Below are positions 1 through 64,000 of a DNA stretch of 64,000 bases, piece after piece. The DNA lies in NCBI GenBank assembly GCA_023384575.1, contig JAHDVP010000009.1, forward strand, positions 4,168 through 68,167, written 5' to 3'. The notes under the pieces were generated by a model. That model did not search any database and was not told the DNA's origin. It worked only from the letters and a program-made list of their open reading frames with translations. Each line of letters begins with the position of its first letter. The first letter of the stretch is position 1. This DNA is from Acidobacteriota bacterium (GTDB lineage Bacteria > Acidobacteriota > Vicinamibacteria > Vicinamibacterales > JAFNAJ01). The translations under genes were made by a program, and so were the position numbers.

Positions 1-52
1 AGCGCCTGCCCGCCACGGATCTTCAGGACGGCCATCTGGCTTCGAATTCTAC

Positions 53-58
53 TAGAAT
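53..58 (+). promoter_or_regulatory. Candidate -10 box of the S15-like hydrolase gene
   Basis: TAGAAT lies 27 nt before the ATG at 86, and an SD-like ggagg occurs at 73-77. This predicts a conventional leadered transcript. Bases 1-52 hold no gene that I can see; no convincing -35 box was found. Confidence 0.35.
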
Positions 59-85
59 CAGCCGACCGCCCCGGAGGATCCCCGC

Positions 86-2041
86 ATGCAGCAGCAGGTT
101 CGTCGATGCACTCTCGCTCTCGTGGCCGCACTCATGGCGGCGTCGGCCCTTGGCCTCGCCCAGGCCCGCCCGCCGCTCACCCCGGCCGAGGCGGCGCGAC
201 GCTGGGAACTCGAGAAGGAGCTGCAGTCAATCGCCAGCGTCGACCGGAAGGTCATGGTGCCGATGCGCGATGGGGTGCGGCTGGCGACGGATGTCTACCG
301 GCCGAAGAACGCCACCGGACCCGTGCCCACCATCTGGGTGCGCACTCCCTACAACTTCAACTTCTGGGACATCCAGAACGGCGTGCCGTCCGACATGACC
401 GCGGCGCTCACCGCGGTGAAGCGCGGCTACGCGTACGTGGTGCAGAACGAGCGCGGCCGCTACTTCTCCGAAGGGCACTACGACATCCTCGGGGCGCCGC
501 TGACCGACGGCGAGGATGCCCTGACCTGGATTCAGACGCAACCGTGGTCGAACGGCAAGGTCGGCGCCACCGGATGCTCGTCGACCGCCGAGTACCAGAT
601 GGCGGTCGCCTCTCAGGGCCATCCGGCGTTTGCCGCGATGAACGTGCAGGGCTTTGGGGCGGGCGTTGGCAAGGTGGGGCCGTACTACGAGCAGGGCAAC
701 TGGTACCGGGGCGGCGCGGTGCAGATGCTCTTCATCACGTGGATCTACGGGCAGCAGAACCAGGTGCGGCCCATGTTCGCGCCGGGCACGCCGCAGGCCG
801 ATCTCGTCTGGGCCGCGAAGGCGTTCGACCTGGCGCCACGACTGCCGGCGGTCGACTGGGCCAGGGCGTTGTGGCACCTGCCGGTCCAGGACATCCTGAA
901 ACAGGTCGACGGACCGCGGGGCATCTTCGCGGATCCGATGCCCGTCGCGACCGGCGGCCGCATGATTCAGCGGGCCCCGAACGACCCGGCCTGGTACAAG
1001 GGCGGGCTGCACCACGAGCACATGCCGCTCGAGTTGCCTGGCTTGTGGTTCATGTCGTGGTACGACGTGTCGGTCGGACCGAACCTCGCCCTCTACAACC
1101 ACGTACGGAAAACCGCAGCCCCCGCCATTGCCGACCAGCAGTGGGCGATCATCGCCCCGGTCGTCCATTGCGCGTTCACCAGGGCCAGCGAGAACACCGT
1201 GGTGGGCGAGCGGAGCATGGGCGACGCCCGCCTCGACTACCAGGAGATCGTCTACGGCTTCTTCGACCGGTTCCTCAAGGGCGAGGCCAGCGCCCGCCTC
1301 GAGTCGCTGCCGAAGGTCACCTACTTCACGATGGGCCGCAACGAGTGGCAGACGTCCGAGACGTGGCCGCCGGCGGGTGCCGAGGAGGTGACCTTCTACC
1401 TGTCGAGTGACGGCAAGGCCAACTCGCTCCACGGCGATGGCCGGCTCGTGTCGGCCCCACCGGCGGAGGAGCCCCCCGACACCTTCACCTACGATCCCAT
1501 GAACCCGGTGCCGTCGCTCGGCGGCAACGTGTGCTGCACCGGGAACGCCATCGAGGCCGGCGCGTTCGACCAGCGAAAGATCGAGGCGCGGGCCGACGTG
1601 CTCGTCTACACGTCGGAGCCGTTTGCCGAGGGGCTGGAGCTGACGGGCCCCATCGTGCCGACGCTGTATGTGTCGTCCGACGCACGCGACACCGACTTCA
1701 CGGTGAAGGTGCTGGACGTGTATCCCGACGGGCGGGCCTACAACCTCGACGAGTCGATCCAGCGCATGCGGTATCGGGAGGGCTACGACAAGCCGCCCGT
1801 GTGGATGAAGAAGGGCGAGGTCTACGAGGTCACGCTCCAACCGCTCACGACCAGCAACTACTTCGCGAAGGGGCACCGCCTGCGCATCGAGGTGTCGAGC
1901 AGCAACTTCCCGCGCTTCGACCGCAACCTCAACACCGGGGGACAGAACTACGACGAAACCGAGGGCGTGGTCGCGCAGAACACCGTGCACCACTCGAGGC
2001 GGCATCCTTCGCGGGTCGTGGTCACCATCGTCAAGCGCTGA
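86..2041 (+). CDS. CocE/NonD family hydrolase, peptidase S15-like, exported
   Basis: Predicted alpha/beta hydrolase of the X-Pro dipeptidyl-peptidase/cocaine esterase superfamily, which cleaves peptides, esters or amides. The first ~27 residues form a signal peptide (basic start, hydrophobic core, cleavage near AQA), so the enzyme is probably periplasmic. The N-terminal half carries the S15 fold: [14 protein letters not shown] near residue 60, and a nucleophile region G163-C-S165-S where the family usually has GxSYxG. Candidate Asp lies in SWYDVSVG (~residue 331) and His in APVVHCAF (~359). The C-terminal ~200 residues look like the beta-sandwich PepX_C domain. At 651 aa the length fits the family. 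The start follows an SD-like ggagg by 8 nt. Substrate cannot be told from sequence. Confidence 0.85.
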
Positions 2042-2158
2042 GCTTGTCAACGCCGCTGCCGTGCGCGATAGTCTTGGGAACGGTTCAGCTCACGGAGCCG
2101 GGAGAGGGGACGAACCTGGCGGAGCCTCGGGTTCCTGTGGCCTCTTGGGGAGGGAGCC

Positions 2159-2599
2159 ATGTCCGAGCCGAACAGGACGCTCGTCACGCGGTTGTGGGAA
2201 CAAGTGTGGAACGAGGGCCGACTCGAGGTCATCGACGAGGTGATCGCCGTCGAGTGGCAGACCCACGACGCGGCCAACCCGGGCGTGCGCGGCCGAGAGG
2301 GGCTGCAGCAGCTCGTCACCAAGTACCGGACGGCGTTTCCCGACCTGCACTTCGCCATCGAGGACATGGTCGCCATTGGCGACAAGGTGGTGACGCGCTG
2401 GCACGCCACGGGCACGCACCTGGGGCCGCTCGACGGGCTGGCCCCGACGGGACAGCACGGCGAGACACCCGGCATCACCATCGATCGCATCGTCGACGGC
2501 CGGATTCACGAGTCGTGGACGAGCTGGGACACGCTGGGACTGCTCGTACAGATTGGTGCCGTCTCGCTGACGGCCCGCCCACCCACCGCGGCGGGTTGA
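2159..2599 (+). CDS. SnoaL-like / ester cyclase family protein
   Basis: A 146-aa protein of the SnoaL-like NTF2 fold. Markers are the N-terminal LVTRLWEQVWNEGRLEVIDE, a central YRTAFPDLHFAIEDMVA segment, and the core strand DKVVTRWHATGTHLGPL, all usual in bacterial ester-cyclase/polyketide-cyclase-like proteins. Members range from cyclases to proteins of unknown role, so the substrate is open. No signal peptide, so cytoplasmic. A strong SD (gggaggg) lies 4 nt before the ATG. It stands alone between the upstream hydrolase and the oppositely oriented metal-receptor gene. Confidence 0.75.
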   Translation: MSEPNRTLVTRLWEQVWNEGRLEVIDEVIAVEWQTHDAANPGVRGREGLQQLVTKYRTAFPDLHFAIEDMVAIGDKVVTRWHATGTHLGPLDGLAPTGQHGETPGITIDRIVDGRIHESWTSWDTLGLLVQIGAVSLTARPPTAAG

Positions 2600-2670
2600 C
2601 CTCAGTGTCCTCCCGAAGTACCTCTGGCCCGACGCGCGCCGGCGGCGCTCAGCCCGTACGTCTCGAGCCG

Positions 2671-3477
2671 TCAGCGTGACCCTGCCGCGAGACGCAGGCG
2701 TCTGAGGTAGGCGAGCCCGTCGATCGCCCGCGGCCCGTACCAACTGGTCATCTCGCCATCGATCACGTCGACACGACTCTCCGGGAAGCGCGCGCGGAGT
2801 TCACGCGCGTGTGCCTCGCGAAATCGATAGGGCTCAGTCGAGAGGAGGATGCGGTCGCTGCGCGCGACGGCGGCGTCGAGGTCGTCGACGATCGGGTAGC
2901 GCGTGGCACCGCTCGGCCCGCCCGGACCGTGAATGACGTCCCACCCGACCAGGGCCAGGGTGGCGGCGACGTACGTGTCCGACGCGACGGTCATCCACGG
3001 GCTTTTCCAGATCAGGTACAGCACCCGTTCGCGGGGCCACGTGCGGCCCGCGCAGGCGTCGATCTGGTCCTGCAGGCTGGCGCAGAGCGCCTCGGCCCGC
3101 TCGCCCCGGCCGAAGAGGTGGCCGAGCAGGCGGAACAGCGGCAGATTGTCCTCCGGCGCGTTCGGGTGCGTCACGACGACGTGCGGGACGAACGCGCGGA
3201 GGGCGTCGGCCGTGGCGGCCAGGTTCTCGTCGACGTTGACGATGACGTGCGAAGGGGAGAGCGCGCGGACGCGCTCGAGGTCGACATCCTTGGTACCGCC
3301 GACCGCCGGCACGGCCGCCACCTTGTCGCGCGGGTGCATGCAGTACCGCGTGCGACCCACGATTTCGGCGTCGAGGCCCAGGGCGAAGAGCAGTTCGGTG
3401 ATCGAGGGGACGAGCGACACGACGCGCGCGTCCTGGCCTGCCGCAGGGAAGGCGCTGGCGCGCGCGTCGGTCGACAT
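2671..3477 (-). CDS. Helical backbone metal receptor (BtuF/periplasmic-binding type III-like)
   Basis: Resembles the substrate-binding proteins of cobalamin/iron-siderophore ABC systems (PF01497 type): VVSLVPSITELLFALG near residue 19, then VGRTRYCMHP, and PAVGGTKDVDLERVRALSPSHVIVN. Unlike a true ABC binding protein it has no signal peptide or lipobox, and no permease or ATPase gene is adjacent. It may therefore be one of the cytoplasmic 'cobalamin-binding' paralogues whose role is not settled. 268 aa. The ATG has no SD; a CACAAT box lies exactly 6 nt upstream, which would make the mRNA leaderless. Confidence 0.75.
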   Translation of the reverse strand: MSTDARASAFPAAGQDARVVSLVPSITELLFALGLDAEIVGRTRYCMHPRDKVAAVPAVGGTKDVDLERVRALSPSHVIVNVDENLAATADALRAFVPHVVVTHPNAPEDNLPLFRLLGHLFGRGERAEALCASLQDQIDACAGRTWPRERVLYLIWKSPWMTVASDTYVAATLALVGWDVIHGPGGPSGATRYPIVDDLDAAVARSDRILLSTEPYRFREAHARELRARFPESRVDVIDGEMTSWYGPRAIDGLAYLRRLRLAAGSR

Positions 3478-3587
3478 GACCGCATTGTGGCACGGGCCCC
3501 GCAGCGCGACGTGGACGCGATGGTTTGCCGTTGCCTCGGTCCGACGGCGGGCGTATAACGGTCGAGCCCCCCTCCGTGAGGTGGCGT

Positions 3588-6515
3588 ATGCCCACTCCCA
3601 GTCTCGCGCCAGCCTTCGCTCTGCTCGTCGCGCTCGTCCTGCCGACTCTCGCCAGTGCCCAGAATCCGCGCGGCGTCGCGCCCGAACACCTGTCAGGGCT
3701 CACGGCCGCCGCGGAGATCGTGCGCGACGTCGACGGCATCGCGCACATCCGTGCCGCCAACGAACACGACCTGTTCTTCCTGCAGGGGTACGTGCACGCC
3801 GAGGACCGCCTGTTCCAGATGGACCTGAGCCGGCGTCGCGCGAGCGGCACGCTTGCCGAGGTGCTCGGTCCGGGCGCGATGGAGAGCGACGTGCAGCTGA
3901 GGACCCTGGGGCTGCGCCGCGCGGCCGAGGGGTCGTGGGCCATCGCGTCCGCCCGAGCCCGCGCCGCGGTGTCGGCCTACACGGCGGGCGTCAACGCGTG
4001 GATACGGACGCACCCGCTTCCACCCGAGTACGGGCCGCTCGAGCTGACCCAGGTCGCGCCGTGGACCGAGCTCGACACGCTCGCCGTCGCCAACTCCATT
4101 GCGTTCAGCCTGTCGTTCGGCCTCGAGGATCTCGAGAGCACCGTCGCGCTCCTGACGTACCAGGGGGTCCTCGACGCCTTCCTGGGCGCCGGCGCGGGCC
4201 GGCGCCTCTACGCCGAGGACCTGTACCGCGCGCAGCCGTTCACGAGCGCGTCCACCGTTCCCGATGCGAGCGTCGACGACGGCACGAGTCGGCGTCCGCC
4301 CTTCAGGCCCATGCGTCTGACCGCCAGGGGCCGCGGCGCGGCCGCAGGCCCGTCGCGCGGCGAGTCGCCGTCATCGGGAGCGCCCGTCGACGTGAGCCCG
4401 ATCGTGCGCGACCTCGCCAGGCGATACCTCGACAGCGCCTCGCGGATCCCCCTGCTCCGTGAGCGGCTCGACCGCGCGAATCGTCCCGGCTCGAACCAGT
4501 GGGCGGTGAGCGGGCGCCACACGACGACGGGACGGCCGCTCGTCGCCAACGACCCGCATCTCGCGCTCGGCACGCCGTCGACGTTCTACCCGATTCACCT
4601 GGCGGCCGCGACCTACGACGTGATGGGCTCGGGCTTCGCCGGCGTGCCCTTCGTCATCGTCGGGCAGAACCGGTGGATCGCGTGGGGCGCTACCGTCAAC
4701 CCGATCGATGTCACCGACATCTACCAGGAGCAGGTCGTGCCCGACGCCCTCGGGCGGCTGTACACGGTGTTCCAGGGTGCGCTCGAGCCCGTGACGATCA
4801 TTCCCGAGGTGTTCCGGTACAACAACGTGGGCAACGGCGTGCCCGACGATCGGACCGTCGTGACACCCGGCTCGACGGTCGGCGGCACCCTCGTGCCCCC
4901 GGCCACGCTGGTGGTGCCGCGACGCAACAACGGTCCCATCATCTCGCTCGATCAAGCGACCGGCGTGGCGCTCAGCGTGCAGTTCACCGGCTTCAGCCCC
5001 ACGCGCCTGCTCGAGACGTTCCTGATCTGGAACACCGCGAAGACGCTCGACGACTTCCTGCACGGCCTGCAGTATTTCGATGTCGGCGGTCAGAACTTCG
5101 CGTACGCAGATGTGGCCGGCAACATCGCGTACGTCACGAGCTCGGAGATTCCGATTCGCGAGGACCTGCAGGCCGGCGCGGTCGTCGGGTTGCCTCCCTG
5201 GTTCGTTCGCAACGGGCAAGGAGGAAACGAGTGGCTGCCGGTGGCCAACCCGCAGCCCGGCCAGGCGATTCCCTACGAGATCCTCCCGTTCTCGGAGATG
5301 CCGCACGTCATCAACCCGCCGGCCGGGTGGTTCGTCAACGCCAACAACGATCCGGCCGGGACGAACCTCGACAACGATCCCCTGAACACCCTGCGGCCAG
5401 GAGGCGGCATCTACTACCTCAACCGCATTTATGACGCCGGCTTTAGGGGCGGGCGGATCACCGACGTGATTCGGGGGCGGCTTGCGACCGGCGAGAGGCT
5501 GTCGTTCGAGGACATGCAGGCGATCCAGGCCGATGTCGTGTTGCTCGACGCGACCTTCTTCGTACCGTTCATCCAGGCGGCGTTCACGAGGGCGCAGGGC
5601 GGGACCGGTCACCCGTTGCTCACCGCCTTCTCGCTCGACCCGCGGTTGCAGGAGGCCGTCGCCAGGCTGGCCGGCTGGGACTTCACGTCGCCGACAGGTG
5701 TGCTCGAGGGCTACGACGCCGCGGACGTACGCGGCGACCGGGCCGACCCGGCCGACGCCGAGATCGCCGCCAGCGTGGCGACGACCCTCTACAGCGTGTG
5801 GCGGGGACAGTTCATCCGCCACACGATCGACGCCACGCTCGACGGCGTGTCCGCGATGGCGGGCGTGACGCTGCCACGTCCTCCGGGACAACTGCCGGTG
5901 ACCGCGCTCAGGAACCTGCTCGAGCAGTTCCCCGTGGCGCAGGGCGTCGGAGCGTCGGGGTTGAACTTCTTCAACGTGCCCGGGGTGGCTTCGGCCGAGG
6001 ACCGGCGCGACATCCTGATCCTGAAGAGCCTCGCCGACAGCCTCGATCGGCTGGCCGGTCCGGCCTTCGGGCCGGCCTTCGGAGGGTCGGCCGACCAGGG
6101 CGACTACCGGTGGGGGCGCCTGCACCGCCTGGTGATGTCGCACCCGCTCGGCGGCCCGTTCAACCTGCCGGGTGCGATGTTCCCACCCTCGTTCTCCGAC
6201 CTGCCCGGCTTTGCGACCGACGGGGGCCTCGGTGCCGTCGACGCGTCGAACCACGACGTGCGCGCCGACACCGCCAGCCGCTTCACGTTCGCCAACGGCC
6301 CGGTGAACCGGTTCGTCGCCGAGGGCGAGCCGCAGGGCATGCGGGCTGAATCGGTCTGGCCGGGCGGGACGAGCGGCGTGCTCGGCAGCCCGTACTACGC
6401 CAACATGCTCCCTCTCTGGCTCACCAACGACACGATTCCGCTGCGGTACCGACGCAGCGATCTCAACGGTGCGACCGCCTCGGTGCAGAAGTTCGTTCCG
6501 GGGCGCCCGAGGTAG
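3588..6515 (+). CDS. Penicillin acylase family Ntn-hydrolase, exported
   Basis: N-terminal-nucleophile amidase of the penicillin G acylase/acyl-homoserine-lactone acylase family: made as a precursor that cleaves itself before the catalytic Ser. I chose the ATG at 3588 because it gives a clean signal peptide (LLVALVLPTLASA, cut before QNP); the frame is open further upstream. The autocleavage site is NRPG|SNQW with nucleophile Ser302, followed by LVANDPHL as in the family. The likely oxyanion-hole Asn is in GWFVNANNDPAG. 975 aa is long for the family; a spacer of ~45 residues before Ser302 is rich in Arg/Pro/Ser. A TATAAC box at 3553-3558 may be its -10. Natural substrate (acylated amines, AHLs) cannot be predicted. 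Confidence 0.88.
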   Translation: MPTPSLAPAFALLVALVLPTLASAQNPRGVAPEHLSGLTAAAEIVRDVDGIAHIRAANEHDLFFLQGYVHAEDRLFQMDLSRRRASGTLAEVLGPGAMESDVQLRTLGLRRAAEGSWAIASARARAAVSAYTAGVNAWIRTHPLPPEYGPLELTQVAPWTELDTLAVANSIAFSLSFGLEDLESTVALLTYQGVLDAFLGAGAGRRLYAEDLYRAQPFTSASTVPDASVDDGTSRRPPFRPMRLTARGRGAAAGPSRGESPSSGAPVDVSPIVRDLARRYLDSASRIPLLRERLDRANRPGSNQWAVSGRHTTTGRPLVANDPHLALGTPSTFYPIHLAAATYDVMGSGFAGVPFVIVGQNRWIAWGATVNPIDVTDIYQEQVVPDALGRLYTVFQGALEPVTIIPEVFRYNNVGNGVPDDRTVVTPGSTVGGTLVPPATLVVPRRNNGPIISLDQATGVALSVQFTGFSPTRLLETFLIWNTAKTLDDFLHGLQYFDVGGQNFAYADVAGNIAYVTSSEIPIREDLQAGAVVGLPPWFVRNGQGGNEWLPVANPQPGQAIPYEILPFSEMPHVINPPAGWFVNANNDPAGTNLDNDPLNTLRPGGGIYYLNRIYDAGFRGGRITDVIRGRLATGERLSFEDMQAIQADVVLLDATFFVPFIQAAFTRAQGGTGHPLLTAFSLDPRLQEAVARLAGWDFTSPTGVLEGYDAADVRGDRADPADAEIAASVATTLYSVWRGQFIRHTIDATLDGVSAMAGVTLPRPPGQLPVTALRNLLEQFPVAQGVGASGLNFFNVPGVASAEDRRDILILKSLADSLDRLAGPAFGPAFGGSADQGDYRWGRLHRLVMSHPLGGPFNLPGAMFPPSFSDLPGFATDGGLGAVDASNHDVRADTASRFTFANGPVNRFVAEGEPQGMRAESVWPGGTSGVLGSPYYANMLPLWLTNDTIPLRYRRSDLNGATASVQKFVPGRPR

Positions 6516-6525
6516 CGGGCTCGAG

Positions 6526-6554
6526 GGCGGCGGGCGGGGGTCGTGCCCGCCGTC
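6526..6554. terminator. Hairpin between convergent genes
   Basis: ggcggcgggc pairs with gcccgccgtc (10 bp, one G-U) around a 9-nt loop. It sits exactly between the two convergent stop codons at 6515 and 6556. No T-run, so termination is inferred from position. Confidence 0.4.
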
Positions 6555-6555
6555 C

Positions 6556-8724
<2,169 letters not shown>

Positions 8725-8757
8725 GGTCGCTACCTCTGCCCCCACCGGAGGTCGGAC

Positions 8758-9768
8758 ATGAGTGGCCACGACATCACGCGCCGGGAATTCGTGAAGGTGG
8801 GGACGGCGGGCGCGGCCGCCCTGGTCATCGGCCCGGCGGCAGGCGCAGCGCCCTCACCCATGCCCGAGCGCACGCTGGGCAAGACCGGCTACCGGGTCCG
8901 GCTCTTCAGCCTCGGCGGGCAGGCCACGATCGAGAAGCCCGGCACCCACGACGAGTCGATCGCGATCATCAACCGCGCCATCGACCTCGGTGTGAACTAC
9001 ATCGACACGGCGGCGGCCTACGGCCGCAGCCGGAACCCGGACGACACCACGCCGCCCATCAGCCAGACCTACATCGGCGAGGTGATGAAGACGCGCCGGC
9101 GCGAGGTGTTCCTGGCGAGCAAGACGCACGACCGCACGCGCGACGGGTCGCTGCGCCTGCTCGACGAGAGCCTGAGGCTGCTCCACACCGATCACCTCGA
9201 CCTCTGGCAGCTGCACAACGTCCGGCTCGACGAGCAGCTCGACCAGATCTTCGGCAAGGACGGGGCCATCGAGGCCCTGGTCCGGGCACGCGACGAGAAG
9301 ATGGTTCGCTTCCTCGGCATCAGCGGCCACTTCGACCCGGCCGTGCTCGTGCGGGCGCTGCGACGCTTCGAGTTCGACACCGTCCTCGTGGCCCTCAACC
9401 CGGCCGACCGGCACCGGCTGTCGTTCATCGACGAGCTGCTGCCGCTCGCCAACGAGCAGCGTCTTGGCGTCATCGCCATGAAGATCCCGGCGCGCGGGCG
9501 GCTGATCAGGCCGGATGGCGTGAAGAGCATGCGCGAGGCGATGCACTACGCGCTGACGCTGCCCGTGAGCACCGTCATCGTCGGGTGCGACACCGTGGCG
9601 CAGCTCGAGGAGAACATCGAGATCGCGCGGTCGTTCGCGCCACTCGGCCGCGACGAGATGCTGCGTCTCGAAGCGGTGGCGGCCACCTACGAGTCGGACG
9701 GGGCCTGGTTCAAGAAGCCGCCGGCCCAGGCCACCGGCGTGGCCGCCGACGACCAGAACACCGAATAG
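8758..9768 (+). CDS. Aldo/keto reductase with Tat signal
   Basis: NAD(P)H-dependent oxidoreductase of the AKR fold. The N-terminus has a twin-arginine signal, TRREFVK followed by AGAAALVIG, so it is exported folded, perhaps with cofactor. The catalytic tetrad is visible: Asp and Tyr in NYIDTAAAYGRS (residues ~82-92), Lys in FLASKTHDRT, His in LWQLHNVRL. A Tat-exported AKR is less common than the cytoplasmic form and suggests a periplasmic substrate. 336 aa. SD ggagg is well placed. A 43-nt inverted-repeat element begins 9 nt after its stop codon. Confidence 0.88.
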   Translation: MSGHDITRREFVKVGTAGAAALVIGPAAGAAPSPMPERTLGKTGYRVRLFSLGGQATIEKPGTHDESIAIINRAIDLGVNYIDTAAAYGRSRNPDDTTPPISQTYIGEVMKTRRREVFLASKTHDRTRDGSLRLLDESLRLLHTDHLDLWQLHNVRLDEQLDQIFGKDGAIEALVRARDEKMVRFLGISGHFDPAVLVRALRRFEFDTVLVALNPADRHRLSFIDELLPLANEQRLGVIAMKIPARGRLIRPDGVKSMREAMHYALTLPVSTVIVGCDTVAQLEENIEIARSFAPLGRDEMLRLEAVAATYESDGAWFKKPPAQATGVAADDQNTE

Positions 9769-9776
9769 CCCTTCCT

Positions 9777-9819
9777 GGGGTCAGGTCTTGAATCGTGGCG
9801 TTTTTCACGACCTGACCCC
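9777..9819. repeat. 43-nt inverted-repeat element, copy 1
   Basis: Starts ggggtcaggtc and ends gacctgacccc (11-bp perfect arms, 21-nt centre with a T5 run). A copy in opposite orientation at 43568-43610 matches it at 39 of 43 positions. Both copies begin about 10 nt after a stop codon. Likely a REP/MITE-type element that could also act as a transcription terminator. Confidence 0.8.
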
Positions 9820-9862
9820 CTCTGACCCACCTCACGGCGTCGACGCGTCCGGCACGTCTCTG

Positions 9863-9868
9863 TAGAAT
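9863..9868 (+). promoter_or_regulatory. -10 box for leaderless transcript of the class V PLP enzyme
   Basis: TAGAAT followed by exactly 6 nt and then the ATG at 9875; no SD is present. Spacing puts transcription start at or next to the A of ATG. Confidence 0.55.
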
Positions 9869-9874
9869 CCCGGG

Positions 9875-11035
9875 ATGGGATCACCCTGGGCGGACGTCCG
9901 CCGCGACTTTCCCGCACTCGCCCGACACACCTACCTGAACGCCGCCGCGGCCAGTCCGACGCCGCGGCCCGTGCGCGCAGCTGTCGACGCCCACTACCGG
10001 CAACTGGAAGAAGACGGCGACCTGCACTGGGAGCACTGGCTCGCCAGGGTGGAGGACGTCCGTGCCGCCGTGGCCCGGTTCATCGGCGCCCATGCCGACG
10101 AGGTCGCCTTCGTCCCGAACACCTCCACGGGCATCAACCTGATTGCCGACCTCCTCGCGGAGGCCGGCCCCGTGGTTTCCGACGACCTCGAGTTCCCGAC
10201 GGTCACGCTGCCCTGGGTCCATCGGGGCGCCGAGATGCGGCTCGTCGCTGCGGTGTCCGGTGTCGTCCCTCCCGAGGCGTTCGCCGAGGCCGTCCAGTCC
10301 GGCGCCGCCACGATCGCCGTGAGTCACGTCCAGTTCTCTAACGGCTGCCGGCAGGATCTCGACGCGTTCGGGCGCGTCAAGGGCGCCCGCCACCTCGTCG
10401 TCTGCGCGAGCCAGTCGGCCGGGGCGTTTCCCATCGACGTCGCCCGGAGCGGCATCGACGCGCTCGCGTCGGCGGGGCACAAGTGGATGTGCGCCGGCTA
10501 CGGTGCCGGGTTCGCGTACATCAGCCGGGCGCTGCTCGCCAGACATCCGCCCCGCGCCATCGGCTGGTTGAGCGTGCGCGACCCGTTCCGCTTCGAGCGC
10601 GTGCGCTACGAGGTGCTGCCGTCGAACCGGCGGGCCGAGATGGGCTGCCCGCCGTTTGCCCAGATTCTCGCGCTCGGAGCGGCCGTGGACTACCTCACCG
10701 GTGTCGGCATCGAGGCCATCAGCCAGCGCGTGCTGGCCCTCAACACGTACCTCACCGAGACGCTGCGGCGGCAGGGAATCGACGTGCTCTCCCCGGGTGG
10801 ATTCCACCGGTCGGGCGAGACCCTGTGCGCGGTGCCCGATCCGCCAGCCGCGCGCGCGTTCCTCGAGGGTCGCGGTGTGCTCGTCACCGAGAAGCCGGAG
10901 GGGCTCCGACTGGCGACGCACTTCTACAACGACGAGGCGGACATCGACCGTGGCGTGCGCGTGCTCGCCGAGTACCTGGCTGGGGTCCACGCCCGGACCC
11001 GCGCGGACGGCTGGGGTGCGACCCCGACCGTGTGA
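9875..11035 (+). CDS. Aminotransferase class V-fold PLP-dependent enzyme (atypical)
   Basis: Fold type I PLP protein of the NifS/isopenicillin-N-epimerase branch. The Schiff-base Lys203 is in SAGHKWMCAGYG. FVPNTSTGINLIADLL binds cofactor phosphate, and HVQFSNGCRQDL matches the family's SHVxxxxG segment. In the motif that normally reads D-A-S-Q-S-A-G the Asp, which pairs with the PLP ring nitrogen, is Cys177 (VVCASQSAGAFPIDV). This should weaken electron-sink chemistry, so a reaction other than desulfuration or transamination, or loss of activity, is possible. 386 aa, no signal peptide, probably leaderless. No sulfur-mobilisation genes are adjacent. Confidence 0.82.
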   Translation: MGSPWADVRRDFPALARHTYLNAAAASPTPRPVRAAVDAHYRQLEEDGDLHWEHWLARVEDVRAAVARFIGAHADEVAFVPNTSTGINLIADLLAEAGPVVSDDLEFPTVTLPWVHRGAEMRLVAAVSGVVPPEAFAEAVQSGAATIAVSHVQFSNGCRQDLDAFGRVKGARHLVVCASQSAGAFPIDVARSGIDALASAGHKWMCAGYGAGFAYISRALLARHPPRAIGWLSVRDPFRFERVRYEVLPSNRRAEMGCPPFAQILALGAAVDYLTGVGIEAISQRVLALNTYLTETLRRQGIDVLSPGGFHRSGETLCAVPDPPAARAFLEGRGVLVTEKPEGLRLATHFYNDEADIDRGVRVLAEYLAGVHARTRADGWGATPTV

Positions 11036-11078
11036 TAGGATTCGAATTCAACCCACCAGTCGAATAACAAACGGAGCC

Positions 11079-11618
11079 GTGAAGTTCAACGTCCTCAATC
11101 GTCGTGTGCACCACTGGGCCGCCGCCGCCGTCGCGCTGCCGATGGCGGTGGTGATCGTCACGGGCCTGCTGTTGCAGGTGAAGAAGCAGGTCGCGTGGGT
11201 GCAGCCCGCGGAGTACAGGGGGTCGGGTCTGCATCCCGACCTCTCGTTTGCCGATCTGCTCGACCGCGTCCAGGCCATCGAGGGCCTCGGCGTATCCGGC
11301 TGGGCCGACGTCCAGCGGCTCGACGTGCGTCCGGATCGGGGTGTGGCCAAGATCATCCTCCGCAACCGGTGGGAAGTGCAGGTCGACCTTGGGACGGGCG
11401 ACATTCTCCAGACGGCCTATCGCCGGTCCGACCTCATCGAGTCGCTGCACGACGGGTCGTTCTTCGGCGGCGACTGGGTCAAGCTCGGCGTGTTCCTGCC
11501 GACGGGCCTCGTCTTCCTGCTGATGTGGCTCACGGGGCTCCGCATGTTCTGGGTCCCCTTCATGGCGAAGCGGCGTCGCGCCGCGGTGCCGGTCGAGCAG
11601 GAGCGTCGCGCCGCGTGA
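11079..11618 (+). CDS. PepSY-associated TM protein
   Basis: Small membrane protein of 179 aa: N-terminal RRVHHWAAAAVALPMAVV transmembrane helix, periplasmic segment with one PepSY-like unit (LFADLL..., DVRPDRGVAKIILRNRWEVQVDLGTG is the typical pair of strands), ESLHDGSFFGGDW, then a second helix (GVFLPTGLVFLLMWLTG). This helix-PepSY-helix layout is found in proteins of iron/reductase operons, but no such genes are adjacent. I chose GTG at 11079 because it follows an acggag SD and starts just before the first helix; the open frame further upstream overlaps the PLP gene. A TAGGAT box at 11036-11041 could be its promoter. Confidence 0.75.
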   Translation: MKFNVLNRRVHHWAAAAVALPMAVVIVTGLLLQVKKQVAWVQPAEYRGSGLHPDLSFADLLDRVQAIEGLGVSGWADVQRLDVRPDRGVAKIILRNRWEVQVDLGTGDILQTAYRRSDLIESLHDGSFFGGDWVKLGVFLPTGLVFLLMWLTGLRMFWVPFMAKRRRAAVPVEQERRAA

Positions 11619-11643
11619 TGCCTCAGGGCCTTGCGGGCGCGGG

Positions 11644-11649
11644 TATGAT
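11644..11649 (+). promoter_or_regulatory. -10 box for leaderless hemolysin III gene
   Basis: TATGAT, then exactly 6 nt, then the GTG start at 11656. No SD. Confidence 0.55.
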
Positions 11650-11655
11650 CCTGGC

Positions 11656-12273
11656 GTGGACCGTCGCGAACGCCTCAACACCCTGAGCCACGGCCTCGGC
11701 GCCGGGCTCGCCGTAGTCGGGACGAGCGCGCTGCTCCTCGTCGCGATCCGCGATGGCGACCCGTGGAAGATCACGAGCCTCGGCATCTACGGCGCGATGC
11801 TCGTGCTGCTCTACGTCGCGTCGACTCTTTACCACGCCGTCCGGCAGCAGTGGAAGCCGGTGTGCCGGAAGCTCGATCACGCCGCCATCTATCTGCTGAT
11901 TGCCGGCACCTACACGCCCTTCACGCTGGTGACCCTGCGCGGGGCCTGGGGCTGGTCGCTCTTTGCGGCCATCTGGGCGCTCGCCGCGCTCGGGATCCTG
12001 CAGGAGCTGGCGCTTGCGGGTCGACGGCGCGTCGTCTCGATGGTGCTCTACCCGGCGATGGGCTGGCTCGCGGTGGTGGCGATCGGCCCGCTCGTCGAGA
12101 CACTCCCCGGGGCGGCCCTCGGGTGGATCGTTGCGGGCGGGCTCTTCTACACCGTGGGCATCGTCTTCTACGGGTTCGACCGGCGCTGGCTCTACGCCCA
12201 TCCGGTGTGGCACCTGTTCGTGCTCGGGGGCAGCGCCTGCCACTTCGTGGCCGTCGCGCGCTACGTTGTATAG
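11656..12273 (+). CDS. Hemolysin III / PAQR family membrane protein
   Basis: 205-aa polytopic protein of the YqfA/HlyIII group in the progestin/adipoQ receptor superfamily. Seven helices are visible. The metal-site residues are present: Ser and His in ASTLYHAV, Asp in KLDHAAIYLLIAGTYTPF, and His residues in HPVWHLFVLGGSACHFVAV near the end. Related proteins are thought to be zinc-dependent hydrolases of membrane lipids; haemolysis is a historic name. The GTG start has no SD but sits 6 nt behind TATGAT. Confidence 0.88.
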   Translation: MDRRERLNTLSHGLGAGLAVVGTSALLLVAIRDGDPWKITSLGIYGAMLVLLYVASTLYHAVRQQWKPVCRKLDHAAIYLLIAGTYTPFTLVTLRGAWGWSLFAAIWALAALGILQELALAGRRRVVSMVLYPAMGWLAVVAIGPLVETLPGAALGWIVAGGLFYTVGIVFYGFDRRWLYAHPVWHLFVLGGSACHFVAVARYVV

Positions 12274-12288
12274 CGCCAGTTCTGGCGC
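12273..12288 (+). terminator. Hairpin after the hemolysin III gene
   Basis: gcgccag pairs with ctggcgc around a 2-nt centre, starting at the last base of the stop codon. No T-run, so the terminator role is tentative. Confidence 0.35.
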
Positions 12289-12378
12289 CGGAGCCTTGGG
12301 CGCACCAGCCGGGACCGGTCAACGGCAGCGGTTCCGACACGGCTGCAGTCCAGGACCGTTGCGACCGATAAGTCGGCT

Positions 12379-12636
12379 GTGAGCGATCGGCCACCCTTCT
12401 CCCCCGACAACGAGGTGCCGGATGGCGACCGCAGGGTCAAGTCCGACCGCCGGGACCAACCCCGTGGCGGTCGCCGTCGTGCCGACCGTCCCGAAGACGC
12501 CGGCCTGACGGCCTGCCCGCGGTGCAGCGACCCGTATCCCGCGCTCGTCGACATCGACCTGCACGAGTACCAATGGAGCTGCGAGGCCTGTGGCGCGAGG
12601 TTCGTCACCCAGCGCGCCACGCGCGTCGTGCTCTGA
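12379..12636 (+). CDS. Small protein with C-terminal zinc ribbon
   Basis: 85 aa. The first ~45 residues are Arg/Asp-rich and probably disordered (DRRVKSDRRDQPRGGRRR). The C-terminal half has two CxxC knuckles, CPRC and CEAC, 22 residues apart between the inner Cys residues, as in a zinc ribbon. Function unknown; nucleic-acid binding is a guess from the basic tail. The GTG start is supported only by frame and by good codon use. Confidence 0.55.
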   Translation: MSDRPPFSPDNEVPDGDRRVKSDRRDQPRGGRRRADRPEDAGLTACPRCSDPYPALVDIDLHEYQWSCEACGARFVTQRATRVVL

Positions 12637-12681
12637 TCGGTCTGGCTCGCCGCACCTCGGAGCCCTTCCCGACGCCCGCGC

Positions 12682-13137
12682 CTACTCGTCGACTGGCCTC
12701 GAGATGTGGGCGACGGCCTTCCACTCGCCGTTCCTGCGGCTGAACACCCGCACGTAGCGCACGCGGTTGGGGACGTCCCGGTCGTCTTCCCTCCGCACAC
12801 CCGACGTGCGCGCCGCGACGATGGCGGCGTCTCCGAAGACGTGGACGCGGACGTCGTGGATGTCGAGGTCGGGGAACTTCAGGTCTCCGGCCCGGTAAAT
12901 CGCCATCACGTCCGTCTTGCTCTGGTCTTCGCCTGTTGCCGTGATCACCACGTAGTCGTCGGCGACGAGACGGTCGTACGCGGCGAGGTCGCCCGCGCGA
13001 ATGGCGGCGACGAGTGCCCGCTCCGCCCGTTCGACGATGGCCCGCTCGTCGACGGCCGGCTGGGCGCCGGCGAGGGACCCGCCAAGCGCGATCGTGAGGC
13101 CGAGGGTGAGGACCGCGAGAGAGGGATTGCTCGTCAT
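12682..13137 (-). CDS. Exported SnoaL-like/NTF2-fold protein (DUF4440 type)
   Basis: 151 aa: signal peptide (AVLTLGLTIALGGSLAGA) then one NTF2-like domain with ERALVAAIRAGDLAAYDRLVADDYVVI at its N-terminus and VRVFSRRNGEWKAVAHISRP at its end. Such periplasmic proteins are usually of unknown function. Its ATG overlaps the TGA of the upstream DDAH-like gene (ATGA), so it is the third gene of a translationally coupled operon. Confidence 0.75.
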   Translation of the reverse strand: MTSNPSLAVLTLGLTIALGGSLAGAQPAVDERAIVERAERALVAAIRAGDLAAYDRLVADDYVVITATGEDQSKTDVMAIYRAGDLKFPDLDIHDVRVHVFGDAAIVAARTSGVRREDDRDVPNRVRYVRVFSRRNGEWKAVAHISRPVDE

Positions 13138-14024
13138 GGTGTCGAGTCTCCTTGATCGTCGGCTCGTATCAGTGGACGCGTGAGACACGTGGGCCCACCG
13201 CCGCCCTTCAGGCTGATGTCGGTCCCGTCGTAGGTGAGGACCTCCGCCCCGGCCGCCTCGAGCCGCGCTCGCGTCATCGGGTTGCCCTCGAGCAGCACGA
13301 CGCGTCGGGGTGACAGCGCGAGCACGTTCGCCGCCATGGAGTCGAACTCCTCGTGGGGCACGTCGAGGAGGCCGAACCCACGGCCGGTCAGCCACTCCAG
13401 AAACGGAACGGGCAGCAGCGGCGAGTAGACCACCGCCAGGTCCCGATCGATCGGGCTCACGATCGACATCAGGTGGAAGACGTCATCCGGACCCCGGTAA
13501 TGCGGCAGCGGCACCACCAGCACGTCGACTTCCGCCCCCAGCAGGGCACGGAACTGGCGGATCCCCTCGTCATTGGTCCGATAGCCGCGCCCGACGGCCA
13601 CGGTCCGCTCGTCGAACCAGACCACGTCACCGCCTTCGAGGCGCCCCGGCGCGACGATGACGCCGGCAATCGGCAGACCGAGCGCCTCGAACGCGCGACG
13701 GTGCGCTTCCGGTTCACCTTGGCGCGCGGGTTTCCCCATACTCGCCAGCACGATGCCGGCCGGCGTCAGCACCGACGCATCCCGAACGTAGAGGCAGTCG
13801 AGCGTCAGTCGTTCCGTGGGTCGGATCTCGTCGACCTGGGCACCGCCCGACACGAGGATGCCGACGAGCTCCGCGTACTGGGCCTCCGCGCGACCGAGAT
13901 CGGGCGCCGCCGTGAAGTTCAGCGTGCGCCATTCCCGTGCGATGCGGGACGGATCGCCGAACGCGTGGCTCGGGGGCGTCAGGGCGACGCGTCGCAGCGC
14001 GCTGACCTCGTTCAGCCGGATCAC
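13134..14024 (-). CDS. DDAH/arginine-deiminase-like amidinohydrolase
   Basis: Guanidine-modifying enzyme of the dimethylargininase/amidinotransferase fold, expected to hydrolyse arginine or a methylated arginine to citrulline. Signature motifs: LEGGDVVWFDERTVAVG, RTNDEGI, His in DDVFHLMSIV, and the catalytic Cys in GGGGPTCLTRPLIR near the C-terminus. 296 aa, close to typical DDAH. The GTG start overlaps the stop of the AdiC-like permease (GTGA), and its own stop overlaps the next start. The pairing with a basic-amino-acid-type permease supports an arginine-related substrate, by context only. Confidence 0.78.
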   Translation of the reverse strand: MIRLNEVSALRRVALTPPSHAFGDPSRIAREWRTLNFTAAPDLGRAEAQYAELVGILVSGGAQVDEIRPTERLTLDCLYVRDASVLTPAGIVLASMGKPARQGEPEAHRRAFEALGLPIAGVIVAPGRLEGGDVVWFDERTVAVGRGYRTNDEGIRQFRALLGAEVDVLVVPLPHYRGPDDVFHLMSIVSPIDRDLAVVYSPLLPVPFLEWLTGRGFGLLDVPHEEFDSMAANVLALSPRRVVLLEGNPMTRARLEAAGAEVLTYDGTDISLKGGGGPTCLTRPLIRADDQGDSTP

Positions 14025-15334
14025 GGGGTCGCCTCTCGTGAGCGCTTCAACCACACGTACACCGGCAACCCGGAGAGCAGCAGCAGAAAGCCGAGGGACA
14101 CCGTCTCCGCGCCCGCACCGGCAATGGCGAACATGGCGTAGACGAATGCGAGCACGCTGACCACGGCCGCTCGGCCCGTGGGCTTCGGATGCGCGGGCCT
14201 CAACCAGACGGCCAGCGAGCAGAAGACGTACGGCACGAGCGCGCTCAGCGTCGACAGCAGGACGACGAACGTGAACAGCTCCACGAGATTCCTCGAGTAG
14301 TTCATGGCCACGAGCGCGGTTGCGAGCGCCGCGGCCACGACGATCCCGTGAGCCGGCGTGCCGCGTGACGAGAGTCGTCCGAAGACGGCGGGGAAGAGCC
14401 CGTGGGCGGCCACCGCCATGGGCAACTGGCCCGCGATGAGGATCCAGCCGTTGAGGGCGCCGAAGCACGACACGGCCGCGCCGAACGCGATGAACTCGCC
14501 ACCGAGTTCGCCGAGCAGGTGGCGCGCGCCGTCGGCAAACGGCGCCGTCGACGAGGCCAGCGCGTCTGAAGGGACGAGACTCATGACGCCGACGGTCGAC
14601 ACGACGTAGAGAGTGGCGGCGAGCAGCGTGCCCACGACCGTGGCACGGGGAATGGTCCGCGACGGGTCCCGCACGCTGCCGGCCGGGATGGTGGCGCATT
14701 CCAGACCCAGGAACGCCCAGAGGGTCAGCGTCATCGTGGAGACGACCTGCCTGGCGAGAGGCGTGTCGGTCGTCGCCGGCAGGGTGAAGGCTCCGGCATC
14801 GAAGTACCAGAGGCCGCCCACCCCGACGACGATCAGCGGAACGACCTTGAGCGCGACCGTGACCACCTGGAGACGCCCGGCGGTGTGGAGGCCCGTAATG
14901 TTCACCGCGACGAGCAGCCACACCGTGCCGATCGCGAGGAGCGCCGCGAGACCCGGCACGCGGGCCACGCTCGGCACCAACGGTTCGAGGTAGCCGACGC
15001 ACGCCACCGCCAGCGCGGCGAGCGAGGTGACGACCGAGATCCAGTACCCCCACGCCACCAGGAAGGCCGGAACGTCGCCGAAGGCCTCGCGGGTATAGAC
15101 GAAGAGCCCACCGGCCGCGGGCGACTGGCGGGCCAACCGGGCGAACACCAGCGCGAGCATCACGGCACCGGCGGCCGAAAGCGCCCAGCCGGCGAGGCTC
15201 ACACCCCGGTAGGGCGCGAGCGACGCCGGCAGCAGGAACACGCCCGAGCCGATCATGTTGCCCATCACGAGCGACACGACCGACCAGAACCCCAACACGC
15301 GTGACTGAGTGCTGGAGGGTGGAGCGGGACCCAT
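14021..15334 (-). CDS. APC family amino acid permease, AdiC-like
   Basis: 437-aa permease with about 12 helices. The first helix has GNMIGSGVFLLPASLA, almost the same as the arginine:agmatine antiporter AdiC signature, and the family's Gly-Ser-Gly kink is intact. Probably moves arginine or a related amino acid across the inner membrane, by exchange or proton symport. I chose ATG 15334 because the first helix follows soon after; the longer frame upstream codes a low-complexity tail. First gene of the overlapping operon with the DDAH-like enzyme and the NTF2-fold protein. Confidence 0.83.
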   Translation of the reverse strand: MGPAPPSSTQSRVLGFWSVVSLVMGNMIGSGVFLLPASLAPYRGVSLAGWALSAAGAVMLALVFARLARQSPAAGGLFVYTREAFGDVPAFLVAWGYWISVVTSLAALAVACVGYLEPLVPSVARVPGLAALLAIGTVWLLVAVNITGLHTAGRLQVVTVALKVVPLIVVGVGGLWYFDAGAFTLPATTDTPLARQVVSTMTLTLWAFLGLECATIPAGSVRDPSRTIPRATVVGTLLAATLYVVSTVGVMSLVPSDALASSTAPFADGARHLLGELGGEFIAFGAAVSCFGALNGWILIAGQLPMAVAAHGLFPAVFGRLSSRGTPAHGIVVAAALATALVAMNYSRNLVELFTFVVLLSTLSALVPYVFCSLAVWLRPAHPKPTGRAAVVSVLAFVYAMFAIAGAGAETVSLGFLLLLSGLPVYVWLKRSREATP

Positions 15335-15477
15335 GGGAAGCCGCCGCGGTTGTATCTCAGCCACGCGAAGGACCCTGGTCGCGGGTCCGGGTGTGTCGGG
15401 CCTCTCGCCCCGCCTGCGGGATGTCGTGGCACTGTCTGCCTCGAGGACGGGATGATGGAGCGAGGGAGGCGGCGCGC

Positions 15478-15813
15478 ATGACACGTGGGGTCGGTCGGGG
15501 GTGGGCAGTCGCTGTCGCGCTGACCGCAGGCCTGCTGTGGTGGTCAGGAGCTGCCGGCGCTCGGCAGGCGGTGTGGTCGCACCTCGTCGAGGAGGCCGAA
15601 GGCCAGGTGCTGGCCGACCGGCTCGAGGTCGTCTTCGTCGACGAGCGGGTCATCGACGAAGCCGACCGCTTTCGACCCCATCCGTTCGATCCGGATCTGG
15701 CCGTCCGCGCGTTGAACCGGCAGGGGCGCGAGGGCTACCGAGCCTTCGCGGCCGCGACGCGGCCGAATGACGACGGGCTGGTCAGGCTCCGGGTTCACAT
15801 GCGGCGCGACTGA
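15478..15813 (+). CDS. Small exported protein of unknown function
   Basis: 111 aa with a signal peptide (VAVALTAGLLWWSGAAGA) and a short mature domain with no motif that I recognise. SD gaggga lies 10 nt upstream. It diverges from the permease operon. After it, 15814-16076 holds no gene that I can support. Confidence 0.5.
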   Translation: MTRGVGRGWAVAVALTAGLLWWSGAAGARQAVWSHLVEEAEGQVLADRLEVVFVDERVIDEADRFRPHPFDPDLAVRALNRQGREGYRAFAAATRPNDDGLVRLRVHMRRD

Positions 15814-16076
15814 GCCGGCGGCCTGGCGTTCGCTCTCGAAGTCGGACCGAGACGCCCCCAATGCCCGCGGTCGAGTTCGACCCACCCCGTCCCTGGTCTG
15901 CTCCAGGGTCGACCGACCCGCGTGGCCGATCGTGCGCCGACGCTCGTCACCATCCATCGGACATCGCGCGCCGACGAACAGTCGAGGCGGATCGTGTGTG
16001 GCGGGTTCTTCCTCCCGCTGTCGTGACTAGACAGTGAAGACGGTCGCACGAATCACCGGCGACCAGGAGGAACGAC

Positions 16077-16661
16077 ATGCAGGACACGATGACCGCCCCC
16101 AAGCGCGAGCGCGCGCCGCTCAACGGCGTCGACACGCCCAACCTCTTCGCCACCATCAACGTCGTCAAGGAGAACCCCGGGCTGGGCACGTTCCAGTTCC
16201 GTGCGTCGAACGCCTGGGTGAAGGGGACGCACAGCCGCACGACCATCGAGGGGTTCAGCGGCGCCGGCGGCGACCATACGCACTCCACCACCTTCCAGTA
16301 CGACGCCGACCACCCGAAGGTCCTCGTCGGTGGCGACGCGGGCCCGACGCCCGTCGAGTTCCTGCTCCACGGACTCGCCTCGTGCCTCACGGCTGGCATC
16401 GCCAACATCGCCGCCGCGCGTGGCGTCGAGTTGAGCGAGGTGCGGTCGACCGTCGAGGGCGACATCGACCTGCGCGGCATCCTCGGGCTGTCGAACGAGG
16501 TCCGCAACGGCTACGAGCGCATCCGAGTGAACTTCGACATCAAGGGCAATGCCCCGGCCGAGAAGCTGCGCGAGATCGTCGAGCAGTCGCGGGCGCGCTC
16601 GGCGGTGTTCGACGTCATCACGAACTCGGTGCCCGTCGACATCTCGGTGAACGCGGGCTGA
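16077..16661 (+). CDS. OsmC family protein with a single Cys
   Basis: 194 aa of the OsmC/Ohr fold, whose studied members reduce organic hydroperoxides with two Cys residues. Here the first Cys is present in LLHGLASCLTAGIANIA (central helix). The second, normally in a CPVS-type motif near the C-terminus, is missing: the matching segment is ITNSVPVDISV. This is the OsmC subgroup with unclear activity. Strong SD (ggaggaac) 4 nt before the ATG. The flavoprotein operon starts 70 nt downstream. Confidence 0.82.
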   Translation: MQDTMTAPKRERAPLNGVDTPNLFATINVVKENPGLGTFQFRASNAWVKGTHSRTTIEGFSGAGGDHTHSTTFQYDADHPKVLVGGDAGPTPVEFLLHGLASCLTAGIANIAAARGVELSEVRSTVEGDIDLRGILGLSNEVRNGYERIRVNFDIKGNAPAEKLREIVEQSRARSAVFDVITNSVPVDISVNAG

Positions 16662-16731
16662 GCCGGGCGCTGGCCGTCCACCACCGGCCTGGCTGGGCGG
16701 CGGGCGGCACCGGCCAGCTTCGGAGCAGGTC

Positions 16732-18051
16732 ATGAAGCGCACGGACACCATCGTCATCGGCGGCGGTCAGGCGGGTCTCGCGATGAGCCACTGCCTGACC
16801 GCCCGCGGGATCGACCACGTCGTGCTCGAGCGGGGACGGGTGGCCGAGCGGTGGCGCCGTGAACGCTGGGACTCGCTGCGGCTGCTCACGCCGAACTGGC
16901 AGAGCCGGCTGCCGGGGTTCCGCTACACGGGTCCCGACCCCGACGGCTTCATGACGATGCCCGAAATCACCAGCTACCTCGAGCGGTACGCGCGGTCGTT
17001 CGCGGCCCCCGTGCAGGGCGAGACGACCGTGCTCGCCGTCGAGCGACGCGGCGCGGGCTTCGACGTGACGACCGACCAGGGATCGTGGCACGCGCCGAAC
17101 GTCGTCGTGGCCACCGGCTACTGCGACCTGCCGCTCGTGCCGGACGCCGCTCGTCACCTGGCGGGCGACGTCCTGCAGCTCGTGCCGGGCGACTACCGAT
17201 GCCCGGCCAGGCTGCCGGACGGCGGCGTGCTCGTCGTGGGGGCCTCGTCGTCCGGCATTCAACTGGCTGACGAGATCCAGCAGTCCGGTCGGTCCGTGAC
17301 GCTGGCCGTCGGCCGCCACATGAGGCTGCCGCGCCACTACCGGGGCCGGGACATCCTCTGGTGGCTCGACGCGATGGGCCTGTTCGACGAGCGCGTCGAC
17401 GAGGTCTACGACGCCGAGATTTCCAGGAACCAGCCGTCGCTGCAGCTCGTCGGACGGCCCGACCACGCAACGCTCGATCTCGGACGACTCCGAGGTGGCG
17501 GCGTGCGTCTGGTGGGCCGTGTCACGGGGGCGAGTGGTCATACGGTCCACCTGCGCGACGACGTGGTGTCGTACATGGCCGCGGCCGACATCAAGCTGGC
17601 GAGTCTCCTCTCGCGCATCGATCGCTACGTCGAGCGGTCAGGGCTGGCGGCTGCCGTCGGCGAGCGGGAGCCGTTCACTCCGATCTGCTGGCCGCCGCAC
17701 GCCCCGACGCCAGAGAGGCTCGACCTGAAGGCGCAGGGCATCCGCACCGTAATCTGGGCGACGGGATTCCGTCGGTCCTACCCCTGGCTGCGAGTGCCGG
17801 CACTCGACGACCGCGGCGAGATCCGCCATGGCGGTGGCGTCACGCCGGTCGCTGGCCTCTACGTTCTCGGGCTCCAATTCCTCCGGCGGCGCAAGTCGGC
17901 GTTCATCGACGGTGTCGGTGACGACGCCGAGGCGCTTGCCGCTCATCTGGACGCACGAATGGCCGCGGGCGTGCGCCGAACCCGCCTCACCGGGGTGCGC
18001 ACGCGGTCGCGGGCGACAACCGCCGGCTACAGGGAAGGACGGCCTCTGTGA
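16732..18051 (+). CDS. FAD/NAD(P)-dependent monooxygenase, CzcO/FMO-like
   Basis: 439-aa flavoprotein. The N-terminal FAD-binding motif is IVIGGGQAGLAMS (residue ~7), and a second Rossmann motif for NAD(P) is VLVVGASSSGIQLADEI (~165). ERWDSLRLLTPNWQSRLPG and the C-terminal IWATGFRRSYPWL fit the group of flavin monooxygenases/oxidoreductases that includes CzcO and TrkA-like proteins. Probably oxygenates a lipophilic substrate. First gene of a three-gene operon whose members overlap; the next starts at its stop codon. Confidence 0.82.
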   Translation: MKRTDTIVIGGGQAGLAMSHCLTARGIDHVVLERGRVAERWRRERWDSLRLLTPNWQSRLPGFRYTGPDPDGFMTMPEITSYLERYARSFAAPVQGETTVLAVERRGAGFDVTTDQGSWHAPNVVVATGYCDLPLVPDAARHLAGDVLQLVPGDYRCPARLPDGGVLVVGASSSGIQLADEIQQSGRSVTLAVGRHMRLPRHYRGRDILWWLDAMGLFDERVDEVYDAEISRNQPSLQLVGRPDHATLDLGRLRGGGVRLVGRVTGASGHTVHLRDDVVSYMAAADIKLASLLSRIDRYVERSGLAAAVGEREPFTPICWPPHAPTPERLDLKAQGIRTVIWATGFRRSYPWLRVPALDDRGEIRHGGGVTPVAGLYVLGLQFLRRRKSAFIDGVGDDAEALAAHLDARMAAGVRRTRLTGVRTRSRATTAGYREGRPL

Positions 18052-19286
18052 TGACGTCTCTCGGTCGTTCGCAGGCCTCATACGACGCGATCATCGTCGG
18101 TGCCCGATGTGCGGGCGCCGCCACGGCCATGCTGCTCGCACGACGCGGCCTTCGCGTGCTGGTCGTCGATCGATCGGGTTATGGGAGCGACACGCTGTCG
18201 ACCAACGCCCTCATGCGCGGCGGGGTTCTGCAGCTCGCGCGGTGGGGCGTTCTCGACTCGATCGTCGCCGCCGGCACGCCGGCGGTACGGCGGGTGAGCT
18301 TCCACTACGACGACGAGACGCTCGACGTGCCCATCGCCAACCGCGATGGCGTCGAGGCGCTCTACGCGCCTCGCCGCACGGTGCTCGACAAGGCCCTGTC
18401 CGACGCCGCGCAGGCCGCAGGCGCCGACGTGGTCTACGGCGTGCGTCTGGTTGACCTGGTGCGTGACCCGCAAGGACGCGTCACGGGCGCGGTCATCGAG
18501 GACAGACACGAAGGTGTCCGGTCCATCCGGGCCGACGTCGTCATCGGCGCCGACGGCATCCGGTCGACCGTCGCCAGACTCGTCGGCACCGAAACGACCC
18601 ACCAGGGCTCGCATGCCGGGTGGGTGGTCTTCGGGTACTGGGGCGGTCTGCCGGCCGACGGCTATCACTGGCACTACCGGCTCGGCGTCAGCGCAGGCGT
18701 CATCCCCACCAACGACGACCAGACGCTCGTCTTCGCTGCGGCCCCGCCGTGGCGATTCCGGACGAGCTCGGGGGTCGACACGGCAGGCGGGTATCGCCGC
18801 GTCATCGAGGCGGTCGCACCCGAGCTTGCCGGGCGTTTCGAACGGGCCGAGCTCGCCGGACCGCTGCACGGCTTCGCGGGAGAGCTGGGATACCTGCGGC
18901 GCTGCTGGGGGCCGGGGTGGGCGCTCGTCGGCGACGCCGGGTACTTCCGAGACCCCATCACCGCGCACGGCATCACCGACGCGTTGCGCGATGCGGAACT
19001 GCTGGCGCGCGCCGTCGTCGACGGGTCGCCGCGCGCCCTTGCCGACTACGAGGCCACGCGCAACGACCTCGTCATGGACCTCTTCCAGGTGACCGACGAG
19101 ATCGCGTCCTATGCCTGGGAAATGCCCAGGGTCAGAGACCTTCACCGCGCGCTCAGCAAGGCGATGAACCAGGAGGTCAGGATGCTCAACGCGCTCGGTG
19201 ACTGGCCGGCACGCGGAGGCCAGACGAAGCCGACGGCGGCGGTCGCGGTCCCGCCGGCCACCGTGGCGGCGCTGGGGGCGTCATGA
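18048..19286 (+). CDS. FAD-dependent oxidoreductase, PHBH-fold (geranylgeranyl-reductase-like)
   Basis: 412-aa flavoprotein with N-terminal DAIIVGARCAGAATAMLLARRG (FAD ADP-binding), central DVVIGADGIRSTVARLVG, and GWALVGDAGYFRDPITAHGITDA, the flavin-contact motif of aromatic hydroxylase/GG-reductase relatives. No transmembrane segment. Starts either at GTG 18048 (GTGA overlap with the upstream stop) or ATG 18051. The pairing of two flavoproteins with a hydratase suggests a dedicated conversion of one hydrophobic or CoA-linked compound, which I cannot name. Confidence 0.82.
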   Translation: MMTSLGRSQASYDAIIVGARCAGAATAMLLARRGLRVLVVDRSGYGSDTLSTNALMRGGVLQLARWGVLDSIVAAGTPAVRRVSFHYDDETLDVPIANRDGVEALYAPRRTVLDKALSDAAQAAGADVVYGVRLVDLVRDPQGRVTGAVIEDRHEGVRSIRADVVIGADGIRSTVARLVGTETTHQGSHAGWVVFGYWGGLPADGYHWHYRLGVSAGVIPTNDDQTLVFAAAPPWRFRTSSGVDTAGGYRRVIEAVAPELAGRFERAELAGPLHGFAGELGYLRRCWGPGWALVGDAGYFRDPITAHGITDALRDAELLARAVVDGSPRALADYEATRNDLVMDLFQVTDEIASYAWEMPRVRDLHRALSKAMNQEVRMLNALGDWPARGGQTKPTAAVAVPPATVAALGAS

Positions 19287-19696
19287 GGGTGCGCGTTGGT
19301 CAGACGGCCGAGCGCACGCTGACGCTCACGGCCGACCACGTCGAGAAGTACGCGCAGATCTCCGGCGACCGCAACCCCCTGCACTTCGACGAGGCGTTTG
19401 CCGCGAACACGAAGTTCGGACGCCTCGTCGTCCAGGGCGGGCTGACGACGGGACTGCTCCACGCGCTCGTCGCCATGGACCTGCCTGGCCCTGGGTCGGT
19501 GTTCCTGAGTCAGAACTGGAAGTTCGTCGCGCCTGTCTACATCGGCGATACGATCACGGCCCACGCCGAGGTCCTCAAGGTCCACGAGACGAAGCCGGTG
19601 ACACTCCTTGGAGTGGCCGTCAGAAGAGACGCGGGCGACATCGTGCTCGAGGGCGAGGCCTGGTGCTACACCTTCGGCCGAGACGGCAGACCATGA
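19283..19696 (+). CDS. MaoC family dehydratase ((R)-enoyl-CoA hydratase-like)
   Basis: 137-aa hot-dog fold protein. The catalytic Asp/His pair is in SGDRNPLHFDEAFA and is followed by FGRLVVQGGLTTGLL, the hydratase 2 signature. Expected to hydrate trans-2-enoyl-CoA or a similar thioester. Its ATG overlaps the stop of the upstream flavoprotein (ATGA), so it is the last gene of the operon. Confidence 0.88.
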   Translation: MRVRVGQTAERTLTLTADHVEKYAQISGDRNPLHFDEAFAANTKFGRLVVQGGLTTGLLHALVAMDLPGPGSVFLSQNWKFVAPVYIGDTITAHAEVLKVHETKPVTLLGVAVRRDAGDIVLEGEAWCYTFGRDGRP

Positions 19697-19697
19697 G

Positions 19698-19714
19698 CCG
19701 GGCGCGATGCCCGG
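19698..19714. terminator. Hairpin at the end of the flavoprotein/MaoC operon
   Basis: ccgggc pairs with gcccgg around a 5-nt loop, starting 2 nt after the MaoC stop and before the convergent gene end at 19761. No T-run. Confidence 0.4.
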
Positions 19715-19760
19715 GACGCTCTTCATCGTGGCCGGTTTCGTCCTGCCGCCGGAGTGACGT

Positions 19761-21167
19761 TCAATCTGGCTGTCCCGCAACCGACGCATCGCCACCGGAG
19801 AGCCGGATCTGCTTCGGGTGGTAGCCCGCGAATTCGACGAAGAATCGCTCGTCGATCCGCAGTCCGCACCGTGGATCGACCTCGAGCCGGGCCATCCAGC
19901 CGGTGAACCCGTCGGGGTGACACGCCTCGTCCCAGGCTGGGCCGAGGGAGTTGGTGACGTAGAGGCGGCGGCCATCCCGGCTGAGGGCCATCGACTGAGG
20001 GCCGCCCCCCAGGGGGCGTGTCGGCTGGCTGGGATGGCCCGTCCGCCGGGCGATACCGCCCAGCCGGACGGCGCCCGTCAGGTGTGGCGCCCACGGGTCG
20101 CTGACGTCGTACTGCCGGACCTCGCCCGCGCCCCAGCACGAGACATAGAGGAAGCGGTCGTCGGTCGACAGGCAGAGGTCGGTCACGAGCGGCGGTGCCG
20201 CCCCGACGCCGGCGAGCCACGACGGCAGAGCTTCGTGTGCGGCGGGGTCTGCGGCGATCTCGACGACCTTGCGTGCGCGCCAGCGCGGGTCTCCGTTCGA
20301 GCCGTCCAGGTACCAGAGCCAGATCGCCGCTGACAGCGTGTCGAGTGACGCCATCGCGGCGACGAAGCCGTACGGCCGGCTCTGGTCGTGCGCTGGACGC
20401 GGCGCGCGAAGCCAGTGGCGCTCGTCGCCCATGGGAAGCTGCTGGAGATGCCGCCTCGTCACACGGTCCCACGCATGCAGCGTCTGCCCGGCGCCTCCCT
20501 CCAGCAGGCGGTCGGGCTGCCACTCTCGCGCGGCAGAGCTTCCCGACGGCCAGGCGCTCCCGATCATCGCCTCGTGTGCGAGATGCCATCCGAACTCGCA
20601 GGCACCGGCCGGTGCCTGCCCGCCTGGCGCCGTCCATGCCCCGGCGATCTCGAAAGACGCCGGGTCGAGCCACACCAGCCCCCCTGGGCGCTCGCCTGCC
20701 GCATCGCCGAGGGCAGTCAGGTAGACAGCATCGGGGGCCGCCTGCACAGCGAACGGACGAGCCAGACCCGCATCCGCCGCCAGCGTCGTCGAGTCGATGG
20801 TCCGGGCGAGCGCGGGTCGTAGCGAGCAGGGGACGGTGTCGACGACGTAGATTCGAGACGATCCGGTCGCAGGCGCCACGAGATGACGCCAGCCCCTCTT
20901 CGCCTGACCGCCGTCGGGAGCCGTGACGACGCCAGGCGCCCAGCTCAGGCGGTCGAGCCCGTCGGCGCGTCCGGGCATGTCGAGTTGCCAGATCTGACGG
21001 CCGAAGCCCCGCGAACCGGGGTTGAGATTGACCACGGCCAGGGCATCTGCCCGCGCGTGCGGATCGGCGCTTTCGAGGGCGACGTAACCGAGAACCTCGG
21101 AGGGAGCGGGCCTAGCGGGCTCGGGTTGCGCCTGGAACCACGAGGGAACTCGCCAGCGCGGCAGCAT
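19761..21167 (-). CDS. SELENBP1/methanethiol-oxidase family propeller lacking active-site motifs
   Basis: 468 aa. Clear SBP56-family landmarks: SSRIYVVDT, PGGQAPAGACEFGWHLAHEAMIGSAW, LVTDLCLSTDDRFLYVSCWG followed by VRQYDVSDPWAPHLTG, and GGPQSMALSRDGRRLYVTNSL. Known members are copper-dependent methanethiol oxidases. Here the HHSGWNTCSSC-type segment reads DRLSWAPGVVTA (no HH, no Cys). The HTSHCL segment reads AVQAAPD, and the C-terminal AHELRYPGGD equivalent has lost its His. Only the His of the HLAHEAM segment remains. Likely a non-oxidase paralogue. No signal peptide. Isolated between convergent MaoC and the divergent kinase. Confidence 0.75.
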   Translation of the reverse strand: MLPRWRVPSWFQAQPEPARPAPSEVLGYVALESADPHARADALAVVNLNPGSRGFGRQIWQLDMPGRADGLDRLSWAPGVVTAPDGGQAKRGWRHLVAPATGSSRIYVVDTVPCSLRPALARTIDSTTLAADAGLARPFAVQAAPDAVYLTALGDAAGERPGGLVWLDPASFEIAGAWTAPGGQAPAGACEFGWHLAHEAMIGSAWPSGSSAAREWQPDRLLEGGAGQTLHAWDRVTRRHLQQLPMGDERHWLRAPRPAHDQSRPYGFVAAMASLDTLSAAIWLWYLDGSNGDPRWRARKVVEIAADPAAHEALPSWLAGVGAAPPLVTDLCLSTDDRFLYVSCWGAGEVRQYDVSDPWAPHLTGAVRLGGIARRTGHPSQPTRPLGGGPQSMALSRDGRRLYVTNSLGPAWDEACHPDGFTGWMARLEVDPRCGLRIDERFFVEFAGYHPKQIRLSGGDASVAGQPD

Positions 21168-21453
21168 CAGAGCGGGACCTCACTCACCTTCACGTCACCT
21201 GTGCCTGAAACCCGCCATCGACGTGCCCCGTCGCTTGTCATCGCCGGTGTCCTCCGACGGGGCGGGTGCGATACACTGACGCTCACGACACAGCAGGAGC
21301 GGCACGAAGCGGGGCGGGGCGTCGCTCGTGCAGAGCCTCAGGGCTCGACGATGCCAGGCCCGTGCGTGCGCTCGATGTTCTGCTGGGAGACCGGGGCGCC
21401 CAGGCAGCAGCCATCGTCGCCCCGGGGACCATGCCGAAGTACAGGCGACACAC

Positions 21454-24357
<2,904 letters not shown>

Positions 24358-24364
24358 TCGGCCC

Positions 24365-24925
24365 GTGACTGAGGACGTCACCGAGCTGCTTCAGGCCCAC
24401 GGGGCGGGCGTTCCAGGGGCCTTCGAGCGGCTCGTGCCCGTGGTCTACCACGACCTGCGTCGTCTCGCACGCGGGCAACTGCGTCGCCTGCGCGTCGGCG
24501 AGACCCTCGATACGACGGGGCTCGTCCACGAGGCCTACCTGAAGCTCGTCGACCAGTCGCGCGTGTCGTGGAACGACCGCGGACACTTCTTCGCCGTGTC
24601 GGCCGTCGCGATGCGCCAGATCCTGGTCGATCACGCGCGCCACAAGGGGCGCCGGAAGCGCGGCGGCGACAGGCACCATGCACCCCTGAGCGAGGTCGAC
24701 GTCGCGGTGGCGAACGACGCCCAGCGGCTGCTCGAAATCGATCTCGCGCTCGAGAAACTCGCCGCCGTCGATCCTCGTCTGGTACGGGTAGTCGAGTGCC
24801 GCTACTTCGCGGGGCTGTCGGAGCAGGAGACGGCCGATGCGCTCGGCGTGTCACTCCGCACCGCGCAGCGCGACTGGCTGAAGGCCCGCGCCTGGCTGCG
24901 CGAGGCGCTCGCGTCGCGCGCCTGA
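24365..24925 (+). CDS. ECF sigma factor (Sigma70_ECF group)
   Basis: 186 aa. Region 2 is present as DTTGLVHEAYLKLVD and RGHFFAVSAVAMRQILVDHAR; the basic linker GRRKRGGDR and region 4 helix-turn-helix QETADALGVSLRTAQRDWLKARAWL follow. This subgroup is typically encoded beside propeller-kinases, whose phosphorylation is thought to control it instead of an anti-sigma factor. The GTG is only 7 nt after the kinase stop, so the two are co-expressed. Here the kinase gene comes first. Confidence 0.9.
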   Translation: MTEDVTELLQAHGAGVPGAFERLVPVVYHDLRRLARGQLRRLRVGETLDTTGLVHEAYLKLVDQSRVSWNDRGHFFAVSAVAMRQILVDHARHKGRRKRGGDRHHAPLSEVDVAVANDAQRLLEIDLALEKLAAVDPRLVRVVECRYFAGLSEQETADALGVSLRTAQRDWLKARAWLREALASRA

Positions 24926-25070
24926 GCTCGCGAACACACCCGCGGACGGCAAGGGACGGCCCGGTCGCCGGATTCGCCGGCGGACTCCGCGGGACTCCGC
25001 CGAAGTCGTGGGCGCCACGCGAATCGACTGAACCTTCGCCGTCGTTCATGACACAGATCGAGGAGGCTCG

Positions 25071-26024
25071 ATGAGAGGCAGGGCATTCACGGGTGCGGTG
25101 TTCCTGCTGTCGACACTCGCGTTGCCTGCGGGCGCCGGCGTGGCCACCGAGCGAAATCTCGTGCGCCGGACGCTCGAGCACGGCGGCATCGAGCGCACCT
25201 ACCACGTGCACTACCCGAACCGTCAGCGACCGGGTGCGACACTGCCCGTGGTCATCGTGCTGCACGGCGGCGGGGGCGCGGGCGCCCGGTCGCTGGCCGC
25301 GCGTACCGGCTTCAACGGCATCGCCGACCGCGAGGGATTCATCGTCGTGTACCCCGCAGGCATCGACGGGCAGTGGAACGACGGACGGGGGAAAACCTTC
25401 CGACGGGCCAAGGACAACACGTCGATCGACGACGTCGGGTTCATCGCGGCGATCGTCGACGCGCTGGTCGTCTCGGGCGAGGGCGATCGACGCCGCGTGT
25501 ACGTGGCCGGGGTGTCGAACGGGGGCATGATGGCCCAACGTGTCGGCATCGAGCTCGGTTCGAAGGTGGCGGCCATCGCCGCGGTCATCGCCAACCTGCC
25601 GGCGAACCTCGCGGGCCGCGCGCCGGTTCGGCCCCTTCCGGTGCTGGTGATGAACGGCACCGCAGATCCCCTCGTGCCGTGGCATGGCGGACCGGTTCGC
25701 GTGCTGGGGCGCGAGTATGGGCACGTGCTGTCCACCGAGGCAACCGTCGGCTACTGGGTGCGAGCCGCGGGGCTGCCGGCGGAGCCGGACACCCGCCTGC
25801 TCGACGACCGCGATCCACGCGATCGCTGCCGGGCCGAGGTCCGCACTTACCGCGCGGCGGCACGGCCCGTCGAGGTCGTGCTGTACTCGCTCCAGGGAGC
25901 GGGCCACAACCTGCCTGGAGGACGCACGCCCGACCTGCCGAAACTGGTCGGGCCGCAGTGCCGGGACATCAACGGCTCCGAGGTCATCTGGGACTTTTTC
26001 GCGCGCCACGCCCTGACGCCGTGA
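25071..26024 (+). CDS. PHB depolymerase-family esterase (LpqC-like), exported
   Basis: 317 aa with a signal peptide (GAVFLLSTLALPAGAG). Alpha/beta hydrolase: oxyanion segment VVIVLHGGGGAGARS, nucleophile Ser in AGVSNGGMMAQR, Asp in MNGTADPLVPWHGG, His in GAGHNLPGG. These match the esterases grouped with poly(3-hydroxybutyrate) depolymerases and feruloyl/acetyl-xylan esterases, so a polymer-side-chain ester is a plausible substrate. SD gaggagg is well placed. Confidence 0.85.
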   Translation: MRGRAFTGAVFLLSTLALPAGAGVATERNLVRRTLEHGGIERTYHVHYPNRQRPGATLPVVIVLHGGGGAGARSLAARTGFNGIADREGFIVVYPAGIDGQWNDGRGKTFRRAKDNTSIDDVGFIAAIVDALVVSGEGDRRRVYVAGVSNGGMMAQRVGIELGSKVAAIAAVIANLPANLAGRAPVRPLPVLVMNGTADPLVPWHGGPVRVLGREYGHVLSTEATVGYWVRAAGLPAEPDTRLLDDRDPRDRCRAEVRTYRAAARPVEVVLYSLQGAGHNLPGGRTPDLPKLVGPQCRDINGSEVIWDFFARHALTP

Positions 26025-26054
26025 TGCGCCACGCGGCCGGCGCGAGCCACCTCC

Positions 26055-26082
26055 TGCGTCAGACATGGTGCGTCAGACATGG
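26055..26082 (+). repeat. Perfect 14-nt tandem direct repeat
   Basis: tgcgtcagacatgg occurs twice head to tail (26055-26068 and 26069-26082), upstream of the RidA-like gene and 36 nt before its candidate -10 box. It could be a paired activator site or a replication-slippage product. Confidence 0.6.
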
Positions 26083-26117
26083 ATCGACCCGAGGCAGGCT
26101 GGCGCGATCCGACGACC

Positions 26118-26146
26118 TAAGATACCCTCCTCGGTCACAGGAGGGT
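26118..26146 (+). promoter_or_regulatory. -10 box and inverted repeat covering the RidA-like SD
   Basis: TAAGAT at 26118-26123 is a candidate -10. Directly after it, accctcct (26124-26131) and aggagggt (26139-26146) form a perfect 8-bp inverted repeat with a 7-nt loop; the right arm contains the SD of the ATG at 26150. If the left arm is transcribed the hairpin would hide the SD. If transcription starts at ~26130 the repeat instead is a DNA operator. Confidence 0.45.
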
Positions 26147-26149
26147 GCG

Positions 26150-26602
26150 ATGACCATCAGACAGCTTGCCGTGATCGCGTTGACCGTCGCGGTCGCTGGG
26201 TGTGGGACGAGCGCGCAGCAGCCGACGCGTCGCTACGTCGAACCCCGCACCGCCGCTGACACGACCATGCCGCCGTTCAGCGGCGCCGTGCAGGTGGGCG
26301 ACACGCTGTACCTCTCCGGTGCGCTCGGTCTCGACGAGAATCGGCGTGTCCCGGAGACCGCGGCAGCCGAGGCGAGCAACGTCCTCAACTCGATCCGACA
26401 GACCCTCGAGCGCGCCGGCATGACCATGGACGACCTGGTGGTGGTGCAGGTCTTCTGCCCTGACGTGTCGCACTACGACGCGTTCAATGCGGTGTATCGC
26501 ACCTACTTCACCAAGGAGTACCCTGCGCGCGCGTTCATCGGGTCGGGACCGCTGCTCTTCGGCGCGCGGTTCGAGGTGCAGGGTATCGCCGTGAAGCGAT
26601 AG
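26150..26602 (+). CDS. RidA/YjgF family protein, predicted lipoprotein
   Basis: 150 aa. The N-terminus MTIRQLAVIALTVAVAGC is a lipoprotein signal with lipobox ending in Cys18, so this RidA homologue should be anchored outside the cytoplasm. The RidA core follows: VGDTLYLSGALGLDE, VLNSIRQTLERAGMTMDDLV, the substrate-carboxylate Arg in EYPARAFIGSG, and ARFEVQGIAV. Cytoplasmic RidA destroys reactive 2-aminoacrylate; an exported form must have another substrate or act on an external imine. I chose the ATG at 26150 from the SD (aggaggg) and the lipobox. Confidence 0.85.
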   Translation: MTIRQLAVIALTVAVAGCGTSAQQPTRRYVEPRTAADTTMPPFSGAVQVGDTLYLSGALGLDENRRVPETAAAEASNVLNSIRQTLERAGMTMDDLVVVQVFCPDVSHYDAFNAVYRTYFTKEYPARAFIGSGPLLFGARFEVQGIAVKR

Positions 26603-26848
26603 TGCTGCCGATGTCCCGTGCAGCCCGGACGACTCGTCGGGCATCTCGTCGGGCTCGACAGCACGGCCTCGACGATGGCATCGTGCGCAGGAAGATCGCA
26701 AGGAGCCGCCCGCGTCGACTCGCGACCGCCTCGGGACACGCCGACAACCGGAGTTGTCACATGGCCCCGGTTCAGTCGGTGGTCCAGACGGAATCGGCCT
26801 GAAATCGCCCGGCATAGCTCGTGCAGCGGGCCGGGCATGCTTCAACCC

Positions 26849-27442
26849 ATGCCGCACCTCAAGCTCGACCACCGAGCGACCTACGATGACCTTGTTGCGG
26901 TGCCCGGCCATCTCGTCGCCGAGATCGTCGATGGCGAGCTGTGGACCTCACCGCGACCGGCGCCGCGTCACGCCATGGCCTCGTCGGAGCTCGGTGTGCT
27001 GATCGGTGGCCCTTTCGGTCAAGGCCGAGACGGTCCCGGAGGATGGCGCATCATCGACGAACCGGAACTGCACCTCGACGAGCACGTGGTGGTGCCCGAC
27101 ATCGCCGGATGGCGACTCGAACGGATGCCGAGGCTGCCGGACACGGGCCATTTCCCCGTGGTGCCAGATTGGGTGTGTGAGGTGCTGTCGCCGTCGACGG
27201 CCGCGTTCGATCGCGCGAGGAAGCTCGGTGTGTATGCCGTTCACGGCGTGCGACACGCGTGGCTCGTCGATCCGACCCTGCAGACGCTCGAGGTCCTGCG
27301 ATTGAGCGGCGCGCACTGGACGCTGCTCGCCACATTCGTGGGACGCACTGCCGCGCGAGCGGAGCCCTTCGAGGCGATCGAGCTCGAGCTGGGTTCCCTC
27401 TGGACGCCTGATGCGCCCGACGAGGCGCGAGATCGGTCCTGA
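26849..27442 (+). CDS. Uma2 family protein (DUF820, PD-(D/E)xK nuclease fold)
   Basis: 197 aa (201 if the ATG at 26837 is used). The core follows the Uma2 pattern: TYDDLVAVPGHLVAEIVDGELW, Asp in VVVPDIAGW, Glu in DWVCEVLSPSTAAFDRARKLGVYA with the Lys of RKL, and HAWLVDP. These are the residues expected for a restriction-endonuclease-like metal site. Uma2 proteins are common in several phyla but have no settled role. No partner gene is adjacent. Confidence 0.85.
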   Translation: MPHLKLDHRATYDDLVAVPGHLVAEIVDGELWTSPRPAPRHAMASSELGVLIGGPFGQGRDGPGGWRIIDEPELHLDEHVVVPDIAGWRLERMPRLPDTGHFPVVPDWVCEVLSPSTAAFDRARKLGVYAVHGVRHAWLVDPTLQTLEVLRLSGAHWTLLATFVGRTAARAEPFEAIELELGSLWTPDAPDEARDRS

Positions 27443-27476
27443 CCAGGGGGCGAATCGCTGATCCTGCCCAACGGGC

Positions 27477-27492
27477 CGGCAGCCGCCTGCCG
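27477..27492. terminator. Hairpin between convergent Uma2 and membrane-protein genes
   Basis: cggcag pairs with ctgccg around a 4-nt loop, midway between stops at 27442 and 27516. No T-run. Confidence 0.3.
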
Positions 27493-27515
27493 CCGACCCG
27501 GTTGTCGGGAGACGG

Positions 27516-28295
27516 TCAGCTCGACGTGGCCGCCCGCGGCCTGGACACCGCTCGACCGGCCTCCTGAAAACGTCGCCGGTAAGACCTGGTCCAGAGGTGG
27601 ATGGCGGGGATGCCGACCGCGGCGGGGAGCACCCACGGGACGATGGCCGCCGGCGAGTCGGCCGGAATGCCCAGCAAGCGCCCCGCTGTCGTGACGGCCA
27701 CCGCGGTGTGAAAGGCAATGCCCGACCCCAGCATCGCGCCCATGTGGTGATACCACCAGGCCATCGGCGTCGGCATCGGGTCGCGCCGAATGCGCCAGTA
27801 CTCCCAGACACTGCCCAGGCCGAGCGCCCCGAGCCCGGCGTACGCGACACTGCCCGCCGAGAGGCCCATCCACAGCACGAGCCCCGCCCAGAGACCCACC
27901 ACCGCGTGGAGGACGCTCAGTTCCTTGCGGCGCATCGCCGTCTGGTCCACCTTCAACCGAAGGGCGGCCTGCCCAAGGCGCGCCCCGGCCAGCACGATGG
28001 CCGCCAGCATGCCGAGGAACCCCATGAAGAGGCTCACGCGAACCGACACCCTGGCCACGACGTCTGGCGCGACGGACGCCGGGAGCCGGACGAACGAGAC
28101 CGGGTCGACCACCGCCCAGGTCGCCGAGGTCAGTGCCGTCGCGGCCACGGCGTAGAGGCACCAGAGGAACACGCGTCCCGCGGCGACATGCGTGCGACCG
28201 CCCTTTCTGGCGAAGACCGGGACCCAGAAGGCGCCAAGGCCCACCAGCCCTGCCGCGATGTGCGTCACTCGAAGCGCCGCGTGTACCTCGTCCAT
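27516..28295 (-). CDS. Multi-pass membrane protein, DUF2306-like
   Basis: 259 aa with about seven predicted helices. THIAAGLVGLGAFWVPVFARKGGRTHVAAGR near the N-terminus resembles the start of DUF2306 proteins, with paired His residues in or near the membrane, and a second His-rich stretch WWYHHMG occurs at about residue 185. Function unknown; the His pattern could bind haem or metal, which is inference. I chose the ATG at 28295, which follows a gaggggaggggcg SD; the longer upstream frame is low-complexity. Confidence 0.6.
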   Translation of the reverse strand: MDEVHAALRVTHIAAGLVGLGAFWVPVFARKGGRTHVAAGRVFLWCLYAVAATALTSATWAVVDPVSFVRLPASVAPDVVARVSVRVSLFMGFLGMLAAIVLAGARLGQAALRLKVDQTAMRRKELSVLHAVVGLWAGLVLWMGLSAGSVAYAGLGALGLGSVWEYWRIRRDPMPTPMAWWYHHMGAMLGSGIAFHTAVAVTTAGRLLGIPADSPAAIVPWVLPAAVGIPAIHLWTRSYRRRFQEAGRAVSRPRAATSS

Positions 28296-28482
28296 CTCGC
28301 CCCTCCCCTCGAACAGGTGTGTCAGGAGACGATACGAGCCGCCAGCTGCCGCAACACCTTGGGATCGGACCAATGGCGCCAGAGGCGCGCGAGCGGTCGA
28401 TGCCGTGCCGCGAGTGGTCGATGCGCCAATGAAGGGGAGGGAGGACCGCCGACGTCCCGTGCCGAAGAGGGCGGTGCTCTGA

Positions 28483-28501
28483 TGGCGGTATGATGCCGCC
28501 A
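28483..28501 (+). promoter_or_regulatory. Promoter core 1 of a shared 19-mer
   Basis: tggcggtatgatgccgcca contains TATGAT (28489-28494) between 6-bp inverted arms. The same 19 bases recur at 32008-32026. Transcription would start near 28501, giving a leader of ~40-75 nt for the propeller-amidohydrolase gene. Confidence 0.5.
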
Positions 28502-28574
28502 CCCGCGCGAGCTCGCGAGACACGGGCGAACGCGCAACGTGACGAGGGTCTTGGTCGCCTTGGAGTCATCGTTC

Positions 28575-31500
28575 ATGCATCGACGTCTCGTGTTCGCGGG
28601 CACGATCGGTTCGTTGCCGTGCAGCGTCGTCCGATTCGGTCTGGTGCTGGCGCTGCTCGCGCCACCTGCGGTCGGCTTCGCCCGAGGCGGCCAGGCCGAT
28701 GCCTCGAAGAACGCCGGGAAGGAACCGGCCGGGCTCCCGCTCGCCCCGGCCGAGACGCTGCGCTTCAGTACCAGTGAAGGCACGTGGATCTCGCTCGACG
28801 TCGTCCCGGACGGAACGGGGATTGTCTTCGAGCTGCTCGGCGACCTCTACCGAGTGCCCCTGAGCGGTGGAGCGGTCACGCGTCTCACCTCGGGGATGGC
28901 CTTCGACAGTCAGCCGAGGGTCTCGCCCGACGGGCAGTGGATCGCGTTTGTCTCCGACCGCGACGGCGCCGACAACCTCTGGGTGACACGGATCGACGGC
29001 ACCGAGCCGCGCAAGCTGTCGTCGGAAACGCAGAACGGCCTCGTGTCGCCGGCATGGCTGCCCGATTCACGACACGTCGTCGTGACCCGGATCGCGGCCT
29101 CCGTCGAGCTCCGGATGTACCACGTCGACGGCGGGTCTGGCATCACGCTCGGCGCCGACGATCGCCCGGCCGACCCGGGGGCCGATGCCCCGGGCGGCGG
29201 GCGGGGCGCGCCAGCCAGGGTTGGTGTCGCGGCCTCGCCCGACGGACGGTATCTCTACTTCGCGGAGAACAGCGCCCTGCGCACGCCTGGCCGTGTCTAC
29301 CCCGCTTGGCAGGTGGCCCGGATGACCCTTGCCACGGGCGACGTCGACCCGCTGACGCAGGCCGAGTTCGGGGCGGCGCGGCCGGCCGTCTCACCCGACG
29401 GGCGGCGGCTCGTCTACGTGACGCGTCACGAGACGCAGACCGGGCTGCGGGTGCGCGACCTCGAGACCGGCGACGACCGCTGGCTGCTCTGGCCGGTCGA
29501 CCGTGACGAGATGGACCAGCGCCGCGTCCCGAGCCGAGACCTGTTTCCCGGCTACGCCTTCACGCCCGACGGACGCGAGGTGGTCGTGTCCTTCGAGGGC
29601 AGGATCCATCGCATCCACCTCGGCACCGGTGAGATCGCTGCGGTGCCCTTCGACGTTGACGTGGCACTCGAGGTCGGGCCCGACCTGGCGCGGCCGCAGC
29701 GGGTCGATGCGGGGCCGGTGCGTGCCACCATCGTTCACGACCCGCAGGCCTCCCCGGATGGTCGGCAGCTGGCGCTCTCGGTCCTGACGGCGGTCCACCT
29801 GGTGGAGATCGATCGGTCGGGCGACGCGGTCCGCGCGGGCGCTTCTCGTCGGCTGACGCCCGAGGGGCAGTGGGCCTTCAAGCCGGCATGGTCGCCGGAC
29901 GGGCAGTGGGTGGCTTACGTGACGTGGGATGGCACGGGCGGGCACGTGTGGCGCATTCGCGCCGACGGGAGCGCCGCGCCCGAGCGCCTCACCGCGCATG
30001 CCGCCTTCTACACGGATCTCGTGTACTCGCCCGATGGGCGCCGTCTCGTGGCGCTCCGGGGCAACGCGTACCTGCGCGAGCAGACGTTCAGCGAGTTCGG
30101 GGGCCTTCGCATTCCGCTCGACCTGGTCTCTCTGCCTGCCGAGGGCGGCGACGCGCGACTCATCGTTCCGGCGAGGGGACTCGGACGGCCCCATTTCACC
30201 GACGACCCCACCCGGATCTTCGTGTACTCCACCGACGGGCTCATCTCGTTGCGGGATGATGGCACCGACCGGCGGACGCACCTGCAGGTCACCGGTCCCA
30301 GCCGGCCGGGGGTTCGGACGCCTGCAGCCGCACAGGCCGTGCTGATGCACCCGTCGCAGCGCTGGGCGCTCGCTGTCGTCAACCAGCAACTGTGGGTGCT
30401 CGCCGTGCCGCCGTTCACCGGCCAGGCCACGAAGGTGAGCGTGCGGGAGTCGGCCGTGCCCATCGTCCAGGTCACCGACGTCGGCGCCGACTACTTCGGC
30501 TGGGCTGACGGGGGCGCGACACTCACCTGGGCCATCGGCTCGACGGTCTACCGGCGGCCGCTCTCGAGCCTCGAGTTCCGGAGGGTTGAAGACGATCGAG
30601 AAAAGCCCGCCGCCCAGGAGACGCGACGGCCTCGGGATCTCGACACGAGAGTCGAATCGCTCCCGCTGGCCTTCGAGTACCCGCGGGCACGGCCGACCGG
30701 CACGATCGTGCTGCGCGGCGCGACCGCGATCACGATGGGCGAGGCCGGGGTCGTCGAGCAGGCCGACATCGTCGTCACCGACGGCCGCATCGCGGCCGTC
30801 GGTCCGCGCGGCCGCGTGAGGCTGCCCGACGGCGCCAGAGAGGTCGACGTGTCGGGGCGCTTCGTCGTGCCCGGGTTCGTCGATACACACGCCCACTGGG
30901 AGTTCCGCACGCACGACGTGCTCGAGCCGCACAACTGGACGCTCGTGGCCAACCTCGCGTACGGCGTGACGACCGGTCTCGACGTGCAGACGTTCACGAA
31001 CGATTACTTCGCCTACCGCGACCTCGTCGAGACGGGCGGCTCCCTCGGCCAACGAGCCTTCATGACCGGTCCTGGCGTCTTCTCGACCAACGACTTCCAG
31101 TCGTACGAGGCCACGCTCGACTACCTCCGCCGCTACGTCGACCACTACCGCACGCGCAACCTCAAGAGCTACCTGGTCGGCAACCGCAGGCAACGCCAGT
31201 GGGTGGTGCAGGCATCGCGTGAGCTCGGGCTGCTCACGACCACCGAGGGCGGAGCCGATCTGAAGCTCGACCTCACACATGCGATCGATGGCATGCACGG
31301 CAACGAGCACAACCTGCCCGTCGTGCCGCTCTATCGCGACGTCATCGAGGTCTTCGCGAGGACGCGCACCGCGTACACGCCCACGCTGCTCGTGCAGTAC
31401 GGAGCGCCGACGGCCGTCGACTGGTTCTTCACGCGGACCGACGTCCTCGCAGACGAGAAGCTGAAGCGGTTCTATCCGCAGAACCGGCTCGCCGAGATGG

Positions 31501-31952
31501 CCCGGCGTCGCGCTCTCTGGGCGCGCGACGACGAGTTCAGGCTCGCCGACGCGGCCGCCGCGGCGCTGGCGATCAAGCGCGCCGGCGGCCTCGTTGGCGT
31601 CGGCGGCCACGGCGAGGTGCAGGGGCTCGGTTATCACTGGGAGCTGTGGGCGCTCGCCATGGGCGGGTTCACGCCCCGAGAGGCGCTCGAGGCCGCGACC
31701 ATCGATGGCGCGCGGATCATCGGGTACGCCGACGACCTCGGCAGTCTCGAGGCCGGCAAGATCGCCGACCTCGTGGTGCTCGACCGCAACCCGCTCGACG
31801 ACATCCGGCATTCCACCGCCGTGCGGTACGTGATGAAGGACGGCGAGCTCTTCGAGGGCGACACCTTGCGCCGAGTCTGGCCCGTGGAGGCCGACCTCCC
31901 GCCGTTCTGGTGGTGGGACGGGGGGCCGAAGGACCGACGCGAGCGGCGTTGA
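28575..31952 (+). CDS. Exported PD40 propeller-amidohydrolase fusion
   Basis: 1125 aa from ATG 28575, which follows ttggag and begins a signal peptide (FGLVLALLAPPAVGFA); GTG at 28539 is an alternative. Residues ~60-690 are PD40/TolB-like repeats (RVSPDGQWIAFVS, AVSPDGRRLVYV, WSPDGQWVAYV). The C-terminal ~420 residues are a metal-dependent amidohydrolase: GFVDTHAHWEF (HxH), Lys in NLKSYLVGNR, His in DGMHGNEHN, and VGVGGHGEVQG where many relatives have the metal-binding Asp segment. Proteins of this architecture may act on peptide or cyclic amide products; the substrate is unknown. Same-strand neighbour of the tricorn gene. Confidence 0.88.
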   Translation: MHRRLVFAGTIGSLPCSVVRFGLVLALLAPPAVGFARGGQADASKNAGKEPAGLPLAPAETLRFSTSEGTWISLDVVPDGTGIVFELLGDLYRVPLSGGAVTRLTSGMAFDSQPRVSPDGQWIAFVSDRDGADNLWVTRIDGTEPRKLSSETQNGLVSPAWLPDSRHVVVTRIAASVELRMYHVDGGSGITLGADDRPADPGADAPGGGRGAPARVGVAASPDGRYLYFAENSALRTPGRVYPAWQVARMTLATGDVDPLTQAEFGAARPAVSPDGRRLVYVTRHETQTGLRVRDLETGDDRWLLWPVDRDEMDQRRVPSRDLFPGYAFTPDGREVVVSFEGRIHRIHLGTGEIAAVPFDVDVALEVGPDLARPQRVDAGPVRATIVHDPQASPDGRQLALSVLTAVHLVEIDRSGDAVRAGASRRLTPEGQWAFKPAWSPDGQWVAYVTWDGTGGHVWRIRADGSAAPERLTAHAAFYTDLVYSPDGRRLVALRGNAYLREQTFSEFGGLRIPLDLVSLPAEGGDARLIVPARGLGRPHFTDDPTRIFVYSTDGLISLRDDGTDRRTHLQVTGPSRPGVRTPAAAQAVLMHPSQRWALAVVNQQLWVLAVPPFTGQATKVSVRESAVPIVQVTDVGADYFGWADGGATLTWAIGSTVYRRPLSSLEFRRVEDDREKPAAQETRRPRDLDTRVESLPLAFEYPRARPTGTIVLRGATAITMGEAGVVEQADIVVTDGRIAAVGPRGRVRLPDGAREVDVSGRFVVPGFVDTHAHWEFRTHDVLEPHNWTLVANLAYGVTTGLDVQTFTNDYFAYRDLVETGGSLGQRAFMTGPGVFSTNDFQSYEATLDYLRRYVDHYRTRNLKSYLVGNRRQRQWVVQASRELGLLTTTEGGADLKLDLTHAIDGMHGNEHNLPVVPLYRDVIEVFARTRTAYTPTLLVQYGAPTAVDWFFTRTDVLADEKLKRFYPQNRLAEMARRRALWARDDEFRLADAAAAALAIKRAGGLVGVGGHGEVQGLGYHWELWALAMGGFTPREALEAATIDGARIIGYADDLGSLEAGKIADLVVLDRNPLDDIRHSTAVRYVMKDGELFEGDTLRRVWPVEADLPPFWWWDGGPKDRRERR

Positions 31953-32007
31953 TCGGATCGCGGCCTGACCGCCGGCTGAGGTGCCGGCGGGTGAGGAGGG
32001 CGCGTCG

Positions 32008-32026
32008 TGGCGGTATGATGCCGCCA
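32008..32026 (+). promoter_or_regulatory. Promoter core 2 of the shared 19-mer, leaderless tricorn start
   Basis: Identical to 28483-28501. TATGAT at 32014-32019 is followed by exactly 6 nt and the ATG at 32026, with no SD, so the tricorn mRNA is probably leaderless. Confidence 0.55.
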
Positions 32027-35000
32027 TGACTTCATGGGTCCGCCATCTCCTCGTCCTGTCGGGTCTCGTGCTGGGTCTCGTGTCGTCCGCCGCGGCCATC
32101 GACGTCACCGACACCCGCCTGCTCTCGCAGCCCGCCGTCAGCGCCCGGCACCTCGCCTTCATCTACGCCGGCGACCTCTACGTCAGCGACCTCGCCGGCC
32201 ACGCGGTGCGTCGCCTGACGAGCGACGAGGGCATCGAGCGCAACCCGGCGTTCTCGCCCGATGGGTCGCGCATCGCGTTCAGCGCGGAGTACGACGGCAA
32301 CGTCGACGTGTTCGTCGTGCCCGTCGAGGGCGGCGTGCCGACGCGGCTCACGTGGCACCCCGGGCCCGACCTCGTCCAGGGTTTCACGCCAGACGGCACG
32401 CGCGTGCTGTTCACGTCGCCGCGCGCGGTGTTCACGAACCGCTACACGCAGCTCTTCACGGTCCCGGTCGATGGCGGCCTCGAAGAGGCGCTGCCGGTGC
32501 CCAACGCGGCGAGCGCCGCGTACTCACGGACCGGCGATCGGCTGGCCTACAACCCGTACGCTCCCGCGCACCTGCAGTGGAAACGCTACCGCGGGGGGAC
32601 GACGGCCGAGGTCGTGATCTACGACGTGAAGACGCACGCGACGGCCAAGGTCCAGCAGCCGCCCTCGCGGGCCAACGACGTCGACCCGCGGTGGATGAAC
32701 GATGTCGTCTATTTCCGGTCGGACCGGGCCGGCGAGTTCAATCTCTTCGCCTTCGACCCGGCGAGCCGGCAGGTCACCGAGCTCACGACCCACGACGACT
32801 TCCCCGTGCTGTCGTTCGGCGCCGCAGCCGGGCGCATCGTCTACGAGCAGGCCGGCTACCTGCACCTGTACGAGGTGGCCACGAGGACCACGCGGCGGCT
32901 GACCATTGGTGTCGTGTCGGACCTCGTCGATCGGCGCCCGCGGTTCGTCAAAGGGGCGCAGTGGATCCGGAGCATGAGCGTGTCTCCGTCGGGCAAGCGG
33001 GCGGCGTTCGAGTTCCGCGGCGAGATCGTGACGGTGCCGGCCGAGAAGGGTCACCCCCGGGTGATCACGAACACGCCAGGCGCACACGAGCGCGCCCCAG
33101 CCTGGTCGCCAGACGGCACGTCGATCGCGTACCTCTCGGACGCGTCGGGTGAGTACGCGCTCCACGTGGCGCCGCAGGATGGCGCTGGTGACGTGCGGCG
33201 CATCGCACTCGCCGGCAGCGGGTTCTACGACCGGCCGATGTGGTCGCCCGACTCGGCGCGGATCGCCCTGCGCGACAACGGCCGCAGCGTGTACGTCGTG
33301 GAGGTCGCGTCGGGCAGGATCGACACCGTGGCGACCGAGCCGCTGTACCGGCCCGGTGCGTTCGCCGACAGCAGCTACCGCTGGTCGCCCGATTCGAAGT
33401 GGCTCGTGTACACGCTCTACAGTCGCGCGCAGATCCAGTCGGCTCACCTCTACTCGATCGACCAGCGTCGATCGTTCCCGCTCACCGACGGGCTGAGCGA
33501 TGTCAGCGAGCCGGTCTTCGACCCGAACGGCAAGTACCTGTACCTGCTCGCGTCGACCGATGCCGGCCCCGTCCGCGACTGGTTCTCGCAGTCGAGCGCG
33601 GACATGCGCGCCACCCGGGCCATCTATCTCGTCGTGCTCGCGAAGGGTGAAGCCTCGCCGCTCGCGGCCGAGAGCGACGAGGAGGGAGGCGCCAGCGACG
33701 ACGAGAAGGCGGGTGACGCGAGGAGCGCGAAGGCCGACGCCGCGAAGAAGCCCGAGGCCGTGTCCGTCCGGATCGATGTCGACGGACTGAGCACGCGGAT
33801 CGTCGCGCTGCCCGTGCCGGCCGCCGACTACCGCAGCCTCCAGGTGGGCGAGACGGGGAAGGTCCACGTGCTGCGCACCGCGGACGAGGAGACGACGCTG
33901 CGGTGGTTCGACCTGAAGACGCGGAAGATGGAGACGCTCGCGGGCCCCGTGTACGACTACGTCATCTCGGCCGACGGCAAGACGCTGCTCTACAGGCATG
34001 ACGAGCAGTTCGCGATCGTCCCGACGGCGAAGAAGGCCGAAGGCACGAGCGGACGCCTCGACGTCGCGTCAATCGAGGTGCGCATCGACCCGCCCGCCGA
34101 GTGGGCGCAGATGTTCGACGAGGCGTGGCGCATCAACCGCGACTACTTCTATGCCACCAACATGCACGGCGCCGACTGGCCCGCGATGAAGACGAAGTAC
34201 GCGCCGTTCGTGCCGGCGCTCGCACACCGCATTGACCTCGTGCGCGTCATCCAGTGGATGCTGAGCGAACTGGCCGTGGGGCACTCCTACGGTGGAGGCG
34301 GCGACCCGCGGCGACGGCCCGAGACGGTGCCCGGCGGGCTGCTCGGCGCCGACTACGAGGTAGCCAACGGCCGCTATCGGTTCGAGAAGGTGTACGGCGG
34401 GCTGAACTGGACGCCAACGCTCCGCTCGCCGCTCACTGAGCCGGGTGTCGACGTGGTCGCCGGGGAGTACCTCCTGGCTGTCCACGGCGTCGACCTCCGC
34501 CCCCCGACGAACCTGCACAGCCTCTTCGAGAACACCGCGAACCGACAGGTGCGGATCACCGTGGGCCCGAACCCGGACGGTGCCGGGTCGCGCACCGTGA
34601 CCGTGGTGCCGCTCGGCAATGAGGCCGCGTTGCGCAATCGCGACTGGGTCGAAGGCAACCTGCGCAAGGTGACCGAGGCCACCAACGGCCGCGTGGCCTA
34701 CGTGTACGTGCCGAACACGGCGGGGCTCGGTCACGAGTACTTCAAGCGCTACTTCTTCCCGCAGACCGACCGCGAGGCCATCATCGTCGACGAGCGGTTC
34801 AACGGCGGCGGCCTCGTGGCCGACTACTACATCGACCTGCTGCGACGGCCCCTGATTGCGTACTGGGCGACGCGCCACGGCGAGCCCATTCGCACGCCGT
34901 CGGCGATGATTCCCGGGCCGAAGGTGATGATCGCCGACGAGACCGCCGGCTCTGGCGGCGACCTCCTGCCGTGGATGTTCCGGAAGTTCGGCCTCGGGCC

Positions 35001-35283
35001 CATCGTCGGCCAGCGCACGTGGGGCGGCCTCGTGGGCATCCTCGGGTTCCCGGTGCTGATGGACGGCGGCAGCGTGACGGCGCCGAATCTCGCCATCTTC
35101 ACCGAGGACGGATGGATCGTCGAGAACGAGGGCGTGCCGCCCGACATCGAGGTCGAGCAGACGCCGGCCGAGGTCATCGCCGGGCGCGATCCACAACTCG
35201 AACGGGCGATTGCGGTCGTGATGGAGGCGCTCGAGAAACAGCCGGTACGGGTGCCCGCGCGGCCGGCCGATCCGGTGCGGTGA
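32026..35283 (+). CDS. Tricorn-type protease (S41), exported
   Basis: 1085 aa. A signal peptide (LVLSGLVLGLVSSAAA) is followed by two stretches of propeller repeats (FSPDGSRIAFSAEYDG, WSPDGTSIAYLSD, WSPDSARIALRDN), a charged disordered insert near residue 550 (SDEEGGASDDEK), a PDZ-like region, and the C-terminal S41 catalytic core. His of GHSYGGGGD (~753) and Ser of AGSGGDLLPWMF (~977) match the tricorn charge-relay residues, and NEGVPPDIEV is the usual end motif. It trims peptides of 6-12 residues in archaea. The signal peptide points to a periplasmic role here. Confidence 0.92.
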   Translation: MTSWVRHLLVLSGLVLGLVSSAAAIDVTDTRLLSQPAVSARHLAFIYAGDLYVSDLAGHAVRRLTSDEGIERNPAFSPDGSRIAFSAEYDGNVDVFVVPVEGGVPTRLTWHPGPDLVQGFTPDGTRVLFTSPRAVFTNRYTQLFTVPVDGGLEEALPVPNAASAAYSRTGDRLAYNPYAPAHLQWKRYRGGTTAEVVIYDVKTHATAKVQQPPSRANDVDPRWMNDVVYFRSDRAGEFNLFAFDPASRQVTELTTHDDFPVLSFGAAAGRIVYEQAGYLHLYEVATRTTRRLTIGVVSDLVDRRPRFVKGAQWIRSMSVSPSGKRAAFEFRGEIVTVPAEKGHPRVITNTPGAHERAPAWSPDGTSIAYLSDASGEYALHVAPQDGAGDVRRIALAGSGFYDRPMWSPDSARIALRDNGRSVYVVEVASGRIDTVATEPLYRPGAFADSSYRWSPDSKWLVYTLYSRAQIQSAHLYSIDQRRSFPLTDGLSDVSEPVFDPNGKYLYLLASTDAGPVRDWFSQSSADMRATRAIYLVVLAKGEASPLAAESDEEGGASDDEKAGDARSAKADAAKKPEAVSVRIDVDGLSTRIVALPVPAADYRSLQVGETGKVHVLRTADEETTLRWFDLKTRKMETLAGPVYDYVISADGKTLLYRHDEQFAIVPTAKKAEGTSGRLDVASIEVRIDPPAEWAQMFDEAWRINRDYFYATNMHGADWPAMKTKYAPFVPALAHRIDLVRVIQWMLSELAVGHSYGGGGDPRRRPETVPGGLLGADYEVANGRYRFEKVYGGLNWTPTLRSPLTEPGVDVVAGEYLLAVHGVDLRPPTNLHSLFENTANRQVRITVGPNPDGAGSRTVTVVPLGNEAALRNRDWVEGNLRKVTEATNGRVAYVYVPNTAGLGHEYFKRYFFPQTDREAIIVDERFNGGGLVADYYIDLLRRPLIAYWATRHGEPIRTPSAMIPGPKVMIADETAGSGGDLLPWMFRKFGLGPIVGQRTWGGLVGILGFPVLMDGGSVTAPNLAIFTEDGWIVENEGVPPDIEVEQTPAEVIAGRDPQLERAIAVVMEALEKQPVRVPARPADPVR

Positions 35284-35327
35284 CGTCGGGGCCCTTCCCG
35301 CCCGCACGACGAGCAGCAGGGGCATGC

Positions 35328-35347
35328 TAGACTAGTCAATGACTGGT
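35328..35347 (+). promoter_or_regulatory. Promoter/operator of the Phd-VapC module
   Basis: TAGACT at 35328-35333 is a candidate -10. The overlapping stretch 35331-35347 is an imperfect palindrome (actagtca, central a, tgactggt). Antitoxins of this family normally repress their own promoter by binding such a site. Confidence 0.4.
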
Positions 35348-35365
35348 TGAATCGTTACGTCCACC

Positions 35366-35623
35366 ATGGCTACGGTCACCGCATTCGAAGCGAAGACCCG
35401 CTTCGGCGAACTGCTGGAGCGCGTGTCGAGGGGCGAGGAGGTCGTCATCACCCGCCACGACAAGCCCGTGGCTCGTCTCGTCCCTGAAGGCGCGCCGCGT
35501 GTGGACGAGGTTCGGCGAAGCGTGGCGGGCCTGCGCGAGCTCCAGCAGCAGATTCGGCGACGATCGAAGGCCACACTGAGCGATCGCGAGGCGCGATCGG
35601 CCATCGACCGCGGGCGCCTGTGA
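35366..35623 (+). CDS. Phd/YefM family antitoxin
   Basis: 85 aa: MATVTAFEAKTRFGELLERVSRGEEVVITRHDKPVARLVP is the N-terminal DNA-binding fold of Phd/YefM antitoxins. The basic C-terminal tail (~residues 50-85) would wrap the toxin. Overlaps the toxin gene by 4 nt (GTGA), the usual arrangement for a toxin-antitoxin operon. Confidence 0.9.
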   Translation: MATVTAFEAKTRFGELLERVSRGEEVVITRHDKPVARLVPEGAPRVDEVRRSVAGLRELQQQIRRRSKATLSDREARSAIDRGRL

Positions 35624-36039
35624 CGCAGACATTCGTCGCAGACGCCTCGGTGGCGATCGCGTGGGTGCATCCCGCGCAGGCGACGAGGGAGACCGAGGCG
35701 ATGCTCGACGCCATCGCCGACGGCGCCACGCTGGAAGTCCCCGCTCTCTGGCCGCTCGAGGTCGCCAACGCCCTCCTCGTGCTGGTTCGCCGCCGCAAGC
35801 TCAACGAGAACGAGCGACTGGCGGCGCTCGGATGGCTTCGTGGCCTCCGTGTGCGGATCGACCACGAGGCGTCGTCGCTCGCGTGGTCGAGACTGTCGGA
35901 GCTGGCCGCAGCCCACGGCCTGTCGGTGCACGACGCCGCGTATCTCGAGCTGGCCGAGCGCCGCTGCCTGCCCCTGGGGTGCAAGGATGGCCCCTTGCGA
36001 CTGGCCGCCTCCAGAGCCGGCGTTGGCGTCTGGCGGTGA
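35620..36039 (+). CDS. PIN-domain toxin (VapC family)
   Basis: 139-aa ribonuclease of the VapC type. The acidic metal residues are in place: Asp in FVADASVAIAWV (residue ~8), Glu in WPLEVANALL (~46), Asp in LSVHDAAYLELA (~106), and a further Asp in GCKDGPL (~127). Expected to cut tRNA or rRNA when free of antitoxin. GTG start inside the antitoxin's stop region. Confidence 0.9.
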   Translation: MTQTFVADASVAIAWVHPAQATRETEAMLDAIADGATLEVPALWPLEVANALLVLVRRRKLNENERLAALGWLRGLRVRIDHEASSLAWSRLSELAAAHGLSVHDAAYLELAERRCLPLGCKDGPLRLAASRAGVGVWR

Positions 36040-36080
36040 GTCGGTCGAGGAGGACACGCTCTCGGGTATTCTCGTCCCCA

Positions 36081-36506
36081 GTGGTTCCCAGACTCTCGCT
36101 CGTTGTTCTCGCCCTGGCCTCCGCAGCCATCCCCGTCGTGTCGTTCATCGACGCCGTCTGGGCGCAGTGGACGTTCGCGCTGCTCGCACTCGGCTTTCCT
36201 GTCGCGCTGATGGCCGTTGGCGCCGCTCGCGGCGGGCGCGTCGGCTGGCTGGGTGGCGTCTTCGCCTGCCTGCTCGCCCTGCTCGTCACAAGCGGCGTCA
36301 CGATCGTGTCGAGCGCCGGTGCGGAATCGCACGCGGGAGGGTGGCTCGGCCTGCCGGCGTCGTTCGTCGTGTTCGCCCTGGGCGTGTGGCTCGTGCCCTT
36401 CGTGCTCACGATCGCGGCCTACGCGCGCTCGTTCGAGCGTTTCGGTGTTTCCACCGACGACCTCGACCGTCTGCGGCGTGCCGCGGGCCGTCGCGACGGC
36501 TCGTGA
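36081..36506 (+). CDS. Small four-helix membrane protein
   Basis: 141 aa with four clear hydrophobic segments (LSLVVLALASAAIPVV, WTFALLALGFPVALMAVG, GVFACLLALLVTSGVTIV, FVVFALGVWLVPFVLTIAAYA) and a cytoplasmic tail FGVSTDDLDRLRRAAGRRDG. No family recognised. Start taken at GTG 36081; TATTCT lies 8 nt before it. The SSS symporter starts 3 nt after its stop, so it may be co-transcribed and act with it. Confidence 0.55.
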   Translation: MVPRLSLVVLALASAAIPVVSFIDAVWAQWTFALLALGFPVALMAVGAARGGRVGWLGGVFACLLALLVTSGVTIVSSAGAESHAGGWLGLPASFVVFALGVWLVPFVLTIAAYARSFERFGVSTDDLDRLRRAAGRRDGS

Positions 36507-36509
36507 TTC

Positions 36510-38033
36510 ATGCCGATCCTCTCGCGCCCCTGGATCGTCGCGAGCGCGCTCGCCTACGTGGTCATCACGCTCGCCATTGGCTGGTGGGCGATGCGGCGCA
36601 CGAAGACGGCGGCCGACTTCTTCGTCGCAGGCCGCAACCTCGGCCTCGCCGTGACCGGCCTGGCGGCGATGTCGGCGGCCTACAGCGGCTTCGCCTTCCT
36701 CGGAGGCCCCGGCCTGACCTACCGTCTCGGCGCCGGCGCGTTCTTCATCTGCTTCCCGGTCGGCTTCACCGCCGCGCTCATCTGCTGGAGCGTCGCCAAG
36801 CGGCTGCGCCTGATCGCCGAGGTGCGCCGCATCTATACGGTACCCGACGTGCTGCACGCCAGGTTCCGCAGTCGTACGACTGCGGGGCTGGGCGCGCTCG
36901 CCATCGTCGTCGGGACGGTGGGGTATCTCGGCGCGCAGGTGCTGGCGCTCGGCATCGTCGTCGAGGCGGTGTTCGGCACGAAGGCGTGGGCGGGCGAGTG
37001 GAGCCTGCCCGTCGCGATGACGCTCGGCGCGACCGTGCTCCTCGCCTACAGCGTCGCCGGTGGCATGGTCGCCGGCGTCTACACCGACCTCTTCCAGGGC
37101 GTCACGATGCTGGTCGTCGGCGTCGCGGTCTTCGGGCACGTGCTCGCGGTCACCGGCGGCATCGAGACGATGGCCGCGAGCATCGTGAACGCTCCGGCAC
37201 TCGGTCGGACGTTCCTGGATCCGGTGGGCCGCGCGGGTGTCTGGCTCGCGTTCGGGCTGCTGTTCACCTTCGGCGTCGGCTGCATCGGTCAGCCGCACGT
37301 GATCCACAAGTTCCTGATGCTCAGGGATCCGCGCGACTTGAAATGGATGCCGCTCGTCCTCGGCGGCGGTCAGAGCCTGTGCATCCTGCTCTGGGTCGGC
37401 GTGGGTCTGGCCGTACCGGCGCTCGTGGCCCAGGGCCGCCTCGCGCCGCTCGCGAACCCGGACGAGGCCACGGTGGCATATCTGCTCGGCTTCGCGCCGG
37501 AGTTCCTCGCCGGTCTCGTGCTGGCGAGCGTGCTGGCGGCCATCATGTCGACGGCCGACTCGTTCACCAACATCGCCGCTGCGGCCCTCGTCCGCGACCT
37601 GCCGACCGCGTTGGGCCGGCCGCTGCGCGACGAGCTGTACTGGGGCCGCGTCGCGACGCTCGTGACGACGCTGGCCGCAGGGGCCGTCGCGTACTTCTAC
37701 GGCGACCTCATCGCGTTGCTCGGCGCGTTCTCGTTCGGCACGCTGGGCGCGGCGTTGACGCCTGCGCTCGCCCTCGGCCTGAACTGGCGGCGGGTCAACG
37801 CCACGGCGGCCAGCGCGTCGATTGCCACCGGCGCGACGCTGAACGTCACGCTCGAGTTCTTCGCGCGTCAGACCTTCTTCGCCGGGCTGCCATCGCTGCC
37901 CTTCGCGGCCGGCGTCCAGTCCACTGCCGTGTCGCTCGCCGTCTCGTTCGCGGTGCTGATCTTCGTCACGCTCGCGACATCGCGCGCCGATGACGAGGTG
38001 GACGAGGACGTGCGCCTGGTGATGGAGATGTGA
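36510..38033 (+). CDS. Sodium:solute symporter (SSS family)
   Basis: 507-aa inner-membrane transporter with about 13 helices. The N-terminus KTAADFFVAGRNLGLAVTGLAAMSAAYSGFAFLGGPG is the usual SSS entry region, and ASVLAAIMSTADSFTNIAAAALVRDL carries the Na2-site Ser/Thr residues. GLLFTFGVGCIGQPHVIHKFLMLRD resembles the proline/pantothenate symporter branch. Substrate unknown. Next gene starts 1 nt after its stop, giving an operon with the NhaC antiporter. Confidence 0.9.
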   Translation: MPILSRPWIVASALAYVVITLAIGWWAMRRTKTAADFFVAGRNLGLAVTGLAAMSAAYSGFAFLGGPGLTYRLGAGAFFICFPVGFTAALICWSVAKRLRLIAEVRRIYTVPDVLHARFRSRTTAGLGALAIVVGTVGYLGAQVLALGIVVEAVFGTKAWAGEWSLPVAMTLGATVLLAYSVAGGMVAGVYTDLFQGVTMLVVGVAVFGHVLAVTGGIETMAASIVNAPALGRTFLDPVGRAGVWLAFGLLFTFGVGCIGQPHVIHKFLMLRDPRDLKWMPLVLGGGQSLCILLWVGVGLAVPALVAQGRLAPLANPDEATVAYLLGFAPEFLAGLVLASVLAAIMSTADSFTNIAAAALVRDLPTALGRPLRDELYWGRVATLVTTLAAGAVAYFYGDLIALLGAFSFGTLGAALTPALALGLNWRRVNATAASASIATGATLNVTLEFFARQTFFAGLPSLPFAAGVQSTAVSLAVSFAVLIFVTLATSRADDEVDEDVRLVMEM

Positions 38034-38034
38034 C

Positions 38035-39549
38035 GTGCCCGAGGCCCGGACCACGCCGGTGAACGGGGGGCCGGGGCTCGCTGCCGAGGCCTCTGCACGG
38101 CCCCGCCTCCAGTTCCGGGGCGGGATGGCCGGCCTGTTCGTGCCGTTTGCCGTGATGTTCGCCGGCGTGTTGTGGCTCGGCCTGAGCGGCGTCGCGATCC
38201 CGGAGGCCTACTGGCCCGTCGTCATCCTCGCGCTGTTGGTCGGCCTGCTTCTCGTCCGCGACGAGCGCGCGTGGGTCGACGCGCTCGTGGCCGGCATCGC
38301 GTCGCCCATGCTCGGGTTCATGCTCCTCGCCTGGTTCCTGGCGGGCATCCTCGGCCGCCTGCTCGGTGAGACGGGCATCATCGAAGGGCTCGTCTGGCTG
38401 GCGCTGCAGGCCGGGCTCACCGCGGAATGGTATCCGCTCGCGACGTTCCTCATCGCCGCGGGCCTCTCCATTTCCACCGGCACCTCGATCGGGACCATCC
38501 TCGCGGCGACACCGATCCTGCTCCCCGCCGGGCTCGCGCTCGGCGCCGACCCCCTCCTGCTCACGGGCGGCATCATCGGTGGCGCCTTCGTCGGCGACAA
38601 TCTGGCGCCGATCTCCGACACGACGATCGTCTCGGCGTACAGCCAGGGCACCGAGGTGAGCCTCGTCGTGCGGAGCCGCCTGCGATACGCAGCCGTGGCA
38701 GGCGGCGCGACCATCGCCCTGTACGTCGTCCTCGCACTGCTGGCGCCGTCCCCATCAGGCGCCTCCACGACCGCCATCGAGGCGTCCCCGCACGGTCTCG
38801 CGATGCTCGTCGTGCCCGCGCTGCTCATCAGCATGATGATCCGCGGCCGCCACCTGGTGCCCTCGCTGCTCCACAGTCTGGCCCTCGGCGTCGGACTGGG
38901 GCTCGCGACCGGGCTCCTCTCTCCGTCGGCACTGCTGACGATCGACGCAAGCCAGTTCAGTGTCGGCGGCGTGGTCGTGTCGGGGATCATGGGGATGGTC
39001 GGCATCGCCGTGTTCACCATCTTTCTCATGGGGCTCGCCGGCACGCTGGAGGCGGGCGGCCTCGTCGACTGGCTCACCCGCCACGCCGAGCGCTGGGCAA
39101 CGACGGTGACGCGGGCCGAGGCGTCGATTGTCGGCACCGCGTTGCTGATGAACGTGCTCACCGCCGCCGGCACACCCTCGATGGTGATCCTCGGTCCGTT
39201 CGTCAGGCGACTGGGTCATCGATTCAGGCTCGCCCCATGGCGTCGCGGCAACCTGATCGACGCCTGCTCGACGACGATCATCGGCTTCCTGCCCTACAGC
39301 GTCGCCGTGTTGATCCCGTTTGCGATGGGGTCGGAGCCCGTGGCGGCCACAAGCGTTCGGGCGTTCACGCCGGTGCACCTGATCCCGTACGTGTTCTATT
39401 GCTGGGCGCTCATGCTGGTGATCGTCGTGGCCGCCGTCACTGGATGGGGCCGGGAGTTCATCGACGAGAAGGCCTTCGTGGCCGAAGCGCGCGCCATCTA
39501 CGGGGACGCACGCGCAGACGTCCAACCCGAGCCGGGTTCGTCCGGGTGA
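38035..39549 (+). CDS. Na+/H+ antiporter NhaC family protein
   Basis: 504-aa antiporter with about 11 helices. Family motifs are GIIGGAFVGDNLAPISDTTIVSA (acidic ion site) and GLSISTGTSIGTILAATPIL. It would exchange Na+ for H+ at the inner membrane, and pairs logically with the Na+-coupled symporter immediately upstream by recycling sodium. GTG start 1 nt after the symporter stop. Confidence 0.9.
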   Translation: MPEARTTPVNGGPGLAAEASARPRLQFRGGMAGLFVPFAVMFAGVLWLGLSGVAIPEAYWPVVILALLVGLLLVRDERAWVDALVAGIASPMLGFMLLAWFLAGILGRLLGETGIIEGLVWLALQAGLTAEWYPLATFLIAAGLSISTGTSIGTILAATPILLPAGLALGADPLLLTGGIIGGAFVGDNLAPISDTTIVSAYSQGTEVSLVVRSRLRYAAVAGGATIALYVVLALLAPSPSGASTTAIEASPHGLAMLVVPALLISMMIRGRHLVPSLLHSLALGVGLGLATGLLSPSALLTIDASQFSVGGVVVSGIMGMVGIAVFTIFLMGLAGTLEAGGLVDWLTRHAERWATTVTRAEASIVGTALLMNVLTAAGTPSMVILGPFVRRLGHRFRLAPWRRGNLIDACSTTIIGFLPYSVAVLIPFAMGSEPVAATSVRAFTPVHLIPYVFYCWALMLVIVVAAVTGWGREFIDEKAFVAEARAIYGDARADVQPEPGSSG

Positions 39550-39862
39550 TGTCAGGCCGACCTCACCTTCGATCGCCGCCAGCCCCAATCCGACATTCGG
39601 CTTGCGACGACCGGCTAGCGGCGACCGGCCAGCACGATGACGATCGCCGTCTTCTCCGTGATCGGTGTCCTCACTGGGAGCGAAGCGAAGGCCAGTCGTC
39701 CAATCGTGGATGTCTCCAACCAGCCGCCAGCCAGATCGGCGGATCGCCGCCAGGCTCGCAGACGCCGACTACGCCTGCGGCGGTCGCGCCCGGCACGCGG
39801 CTGTCGAGCCGGCCAGCGGAGGTCCGGTCGCCGCGCCGCGGCCGGCGCGACGCCGCGCCGCA
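39550..39862. other. Gap between convergent NhaC and crystallin genes
   Basis: 313 bp with no convincing gene; open frames across it have no start, SD or family motif. At 39832-39849, cgcgcc pairs with ggcgcg around a 6-nt loop just past the stop of the minus-strand crystallin gene and may terminate it. Confidence 0.5.
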
Positions 39863-40858
39863 TCAATACGGCACCGGTCCAATCGGCCGCGCCGACGCGA
39901 TTCGATTGTGCAGTCCGAGCCTCCGCAAGTCGGCGACATCCTGGCTCACCTCGACGCAGCGGCCCGAGAAACTGACGCCATCGCAGACCTGCCATCGCCC
40001 CGAGACCCGGAGGCTCTCGCTCCTGTTCGCCATGCCCCCGACCGTGGCCGCACTGTCGGAGAACGTCTGCGAGCGACCGCGGAAGTTTCGACTGTCGTAG
40101 AGCGTCAGGCTCACCTGTCCGACGGGCGGGCGCCACCCTCCACCTCCCCAGCCGCCCCCCGGCCCGCTGCCGCCCCGCGCCGGGCGCAGCGACGACACCC
40201 GCCGCGAGAGGTTGTAGCGATCGAGGTTCGACTCGTCGCCCGAGATCAGACGGCAGTTCCTGAAGTAGTTGTCGCGGCAGATCTCCCACGTGCCCCACAG
40301 CACGCGCACGCTCCGGGCGCGGTCGTTGAACCCGTACTCCTGCAGGTCGGTCACCTCACGGTCGAACCCGCGCGTGTCGCCTTGAAAGTTCGTCTCGCTG
40401 AAGAGCACGATGCCGGCGTTGGCGGGGTAGCCCGGGCCGGGCTGAGGGTAGCCAGGCTGAGGATAGCCCGGGCCCGGCGGGTAGTAGCCTCCCCCCCGCA
40501 CCCGCCGCATCGAGCGGACGCGGTCGTTCCAGCCGTGCTGCCGCAGGTCGGGCTCGACCTCCGAGAACACCTGGCAGCGCCCGCGGTATTCGGCCTGCTC
40601 GCAGACCTCCCACGCCTCGCCGGGAGCCACCTGCAGGCTGGAGATACGGCCCGCGAGCCGGAACTCGCCGAGGTCGGGCACGTCCTCCCGGAACGTGGCG
40701 CTCTGGCCCCGATAGAACACGTCGACGAAGACCGTGATACCGACGCCGCCCATCTGTCGGGGCTGTGCCCCTCCGCCCGCCGGCCACGCGAGCAGCACAG
40801 CGGCCGTCACCACGGCCGCCGTCCATGCCGCCACACGTCGAAGACTCGTCAATCCCAT
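39863..40858 (-). CDS. Exported protein with three beta/gamma-crystallin domains
   Basis: 331 aa: signal peptide (residues ~1-31), then three crystallin domains of two Greek-key motifs each at about 39-121, 148-228 and 248-327. A Pro/Gly/Tyr linker (GGGYYPPGPGYPQPGYPQP) joins the first two and a Gly/Trp linker the last two. In each domain the second motif holds a Cys pair (C86/C95, C194/C202, C292/C301), likely disulfides. The Ca-binding (N/D)(N/D)xx(S/T)S signature is degenerate: NDRVRS and NDRARS keep the acidic pair but lose the Ser/Thr, the other four lack the pair. Function unknown. An aggagg SD precedes the ATG. Confidence 0.88.
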   Translation of the reverse strand: MGLTSLRRVAAWTAAVVTAAVLLAWPAGGGAQPRQMGGVGITVFVDVFYRGQSATFREDVPDLGEFRLAGRISSLQVAPGEAWEVCEQAEYRGRCQVFSEVEPDLRQHGWNDRVRSMRRVRGGGYYPPGPGYPQPGYPQPGPGYPANAGIVLFSETNFQGDTRGFDREVTDLQEYGFNDRARSVRVLWGTWEICRDNYFRNCRLISGDESNLDRYNLSRRVSSLRPARGGSGPGGGWGGGGWRPPVGQVSLTLYDSRNFRGRSQTFSDSAATVGGMANRSESLRVSGRWQVCDGVSFSGRCVEVSQDVADLRRLGLHNRIASARPIGPVPY

Positions 40859-40948
40859 GCCGTCCTCCTGAGGAGCAGTGTAACGTCGCTCGGGTTCGAA
40901 TCGTGGCGTGGGATCGATTGTGACGATCCCCTTCGGCGTCGCCCCCGG

Positions 40949-40954
40949 TATACT
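40949..40954 (+). promoter_or_regulatory. Candidate -10 box of the amidohydrolase pair
   Basis: TATACT, 51 nt before the ATG at 41006, in the divergent region shared with the crystallin gene. Confidence 0.4.
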
Positions 40955-41005
40955 GTGACGTTTTCCGAAACACCCGTCGGGCCAGCTTCAACCAAAGGAG
41001 TGTCG

Positions 41006-42337
41006 ATGTCAGCGTCGAGAACGTCACCCGTGTGGGCCGCAGGGCTCACGCTCGCCATCGGGTTGGGAGGAGGCCCCCCGGCCGCCGCCCAATCGACGAC
41101 CGTCGCATTCACGAACGCCCGGGTCATTCCCGTGTCCGGCGCGGAGATCGAACGTGGCACGCTCGTCGTCCGCGACGGCAAGGTCGTCGCCGTCGGAGCG
41201 GCCGGCCAGGTGCAGGTGCCCTCGGGTGCCCGGGTGGTCGACCTGACGGGCAAGGTCGTCATGCCCGGGCTCGTCGACACGCACAGCCATATCGGCGGTG
41301 GCTCCGGCGGCGATGCGTCGGCGGCCATGCATCCCGATGTCCGGATCTTCGACTCGTTCGATGCGCGCAGCTCGGGTCTGCGCCGCGCGGTCGCCGGCGG
41401 CATCACGACGGTCAACGTCATGCCCGGTTCAGGTCATCTGATGAGCGGGCAGACCGTCTACCTGAAGCTGCGCCGTGGCTCCACGATCGACGAGTTGACG
41501 ATCCCGCGCGCCGACGGCCAGCCGCTCGGCGGCATGAAGATGGCCAACGGCACCAACTCGATCCGGCCGCCCGGGGGCGCGTTTCCCGCCACCCGTTCCC
41601 GGTCGGCCGCCATCGTCCGCACGCAGTTCGTCAAGGCGCAGGAGTATCGCGAGCGGGTACAGAAGGCCGGCGGCGACCCGGCAAAGCTGCCGGCGCGCGA
41701 CCTCGGCCTCGAAGGCCTGGTCGAAGTACTCGAAGGCACCCGCACCGTGCACTTCCACACGCACCGTCACGACGACATCCTGACCGCGCTGCGTCTCGGG
41801 AGGGAGTTCGGCTTCACGCCCGTGCTCCAGCACGTCTCAGAGGCGTGGAAGGTCGCCGACGAGATCGCGAAGTCTGGAGCACCCGCCTCGATCATCGTCA
41901 TCGACAGCCCGGGCGGCAAGCTCGAGGCGATGGACGTGTCCATCGAGAACGGCGCGGCGCTCGAGCGCGCCGGCGCGCTCGTCGGCTTCCACACCGACGA
42001 CCTCATCACCGACTCGCGCTTCTTCCTGCGGTCGGCCGGCCTTGCCGTGCGCTACGGGATGTCGCGCGAGAAGGCCCTGTACGGGATGACGCTGGCGGGT
42101 GCGCGGATGCTCGGCCTCGACAGCCGGATCGGGTCGCTCGACGCCGGCAAGGACGCCGACTTCATCGTGCTGTCTGGCGACCCGCTCAGTGTCTACACCA
42201 TGATCGAGCAGACCTGGATCGAGGGCGCGAAGGTGTTCGACCTCGCCGACCCGGCCGACCGCGTGTACGCGTACGGCGGCGTCGGCGCGAGCCGCGGTGA
42301 GTACCTGCACCTTCACGACGAGGAGGACTGGCGATGA
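41006..42337 (+). CDS. Exported metal-dependent amidohydrolase (active-site complete)
   Basis: 443 aa. Signal peptide (GLTLAIGLGGGPPAAA), then the amidohydrolase fold: TNARVIPVSGAEIERGTLVVRDGKVVAVG N-terminal strand set, GLVDTHSHIGG (HxH), Lys in FVKAQEYRERV, His in VHFHTHRHDDIL, His in PVLQHVSEAWKV, and the metal Asp in VGFHTDDLITDS. All ligands for a binuclear site are present. Substrate unknown; relatives resemble imidazolonepropionase and dipeptidases. SD aaaggag. It overlaps the next gene (ATGA), a paralogue. Confidence 0.9.
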   Translation: MSASRTSPVWAAGLTLAIGLGGGPPAAAQSTTVAFTNARVIPVSGAEIERGTLVVRDGKVVAVGAAGQVQVPSGARVVDLTGKVVMPGLVDTHSHIGGGSGGDASAAMHPDVRIFDSFDARSSGLRRAVAGGITTVNVMPGSGHLMSGQTVYLKLRRGSTIDELTIPRADGQPLGGMKMANGTNSIRPPGGAFPATRSRSAAIVRTQFVKAQEYRERVQKAGGDPAKLPARDLGLEGLVEVLEGTRTVHFHTHRHDDILTALRLGREFGFTPVLQHVSEAWKVADEIAKSGAPASIIVIDSPGGKLEAMDVSIENGAALERAGALVGFHTDDLITDSRFFLRSAGLAVRYGMSREKALYGMTLAGARMLGLDSRIGSLDAGKDADFIVLSGDPLSVYTMIEQTWIEGAKVFDLADPADRVYAYGGVGASRGEYLHLHDEEDWR

Positions 42338-43557
42338 CCGGTCGCACCACTTTGCACATCGCCGCCGCCGCGATCGCCATCTCAGGGGTCGCCGCGCCCG
42401 CCGCAGCGCAGCTCGCCGTGCGGGGCGAGACCGTCCACACCATGGCCGGCGACCCGATCCAGGACGGCGTCGTGCTGATTCGCGACGGGAAGATCGAGCG
42501 GGTCGGCCCGGCTGCGAGCGTCCAGATACCGAACGGCTATCGCGAGCTGCGGGCGAAAGTCGTCACGCCCGGCCTCCTCGACGCGCGCACGGTCGTGGGA
42601 CTCGCCGGGTATCTCAACCAGCCGCACGACCAGGATCAGATCGAGGCCTCCGCGCCCGTGCAGCCCGAACTCCGGGCGGTCGACGCCTACAACGCGCGCG
42701 AACGGCTCGTCGAGTGGCTGCGCGAGCACGGCATCACCACGATGCACACCGGTCACGGGCCGGGCGCCCTCATCTCGGGACAGACGATGGTGGTGAAGAC
42801 GCGAGCCGACAACGCCGACGAGGCCGTCCTCGTGCCGGCCGCGATGGTGGCGGCGACGCTCGGATCGACCGGACTGGCGCAGGGCGGCCGTGCGCCAGGC
42901 TCGCGTTCGAAGGCGGTGGCGATGCTGCGCGCCGAGCTCGTCAAGGCGAAGGAGTACAGCGACAAGCAGGCGGGGCCCGAAGACCGTCGGCCGGCGCGCG
43001 ACCTCCGCCTCGAGACGCTCGCTAAGGTCATCCGCAAGGAGTTGCCGCTGCTCGTCACCGCGCACCGGACGCACGATCTGCTGGCGGCACTCCGCGTGGC
43101 GCGCGAGTTCGACATCCGCGTGGTGCTCGACGGCGCGTCCGAGGCCTACCTCATCACCGACCAGATCAAGGCGGCCGGCGTCCCGGTCATCGTGCATCCG
43201 ACCATGGGCCGGCCCGCGGGCGACACCGAGAACCTGACCATGGAGAACGCGGCGCTGCTCACGAGAGCTGGCATCCCAATCGCCCTCCAGAGCGGATACG
43301 AAGGCTACGTCCCGAAGACTCGTGTCGTGCTGTTCGAAGCCGCCGCCGCGGCGGGGCGGGGCCTGGCGTTCGACCGGGCTCTCGCCGCCATCACGATCGA
43401 TGCGGCAAGGCTGCTCGGCGTCGACCAGCGGGTCGGCTCGCTCGTGGCCGGCAAGGACGGCGACGTGGCGCTGTTTGACGGCGACCCGTTCGAGTACACG
43501 ACCCGGGTGACCGGAGTCGTGATCGACGGTCAGGTCGTGAGCGACGTCGCCAGATAG
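42334..43557 (+). CDS. Amidohydrolase paralogue lacking metal ligands
   Basis: 407 aa, signal peptide (TLHIAAAAIAISGVAAPAAA), same fold as its upstream neighbour. The metal site is eroded: DTHSH is replaced by DARTV, the QHVSEA His by Gly (DGASEA), and HTDD by SGYE. The Lys (VKAKEY) and one His (AHRTHDL) remain. It cannot form the usual binuclear centre and is more likely a structural partner of the complete enzyme; start overlaps the neighbour's stop, which fits a hetero-oligomer. A 43-nt repeat element begins 11 nt after its stop. Confidence 0.85.
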   Translation: MTGRTTLHIAAAAIAISGVAAPAAAQLAVRGETVHTMAGDPIQDGVVLIRDGKIERVGPAASVQIPNGYRELRAKVVTPGLLDARTVVGLAGYLNQPHDQDQIEASAPVQPELRAVDAYNARERLVEWLREHGITTMHTGHGPGALISGQTMVVKTRADNADEAVLVPAAMVAATLGSTGLAQGGRAPGSRSKAVAMLRAELVKAKEYSDKQAGPEDRRPARDLRLETLAKVIRKELPLLVTAHRTHDLLAALRVAREFDIRVVLDGASEAYLITDQIKAAGVPVIVHPTMGRPAGDTENLTMENAALLTRAGIPIALQSGYEGYVPKTRVVLFEAAAAAGRGLAFDRALAAITIDAARLLGVDQRVGSLVAGKDGDVALFDGDPFEYTTRVTGVVIDGQVVSDVAR

Positions 43558-43567
43558 TCTCCCCGTC

Positions 43568-43610
43568 GGGGTCAGGTCTCGAAAAACGCCACACTTCAAG
43601 ACCTGACCCC
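43568..43610. repeat. 43-nt inverted-repeat element, copy 2
   Basis: Reverse-complement orientation of the element at 9777-9819 (39 of 43 identical). Arms ggggtcaggtc/gacctgacccc are conserved exactly; the four changes lie in the centre. Confidence 0.8.
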
Positions 43611-43795
43611 GCTGGCCGCCGGGTTTTCGTCGCCGGACACCCGGCAGTGGCAGCGCGCCGGGTGCCTCTCGCCTGCCTTCGTGCGGAAACCGGCCGGAAT
43701 CGGTCGCGCGCAACTGGCAAGAGACTTGAACTCCTGAATTCCCGTCAAGCTCCGTCTGCTCCGTGCATCGCCCCCAGCCTCGACAGGAGGTGGCC

Positions 43796-44236
43796 ATGGC
43801 ACGCTGGATTACCGTGCTCGCGCTGGCAGCACTCGTCGTGCTGCTCGCGGCCGGCTGCAGGAGCCGTACGTCCGCAGCCGGGTTCGAGCTCCCCGAGGGC
43901 AACCCGGAAGCGGGCCGCGTCGCGTTCACCGAACTCGGCTGCACCGGCTGCCACGAGGTGCGAGGCGCTCGCGACCTCCCCGCCCCGTCGCAGGTCCCCC
44001 CCATCGTTCTCGGCGGTGCGGTCGTCACCCCACCCACCAATGGCGAACTGACGACGGGCATCCTGAACCCGTCGGCACACTACATGGTGGGCTACCCGAA
44101 GGACACGATCATGAAGGACGGCAAGTCGCGGATGCCCGACTTGACCGAACGCATCACCGCGCGGCAACTGGCCGACATGGTGGCATTCCTCCAGAAGCAC
44201 TACGAGCAGATTCCGGCGGCACGCCCGGTGATGTGA
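43796..44236 (+). CDS. c-type cytochrome lipoprotein
   Basis: 146 aa. Lipoprotein signal with lipobox LLAAGC, then one heme c site CTGCH (~residue 49) and probable axial Met in GKSRMPDLTERIT; C-terminal helix QLADMVAFLQKHY. A class I monoheme cytochrome anchored in the membrane, likely an electron carrier for an oxidase or dehydrogenase that is not in this window. I chose ATG 43796 because the aggagg SD ends 5 nt before it and the lipobox follows at the right distance. Confidence 0.87.
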   Translation: MARWITVLALAALVVLLAAGCRSRTSAAGFELPEGNPEAGRVAFTELGCTGCHEVRGARDLPAPSQVPPIVLGGAVVTPPTNGELTTGILNPSAHYMVGYPKDTIMKDGKSRMPDLTERITARQLADMVAFLQKHYEQIPAARPVM

Positions 44237-44261
44237 CGCGGGCCCGCGACGGCCACGCGCA

Positions 44262-44279
44262 CGGGGTCGGCCGACCCCG
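44262..44279. terminator. Perfect 18-nt palindrome after the cytochrome gene
   Basis: cggggtcgg is followed directly by its reverse complement. Lies 25 nt after the cytochrome stop and 60 nt before the PBP start. Could be a terminator or an operator; no T-run. Confidence 0.35.
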
Positions 44280-44338
44280 GAGCACCCTTCTGGCGTCCTA
44301 CCAGTGAGGGTCTCGCACGAGACCATCCGAGGGCCGTC

Positions 44339-47300
44339 ATGCGGTCGTTGCGTCTGGGCACCGCACGGGGTCCGCTGACCGGACTGCTGCAGTTCGACCG
44401 GCCGTGGCCCGCCGGGCCCGGGCCGGTCGTGTGGGGCGGCGCCCGTCCCACTGCGAGGCGCCACGCACCCGGCCGAATCCGTTCGCTCCGGCGGCGGCGT
44501 TGGCTGATGCCCGCAGTCGGGTTCGTGGCCGTCCTCGCCGTGCTCGCGGCGGTCGAGGTGCGGACCTCCTGGTTCCAGTCGCGCCTCCTCGTGGCCGCCA
44601 CCAGCCGGATCGGATACGCGGTCGATACCGGTCCCAGTTCCGCTATTCGCTTCCCCGGGACCGGACCCTACGATCTTCGCCTTGGTTACGCCGGCCTTTC
44701 GCATTCCGCAACCCGACTGACCGGCGAAGGCTTCGAGATCCAAGGACAAGCCAGATGGTCGCCGCTCGCGTTCGCGCTCGGGCACCTCGGCTTGTCCGCG
44801 ATCGGCGACGAGAAGGGCCAGGCGGGGCTGGTGGTGCTCGACCGTGCGGGCCGACCGCTGCACGCGGCGCGGTACCCGCGGCAGGTGTTCCATCGGTTCG
44901 AAGAGATTCCGTCCGTTGTCGTGCGCTCGCTGCTGTTTGTCGAGAACCGGGAACTGCTCGAACAGGCGCACGGCAATCCAGCGATCGAGTACGCCCGGCT
45001 CGGGCGGGCCGTGCTCGACCTCGGCCTTCAGCGGCTCGACCCGGGCCACCCGGTGAGCGGCGGCAGCACCCTCGCGACGCAGCTCGAAAAGGTCAGGCAC
45101 TCGGCCGCCGGCCGCACGGCGACGGTCTGGGACAAGTCGGTGCAGATGGCCTCGGCATCGCTGCGGGCGTACCGTCAGGGCCAGCCGACGCTCTCGACGC
45201 GCCAGCGCATCGTCGTCGACTACCTGAACGCGCTGCCGCTCGGTGCGGTGGCCGGTCACGGCGAGGTCATCGGGCTCGCCGACGGTCTCACCGTCTGGTA
45301 CGGGGCAGACATCGACGTGGTCGGACGCCAGTTGGCGAACATCGAGTCGATCTCGGAGGCCGACGCCGACCTGCACGGGCGAGCGGTCGCGTACCGCCAG
45401 GCCCTGACCCTGCTGCTCGCCGCCCGGCGTCCGACGAGCTATCTCGTCCGCGACCCGGCGGCACTCGACGAGCGCGTCGACGCCTATCTGCGTCTGCTGG
45501 CGGCCCAAGGCGTCATCCCGCCCGCGCTGCGAGACGCATCGCTCGACGTGCGGCTCGAGCCGCGGCGGCGCGTGGCGGTGGCGCCAGCCCCGTTCGTCGA
45601 GCGCAAGGCGGCCGATGGCGTCCGCGTCGAGCTGCTGTCGAGGCTCGGGGTGCCGTCGCTGTACGCGCTCGACCGGCTCGACCTGACGGTGCGTACGAGT
45701 CTCGACGCCGACGCCACCGACGCCGTGACCGCGGTGCTCCGCCAGATTGCCGACCCGCGCCAGGCTCGCGAGGCCGGCCTGACCGGATCGCGGCTGCTCG
45801 CCACGGGCCACCCCGGCCGCGTCACGTACAGCTTCACCCTGTACGAGCGCGGGCCCTTCGGCAACCACCTGCGCGTGCAGGCCGACACGTTCGACGGCCC
45901 GCTCAACATCAACGAGGGTACGCGTCTCGAGCTCGGGTCGACGGCCAAGCTTCGGACCCTCGTCACCTACCTCGAGACCGTCGAGGCCCTCCACGGCGAA
46001 TACGCCGGGCTGACCCCGGACGACCTGCGGCGCGTCAGCCCGCACCCGCGAGACCGCCTGACGCGCTGGGCCGTCGACTACCTCGCGCGTGCCGACGACC
46101 GCCGCCTCGACGCGATGCTCGAGGCGGCCATGGAGCGGCGCTACTCGGCGAGTCCCGGCGAGGCGTTCTTCACGGGCGGTGGCGTCCACCGCTTCGGCAA
46201 CTTCGACGCTGCCGACAACGGGCGCGTCATGACCGTTCGCGAGGCGTTCGAGCGGTCGGTCAACCTCGTGTTCATCCGCCTGATGCGCGACATCGTGCGC
46301 TATCACGTCGAGCGGCTGCCCGATGCGGCCGGCGTGCTCGACGACGCGTCGCATCCGCGCAGGCACGAGTACCTGGCGCGGTTCGCCGACGAAGAGGGGC
46401 GCGAGTTCCTCCGGCGGTTCTACGGGGTCCATCGAGAGGGAACGACCGTCGCGCGGCTGGCGCGGCTGGCCTCGGCGCGTGGCACCTCGGCGACGAGGCT
46501 CGCGGTGATCTTCCGGACCGTGCGCCCCGAGGCGGGCATCGAGGCGTTCGGCGACTTCCTCCGCCATCACGGCGTGGCGCGCGAGCTGTCGGGAGCCCGG
46601 ACCGCCCAGTTGTACGAACAGCACGCGCCCGGCCGCTGGAACCTGCAGGATCTCGGTTACCTGGCGCGCGTTCATCCGCTCGAACTGTGGCTCGTCGCCT
46701 ATCTCGACCGCCACCCCGCGGCGACGTTCGCCGAGGTCGTCGAGGCCAGCGCCGACGCGAGGCGGGAAGCGTACCTCTGGCTGTTCCGGACGAGGAACCA
46801 GCGCGCGCAGGACCGCGCCATCCAGACGCTCGTCGAAGCCGACGCGTTCGAGCGCGTCCACGCCTCGTGGGCGCGTCTCGGCTACCCGTTCGCCTCGCTG
46901 GTGCCGTCCTACGCGACGGCCATCGGCAGCTCGGGCGACAACCCGGCGGCACTTTCCGAGCTGGTGGGCATCGTGCAGAGCGGCGGGCTGCGGCTGCCAC
47001 GGGTCCGGCTCGAGAGCCTGCACTTCGGCGAGAGCACGCCGTACGAGACGCACGTCGGGCGCGTGCGCGCACGGCCCGATCGCGTGATGTCGGTCGCGGT
47101 GGCGGCGCTCGTCGCGGGCGAACTGCGAGGCGTCGTGCAGCACGGTACCGGACGCCGCGTGTCTGGGGGCGCGGCGCTCGCTGATGGACGGACGCTGGCG
47201 ATTGGCGGGAAGACGGGCACGGGCGACAACCGCTTCGAGACCGCCGGCGCGTCCGGACGAACCTCACGGGTGATCAACCGGACCGCCGCGTTCGTCTTCA

Positions 47301-47632
47301 CGATCGGCGACCGGTTCTTCGGTACCGTCACCGCGTTCGTGCCGGGCCCCGACGCGGCGCGATACGAGTTCACGAGCGCGCTGCCGGTGCAGGTGTTCAA
47401 GTCGCTGCTGCCGCCGCTCGAGCCCGTGCTCGCGGCGGCGCCGGCGCACGCCGCGCTCGTGGCCGCACCATCAGCAGCCGTGGCGAAGCTGGCAAGCGGC
47501 GTCGAGAGCCGCCAGTGGGACGTCCGCCGTTCCCGCGCGGACCTGGGCCGCGGTGCCGATCCGGTCGACGTCCGGCGTCGGACGCCTGTGCTGGAGGCGC
47601 GGCGGCCGTTGCGGTTGTTGCGGCTCCCTTGA
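44339..47632 (+). CDS. Divergent class A penicillin-binding protein (GT51 + transpeptidase)
   Basis: 1097 aa, a bifunctional peptidoglycan synthase. A membrane anchor lies at ~57-72. GT51 region: FVENRELLEQ (variant of EDRRFxxH, catalytic Glu kept), GGSTLATQLEKV, then DYLNALPLG. Transpeptidase: active Ser in LGSTAKLRT (~534), SxN motif in RSVNLVFIRLM (~641), KTGT in IGGKTGTGDNRF (~958). The ~315 residues between SxN and KTG are far more than usual and hold an extra helical region. The N-terminal 55 residues are Pro/Arg-rich and cytoplasmic. SD gaggg precedes the ATG. Confidence 0.85.
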   Translation: MRSLRLGTARGPLTGLLQFDRPWPAGPGPVVWGGARPTARRHAPGRIRSLRRRRWLMPAVGFVAVLAVLAAVEVRTSWFQSRLLVAATSRIGYAVDTGPSSAIRFPGTGPYDLRLGYAGLSHSATRLTGEGFEIQGQARWSPLAFALGHLGLSAIGDEKGQAGLVVLDRAGRPLHAARYPRQVFHRFEEIPSVVVRSLLFVENRELLEQAHGNPAIEYARLGRAVLDLGLQRLDPGHPVSGGSTLATQLEKVRHSAAGRTATVWDKSVQMASASLRAYRQGQPTLSTRQRIVVDYLNALPLGAVAGHGEVIGLADGLTVWYGADIDVVGRQLANIESISEADADLHGRAVAYRQALTLLLAARRPTSYLVRDPAALDERVDAYLRLLAAQGVIPPALRDASLDVRLEPRRRVAVAPAPFVERKAADGVRVELLSRLGVPSLYALDRLDLTVRTSLDADATDAVTAVLRQIADPRQAREAGLTGSRLLATGHPGRVTYSFTLYERGPFGNHLRVQADTFDGPLNINEGTRLELGSTAKLRTLVTYLETVEALHGEYAGLTPDDLRRVSPHPRDRLTRWAVDYLARADDRRLDAMLEAAMERRYSASPGEAFFTGGGVHRFGNFDAADNGRVMTVREAFERSVNLVFIRLMRDIVRYHVERLPDAAGVLDDASHPRRHEYLARFADEEGREFLRRFYGVHREGTTVARLARLASARGTSATRLAVIFRTVRPEAGIEAFGDFLRHHGVARELSGARTAQLYEQHAPGRWNLQDLGYLARVHPLELWLVAYLDRHPAATFAEVVEASADARREAYLWLFRTRNQRAQDRAIQTLVEADAFERVHASWARLGYPFASLVPSYATAIGSSGDNPAALSELVGIVQSGGLRLPRVRLESLHFGESTPYETHVGRVRARPDRVMSVAVAALVAGELRGVVQHGTGRRVSGGAALADGRTLAIGGKTGTGDNRFETAGASGRTSRVINRTAAFVFTIGDRFFGTVTAFVPGPDAARYEFTSALPVQVFKSLLPPLEPVLAAAPAHAALVAAPSAAVAKLASGVESRQWDVRRSRADLGRGADPVDVRRRTPVLEARRPLRLLRLP

Positions 47633-47649
47633 CATCTTTGGCTCGGGTC

Positions 47650-47685
47650 ATCTAGTATTTTGAATACTCAAAATACTAGATACTA
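47650..47685 (+). promoter_or_regulatory. AT-rich palindromic operator before the TonB receptor
   Basis: atctagtatttt (47650-47661) and aaaatactagat (47670-47681) are perfect 12-bp inverted arms around an 8-nt centre. The unit ATACT recurs at 47664, 47673 and 47680, with its inverse AGTAT at 47654. The block ends 4 nt before the ATG at 47686 and is strikingly AT-rich for this DNA. Probably the binding site of a repressor; the regulator is not in the window. Confidence 0.65.
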
Positions 47686-50118
47686 ATGGTCGAAACACCT
47701 GCGCTTCGCACCACCCATCAGCGCCCAGACCCGTCGGCCCATCAGCCTGGCGGCCTCCGGCCGGCGGCTGGCGATCCGGCCGCAAGAGCGACAGAGACTC
47801 GAGCCGCGACGTGCGCGTCGTGGTCCGGTTCGCTTCGCCGCGGGTGGACATGGACCGCGGTGCTGGCGACGTGCCTGCTGACCGCGACGCGGCTGGCGGC
47901 GGCCGACATGGCGGGCCCGTCGACCAAGGCGCCTGACGCCTGCTTCGTCGAGGGGACGGTCGTCGATCCCACCGGCCTGCCAGTCCCTGGCGTCGTCGTG
48001 ACGATCGACGACGCGACGGTCTCGGTCGTGACCGATGGACGGGGACGGTATTGCCTGCCGGCCATGCCCGGCGAAATCCGAGGCATGCTGACGATCGTCG
48101 CGACGCTCGACGGCTTCGCGCCGGTCCGGGCTGGCGTTCCCGCCGGCCGGCCGCCGCACGCGCTCGACCTTCGCCTCGAGCCCTCGGCGGTCCGCGAACA
48201 GGTCGTGGTGACGCCGACGCGTACGAGCCGGCGCCTCGGCGACGTGCCGGTGCGCACCGAGGTGATCGGCGCACCGCTCATCCGGGCGATTGGCGCGCGC
48301 ACGCTCGCCGACGCGGTCGAATTCACCACCGGCGTTCGCGTCGAATCGAACTGCCAGAACTGCAACTTCTCCGAGCTCCGCCTGCTCGGCCTCGGCGGGC
48401 CCTACACGCAAATCCTGATCGACGGGCAGCCGGTCATCTCCTCGCTCGCGCACGTCTACGGCCTCGAACAGATTCCGGCGCGCATGATCGAGCGCATCGA
48501 GGTCGTCAAGGGCGGTGGATCGGCGCTTTACGGCTCTGGAGCGGTTGGCGGGGTCGTCAACGTCATCTCTCGCGAGCCCGCCCGCACTGGCGCCCTCGCG
48601 GAGCTGCGTCTCGACACGGCGCAGGGGCTGCCGAGCTACTCCGCGAGCGGGTCGGCCGACTGGGTGTCGCGCGACCGGGAGACGCTCGCCACGGGGTTCG
48701 TGCAATCCGACGGCGTGCGTCCACTCGACGTCGACGGCGACGGCTTCACCGAGGTCTCTCGCCGGCGTCTGGACGCGGTGGGCGGCCGCGTCACTCGCTA
48801 CGCGCTGTCGAACCGCGCGAAGCTCTCGGTCGAAGCCACGCACCTCGGCGAGGACCGCCGAGGTGGCGATCTTCTGAGGCTGCCACCCGACCAGGCGAAC
48901 ATTGCCGAGTGGGTCCGCACGCGTCGGTCCGCTGTCGGCGCCGCGTGGTTCCATGCTCCGGGCCCCCGCCTCGACTACCGCATCACGGCCGCGGGTGCCG
49001 ATACGGCGCGCGACAGCTACTACGGTACGGCTCAGGATCCGAATGCGTTCGGCGACACGCAGAACCGGCTGTGGCTCGTCGACACGCAGGTGAACCAGTA
49101 CGCCGGACGCCACACGGTGTCGTGGGGCGCCCAGTTCTCCTGGGAGGTCCTTCGCGACCGTCAGCCAGCCTACGGTCGGCTGACCCGGGCATCGTACCGG
49201 AGCGCTGCCCTCTTCCTGCAGGACGAGTGGGCGTTCGGCCGCGGCTGGTCGCTGCTCTACGGCGCGCGCGCGGATCGACACACCGCCGTCGGCCGCTTCA
49301 TCGCGTCGCCGAGATTCGCGCTGATGTACTCGCCGGGAGAGGCGCTCGACATCCGCGCCTCAATCGCCAGGGGCTTCCGCGCCCCGCAGGTGTTCGACGA
49401 GGACCTGCACCTGCGCTCGGTCGGCGGCGAGATGGTGCTCGTCCACCTCTCGCCCGGCCTGAAGGAGGAGACGTCGACCAACTCGATGATTGGAGCCGAG
49501 TGGAAGCCCGCCCTCTGGCACGGCCAGGCGCTGCTCGAGGCCAACGCGTTCTCGACCGCGCTCCGCGACCTCTACCACGTCACCGAGGCGAACGCTCCGG
49601 GCGCCGACGCGAGGGCGTTCCTCAAGCAGAACTTCGGCCGCGCCCGCGTGTACGGCATCGAGCTGAACGCCGGCTGGGGCCGGGGCGATACCTTTGTCGT
49701 GCAGGGCGGCGTCGTGGTGCAGCGTGCGAGGTTCGCCGAGCCGGAACCGGACTTCGGCAGCCGCGATTTCTTCCGTACGCCGCGTGTCTACGGCAACCTC
49801 ACCGTCACCTGGCGCCACCCCCGCTACGGCGACTGGTTCGCAGGGCTGCGGTACACCGGGTCGATGACGGCGCCTCACTACGCGGGCTACATCGACGAAG
49901 ACCGCCTCGAGACTGCGCCCTCGTTCGTCACGCTCGATGCGAGTTGGTCGTGGCCACTCTATGCGGGCCGACCGACGCTCGCGCTCACGCTGGGCGGCCG
50001 AAACCTCACCAACGCCTATCAGGAGGATCTCGATCGAGGCCCGTTGCGTGACGCCTCGTATGTCCACGGGCCACGCTTTCCCCGCAGTCTCGTCATGGGC
50101 CTGCGGGTCGAGTACTGA
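47686..50118 (+). CDS. TonB-dependent outer-membrane receptor with CQNC plug motif
   Basis: 810 aa. After a long N-terminal stretch, a hydrophobic signal-like segment lies at ~53-72. A carboxypeptidase-regulatory-like domain (VEGTVVDPTGLPVPGVVVTI) is at ~88-170, the plug at ~175-300 (RIEVVKGGGSALYGSGAVGG), then the beta-barrel to the C-terminal aromatic strand. The plug has C223-QN-C226 in VESNCQNCNFSELRLLG. The ligand is unknown; the Cys pair suggests metal binding or a redox switch. The ATG follows the palindrome by 4 nt. A TlpA-like gene starts 4 nt after the stop. Confidence 0.88.
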   Translation: MVETPALRTTHQRPDPSAHQPGGLRPAAGDPAARATETRAATCASWSGSLRRGWTWTAVLATCLLTATRLAAADMAGPSTKAPDACFVEGTVVDPTGLPVPGVVVTIDDATVSVVTDGRGRYCLPAMPGEIRGMLTIVATLDGFAPVRAGVPAGRPPHALDLRLEPSAVREQVVVTPTRTSRRLGDVPVRTEVIGAPLIRAIGARTLADAVEFTTGVRVESNCQNCNFSELRLLGLGGPYTQILIDGQPVISSLAHVYGLEQIPARMIERIEVVKGGGSALYGSGAVGGVVNVISREPARTGALAELRLDTAQGLPSYSASGSADWVSRDRETLATGFVQSDGVRPLDVDGDGFTEVSRRRLDAVGGRVTRYALSNRAKLSVEATHLGEDRRGGDLLRLPPDQANIAEWVRTRRSAVGAAWFHAPGPRLDYRITAAGADTARDSYYGTAQDPNAFGDTQNRLWLVDTQVNQYAGRHTVSWGAQFSWEVLRDRQPAYGRLTRASYRSAALFLQDEWAFGRGWSLLYGARADRHTAVGRFIASPRFALMYSPGEALDIRASIARGFRAPQVFDEDLHLRSVGGEMVLVHLSPGLKEETSTNSMIGAEWKPALWHGQALLEANAFSTALRDLYHVTEANAPGADARAFLKQNFGRARVYGIELNAGWGRGDTFVVQGGVVVQRARFAEPEPDFGSRDFFRTPRVYGNLTVTWRHPRYGDWFAGLRYTGSMTAPHYAGYIDEDRLETAPSFVTLDASWSWPLYAGRPTLALTLGGRNLTNAYQEDLDRGPLRDASYVHGPRFPRSLVMGLRVEY

Positions 50119-50122
50119 CGCG

Positions 50123-50710
50123 ATGGCGTGGAGCGACCAGAAGTCGATGCAGCTCGCAGCGGCGCTGACGGCGTCGCTCGCGGTGCTGTCGCCGCCGCCG
50201 GGCGCAGACGCTTCGGAGCGACCTCCGGCCGCACGGGCGGTGGCCGACGCGCGCCTCGACCGTCTCTCCGACGCGTGGGCCGCCCTGAGCGGGACCGACC
50301 TGTCGGGCGCCCGCCTCACCCCCACCCGATTCGCCGGCCGCGTCGTCGTCGTCGATTTCTGGGCGACCTGGTGCGCACCCTGCCTGGCCGAGATCCCCTG
50401 GCTCCGTCGCATCCGCGACGACTTCGGCACCGACCGCGTCGCCGTTGTCGGTGTCAACCTCGATGTCTCCGACCGTCGCACCCTCGTGGCATGGCTGAAC
50501 CGGAAGCGGCTCGATTGGCCGCAGCTCCACGACGGTCGCGGCTACGCCGGCGCGGTTGCGAGGGCGTTTGACGTTACCTCGCTGCCGACGCTCGTCGTCG
50601 TCGACGCGCAGGGCCGCGTCGTCGCCACCGACCTGCGCGGCGAGCGCCTCTACACGGCGGTCGAGCAGTTGGTGTCTGCCCGTCCCGGCGCGCCTGCGTC
50701 TCTGCGGTGA
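50123..50710 (+). CDS. TlpA-like thioredoxin-fold protein, exported
   Basis: 195 aa with a weak signal peptide (LAAALTASLAVLSPPPGADA) and a thioredoxin fold: VVDFWATWCAPCLAEIPWLR with redox Cys pair CAPC, then cis-Pro loop VTSLPTLVVVDAQG. Periplasmic disulfide reductase/oxidase. Only 4 nt separate it from the TonB receptor stop, so the two are one operon; it may service the receptor's CQNC pair or its metal cargo. That link is inferred. Confidence 0.85.
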   Translation: MAWSDQKSMQLAAALTASLAVLSPPPGADASERPPAARAVADARLDRLSDAWAALSGTDLSGARLTPTRFAGRVVVVDFWATWCAPCLAEIPWLRRIRDDFGTDRVAVVGVNLDVSDRRTLVAWLNRKRLDWPQLHDGRGYAGAVARAFDVTSLPTLVVVDAQGRVVATDLRGERLYTAVEQLVSARPGAPASLR

Positions 50711-51056
50711 CGCTCCCTCTGCGCGTCTCCGCGCCCTCTCGTAATGACACCTGGTGACAACTTGCGCGCGCGGCTGTGCTAGCATCCGCGCCGTCCGCGA
50801 TCCACAGCGGCCCGCCGGGGTTCGTGCTGCCGCGGCATCTCAGCATCGGGAGGGAATCGATGACCGCATGGGCGTTCCGCGCGCTCGGCAGTCGTAGCGC
50901 CGGGGCTTCAGCCCCCACACGGCACAACCCCTGTCGTAGCGCCGGAGCTTCAGCCCCGGCGGAGGTGACGCCACGACGAAGGGCACGTGCGACCCGCAGA
51001 CAGGCACTCCTGCGTCAGCGGACTTACCGATCACCGGGCTCTGGGAGGAGCACGAC
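50711..51056. other. Gap with two hairpin repeats upstream of the amidohydrolase duplication
   Basis: 346 bp without a gene. It holds two repeat copies (50893-50915, cut short; 50935-50961, full). The stretch from 50935 to the ATG at 51057 is 122 nt, the same length as from the repeat at 52735 to the second ATG. Confidence 0.7.
50893..50961 (+). repeat. Hairpin repeat family, copies 1 and 2
   Basis: Unit: cgtagc, then an inverted repeat with arms cgccggggc/gccccggcg around a TTCA loop. Copy 1 (50893-50915) lacks the right end; copy 2 (50935-50961) has one change in the left arm. Confidence 0.8.
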
Positions 51057-52664
51057 ATGACCCCACGACTGTGTCGCGCGCTCGGTGCGCTCGCAGCGGC
51101 GACCGTACTCGCCGCCCTTGTGTCCAATGTGCCCATCGACGCGCAGGCGCGGGCGGCGGCCGACCGTTTCGGCGGCCTCGCCGGCGGGCCCTACAACCGC
51201 CTCGTCATCCTGAATGCCATGGTGATTCCGGGTCATGGCGGTCCACCGGCCGGCCCCTACGACATCGTCATCGAGCGGAACGTGATCACGCAGATGACCC
51301 CGTTCGATCCGGTGACGGCGGAGCGGCGTGGCCGGACCGAACGGCCGAGCGGCGATCGGGTGATCGACGCGTCGGGCATGTACGTCATGCCGGGCATGAT
51401 CGACCTCCACATGCACCTGCGCACGGAGCCGATGCCGCTCGAGTACGTCTACTACCTCAAGCTGGCGCACGGTGTGACCGCGATGGTGCCTGCGGCCGAC
51501 CGCGGGCTCGATGCCGGCATGGAGCAGGCCCGTCTCTCGGCGGCCCACCAGATCCTCGCGCCGCGTCTCTATCCGATCTGGGGCTGGGCGCCGGGGTACC
51601 CGCGCGAGCAGGTGGAGGATCCGGCCGAGGCGCCCCGCATCGCGAAGGAGCTCGCCGCAAAGGGCATGCGCGTCGTATCGGTCGGCGGCCTGGCGTGGAA
51701 CCCCGAGTTGTTCGGCGCGGTGTGCAAGGCCGTTTACGAGGCCGGCGGCATCACCACGGTGCATCTTCCGCCGTCGACCAACGCCGTCGTGAACGCCGTC
51801 AAGGCGGCCGAGCTCGGCGTCACGATGATCGAGCACCACTACGCCTACGCGGAGTCGTCGCTCGACCGGACGACACAGGACTTCCCGCGCGAGTACAACT
51901 TCGACGACGAGAGCGAGCGCTTCCGGCACGCTGGCAAGGTGTGGACCGAGGCCAACCGCGAGCGGCTGCTGACCGAGGTGGCCGAGCGCCTGGCCCGTTC
52001 GGGCGTGGCCATGCTGCCGACGCGTGTCGTCTATGAGGCCAACCGCGACTTCCTGCGCGCGACGAGCCTGCCATGGCACGAGAAGTACACGCATCAGGCG
52101 CTCTGGGAGTGGAACCTGCCGAACCGCGCCTTCCACGGCTCCTATCACTGGGACTGGACGTCGGACGACGAGTACTACTGGTACGAGGCGTTCGACCTGT
52201 GGGGCAAGCTGATCTTCGAGTTCAACAAGCGCGGCGGCCACGTGTCCTACGGTACCGACGACAGCTACATCTGGGCGACACCAGGCTTCTCGAACGTGCG
52301 TGAACTGCAGCTGATGCGTGAGAGCGGCCTGCACACGCTGGAGGTGCTGAAGGCGGCGACGCGCAACAGCGCCATCACGCTGCGCGAGCCGAAGCTCGGG
52401 CTCGTTCGACCGGGCTATCTCGCCGACCTCGTGCTGGTCGATGGCAACCCGGCCTACAACCTGCGGTTCCTGTACTCGTTCGGCGCCCTGCGCCTCGACA
52501 GGGACGGGAAGATGGTCCAGACCCGAGGCGCGGTGCACACCATCAAGGACGGCCTGGTGATCGAAAACGCGAAGCTGATGGCGGAGGTGGAGCGGATGGT
52601 GGCCGAGTCGAAGAAGGCTGCCAGACCCGATGTCGTCACACGACCGTTCACGACCGGGCGGTGA
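51057..52664 (+). CDS. Exported amidohydrolase, tandem copy A
   Basis: 535 aa. Signal peptide (ALAAATVLAALVSNVPIDA), then the fold with GMIDLHMHL (HxH), His in TVHLPPST and IEHHYAYAE, metal Asp in YGTDDSYIW, and the closing GYLADLVLVDGNP strand. Relatives include secreted amidases and cyclic imidases; substrate unknown. It is nearly the twin of the next gene (same order, 535 vs 537 aa, signal and all ligand motifs shared). SD ggaggag 7 nt before the ATG. Confidence 0.9.
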   Translation: MTPRLCRALGALAAATVLAALVSNVPIDAQARAAADRFGGLAGGPYNRLVILNAMVIPGHGGPPAGPYDIVIERNVITQMTPFDPVTAERRGRTERPSGDRVIDASGMYVMPGMIDLHMHLRTEPMPLEYVYYLKLAHGVTAMVPAADRGLDAGMEQARLSAAHQILAPRLYPIWGWAPGYPREQVEDPAEAPRIAKELAAKGMRVVSVGGLAWNPELFGAVCKAVYEAGGITTVHLPPSTNAVVNAVKAAELGVTMIEHHYAYAESSLDRTTQDFPREYNFDDESERFRHAGKVWTEANRERLLTEVAERLARSGVAMLPTRVVYEANRDFLRATSLPWHEKYTHQALWEWNLPNRAFHGSYHWDWTSDDEYYWYEAFDLWGKLIFEFNKRGGHVSYGTDDSYIWATPGFSNVRELQLMRESGLHTLEVLKAATRNSAITLREPKLGLVRPGYLADLVLVDGNPAYNLRFLYSFGALRLDRDGKMVQTRGAVHTIKDGLVIENAKLMAEVERMVAESKKAARPDVVTRPFTTGR

Positions 52665-52694
52665 TCGTCACGCTGTCCTCGTTGCAGTCTGCCT

Positions 52695-52761
52695 CGCGAG
52701 GGGCTGAAGCCCCTCGCGCTACGACCATCACGTCCGTAGCGCCGGGGCTTCAGCCCCGGCG
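52695..52761 (+). repeat. Inverted pair of hairpin repeats between the duplicated genes
   Basis: 52695-52718 is the family in minus orientation (arms cgcgaggggc/gcccctcgcg with a TGAA loop, followed by gctacg). 52735-52761 is a full plus copy (cgtagc then cgccggggc/gccccggcg). Such head-to-head pairs look like BIME units. Confidence 0.8.
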
Positions 52762-52856
52762 GAGGTGACGCGGGGACGAAGAACACGGCACGACCCATAG
52801 ACAGGCCATCGCGCGGAGACGATTCTCCGACCGCCAGGCTCTGGGAGGACGACGAT

Positions 52857-54470
52857 ATGACGCCACGACTGTTCCGCGCCCTCAGTGCGCTCGCGACGGC
52901 GACGGTGCTCGCCGCCCTCGTGTCCATCGTGCCCATCGACGCGCAGGGGAGAGCCGCCACCGACCGTTTCGGTGACCTCGCCGGCGGGCCCTACGATCGC
53001 CTCGTCATCCTGAACGCGATGGTCGTCCCCGGCCACGGCGGACCGCCGGGCGGCCCCTACGACATCGTCATCGAACGGAACGTGATCGCGCAGATGACGC
53101 CGTTCGATCCGGTGACGGCCGAGCGCCGGGGCCGCACCGAGCGGCCGACCGGCGATCGCGTCATCGACGCCACGGGCATGTACGTCATGCCGGGCATGAT
53201 CGATCTCCACATGCACCTGCGCGGAGACGAGATGCCCATCGAGTACGTCTACTACCTCAAGCTTGCGCACGGTGTGACGACGATGGTGCCGGCGCCGGAT
53301 CGTGGCCTCGACCGCGCCATGGAGCAGGCGCGCCTGAGCGAGAAGAACGAGATCCTCGCACCCCGGATGTACCCGCTCTGGAGCTGGAACCGCCTGCCAG
53401 GCTATACGCGTGAGGAACTCGAGGACCCCCGGCAGTCGGCACGCATTGCGAAGGAAATCGCGGCGAAGGGCATGCGCGTGGTCAGCATGGACCCCATGGC
53501 CTGGGATCGCGAGCTGTTCGGCGCCATCTGCAAGGGCGTCTGGGACGCCGGCGGCATCACCAGCGTGCATCTGCCGCCATCGACCAACGCGGTGATCGAC
53601 GCCGTTCAGGCCGCCGAGCTCGGCGTGACGATGATCGAGCACCACTACGCGTATGCCGAGTCGTCTCTCGATCGCACGGTGCAGGACTTCCCGCGCGAGT
53701 ACAACTTCAACGACGAGAGCGAGCGCTTCCGCCACGCCGGCAAGGTCTGGACCGAGGCCAACCGCGAGCGGCTGCTCACCGAGGTGGCCGATCGGCTGGC
53801 GAAGTCGGGCGTGACGATGTTGCCGACGCGCGTGGTCTACGAGGCCAACCGCGACTTCCTGCGCGCGATGAGCCTGCCGTGGCACGAGAAGTACACCCAC
53901 CAGGCACTCTGGACCTGGAACCTGCCCAATCCCGCCTTCCACGGGTCGTACCACTGGGACTGGACCTCGGACGACGAATACTACTGGTACGAGGCGTTCG
54001 ACCTCTGGGGCAAGCTGATCTTCGAGTTCAACAAGCGCGGGGGCCGCGTCGCGTACGGCACCGACGACAGCTACATCTGGGCGACGCCGGGCTTTTCGAA
54101 CGTGCGCGAGCTGCAGCTCGTGCGCGAGAGCGGCCTGCACACGCTCGAGGTGCTGAAGAGCGCGACCCGCAACAGCGCCCTGACGCTTCGTGAGCCGAAG
54201 CTCGGGCTCGTGCGGCCCGGCTATCTTGCCGACCTCGTGCTGGTCGACGGCAACCCGGCCTACAACCTGCGGTTCCTCTACTCCTTCGGCGCGCTGCGCC
54301 TCGACAGCGACGGGAAGATGGTGCAGACGCGTGGCATCGTTCACACCATCAAGGACGGCGTCGTGACCGAGAACGCCAGGCTGATGGCCGAGGTGGAGAG
54401 AATGGTGGCCGAGTCGAAGAAAGGCGCACGGCCCGACATCGTCACGCGACCGTTCACGACCGGGCGGTGA
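52857..54470 (+). CDS. Exported amidohydrolase, tandem copy B
   Basis: 537 aa, closely similar to copy A along the whole length: signal peptide (ALATATVLAALVSIVPIDA), GMIDLHMHL, IEHHYAYAE, YGTDDSYIW, GYLADLVLVDGNP. The main differences cluster in the segment after the signal and around residues 145-200 (for example WSWNRLPGYTREELEDP against WGWAPGYPREQVEDP). All metal ligands are kept, so both copies should be active, perhaps with different substrate range. Starts exactly 1800 nt after copy A. Confidence 0.9.
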   Translation: MTPRLFRALSALATATVLAALVSIVPIDAQGRAATDRFGDLAGGPYDRLVILNAMVVPGHGGPPGGPYDIVIERNVIAQMTPFDPVTAERRGRTERPTGDRVIDATGMYVMPGMIDLHMHLRGDEMPIEYVYYLKLAHGVTTMVPAPDRGLDRAMEQARLSEKNEILAPRMYPLWSWNRLPGYTREELEDPRQSARIAKEIAAKGMRVVSMDPMAWDRELFGAICKGVWDAGGITSVHLPPSTNAVIDAVQAAELGVTMIEHHYAYAESSLDRTVQDFPREYNFNDESERFRHAGKVWTEANRERLLTEVADRLAKSGVTMLPTRVVYEANRDFLRAMSLPWHEKYTHQALWTWNLPNPAFHGSYHWDWTSDDEYYWYEAFDLWGKLIFEFNKRGGRVAYGTDDSYIWATPGFSNVRELQLVRESGLHTLEVLKSATRNSALTLREPKLGLVRPGYLADLVLVDGNPAYNLRFLYSFGALRLDSDGKMVQTRGIVHTIKDGVVTENARLMAEVERMVAESKKGARPDIVTRPFTTGR

Positions 54471-54529
54471 ACGTCACGTCGTCCTCGTCGTCGCGCCGGG
54501 GCCTCAGCCGGGCGGCGATGACCCTGCCT

Positions 54530-54637
54530 CGCGAGGGGCTGAAGCCCCTCGCGCTGCGACCATCACTACGATCATCGTGTCCGTCGCGCCGGGGCGGCGA
54601 CTATCGTGTCCGAGGAGCCGGGGCTTCAGCCCCGGCG
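54530..54637. repeat. Hairpin repeat cluster after copy B
   Basis: 54530-54553 minus copy (cgcgaggggc/gcccctcgcg, TGAA loop); a damaged plus copy at ~54584-54600; a plus copy at 54617-54637 that forms codons of the isochorismatase gene. A further degenerate copy precedes them at ~54492-54514. Confidence 0.75.
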
Positions 54638-55245
54638 AATCCCTGCCACGACGCGATCACGTCGTCGGTGGTCTTCACCTGCGCGTCGGCATCGGCGGCG
54701 TACCAGGTCTTGAAGTACTCGAGCCCCTGGCGGTGCGCTTCGTCGGTGAACGCCTGCATCGCGTCGCTCACCCACACGAGGTCGTAGCCGCGCTGGAACG
54801 CGTCTCCCGACGTGTGGCGCGCGCAGCAGTCGGTGTGCAGCCCGGTGATGTAGAGCGTCGTGAGGCCGCGACGTCTCAGCTCGGCGTCGATGTCGGTGCT
54901 CACGAACGGACTGTAGGTCGTCTTCTCGAGCACGAGATCGCCCGGCTTCGGTGCCAGCGCCGGGACGATCTCGGCGTGCCACGTCCCCTTCATCGCGTGC
55001 GGCGGCCACTTGGCGAGCTCGACGTCGCCCGGCGTGTGCGCATCGGTGGCGTAGATCACGGTCACACCCGCCGCGCGCGCGGCTTCGAGCAGCCTGACGA
55101 GCGTCGGCACGATGGCCTGCGCTCGCGTCTGATAGTCGGCTCCGCCCGCATCGGCGATGACGCCGCCAGGGAAGACGAAGTCGTTGGCGAGATCGACGAC
55201 GACGACAGCGCACGCGGTCGGGACGGGAGCGGATGGACGGGACAT
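54601..55245 (-). CDS. Isochorismatase-family cysteine hydrolase
   Basis: 214 aa. Catalytic triad: Asp in VVDLANDFVFPGG, Lys in PHAMKGTWHAEI, Cys in GLHTDCCARHTSGDA. Layout and YFKTWYAADADAQ fit the nicotinamidase/pyrazinamidase side of the family; the metal-site DxHxPGD motif is present as DAHTPGD. Cytoplasmic. SD gggagg. The last ~12 codons (GAEAPAPRTR) come from a hairpin repeat element, so the natural C-terminus seems to have been replaced. 55246-55489 upstream has no gene. Confidence 0.85.
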   Translation of the reverse strand: MSRPSAPVPTACAVVVVDLANDFVFPGGVIADAGGADYQTRAQAIVPTLVRLLEAARAAGVTVIYATDAHTPGDVELAKWPPHAMKGTWHAEIVPALAPKPGDLVLEKTTYSPFVSTDIDAELRRRGLTTLYITGLHTDCCARHTSGDAFQRGYDLVWVSDAMQAFTDEAHRQGLEYFKTWYAADADAQVKTTDDVIASWQGFAGAEAPAPRTR

Positions 55246-55489
55246 GGCACGCCTCCCATTGGTGGACGGGACGCCGGCGAGGGGCCGTCTGGGCAACGCC
55301 TTGGCCCACCGGGATTGGCGGGCCGCTCTCGCCGGGGCGCAGCATCGGCTGCGCAATCGCGTCGGCCCCGCATCGCGACCCGGTCGCGTGCAGGTCCAAC
55401 ACTTCCATCGTAGCATCGATCGCTCGACGCGAGGCGCCCACCGAAGCCTCGCGCTCCCCCGCTGCGTCGCGCACCGCCCCGGCCCGACG

Positions 55490-56737
55490 CTACCGGCCCG
55501 CGAGATCGCGGAACAGCTTCGCGTACTTGGCGTGCAGGTGGTCGGCGTCGAACTCGCGCTCGGCGGTTTCGCGCGCCGCAGCGGCCAGCCTGGCTCGCAG
55601 CGACGCGTCCGAGATGACACGATCGAGCGGGCCGACGAGCGTCGCAGGCGCCTTCGGCTCGCAGAAGAGCGCGTTCGCTCCATCCACGAGATACTCCGCC
55701 ATTCCGCCAACGCGTGAAGCGACCACCGGCAGCCTCGATGCCATCGCCTCCACGACGGCCGCCGGCGAGGCCTCCCAGTGGGACGGCTGCACGAAGATGT
55801 CGGCGGCGCGGAAGAACGGCGCGGGGTCGCTCGTCGGTCCGTGGAAGACGACGCGACCCTCGAGACCCGCCTCTACCACCATCCGTCGGGCCGCCGGTCC
55901 GGCGTCGAGGTGATGGCCGGCCATGTCGGGGCCCACGACCACGAGTACTGCCGTCGCGTCGTCGATGTGCCGCCAGGCGTCGAGCAGGTCGAGGATGCCT
56001 TTCTCGACGCTCAACCGCGCGACGTAGAGCACGATCGTGCGGTCGGGCGGCCAGCCCACTTCGGCGCGGAGGGCCTCGCGCTCGCCGATCGTCGCCGGTC
56101 GGAATCGCCGCAGATCGACGCCGTAGGGCAGGTAGTGCACGCGGTCGGGTGGTACGCCAGAGGCGAGCGCCTCGCGCTCGATCTCGCGAGTGATGCACGG
56201 GTAGGCGTTGGCCGACCGATAGAGTCGCTGCATCGGCCACTTCAGCAGCCGTCCAAGCCATCCCTGGCCATCGACGCCCAGGCGCCGGAGCGCGGGGTCC
56301 CAGTTGGCGCACGACAGGATGCCCGTCACGCCCGTCTCGAGGACGACCGGTCGATCCAGGAGGCGGCCCGCGATCAACGCGGCGAGGCCGATGCCGCGGT
56401 AGTCGGGACAGTAGACGACGTCGAACTCCCGACGCAGTCGAAGCATCGCCACCGTCGCGAACGGGATCATCACCCACTTCGCCCAACCGGCCCGCGGCCC
56501 GCGCGGCGCGACGCGCGTGACCGGCACGCCGTCCACCACGGGCGGCTCGTCGCCCTCACCGAGGCGCTTGGTCACGACGGCGATGCCGAACCCCTCAGCG
56601 TGTAGCGCGCGCACGATCTGACGGGTGTGGGTCTCCACGCCCCCCACGACCGGATGGTAGTACGTCGACAGCACGAGGACGCGAGGCGCGGTCACGTTCG
56701 AGGCGGGCTGGTCACGAGATGAGACGGCCTCGTCCAT
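55490..56737 (-). CDS. Glycosyltransferase family 4
   Basis: 415-aa retaining glycosyltransferase with GT-B fold. N-terminus VLVLSTYYHPVVGGVETHTRQIVRAL binds acceptor; C-terminal domain has VARLSVEKGILDLLDAW and the donor-site EASPAAVVEAMASRLPVV (E-x7-E). Cytoplasmic, probably builds a polysaccharide or glycolipid. Its ATG overlaps the upstream esterase stop by one base (TGATG), so it is the third gene of the S9 peptidase operon, an odd pairing. A longer open frame upstream is not coding. Confidence 0.9.
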   Translation of the reverse strand: MDEAVSSRDQPASNVTAPRVLVLSTYYHPVVGGVETHTRQIVRALHAEGFGIAVVTKRLGEGDEPPVVDGVPVTRVAPRGPRAGWAKWVMIPFATVAMLRLRREFDVVYCPDYRGIGLAALIAGRLLDRPVVLETGVTGILSCANWDPALRRLGVDGQGWLGRLLKWPMQRLYRSANAYPCITREIEREALASGVPPDRVHYLPYGVDLRRFRPATIGEREALRAEVGWPPDRTIVLYVARLSVEKGILDLLDAWRHIDDATAVLVVVGPDMAGHHLDAGPAARRMVVEAGLEGRVVFHGPTSDPAPFFRAADIFVQPSHWEASPAAVVEAMASRLPVVASRVGGMAEYLVDGANALFCEPKAPATLVGPLDRVISDASLRARLAAAARETAEREFDADHLHAKYAKLFRDLAGR

Positions 56738-57762
56738 CACGAGCCGAGCACGAAGGCGAACGCCTCGCGCAGCTCGGCGTCGGCATTCGGGGGGAAGGCA
56801 TGGCCGACCCCGTCGACGACCTTGACGCGGACGGATGCTCCGGCGGCCTCGAGCCGGTTCGCTCCCGATCGGATGAGGGTGATGCCGGGATCCTGGGCTC
56901 CGGCGAGCACGTAGACACGCGGGAAGCCGCCGGGCGCCGGCTGCGGCACCGGTGCGACGCGATGCTCGTACACGCCAGCGATCGCCACCACGCCCGCGTA
57001 GAGGTCGGGTCGACGGGCTGCGCACAACAGCGCGAGGTTGGCGCCCTCCGAAAAGCCCGTGAGGACGAGACGCGTCTGGTCGACGCCGTGCTTCGCGCGC
57101 GCTTCGGCGATGGCGCGCTCGACCAGGTACTCGCCCTCCTCGACGCGGCCCCACGTGTAGCCGCGGCCTGACCTCGTCACGCCCTCCGGCGCGATCAGGA
57201 TGGCGCCGAGCTCCTGGGCCACGCGACGGTACACCGACGCGATCTCGGCGGCCCGCCCGCCGGTGCCGTGCAGCGCGACGAGCAGGGGCGCGGGTCGTGC
57301 CGGGGTGTACCCTCTCGGGAGGTAGGTGAGCACCGTGGCGCGGTCGGCCTCGACCTTGAAGGCGTCGAGCGCGCGCGCGCTGTTGGCTTCGACACGTTCG
57401 ACGATGGCCGCGAACTCCGGCAGCACGCGCAGCGGGTCGAGGTCCTCGTCGCGTCGGAGCGTCGCGAGGTGCGCGAAGCCGAGCTCCGCGCTGCGCGAGA
57501 GGGCGGAGAGGCCGCGCCCCAGCTCGCCGCCGCGGGCCGACACGGCAGCCAGGTTGTAATGAGCCAGCGGGTCGTCGGGAAAGGCGAGCGTCAGGCGCTC
57601 GGCGGCTTCGATCGCCTTCGGCCAGTCGGCCGCGTCGTACGCCTGGCGGAACGCCGTCTCGAGGATGCGCCGCGCCGGGCTCGCCTGTGCCAGCAGCGTC
57701 GCGCCGATGGCGGCGACGGCGCACGCCAGCGTCGCCGCCGCCACGACTCGTCTGCCGCTCAC
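56737..57762 (-). CDS. Alpha/beta hydrolase (PHB-depolymerase-like esterase) with TPR
   Basis: 341 aa from GTG 57762, which overlaps the upstream S9 stop (GTGA). A signal or anchor helix (VVAAATLACAVAAIGATLLA) is followed by a TPR-like pair of helices (ADWPKAIEAAERLTLAFPDDPLAHYNLAAV) at ~30-90. The hydrolase domain has LLVALHGTGGRAAE, Ser in LTGFSEGANLAL, Asp in LAGAQDPGI, and His in DGVGHAFPPN. Periplasmic esterase/peptidase-like. The TPR suggests docking to a partner, perhaps the S9 peptidase in the same operon. Confidence 0.82.
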   Translation of the reverse strand: MSGRRVVAAATLACAVAAIGATLLAQASPARRILETAFRQAYDAADWPKAIEAAERLTLAFPDDPLAHYNLAAVSARGGELGRGLSALSRSAELGFAHLATLRRDEDLDPLRVLPEFAAIVERVEANSARALDAFKVEADRATVLTYLPRGYTPARPAPLLVALHGTGGRAAEIASVYRRVAQELGAILIAPEGVTRSGRGYTWGRVEEGEYLVERAIAEARAKHGVDQTRLVLTGFSEGANLALLCAARRPDLYAGVVAIAGVYEHRVAPVPQPAPGGFPRVYVLAGAQDPGITLIRSGANRLEAAGASVRVKVVDGVGHAFPPNADAELREAFAFVLGS

Positions 57763-59852
57763 TGGCCTTTCACCCACTGATTCATCCAGTCGATGAACGT
57801 CCGGTACCACAAGGCGCTGTTCTGGGGTCTGTTGATCCAGTGTCCCTCGTCCGGGAAGTAGAGCAGCCGCGACGGCACGCCTCGCCGCTGCAGCGTCGTG
57901 AACAGCTGGAAGCCCTCGCCCACGGGCACGCGGAAGTCGAGCTCACCGTGAATCACCAGCGTGGGCGTCGCGAAGCGGTCGGCGTATCGGTGCGGCGACC
58001 ACTTCTCGTACGCCTCGAGGTTGGTCCACGGCGTGCCCTCGAACTCCCACTCGACGAACCAGAGCTCCTCGGTCACGCCGTACATGCTCGTGAGGTTGTA
58101 GACACCCGCATGACTGACGAGCGCCCTGAACCGGTCGGTGTGCCCGAGGAACCAGTTCATCATGTAGCCGCCGTACGACGCGCCGGCCGCGCCCATCCTC
58201 TCGGGATCCACGTACGGCAGCGTCTCGGCGTAGTCGAGTCCCTTCATCAGGTCTTCGAAGACCTTGCCGCCCCAGTCGTTGCGGATGCCGTCGATGAACG
58301 CCTGGCCGAAGCTGGTGGATCCGCGCGGGTTCGGCATGAAGACCACGTAGCCCGCCGATGCGAAGACCTGCGGGTTCCAGCGGTACGACCAGCCGTCGTT
58401 CCACGCGCTCTGCGGGCCGCCGTGCACGAGGAACAGCAGCGGGTAGCGGACGGTGGGATCGAAGTTGGCGGGCTTCACGATCCAGGCCTGCACGGGGGCC
58501 GCTCCGGCACCGGGGTACGTGACGCTCTCACCCGAGCGCAGTCGGAACGGCGCGAGCTTCGCGTCGTTGACGCGCGTGACCGCCGCGAGCCCTGAGCCGT
58601 CCGCCGCGACGCGCCAGATCTCCGCCGACGCCGTGAGGGTGTTGCGCGAGAAGACGACGGTCTTGCCGTCGGCCGCGAGTTGAAGACTCGCGTTCACGCC
58701 CCCCGTGACGATCGGCTTCGGCGTGCCCCCGAGGTCGACCTGCCACAGGGGAAGCGTGGCCTGGTCGTCGGCGGCGATGACGAACCCCGACGAGTCGGGA
58801 CGCCACACGTACTCGTCGACGTGCCGATCGAAGTCGGCCGTGGCGGCGCGGTGCGTCCCGGCCTGCCGGTCGAACACCATCAGCCGCCAGCGATCCGATT
58901 CGTAGCCGGCGCGCTCCTGCGCCCGGTAGGCGATGTACCGCCCATCCGGCGAGTACACCGGTCCACCATCGGCTCCCGGGTTGGTCGTGATCCGTGTCGG
59001 GACCGCGGCCGGGTCGGTGAATCGCATGACGAAGAGATCGCTGTTCGTGCTGATGGCCTCGACCGGGTCCGTCTTGCGGGCGAAGGCGACCTCGGCCGAG
59101 TCGGGCGAGAACGCGTAGTCCTCGGGGCCACCGAGCGAGAAGGGAGGCACGTCGGCCGCGCCGGGCGTGAGGTCGCGCGGCGGGCCGCTGCCGTCGGCGG
59201 GCATGACGAACAGGTGGCTGAACCGCCCTTCCCGCCACGTGTTCCAATGGCGGAACAGCAGGCCGTCAATCAGGCGCGCGCCCGTCTTGCGGGCTTCGTC
59301 CTCCTTGAGGCGGCGGGCGTTGCACGCCTCGTCGCGGCATTCCGGGTAGGCCTCGGACACGAAGGCCAGCCACCTGCCGTCGGGCGACCAGACGACGCCA
59401 GAGGCGCCGGTGGCGAGCGAGGTCAGCTTCGTCGGCTCGCCCTGGGCGGTCGTGCCCGACACCGCGACGGAGTAGATCTGCGGCGCGCCGTCGCGCGCCG
59501 ACACGAACGCCAGACGTGTGCCGTCAGGAGACCAGCGAGGCCGGTCGTCGCTCTTCGGCGACGCGACGAGACGGACGGCGTCGCCGCCCGCGACCGGCAC
59601 GATCCAGATGTCGTTGTTGCGGCCGTTGTTCTCGAGGTCGATTTCAGTGACGACGAACGCCACGCGCGTGCCGTCGGGCGAGAGCTGCGGGTCCGACACG
59701 CGATCGAGCTTCAGCATGTCGTCCACGGTGAACGGCGGGACGGTCTGGGCCCGCGCCACGGGCGCCACAACCAACCCGGCCATGAGCGCGAGCATCGCGG
59801 CGAAGGCCATCAGGCGGCCCTGCCGCCACATTCCTGGAAGTAATGAAAGCAT
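57759..59852 (-). CDS. S9 family peptidase (acylaminoacyl-peptidase type), exported
   Basis: 697 aa. Signal peptide (FAAMLALMAGLVVAPVARA), propeller of PD40 repeats (PQLSPDGTRVAFVVTE, VWSPDGRWLAFVSE), then the catalytic domain with Ser in GAAGASYGGYMMNW (~559), Asp in HGELDFRVPVGEG, and His in PDEGHWINRP. Expected to release N-terminal residues or dipeptides. I chose ATG 59852 because an SD-like ggagg lies 5 nt upstream; the longer frame adds nine residues. First gene of the operon with the esterase and GT4. Confidence 0.92.
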   Translation of the reverse strand: MLSLLPGMWRQGRLMAFAAMLALMAGLVVAPVARAQTVPPFTVDDMLKLDRVSDPQLSPDGTRVAFVVTEIDLENNGRNNDIWIVPVAGGDAVRLVASPKSDDRPRWSPDGTRLAFVSARDGAPQIYSVAVSGTTAQGEPTKLTSLATGASGVVWSPDGRWLAFVSEAYPECRDEACNARRLKEDEARKTGARLIDGLLFRHWNTWREGRFSHLFVMPADGSGPPRDLTPGAADVPPFSLGGPEDYAFSPDSAEVAFARKTDPVEAISTNSDLFVMRFTDPAAVPTRITTNPGADGGPVYSPDGRYIAYRAQERAGYESDRWRLMVFDRQAGTHRAATADFDRHVDEYVWRPDSSGFVIAADDQATLPLWQVDLGGTPKPIVTGGVNASLQLAADGKTVVFSRNTLTASAEIWRVAADGSGLAAVTRVNDAKLAPFRLRSGESVTYPGAGAAPVQAWIVKPANFDPTVRYPLLFLVHGGPQSAWNDGWSYRWNPQVFASAGYVVFMPNPRGSTSFGQAFIDGIRNDWGGKVFEDLMKGLDYAETLPYVDPERMGAAGASYGGYMMNWFLGHTDRFRALVSHAGVYNLTSMYGVTEELWFVEWEFEGTPWTNLEAYEKWSPHRYADRFATPTLVIHGELDFRVPVGEGFQLFTTLQRRGVPSRLLYFPDEGHWINRPQNSALWYRTFIDWMNQWVKGQ

Positions 59853-59903
59853 CACGTCCTCCGGGGTAATAGGGTACACCCAGGGATGGGCGCAAGGCTC
59901 GCC

Positions 59904-60713
59904 CTACGGTGAGGGTTCCCAGGCGGGGGGGCGCGCGGCGAAGCCGTAGGCCGTGAACCCGCCGTCGACGGCCACGACCTGCCCGGTGACGTACGACGCA
60001 GCCGGCAAACAGAGAAAGGCCACCACCCGCGCCACCTCCTCGGGATCGGCCACGCGGCCGAGCGGCGTCCTGGCGCGGATCCGGTCGAGCGTCGCCGCGT
60101 CGCCGAGCACGGGCTCGACCAGTCTGGTCTTCGTGTACCACGGCGAGACGACGTTGACGCGGATGCCGGCGGGCGCCCACTCGACGGCAATCGCGCGCGC
60201 GAACTGGTGCAGTCCGCCCTTGGTCAGCGCGTACACGGACCCCGATCCGACCGACACCTGCCCGCCGACCGAGCCGATGAACACCGCGCTCGCCCGACGC
60301 GAGGCGGCGAGCCTCGGGTACGCGAGCCGCGCGACATCGAACGCCGAGACCAGGTTCGTCTCGAGGATTCGTCGGAACTCCTCGCCGGTGTAGTCGGCCG
60401 TCGGTTTGCGGACGTTCATGCCCGCGCTGTGGACGAGCACTTCGAGGCGATCCCACGCCGCCGGCCAGCCGGCCCCGAGCGCCGCCCGGCCCTCGGCCGT
60501 TGCCACGTCGGCGCGGAGCTCCAACACCGGCCGGCCCGTCTCCTGCTCGAGGGCCAGGCGGTCGTCCAGATCGACGGGCGTGCGCGACACCACCAGCACG
60601 TTCGCACCGAGCCGCCCGAGCTCGACGGCCGTGGCCCAGCCGATTCCTCGTGAACCGCCCACGATCATCGCCCGCGCGCCGTCGAGCCGCCACACCGCGT
60701 CGTTTGTCGTCAT
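59904..60713 (-). CDS. Short-chain dehydrogenase/reductase
   Basis: 269 aa. Cofactor motif [13 protein letters not shown] (GGxxxGIG instead of TGxxxGIG), Asn in LVHSAGMN, catalytic Ser in IGSVGG and Tyr/Lys in [10 protein letters not shown]; ending [13 protein letters not shown] is the classical SDR C-terminus. Resembles tropinone-reductase-like and 3-oxoacyl-ACP reductase-like enzymes; substrate open. The ATG has no SD and sits 6 nt after TACACT, so the mRNA is probably leaderless. Divergent from the dihydrouridine synthase. Confidence 0.9.
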
Positions 60714-60719
60714 GGGGGG

Positions 60720-60725
60720 AGTGTA
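60720..60725 (-). promoter_or_regulatory. -10 box for the leaderless SDR gene
   Basis: On the minus strand TACACT, six C's, ATG. Confidence 0.55.
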
Positions 60726-60737
60726 CCGGACGCGGTG

Positions 60738-60743
60738 TACCCT
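60738..60743 (+). promoter_or_regulatory. -10 box for the leaderless dihydrouridine synthase gene
   Basis: TACCCT, then ttggac, then ATG at 60750. It and the SDR box lie within the 36 bp between the two start codons. Confidence 0.5.
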
Positions 60744-60749
60744 TTGGAC

Positions 60750-61838
60750 ATGGACCTCAGGAAGACGCTGACGGGCGCCGTCGTCATGGCGCCGATGACG
60801 AAGGGGTCGAACCTGCCCTACCGGCAGCTCTGCGTGGAGCTCGGCGCGCGCGTGCTCGTCGGCGAGATGGCCGTGGCGAGACGCCTGAAGCAGCGGCGCC
60901 GCGGCGAGCTGGCGCTGATCCGTCGCTTCGACGGTGAACCGTGCTTCGGAGTACAGCTCGCCGGCAACAAGTACGACGAGATGGCGTGGGCGGCCGCGCT
61001 CGCCGAAGCTCGCGGCGCCGACTTCGTCGACGTCAACCTCGGCTGCCCGATCGATCACTTCACGCGCAAGGGACTGGGTGCCGCGCTCGCCCGGCAGCCC
61101 GGACGCGTCCGCCGCATCGTCGAATCGATGCGCGGGGCCGTGCAGTCGGTGCCCATGACGGTGAAGATCCGCCTGGGCTGGGACGCCGAGCACCTGAACT
61201 ACCTCGACCTGGCTCGGGCCGCCGTCGACGGCGGCGCCGCTGCCGTGTTCGTGCACGGACGCACGCGCGTCGATCGCTATCGCCATGCCGCGAACTGGGA
61301 CGCGATCGGGGAGCTCGCCGCGGCGCTGCCGGTGCCCGTCGTCGGCAACGGCGACCTGCTGTTTCGTCACGAGATCGAAGCCGCCGTGGCCCGCAGCGGC
61401 TGCGCCGGCGTGATGGTGGCGCGCGGCGCGCTGATTGCGCCGTGGATCTTCCATGCCGCGACCGGCGCCCCTGAGGACGTCGCCGCCGACGCGCGCCTCG
61501 AGATCTACCGACGTTACGTCGCGCTGGCGCGGGCGCACTGGGGCGACGACGATCACGGCCTCGCCCGCGTGACCGAGTTCACGCGCTGGCACCTCGGGTT
61601 CTGGTGCCGCTACCGGCCGCCGCGTGCCGACGGCAGCTACCCGACCATGCAGGAGCGCGACGCGGTGTTCGTGCCGCGCTCCGCGCTCGAAGCCCTGCTC
61701 TCGCGCGGCGACGAACCGGCGCTGGCGTATCTCACCGCATGCCTTGTCGAGCACCGCGAGGTCGTCCCGGGCGAAGCGCCCGATCGCGACGGAGGTGAGG
61801 ACGCGGAGGGCGCCGCGGCGCCCCTCGTGGCCGGGTAG
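60750..61838 (+). CDS. tRNA-dihydrouridine synthase, Dus3-like
   Basis: 362-aa FMN enzyme reducing uridines in tRNA. Catalytic Cys in [18 protein letters not shown]. The sequence follows the eukaryotic Dus3 pattern: [73 protein letters not shown], and a C-terminal HWGDDDHG ... FWCRYRPP segment. DusA/B/C have GCPxxK-type motifs and lack that C-terminus. The zinc-finger N-terminus of eukaryotic Dus3 is absent. ATG 60750 is preferred over GTG 60735. The last ~25 residues are acidic and low-complexity. Confidence 0.87.
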
Positions 61839-61845
61839 CGCATCC

Positions 61846-61873
61846 CGTCGCGCCGGGGCTTCAGCGCCGGCGG
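61846..61873 (+). repeat. Hairpin repeat family, isolated copy
   Basis: cgtcgc, then cgccggggc, TTCA loop, gcgccggcg: one arm base differs from the other copies. Lies between the convergent ends of the Dus3-like and esterase genes. Confidence 0.6.
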
Positions 61874-61883
61874 CGGACGTCCT

Positions 61884-62855
61884 TCACGCCCGCGAGGTTC
61901 GCCCGACCGGCGCATGGGCCGGGTGGCCGAACTCGTGCGGCACGCCGCCGAGCCCCAGCTCGATCCACCGCGCGTCGAATCGGGCCCAGAGCTTCTCCTC
62001 TGGCAGCTTGCTGTGACTGACCGGGAACTCGAGGACCTCGTTCGGCACGCGCAGGTGGTTCGCGATCGGATAGACCGTCTCCGGCGGCGTGATCGAATCG
62101 ACGAGGCCGACGCCGACGACGGTCGGGCACCGGACGCGTCCCGCGAAGTTGATCGGGTCGAAGTAGCGGAGTGCGAGCATCACGTCTTCGGCGCACTCCG
62201 GGAACCTCTCGACATACCGAGCGATCTCGATGCCCGATCCGCCCTTCACGAAGAAGAGCCGGCCCTCGGCCCAGCCCAGCGTCGGCACCGCGAGGGCCAG
62301 CAGGTCGGCCTGTGGCCGCACGGCCTCGGCCATGACGGCGAGGCCGCCGGCGAAGCTCTGGCCGTGGACGATCGTCCTGACGAGGTGGCCGTCGAGTTGC
62401 TGTCTCGCCAGCGTGACGGCCCGCAGGAAGTCGCAGACGGCTCCCCGGAGGATGGCGGTCTCGGGTGCCGACAGGCCGGTCACGACCCAACCCCATGGCG
62501 ACTGGCGCTCGCAGGCGCCGCGCGATCGGCCGTAGCCGCGGATGTCGATGCCGGCGACGTTCAGGCCGCCACGCGCCCACGCCATCTGGATCTCGGGCCC
62601 GTCGTCCCGGTAGCCGTGCGCGTGGACGACCAGGGGGCGCGGCCGGCCGTCGCGCCAGCGGACCAGGTACATCGAGACCCGGACACCGCCGAGCGAGCGG
62701 AAGCTGGAGAGGGTCAGCTCCAGGTTCGAGGGATCGACGAGCGTACTGTGCGGCTCGACGTCGGGATCGACGGCATCGAGTTCACGAAGCGTTGCCTCCC
62801 AGAACGCGTCGAAGTCCGGGGGACGGGAGAGCGGTGGGGTGAAGCGCTGTCGCAC
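61884..62855 (-). CDS. Acetyl-xylan esterase/cephalosporin deacetylase-like hydrolase (AXE1)
   Basis: 323-aa alpha/beta hydrolase without signal peptide. AXE1 landmarks: PPDFDAFWEATLREL at the start, VHAHGYRDDGPE, Ser in VHGQSFAGGLAVMAE, Asp in GLVDSITPPETVYPIANHL, His in PVSHSKLPEEK. Expected to remove acetyl groups from xylo-oligosaccharides or similar. GTG start; no SD close by. Divergent from the cNMP-binding gene. Confidence 0.85.
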   Translation of the reverse strand: MRQRFTPPLSRPPDFDAFWEATLRELDAVDPDVEPHSTLVDPSNLELTLSSFRSLGGVRVSMYLVRWRDGRPRPLVVHAHGYRDDGPEIQMAWARGGLNVAGIDIRGYGRSRGACERQSPWGWVVTGLSAPETAILRGAVCDFLRAVTLARQQLDGHLVRTIVHGQSFAGGLAVMAEAVRPQADLLALAVPTLGWAEGRLFFVKGGSGIEIARYVERFPECAEDVMLALRYFDPINFAGRVRCPTVVGVGLVDSITPPETVYPIANHLRVPNEVLEFPVSHSKLPEEKLWARFDARWIELGLGGVPHEFGHPAHAPVGRTSRA

Positions 62856-62921
62856 GCTCGGCGGGCCTCAACTCCTGGCGGCTGGCCTGCGGCCGTCGCC
62901 GCGTTGTCGTCGGGTTGCTCG

Positions 62922-62927
62922 TATAAT
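62922..62927 (+). promoter_or_regulatory. -10 box for the leaderless cNMP-binding gene
   Basis: TATAAT (full consensus), 7 nt, then ATG 62935; no SD. Confidence 0.6.
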
Positions 62928-62934
62928 CCGCGGG

Positions 62935-63402
62935 ATGGCTTCGGTCGACTTCGTGGCGCAGCTCGACTTCTTCGCCGGCCTGCCCGCGTGGGCGCTCGAG
63001 CGCGTGGCGGCTTCGGCGACCGAGCGTGCGCTCGAGCCGAATACGTACGTGCTCCACCAGCACGACAAGGCCGAATCGCTCTTCATCCTGATCGAAGGCG
63101 AAGTGCAGATACTGCTGAGGTTCGAGGGCATCGACGACCTGCTCGTCGGGGCGACCCACCAGCCTGGCGCGGTGCTCGGCTGGTCCGTGTTCAGGATACC
63201 GCATCGGTACACGGCTTCGGTCAGGTGTGACGGCCGTGTCCGTGTGGTCGAGGTGCCCGCCTCGACGCTGCACGAGCTGATCGAGACCGATCCGCAGGTC
63301 GGTCTCACCATCCTGCGCCGGCTCGCCTCGGCCGTCGCGAGCCGTCTCGAACGAACGCGCGACCTGCTGGCCGACCATTCAGAGGGCTCGTCGCGGTCCT
63401 AG
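62935..63402 (+). CDS. Cyclic nucleotide-binding-domain protein
   Basis: 155 aa: one cNMP-binding domain (VDFVAQLDFFAGLPAWALERVA, LFILIEGEVQILL, GAVLGWSVF, HRYTASVRCDGRVRVVEVPASTLHELIETDP) and a short C-terminal helix, with no helix-turn-helix. In the binding-cassette position it has PGAVLGWSVFRIPHRYTAS, where Crp has GExxx..RxA; the Arg is shifted, so ligand binding is uncertain. 35 nt ahead of a second gene of the same fold. Confidence 0.82.
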   Translation: MASVDFVAQLDFFAGLPAWALERVAASATERALEPNTYVLHQHDKAESLFILIEGEVQILLRFEGIDDLLVGATHQPGAVLGWSVFRIPHRYTASVRCDGRVRVVEVPASTLHELIETDPQVGLTILRRLASAVASRLERTRDLLADHSEGSSRS

Positions 63403-63437
63403 GACGAGCCCCCGACGTCGCAGACGAGACACCGAAC

Positions 63438-64000
63438 GTGACCCAGCTCCGCGACCTGCTGAACACGGCGCCGTTCTTCGAGGGCTTCACGGCGGCCGAC
63501 CTCGACCACCTCGCGAGGCACGCGCAGGAGGTGCAGGTCGACGCCGGGGTGCCCATCGTGTCGCAGGGCGCCGAGGCCGATCGCTTCTACGTGCTCCTGT
63601 CGGGGGGCGCGCAGATGCGGGTGCGCGTCGATCCGAGCGATCGCGGCCGCAGGCCCGAATCGGAAGTCGTCGTCCGCTCGATTGCCGACCCCGGCCGGAC
63701 GATCGGGTGGTCGGCGCTCGTCGCCCCCCATGTCTATCGCGCGACGATGGTGGCGCTCGAGCCGACGCGGCTCGCGGCGTTCCGCCGCGAGTGGCTCGCC
63801 GAGTGGGCCGACCGCGACCCCCGATTCGGCGTCCTGCTGATGAAGCGCGTGTTGTGGGTGCTCGGCAACCGCCTGCGCGAGATGCGCGTGAGGCTCGTCG
63901 CCAGACGGTACGAGGCCGAGATCGTCGCCATCCGCGCCCTGCTCGCCCAGAGCCACGATCAGCTGTCGGTGTCGTCGCCGCTGCACAAGCTGCCGCTGTA
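63438..64000 (+). CDS. Second cNMP-binding-domain protein, cut by window end
   Basis: At least 187 residues from GTG 63438; no stop before 64000. The domain order matches its neighbour: LLNTAPFFEGFTAADLDHLARHAQ, FYVLLSGGAQMRV, ADPGRTIGWSALV, VYRATMVALEPTRLAAFRREWLAEW, then a helix with KRVLWVLGNRLREMRVRLVARRYEAE that continues as a coiled-coil-like segment. No HTH is visible yet. Likely the start of a larger protein. 35 nt downstream of the other gene, so probably one operon. Confidence 0.8.
   Translation, partial: MTQLRDLLNTAPFFEGFTAADLDHLARHAQEVQVDAGVPIVSQGAEADRFYVLLSGGAQMRVRVDPSDRGRRPESEVVVRSIADPGRTIGWSALVAPHVYRATMVALEPTRLAAFRREWLAEWADRDPRFGVLLMKRVLWVLGNRLREMRVRLVARRYEAEIVAIRALLAQSHDQLSVSSPLHKLPL

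What the first reader, a model, noticed from the sequence alone, without database searches (positions are those of the whole stretch)
60750..61838. A bacterial tRNA-dihydrouridine synthase with the eukaryotic Dus3 pattern
The protein shares a chain of motifs with eukaryotic Dus3/DUS3L that I recall from that family: GxxNLPxRxxC, GEMAV, FGVQLxG, DFVDxNxGCPID, HGRxRxxRY, GNGDxL, ARGALxxPWxF, and the C-terminal HWGxD...CRYxP. Bacterial DusA/B/C differ at most of these, notably GCPxxK in place of GCPID. It lacks the zinc fingers. If confirmed it is a bacterial relative of an enzyme otherwise linked to D47 and mRNA dihydrouridine.
Basis: partly seen in the sequence, partly recalled or inferred. Interest (0 to 1): 0.62.

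Follow-up and report, generated by a model that had tools for sequence, protein, structure and literature searches.

The report
Bacterial Dus3-type tRNA dihydrouridine synthase
A bacterium carries, beside its normal bacterial enzyme, a second RNA-modifying enzyme whose nearest relatives outside bacteria are the eukaryotic Dus3 enzymes that make dihydrouridine at tRNA position 47, so an enzyme class described as eukaryotic-only also exists in several bacterial phyla.

Summary
It is not the genome's DusB, which is a separate gene that passes NCBI's DusB cut-off; this protein falls 60 bits short. It belongs to a sharply separate bacterial subfamily found in Acidobacteriota, Planctomycetota, Krumholzibacteriota and one unnamed phylum, and in 0 of 892 sampled genomes of three other phyla. 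NLP[FY]R, GCPI[DHEN] and HxRxRxxRY occur in 68-74 of 74 members and in 0 of 127 other bacterial Dus. Profiles of this subfamily beat DusB profiles by about 115 bits on yeast Dus3 and human DUS3L, and on no other Dus. The C-terminal domain profile matches only Dus3 (53-55 bits; all others about 2 or less). Maximum-likelihood trees join subfamily and eukaryotic Dus3 (100/99 to 100/100). Main caveat: the eukaryotic Dus3 sequences were recalled from memory because none is held here; the score result survives 30% random error. The CCCH zinc fingers are absent. Catalytic Cys, Lys, His and Arg are invariant. U47 reduction is inferred, not shown. The papers searched describe Dus3 as eukaryotic only.

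The parts
60750..61838 (+). CDS, 362 aa, Dus3-type tRNA-dihydrouridine synthase
   Evidence: (PF01207 2.3e-64)
60804..60833 (+). [10 protein letters not shown] (aa 19-28), Dus3-type N-terminal signature
   Evidence: NLP[FY]R in 68 of 74 members, 0 of 127 other bacterial Dus; the published Dus3 signature is LTTVGNPPFRR (PMC3674756)
61020..61055 (+). [12 protein letters not shown] (aa 91-102) with the predicted catalytic Cys99 (codon 61044-61046)
   Evidence: C99 invariant in all 75 aligned rows; NXGCP is the catalytic motif of all Dus (PMC3674756)
61164..61172 (+). KIR (Lys139, Arg141), conserved KXR catalytic motif
   Evidence: Invariant in all 75 rows
61254..61280 (+). HGRTRVDRY (aa 169-177), HXR motif with the Dus3-type RY
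   Evidence: 74 of 74 members, 0 of 127 other bacterial Dus
61470..61751 (+). C-terminal helical domain (about aa 241-334), Dus3-type
   Evidence: C-terminal profile: 53-55 bits to yeast and human Dus3, 2.1 or less to every other Dus; helices 246-264, 268-285, 312-317, 322-333 in the model
61791..61835 (+). Disordered C-terminal tail (aa 348-362)
   Evidence: pLDDT below 50

Best explanation
The gene encodes a bacterial, zinc-finger-free member of the Dus3 branch of the dihydrouridine synthases. It is an FMN enzyme with a TIM barrel and a C-terminal helical domain. By analogy with all Dus enzymes, NADPH reduces the FMN, the flavin passes a hydride to C6 of a uridine flipped into the barrel, and Cys99 protonates C5. 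The C-terminal domain, shared with eukaryotic Dus3 and not with DusB, most likely sets how the tRNA lies, so that the target is U47 in the variable loop. It works beside a separate DusB that serves the D-loop. Shown here: the gene, the family split, the Dus3 relationship, the conserved catalytic residues, the predicted fold, and U47-bearing tRNAs in the genome. Inferred: NADPH/FMN chemistry, tRNA as substrate, position 47. I put the Dus3-branch placement at about 0.9 and U47 as main target at about 0.5.
For: NCBIfam: 233 bits to DusB TIGR00737 against a cut-off of 293, while the genome's other Dus (L001) scores 306. Bacterial subfamily profile against DusB profile: yeast Dus3 286 v 171, human DUS3L 348 v 231; Dus1, Dus2, Dus4, DusA, DusB, DusC show no such preference. 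The margin stays at 53 bits or more (minimum of 10 draws) with 30% random substitutions in the recalled sequences. C-terminal profile matches Dus3 alone. Trees: 100/99, 100/99, 100/100 for subfamily plus eukaryotic Dus3, with different taxa and aligners. C99, K139, R141, H169, R171 invariant. AlphaFold2 model pLDDT 88, pTM 0.88, best PDB fold matches all Dus. U47 in 26 of 31 five-base variable loops listed for this genome (repeats included; 17 of 18 distinct tRNAs by my count once Tyr, which has a long variable arm, is set aside). Dus3 makes D47 in eukaryotes (PMC9775027, PMC9176250).
Against: Yeast Dus3 and human DUS3L sequences were recalled from memory, since no eukaryotic proteome and no Dus3 structure is held; only the signature printed in PMC3674756 checks them independently. 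CCCH zinc fingers are absent. Position specificity in Dus changes within subfamilies: DusB can make D17 alone, D17/20/20a, or also D47 (PMC9775027, PMC11162810). U47 is common in all bacteria (PMC9176250), so its presence here does not discriminate. There is no conserved gene neighbour.
Confidence: 0.55

Rival explanations
1. It is a Dus3-branch protein by descent, but in bacteria it modifies something else: a D-loop uridine, several tRNA positions, or another RNA.
For: Dus position specificity drifts inside one subfamily (DusB, PMC9775027, PMC11162810); the zinc fingers of Dus3 are missing; D47 has been reported in only one bacterial tRNA so far (PMC9176250).
Against: The genome already has a DusB that can serve the D-loop, and the shared C-terminal domain is specific to Dus3.
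Confidence: 0.35
2. It is a fast-evolving DusB paralogue; the Dus3 likeness is convergence, retained ancestral motifs, or a tree artefact.
For: DusB is the best NCBIfam and PDB hit; GNGD is common in DusB and GCPI occurs in Dus4.
Against: Grouping with Dus3 holds at 100 with long branches removed; the C-terminal domains of this family and DusB do not match each other; three motifs never occur in 127 other bacterial Dus.
Confidence: 0.05
3. Bacteria acquired the gene recently from a eukaryote.
For: Patchy spread over a few phyla.
Against: Members fill four phyla with deep branches, and the two eukaryotic sequences nest inside or beside them, not the reverse.
Confidence: 0.04

Closest known systems
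Eukaryotic Dus3 / DUS3L (KOG2333)
   Same: Catalytic barrel motifs GNLPxR, GCPID, HGRxRxxRY, ARGALxxPW, and the C-terminal domain HWGxDxxG...RYxP...LExLL; 33-43% identity over about 280-350 residues
   Different: No CCCH zinc fingers or long disordered N-terminus; bacterial; substrate unknown
DusB (TIGR00737), incl. E. coli DusB and B. subtilis DusB1
   Same: Dus fold and catalytic residues; 35-40% identity over the barrel
   Different: Scores below the DusB cut-off; C-terminal domain does not match; GCPID in place of the DusB-type GCPxx; a true DusB is present elsewhere in the genome (L001)
Thermotoga maritima TM0096 (1vhn), DusC, DusA, Dus1, Dus2, Dus4
   Same: Same superfamily and fold
   Different: Clearly more distant in profile scores and trees

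Membership tests
Dus (COG0042, PF01207) | Dus Pfam domain above cut-off, catalytic NXGCP, KXR, HXR | tested here: met
   PF01207 217.9 bits v 20.4; C99, K139, R141, H169, R171 invariant
Dus3 | N-terminal signature LTTVGNPPFRR (published, PMC3674756) | tested here: met
   [11 protein letters not shown] here, LTFGGNLPFRR in L039; NLP[FY]R in 68 of 74 members, 0 of 127 others; the first positions vary
Dus3 | Groups with eukaryotic Dus3 in a Dus tree | tested here: met
   100/99, 100/99, 100/100; eukaryotic sequences recalled from memory
Dus3 | Dus3-type C-terminal domain | tested here: met
   53-55 bits v 2.1 or less for all other Dus
Dus3 | N-terminal CCCH zinc finger(s) | tested here: not met
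   Only the Dus domain in Pfam; the barrel starts at about residue 10. Hence 'Dus3-type', not a full eukaryotic Dus3
Dus3 | Makes D47 | not testable with these tools
   Needs RNA work; U47 is available in the tRNAs
DusB | TIGR00737 equivalog cut-off 293.3 bits | tested here: not met
   233.3 bits; genome's own DusB 306.1
DusA / DusC | TIGR00742 / NF008774 / NF007838 cut-offs | tested here: not met
   51, 82 and 117 bits against 397, 269 and 395
Archaeal Dus (TIGR00736) | 218.7-bit cut-off | tested here: not met
   18 bits

The most novel reading that the evidence does not exclude
Eukaryotic Dus3 came from bacteria of this subfamily (nearest here: two genomes of the Planctomycetota sample, L177 and L178), so this branch of Dus, and perhaps its D47 synthesis, is a bacterial invention that eukaryotes acquired and later fitted with zinc fingers.
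Probability: 0.35. Interest if true: 0.65.

Novelty: new variant of a known kind. Interest (0 to 1): 0.5.

Why it matters
The published classification puts Dus3 in eukaryotes only and makes it the ancestral eukaryotic Dus (PMC3674756, PMC9775027). A bacterial Dus3 branch changes that picture: it offers a bacterial source for eukaryotic Dus3, predicts D47 in phyla whose tRNA modifications are, as far as I know, unmapped, and gives a minimal enzyme without zinc fingers with which to ask what the zinc fingers and the C-terminal domain contribute to choosing position 47. No Dus3 structure turned up in the PDB copy searched; a compact 362-residue bacterial version may be easier to crystallise. It also affects annotation: such proteins score below the DusB cut-off and have no model of their own in NCBIfam.

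Tried and rejected
Solved Dus3 structures: none in the PDB copy. Literature on bacterial Dus3: none found. Viral contigs: 26 pattern hits, none a relative. Plasmids: all hits below 60% identity, the annotated ones among the best rows called DusB. Conserved gene neighbourhood: only lineage-specific neighbours and shadow reading frames. U47 in the genome's tRNAs: present, but not discriminating because U47 is usual in bacteria. Nesting of eukaryotic Dus3 inside the bacterial branch: favoured by the trees, but the alternative is not rejected (AU p 0.20). One clade of all eukaryotic Dus is weakly rejected (p 0.031). Archaea, including Asgard, could not be reached with the search centres available.

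Full report
What is there. Window 60750-61838 (+) is an intact gene for a 362-residue protein. Its only Pfam domain is Dus, 217.9 bits. It lies divergently from a short-chain dehydrogenase gene (59904-60716, minus) with a 33-base gap. AlphaFold2 gives a confident model, pLDDT 88 and pTM 0.88, with a barrel, a C-terminal helical part and a disordered tail; its best fold matches in the PDB are all Dus enzymes, led by E. coli DusB; no Dus3 is among them.

It is not the genome's DusB. The genome (5.9 Mb, complete by estimate) holds two convincing Dus genes. The other, L001, passes the NCBIfam DusB cut-off (306.1 v 293.3 bits), while this protein scores 233.3. DusA, DusC and archaeal models are missed by far.

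A distinct bacterial subfamily. Full-length relatives (E of 1e-60 or better) occur in 17 of the 39 other genomes listed as relatives. In even samples of phyla the counts at that level are: own phylum 16 of 199, own genome included, Planctomycetota 11 of 149, Krumholzibacteriota 35 of 80, an unnamed phylum 4 of 46, and 0 of 297, 0 of 299 and 0 of 296 in the phyla of a Desulfobulbaceae, an Acidaminococcus and a Spirochaetes genome. Record titles place the close relatives in Acidobacteria, including Luteitalea, so the window is most likely from Acidobacteriota. Nearly every carrier among the relatives also has a second, DusB-like match.

Sequence marks. Among 201 distinct bacterial Dus sequences gathered here, two profile scores split them into 74 and 127, with almost nothing between. 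NLP[FY]R is in 68 v 0, GCPI[DEHNY] in 72 v 0, H[GAP]R[ST][RK]..RY in 74 v 0. GNGD (74 v 92) is not diagnostic; note that the genome scan that supplied many of the 127 used a GNGD pattern, which inflates that count. The published Dus3 signature, LTTVGNPPFRR, comes from PMC3674756 and agrees with the family's GNLPFRR.

Relation to eukaryotic Dus3. No eukaryotic proteome is held and no Dus3 turned up in the PDB, so I used yeast Dus3 and human DUS3L catalytic domains written from memory, with yeast Dus1, Dus2 and Dus4 likewise, human Dus2 and Thermotoga Dus from PDB alignments, and E. coli DusA, B and C from the genome. A profile built only from the bacterial subfamily scores yeast Dus3 at 286 and human DUS3L at 348 bits; a DusB profile scores them at 171 and 231. 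Dus1, Dus2, Dus4, DusA, DusB and DusC do not share this preference. Random substitution of 30% of the recalled residues still leaves a margin of about 53 bits or more, so ordinary memory slips cannot account for it. Split by domain, the C-terminal profile of the bacterial family matches the two Dus3 sequences at 53 and 55 bits and everything else at 2.1 or below; the DusB C-terminal profile does the reverse. An alignment shows the shared C-terminal block directly.

Trees. Three maximum-likelihood trees (LG+C20, differing in taxa and aligner) all join the bacterial subfamily and eukaryotic Dus3: 100/99, 100/99, 100/100 with the long branches removed. Eukaryotic Dus3 falls inside the bacterial diversity, with Krumholzibacteria in the first tree and with L177 and L178, from the Planctomycetota sample, in the later ones. 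That nesting is only suggestive: a tree with the bacterial family alone as a clade is not rejected (AU p 0.20), and one clade of all eukaryotic Dus is only weakly rejected (p 0.031).

How it most likely works. Catalytic Cys99, Lys139, Arg141, His169 and Arg171 are invariant in all 75 aligned rows, so normal Dus chemistry is expected: NADPH to FMN to uridine C6, with the cysteine as acid (established Dus mechanism, inferred here). The target is inferred from kinship. Dus3 makes D47 (PMC9775027, PMC9176250). The genome's tRNAs offer it: by my count, 17 of 18 distinct sampled tRNAs with a five-base variable loop have U47, mostly in AGGUC-like loops (Tyr, given a five-base loop by the program, is set aside as a long-arm tRNA). 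This is necessary but weak evidence, since U47 is usual in bacteria (PMC9176250). D47 has been reported in one bacterial tRNA so far, made by a DusB (PMC11162810).

What is known and what is new. Kasprzak et al. 2012 state that the Dus3 cluster contains eukaryotic sequences, and a later study repeats that Dus1-4 are found in eukaryotes. Searches of the held papers found no report of bacterial Dus3. I therefore call it a new variant of a known kind: a zinc-finger-free bacterial Dus3-type subfamily.

Noticed in passing
window 59904-60716 (-): Short-chain dehydrogenase (adh_short_C2, 4e-59) divergent from the Dus gene with a 33-base gap.
   Followed up: no
window 57759-59879 (-) and 61884-62855 (-): S9 prolyl oligopeptidase with PD40 repeats, and an AXE1-type acetyl xylan esterase, lie on either side of the dehydrogenase-Dus pair.
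   Followed up: no
window 62839-63402 (+): Small cyclic-nucleotide-binding domain protein (cNMP_binding 4e-13) without an obvious second domain.
   Followed up: no
L177 and L178 (Planctomycetota sample): The bacterial members closest to eukaryotic Dus3; L178 reads GCPIDLVTRRGGGSALLNRS, close to the recalled human GCPIDLVYKKGGGCALMNRS.
   Followed up: partly
G007 (same order): Shows only the Dus3-type gene and no second Dus match although about 98% complete; possibly a lineage relying on this enzyme alone.
   Followed up: no
L160, L161, L162, L164 (G227, G224, G226): Further divergent bacterial Dus paralogues on long branches, near DusC or Thermotoga Dus in the tree, in genomes that also carry the Dus3-type gene.
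   Followed up: no
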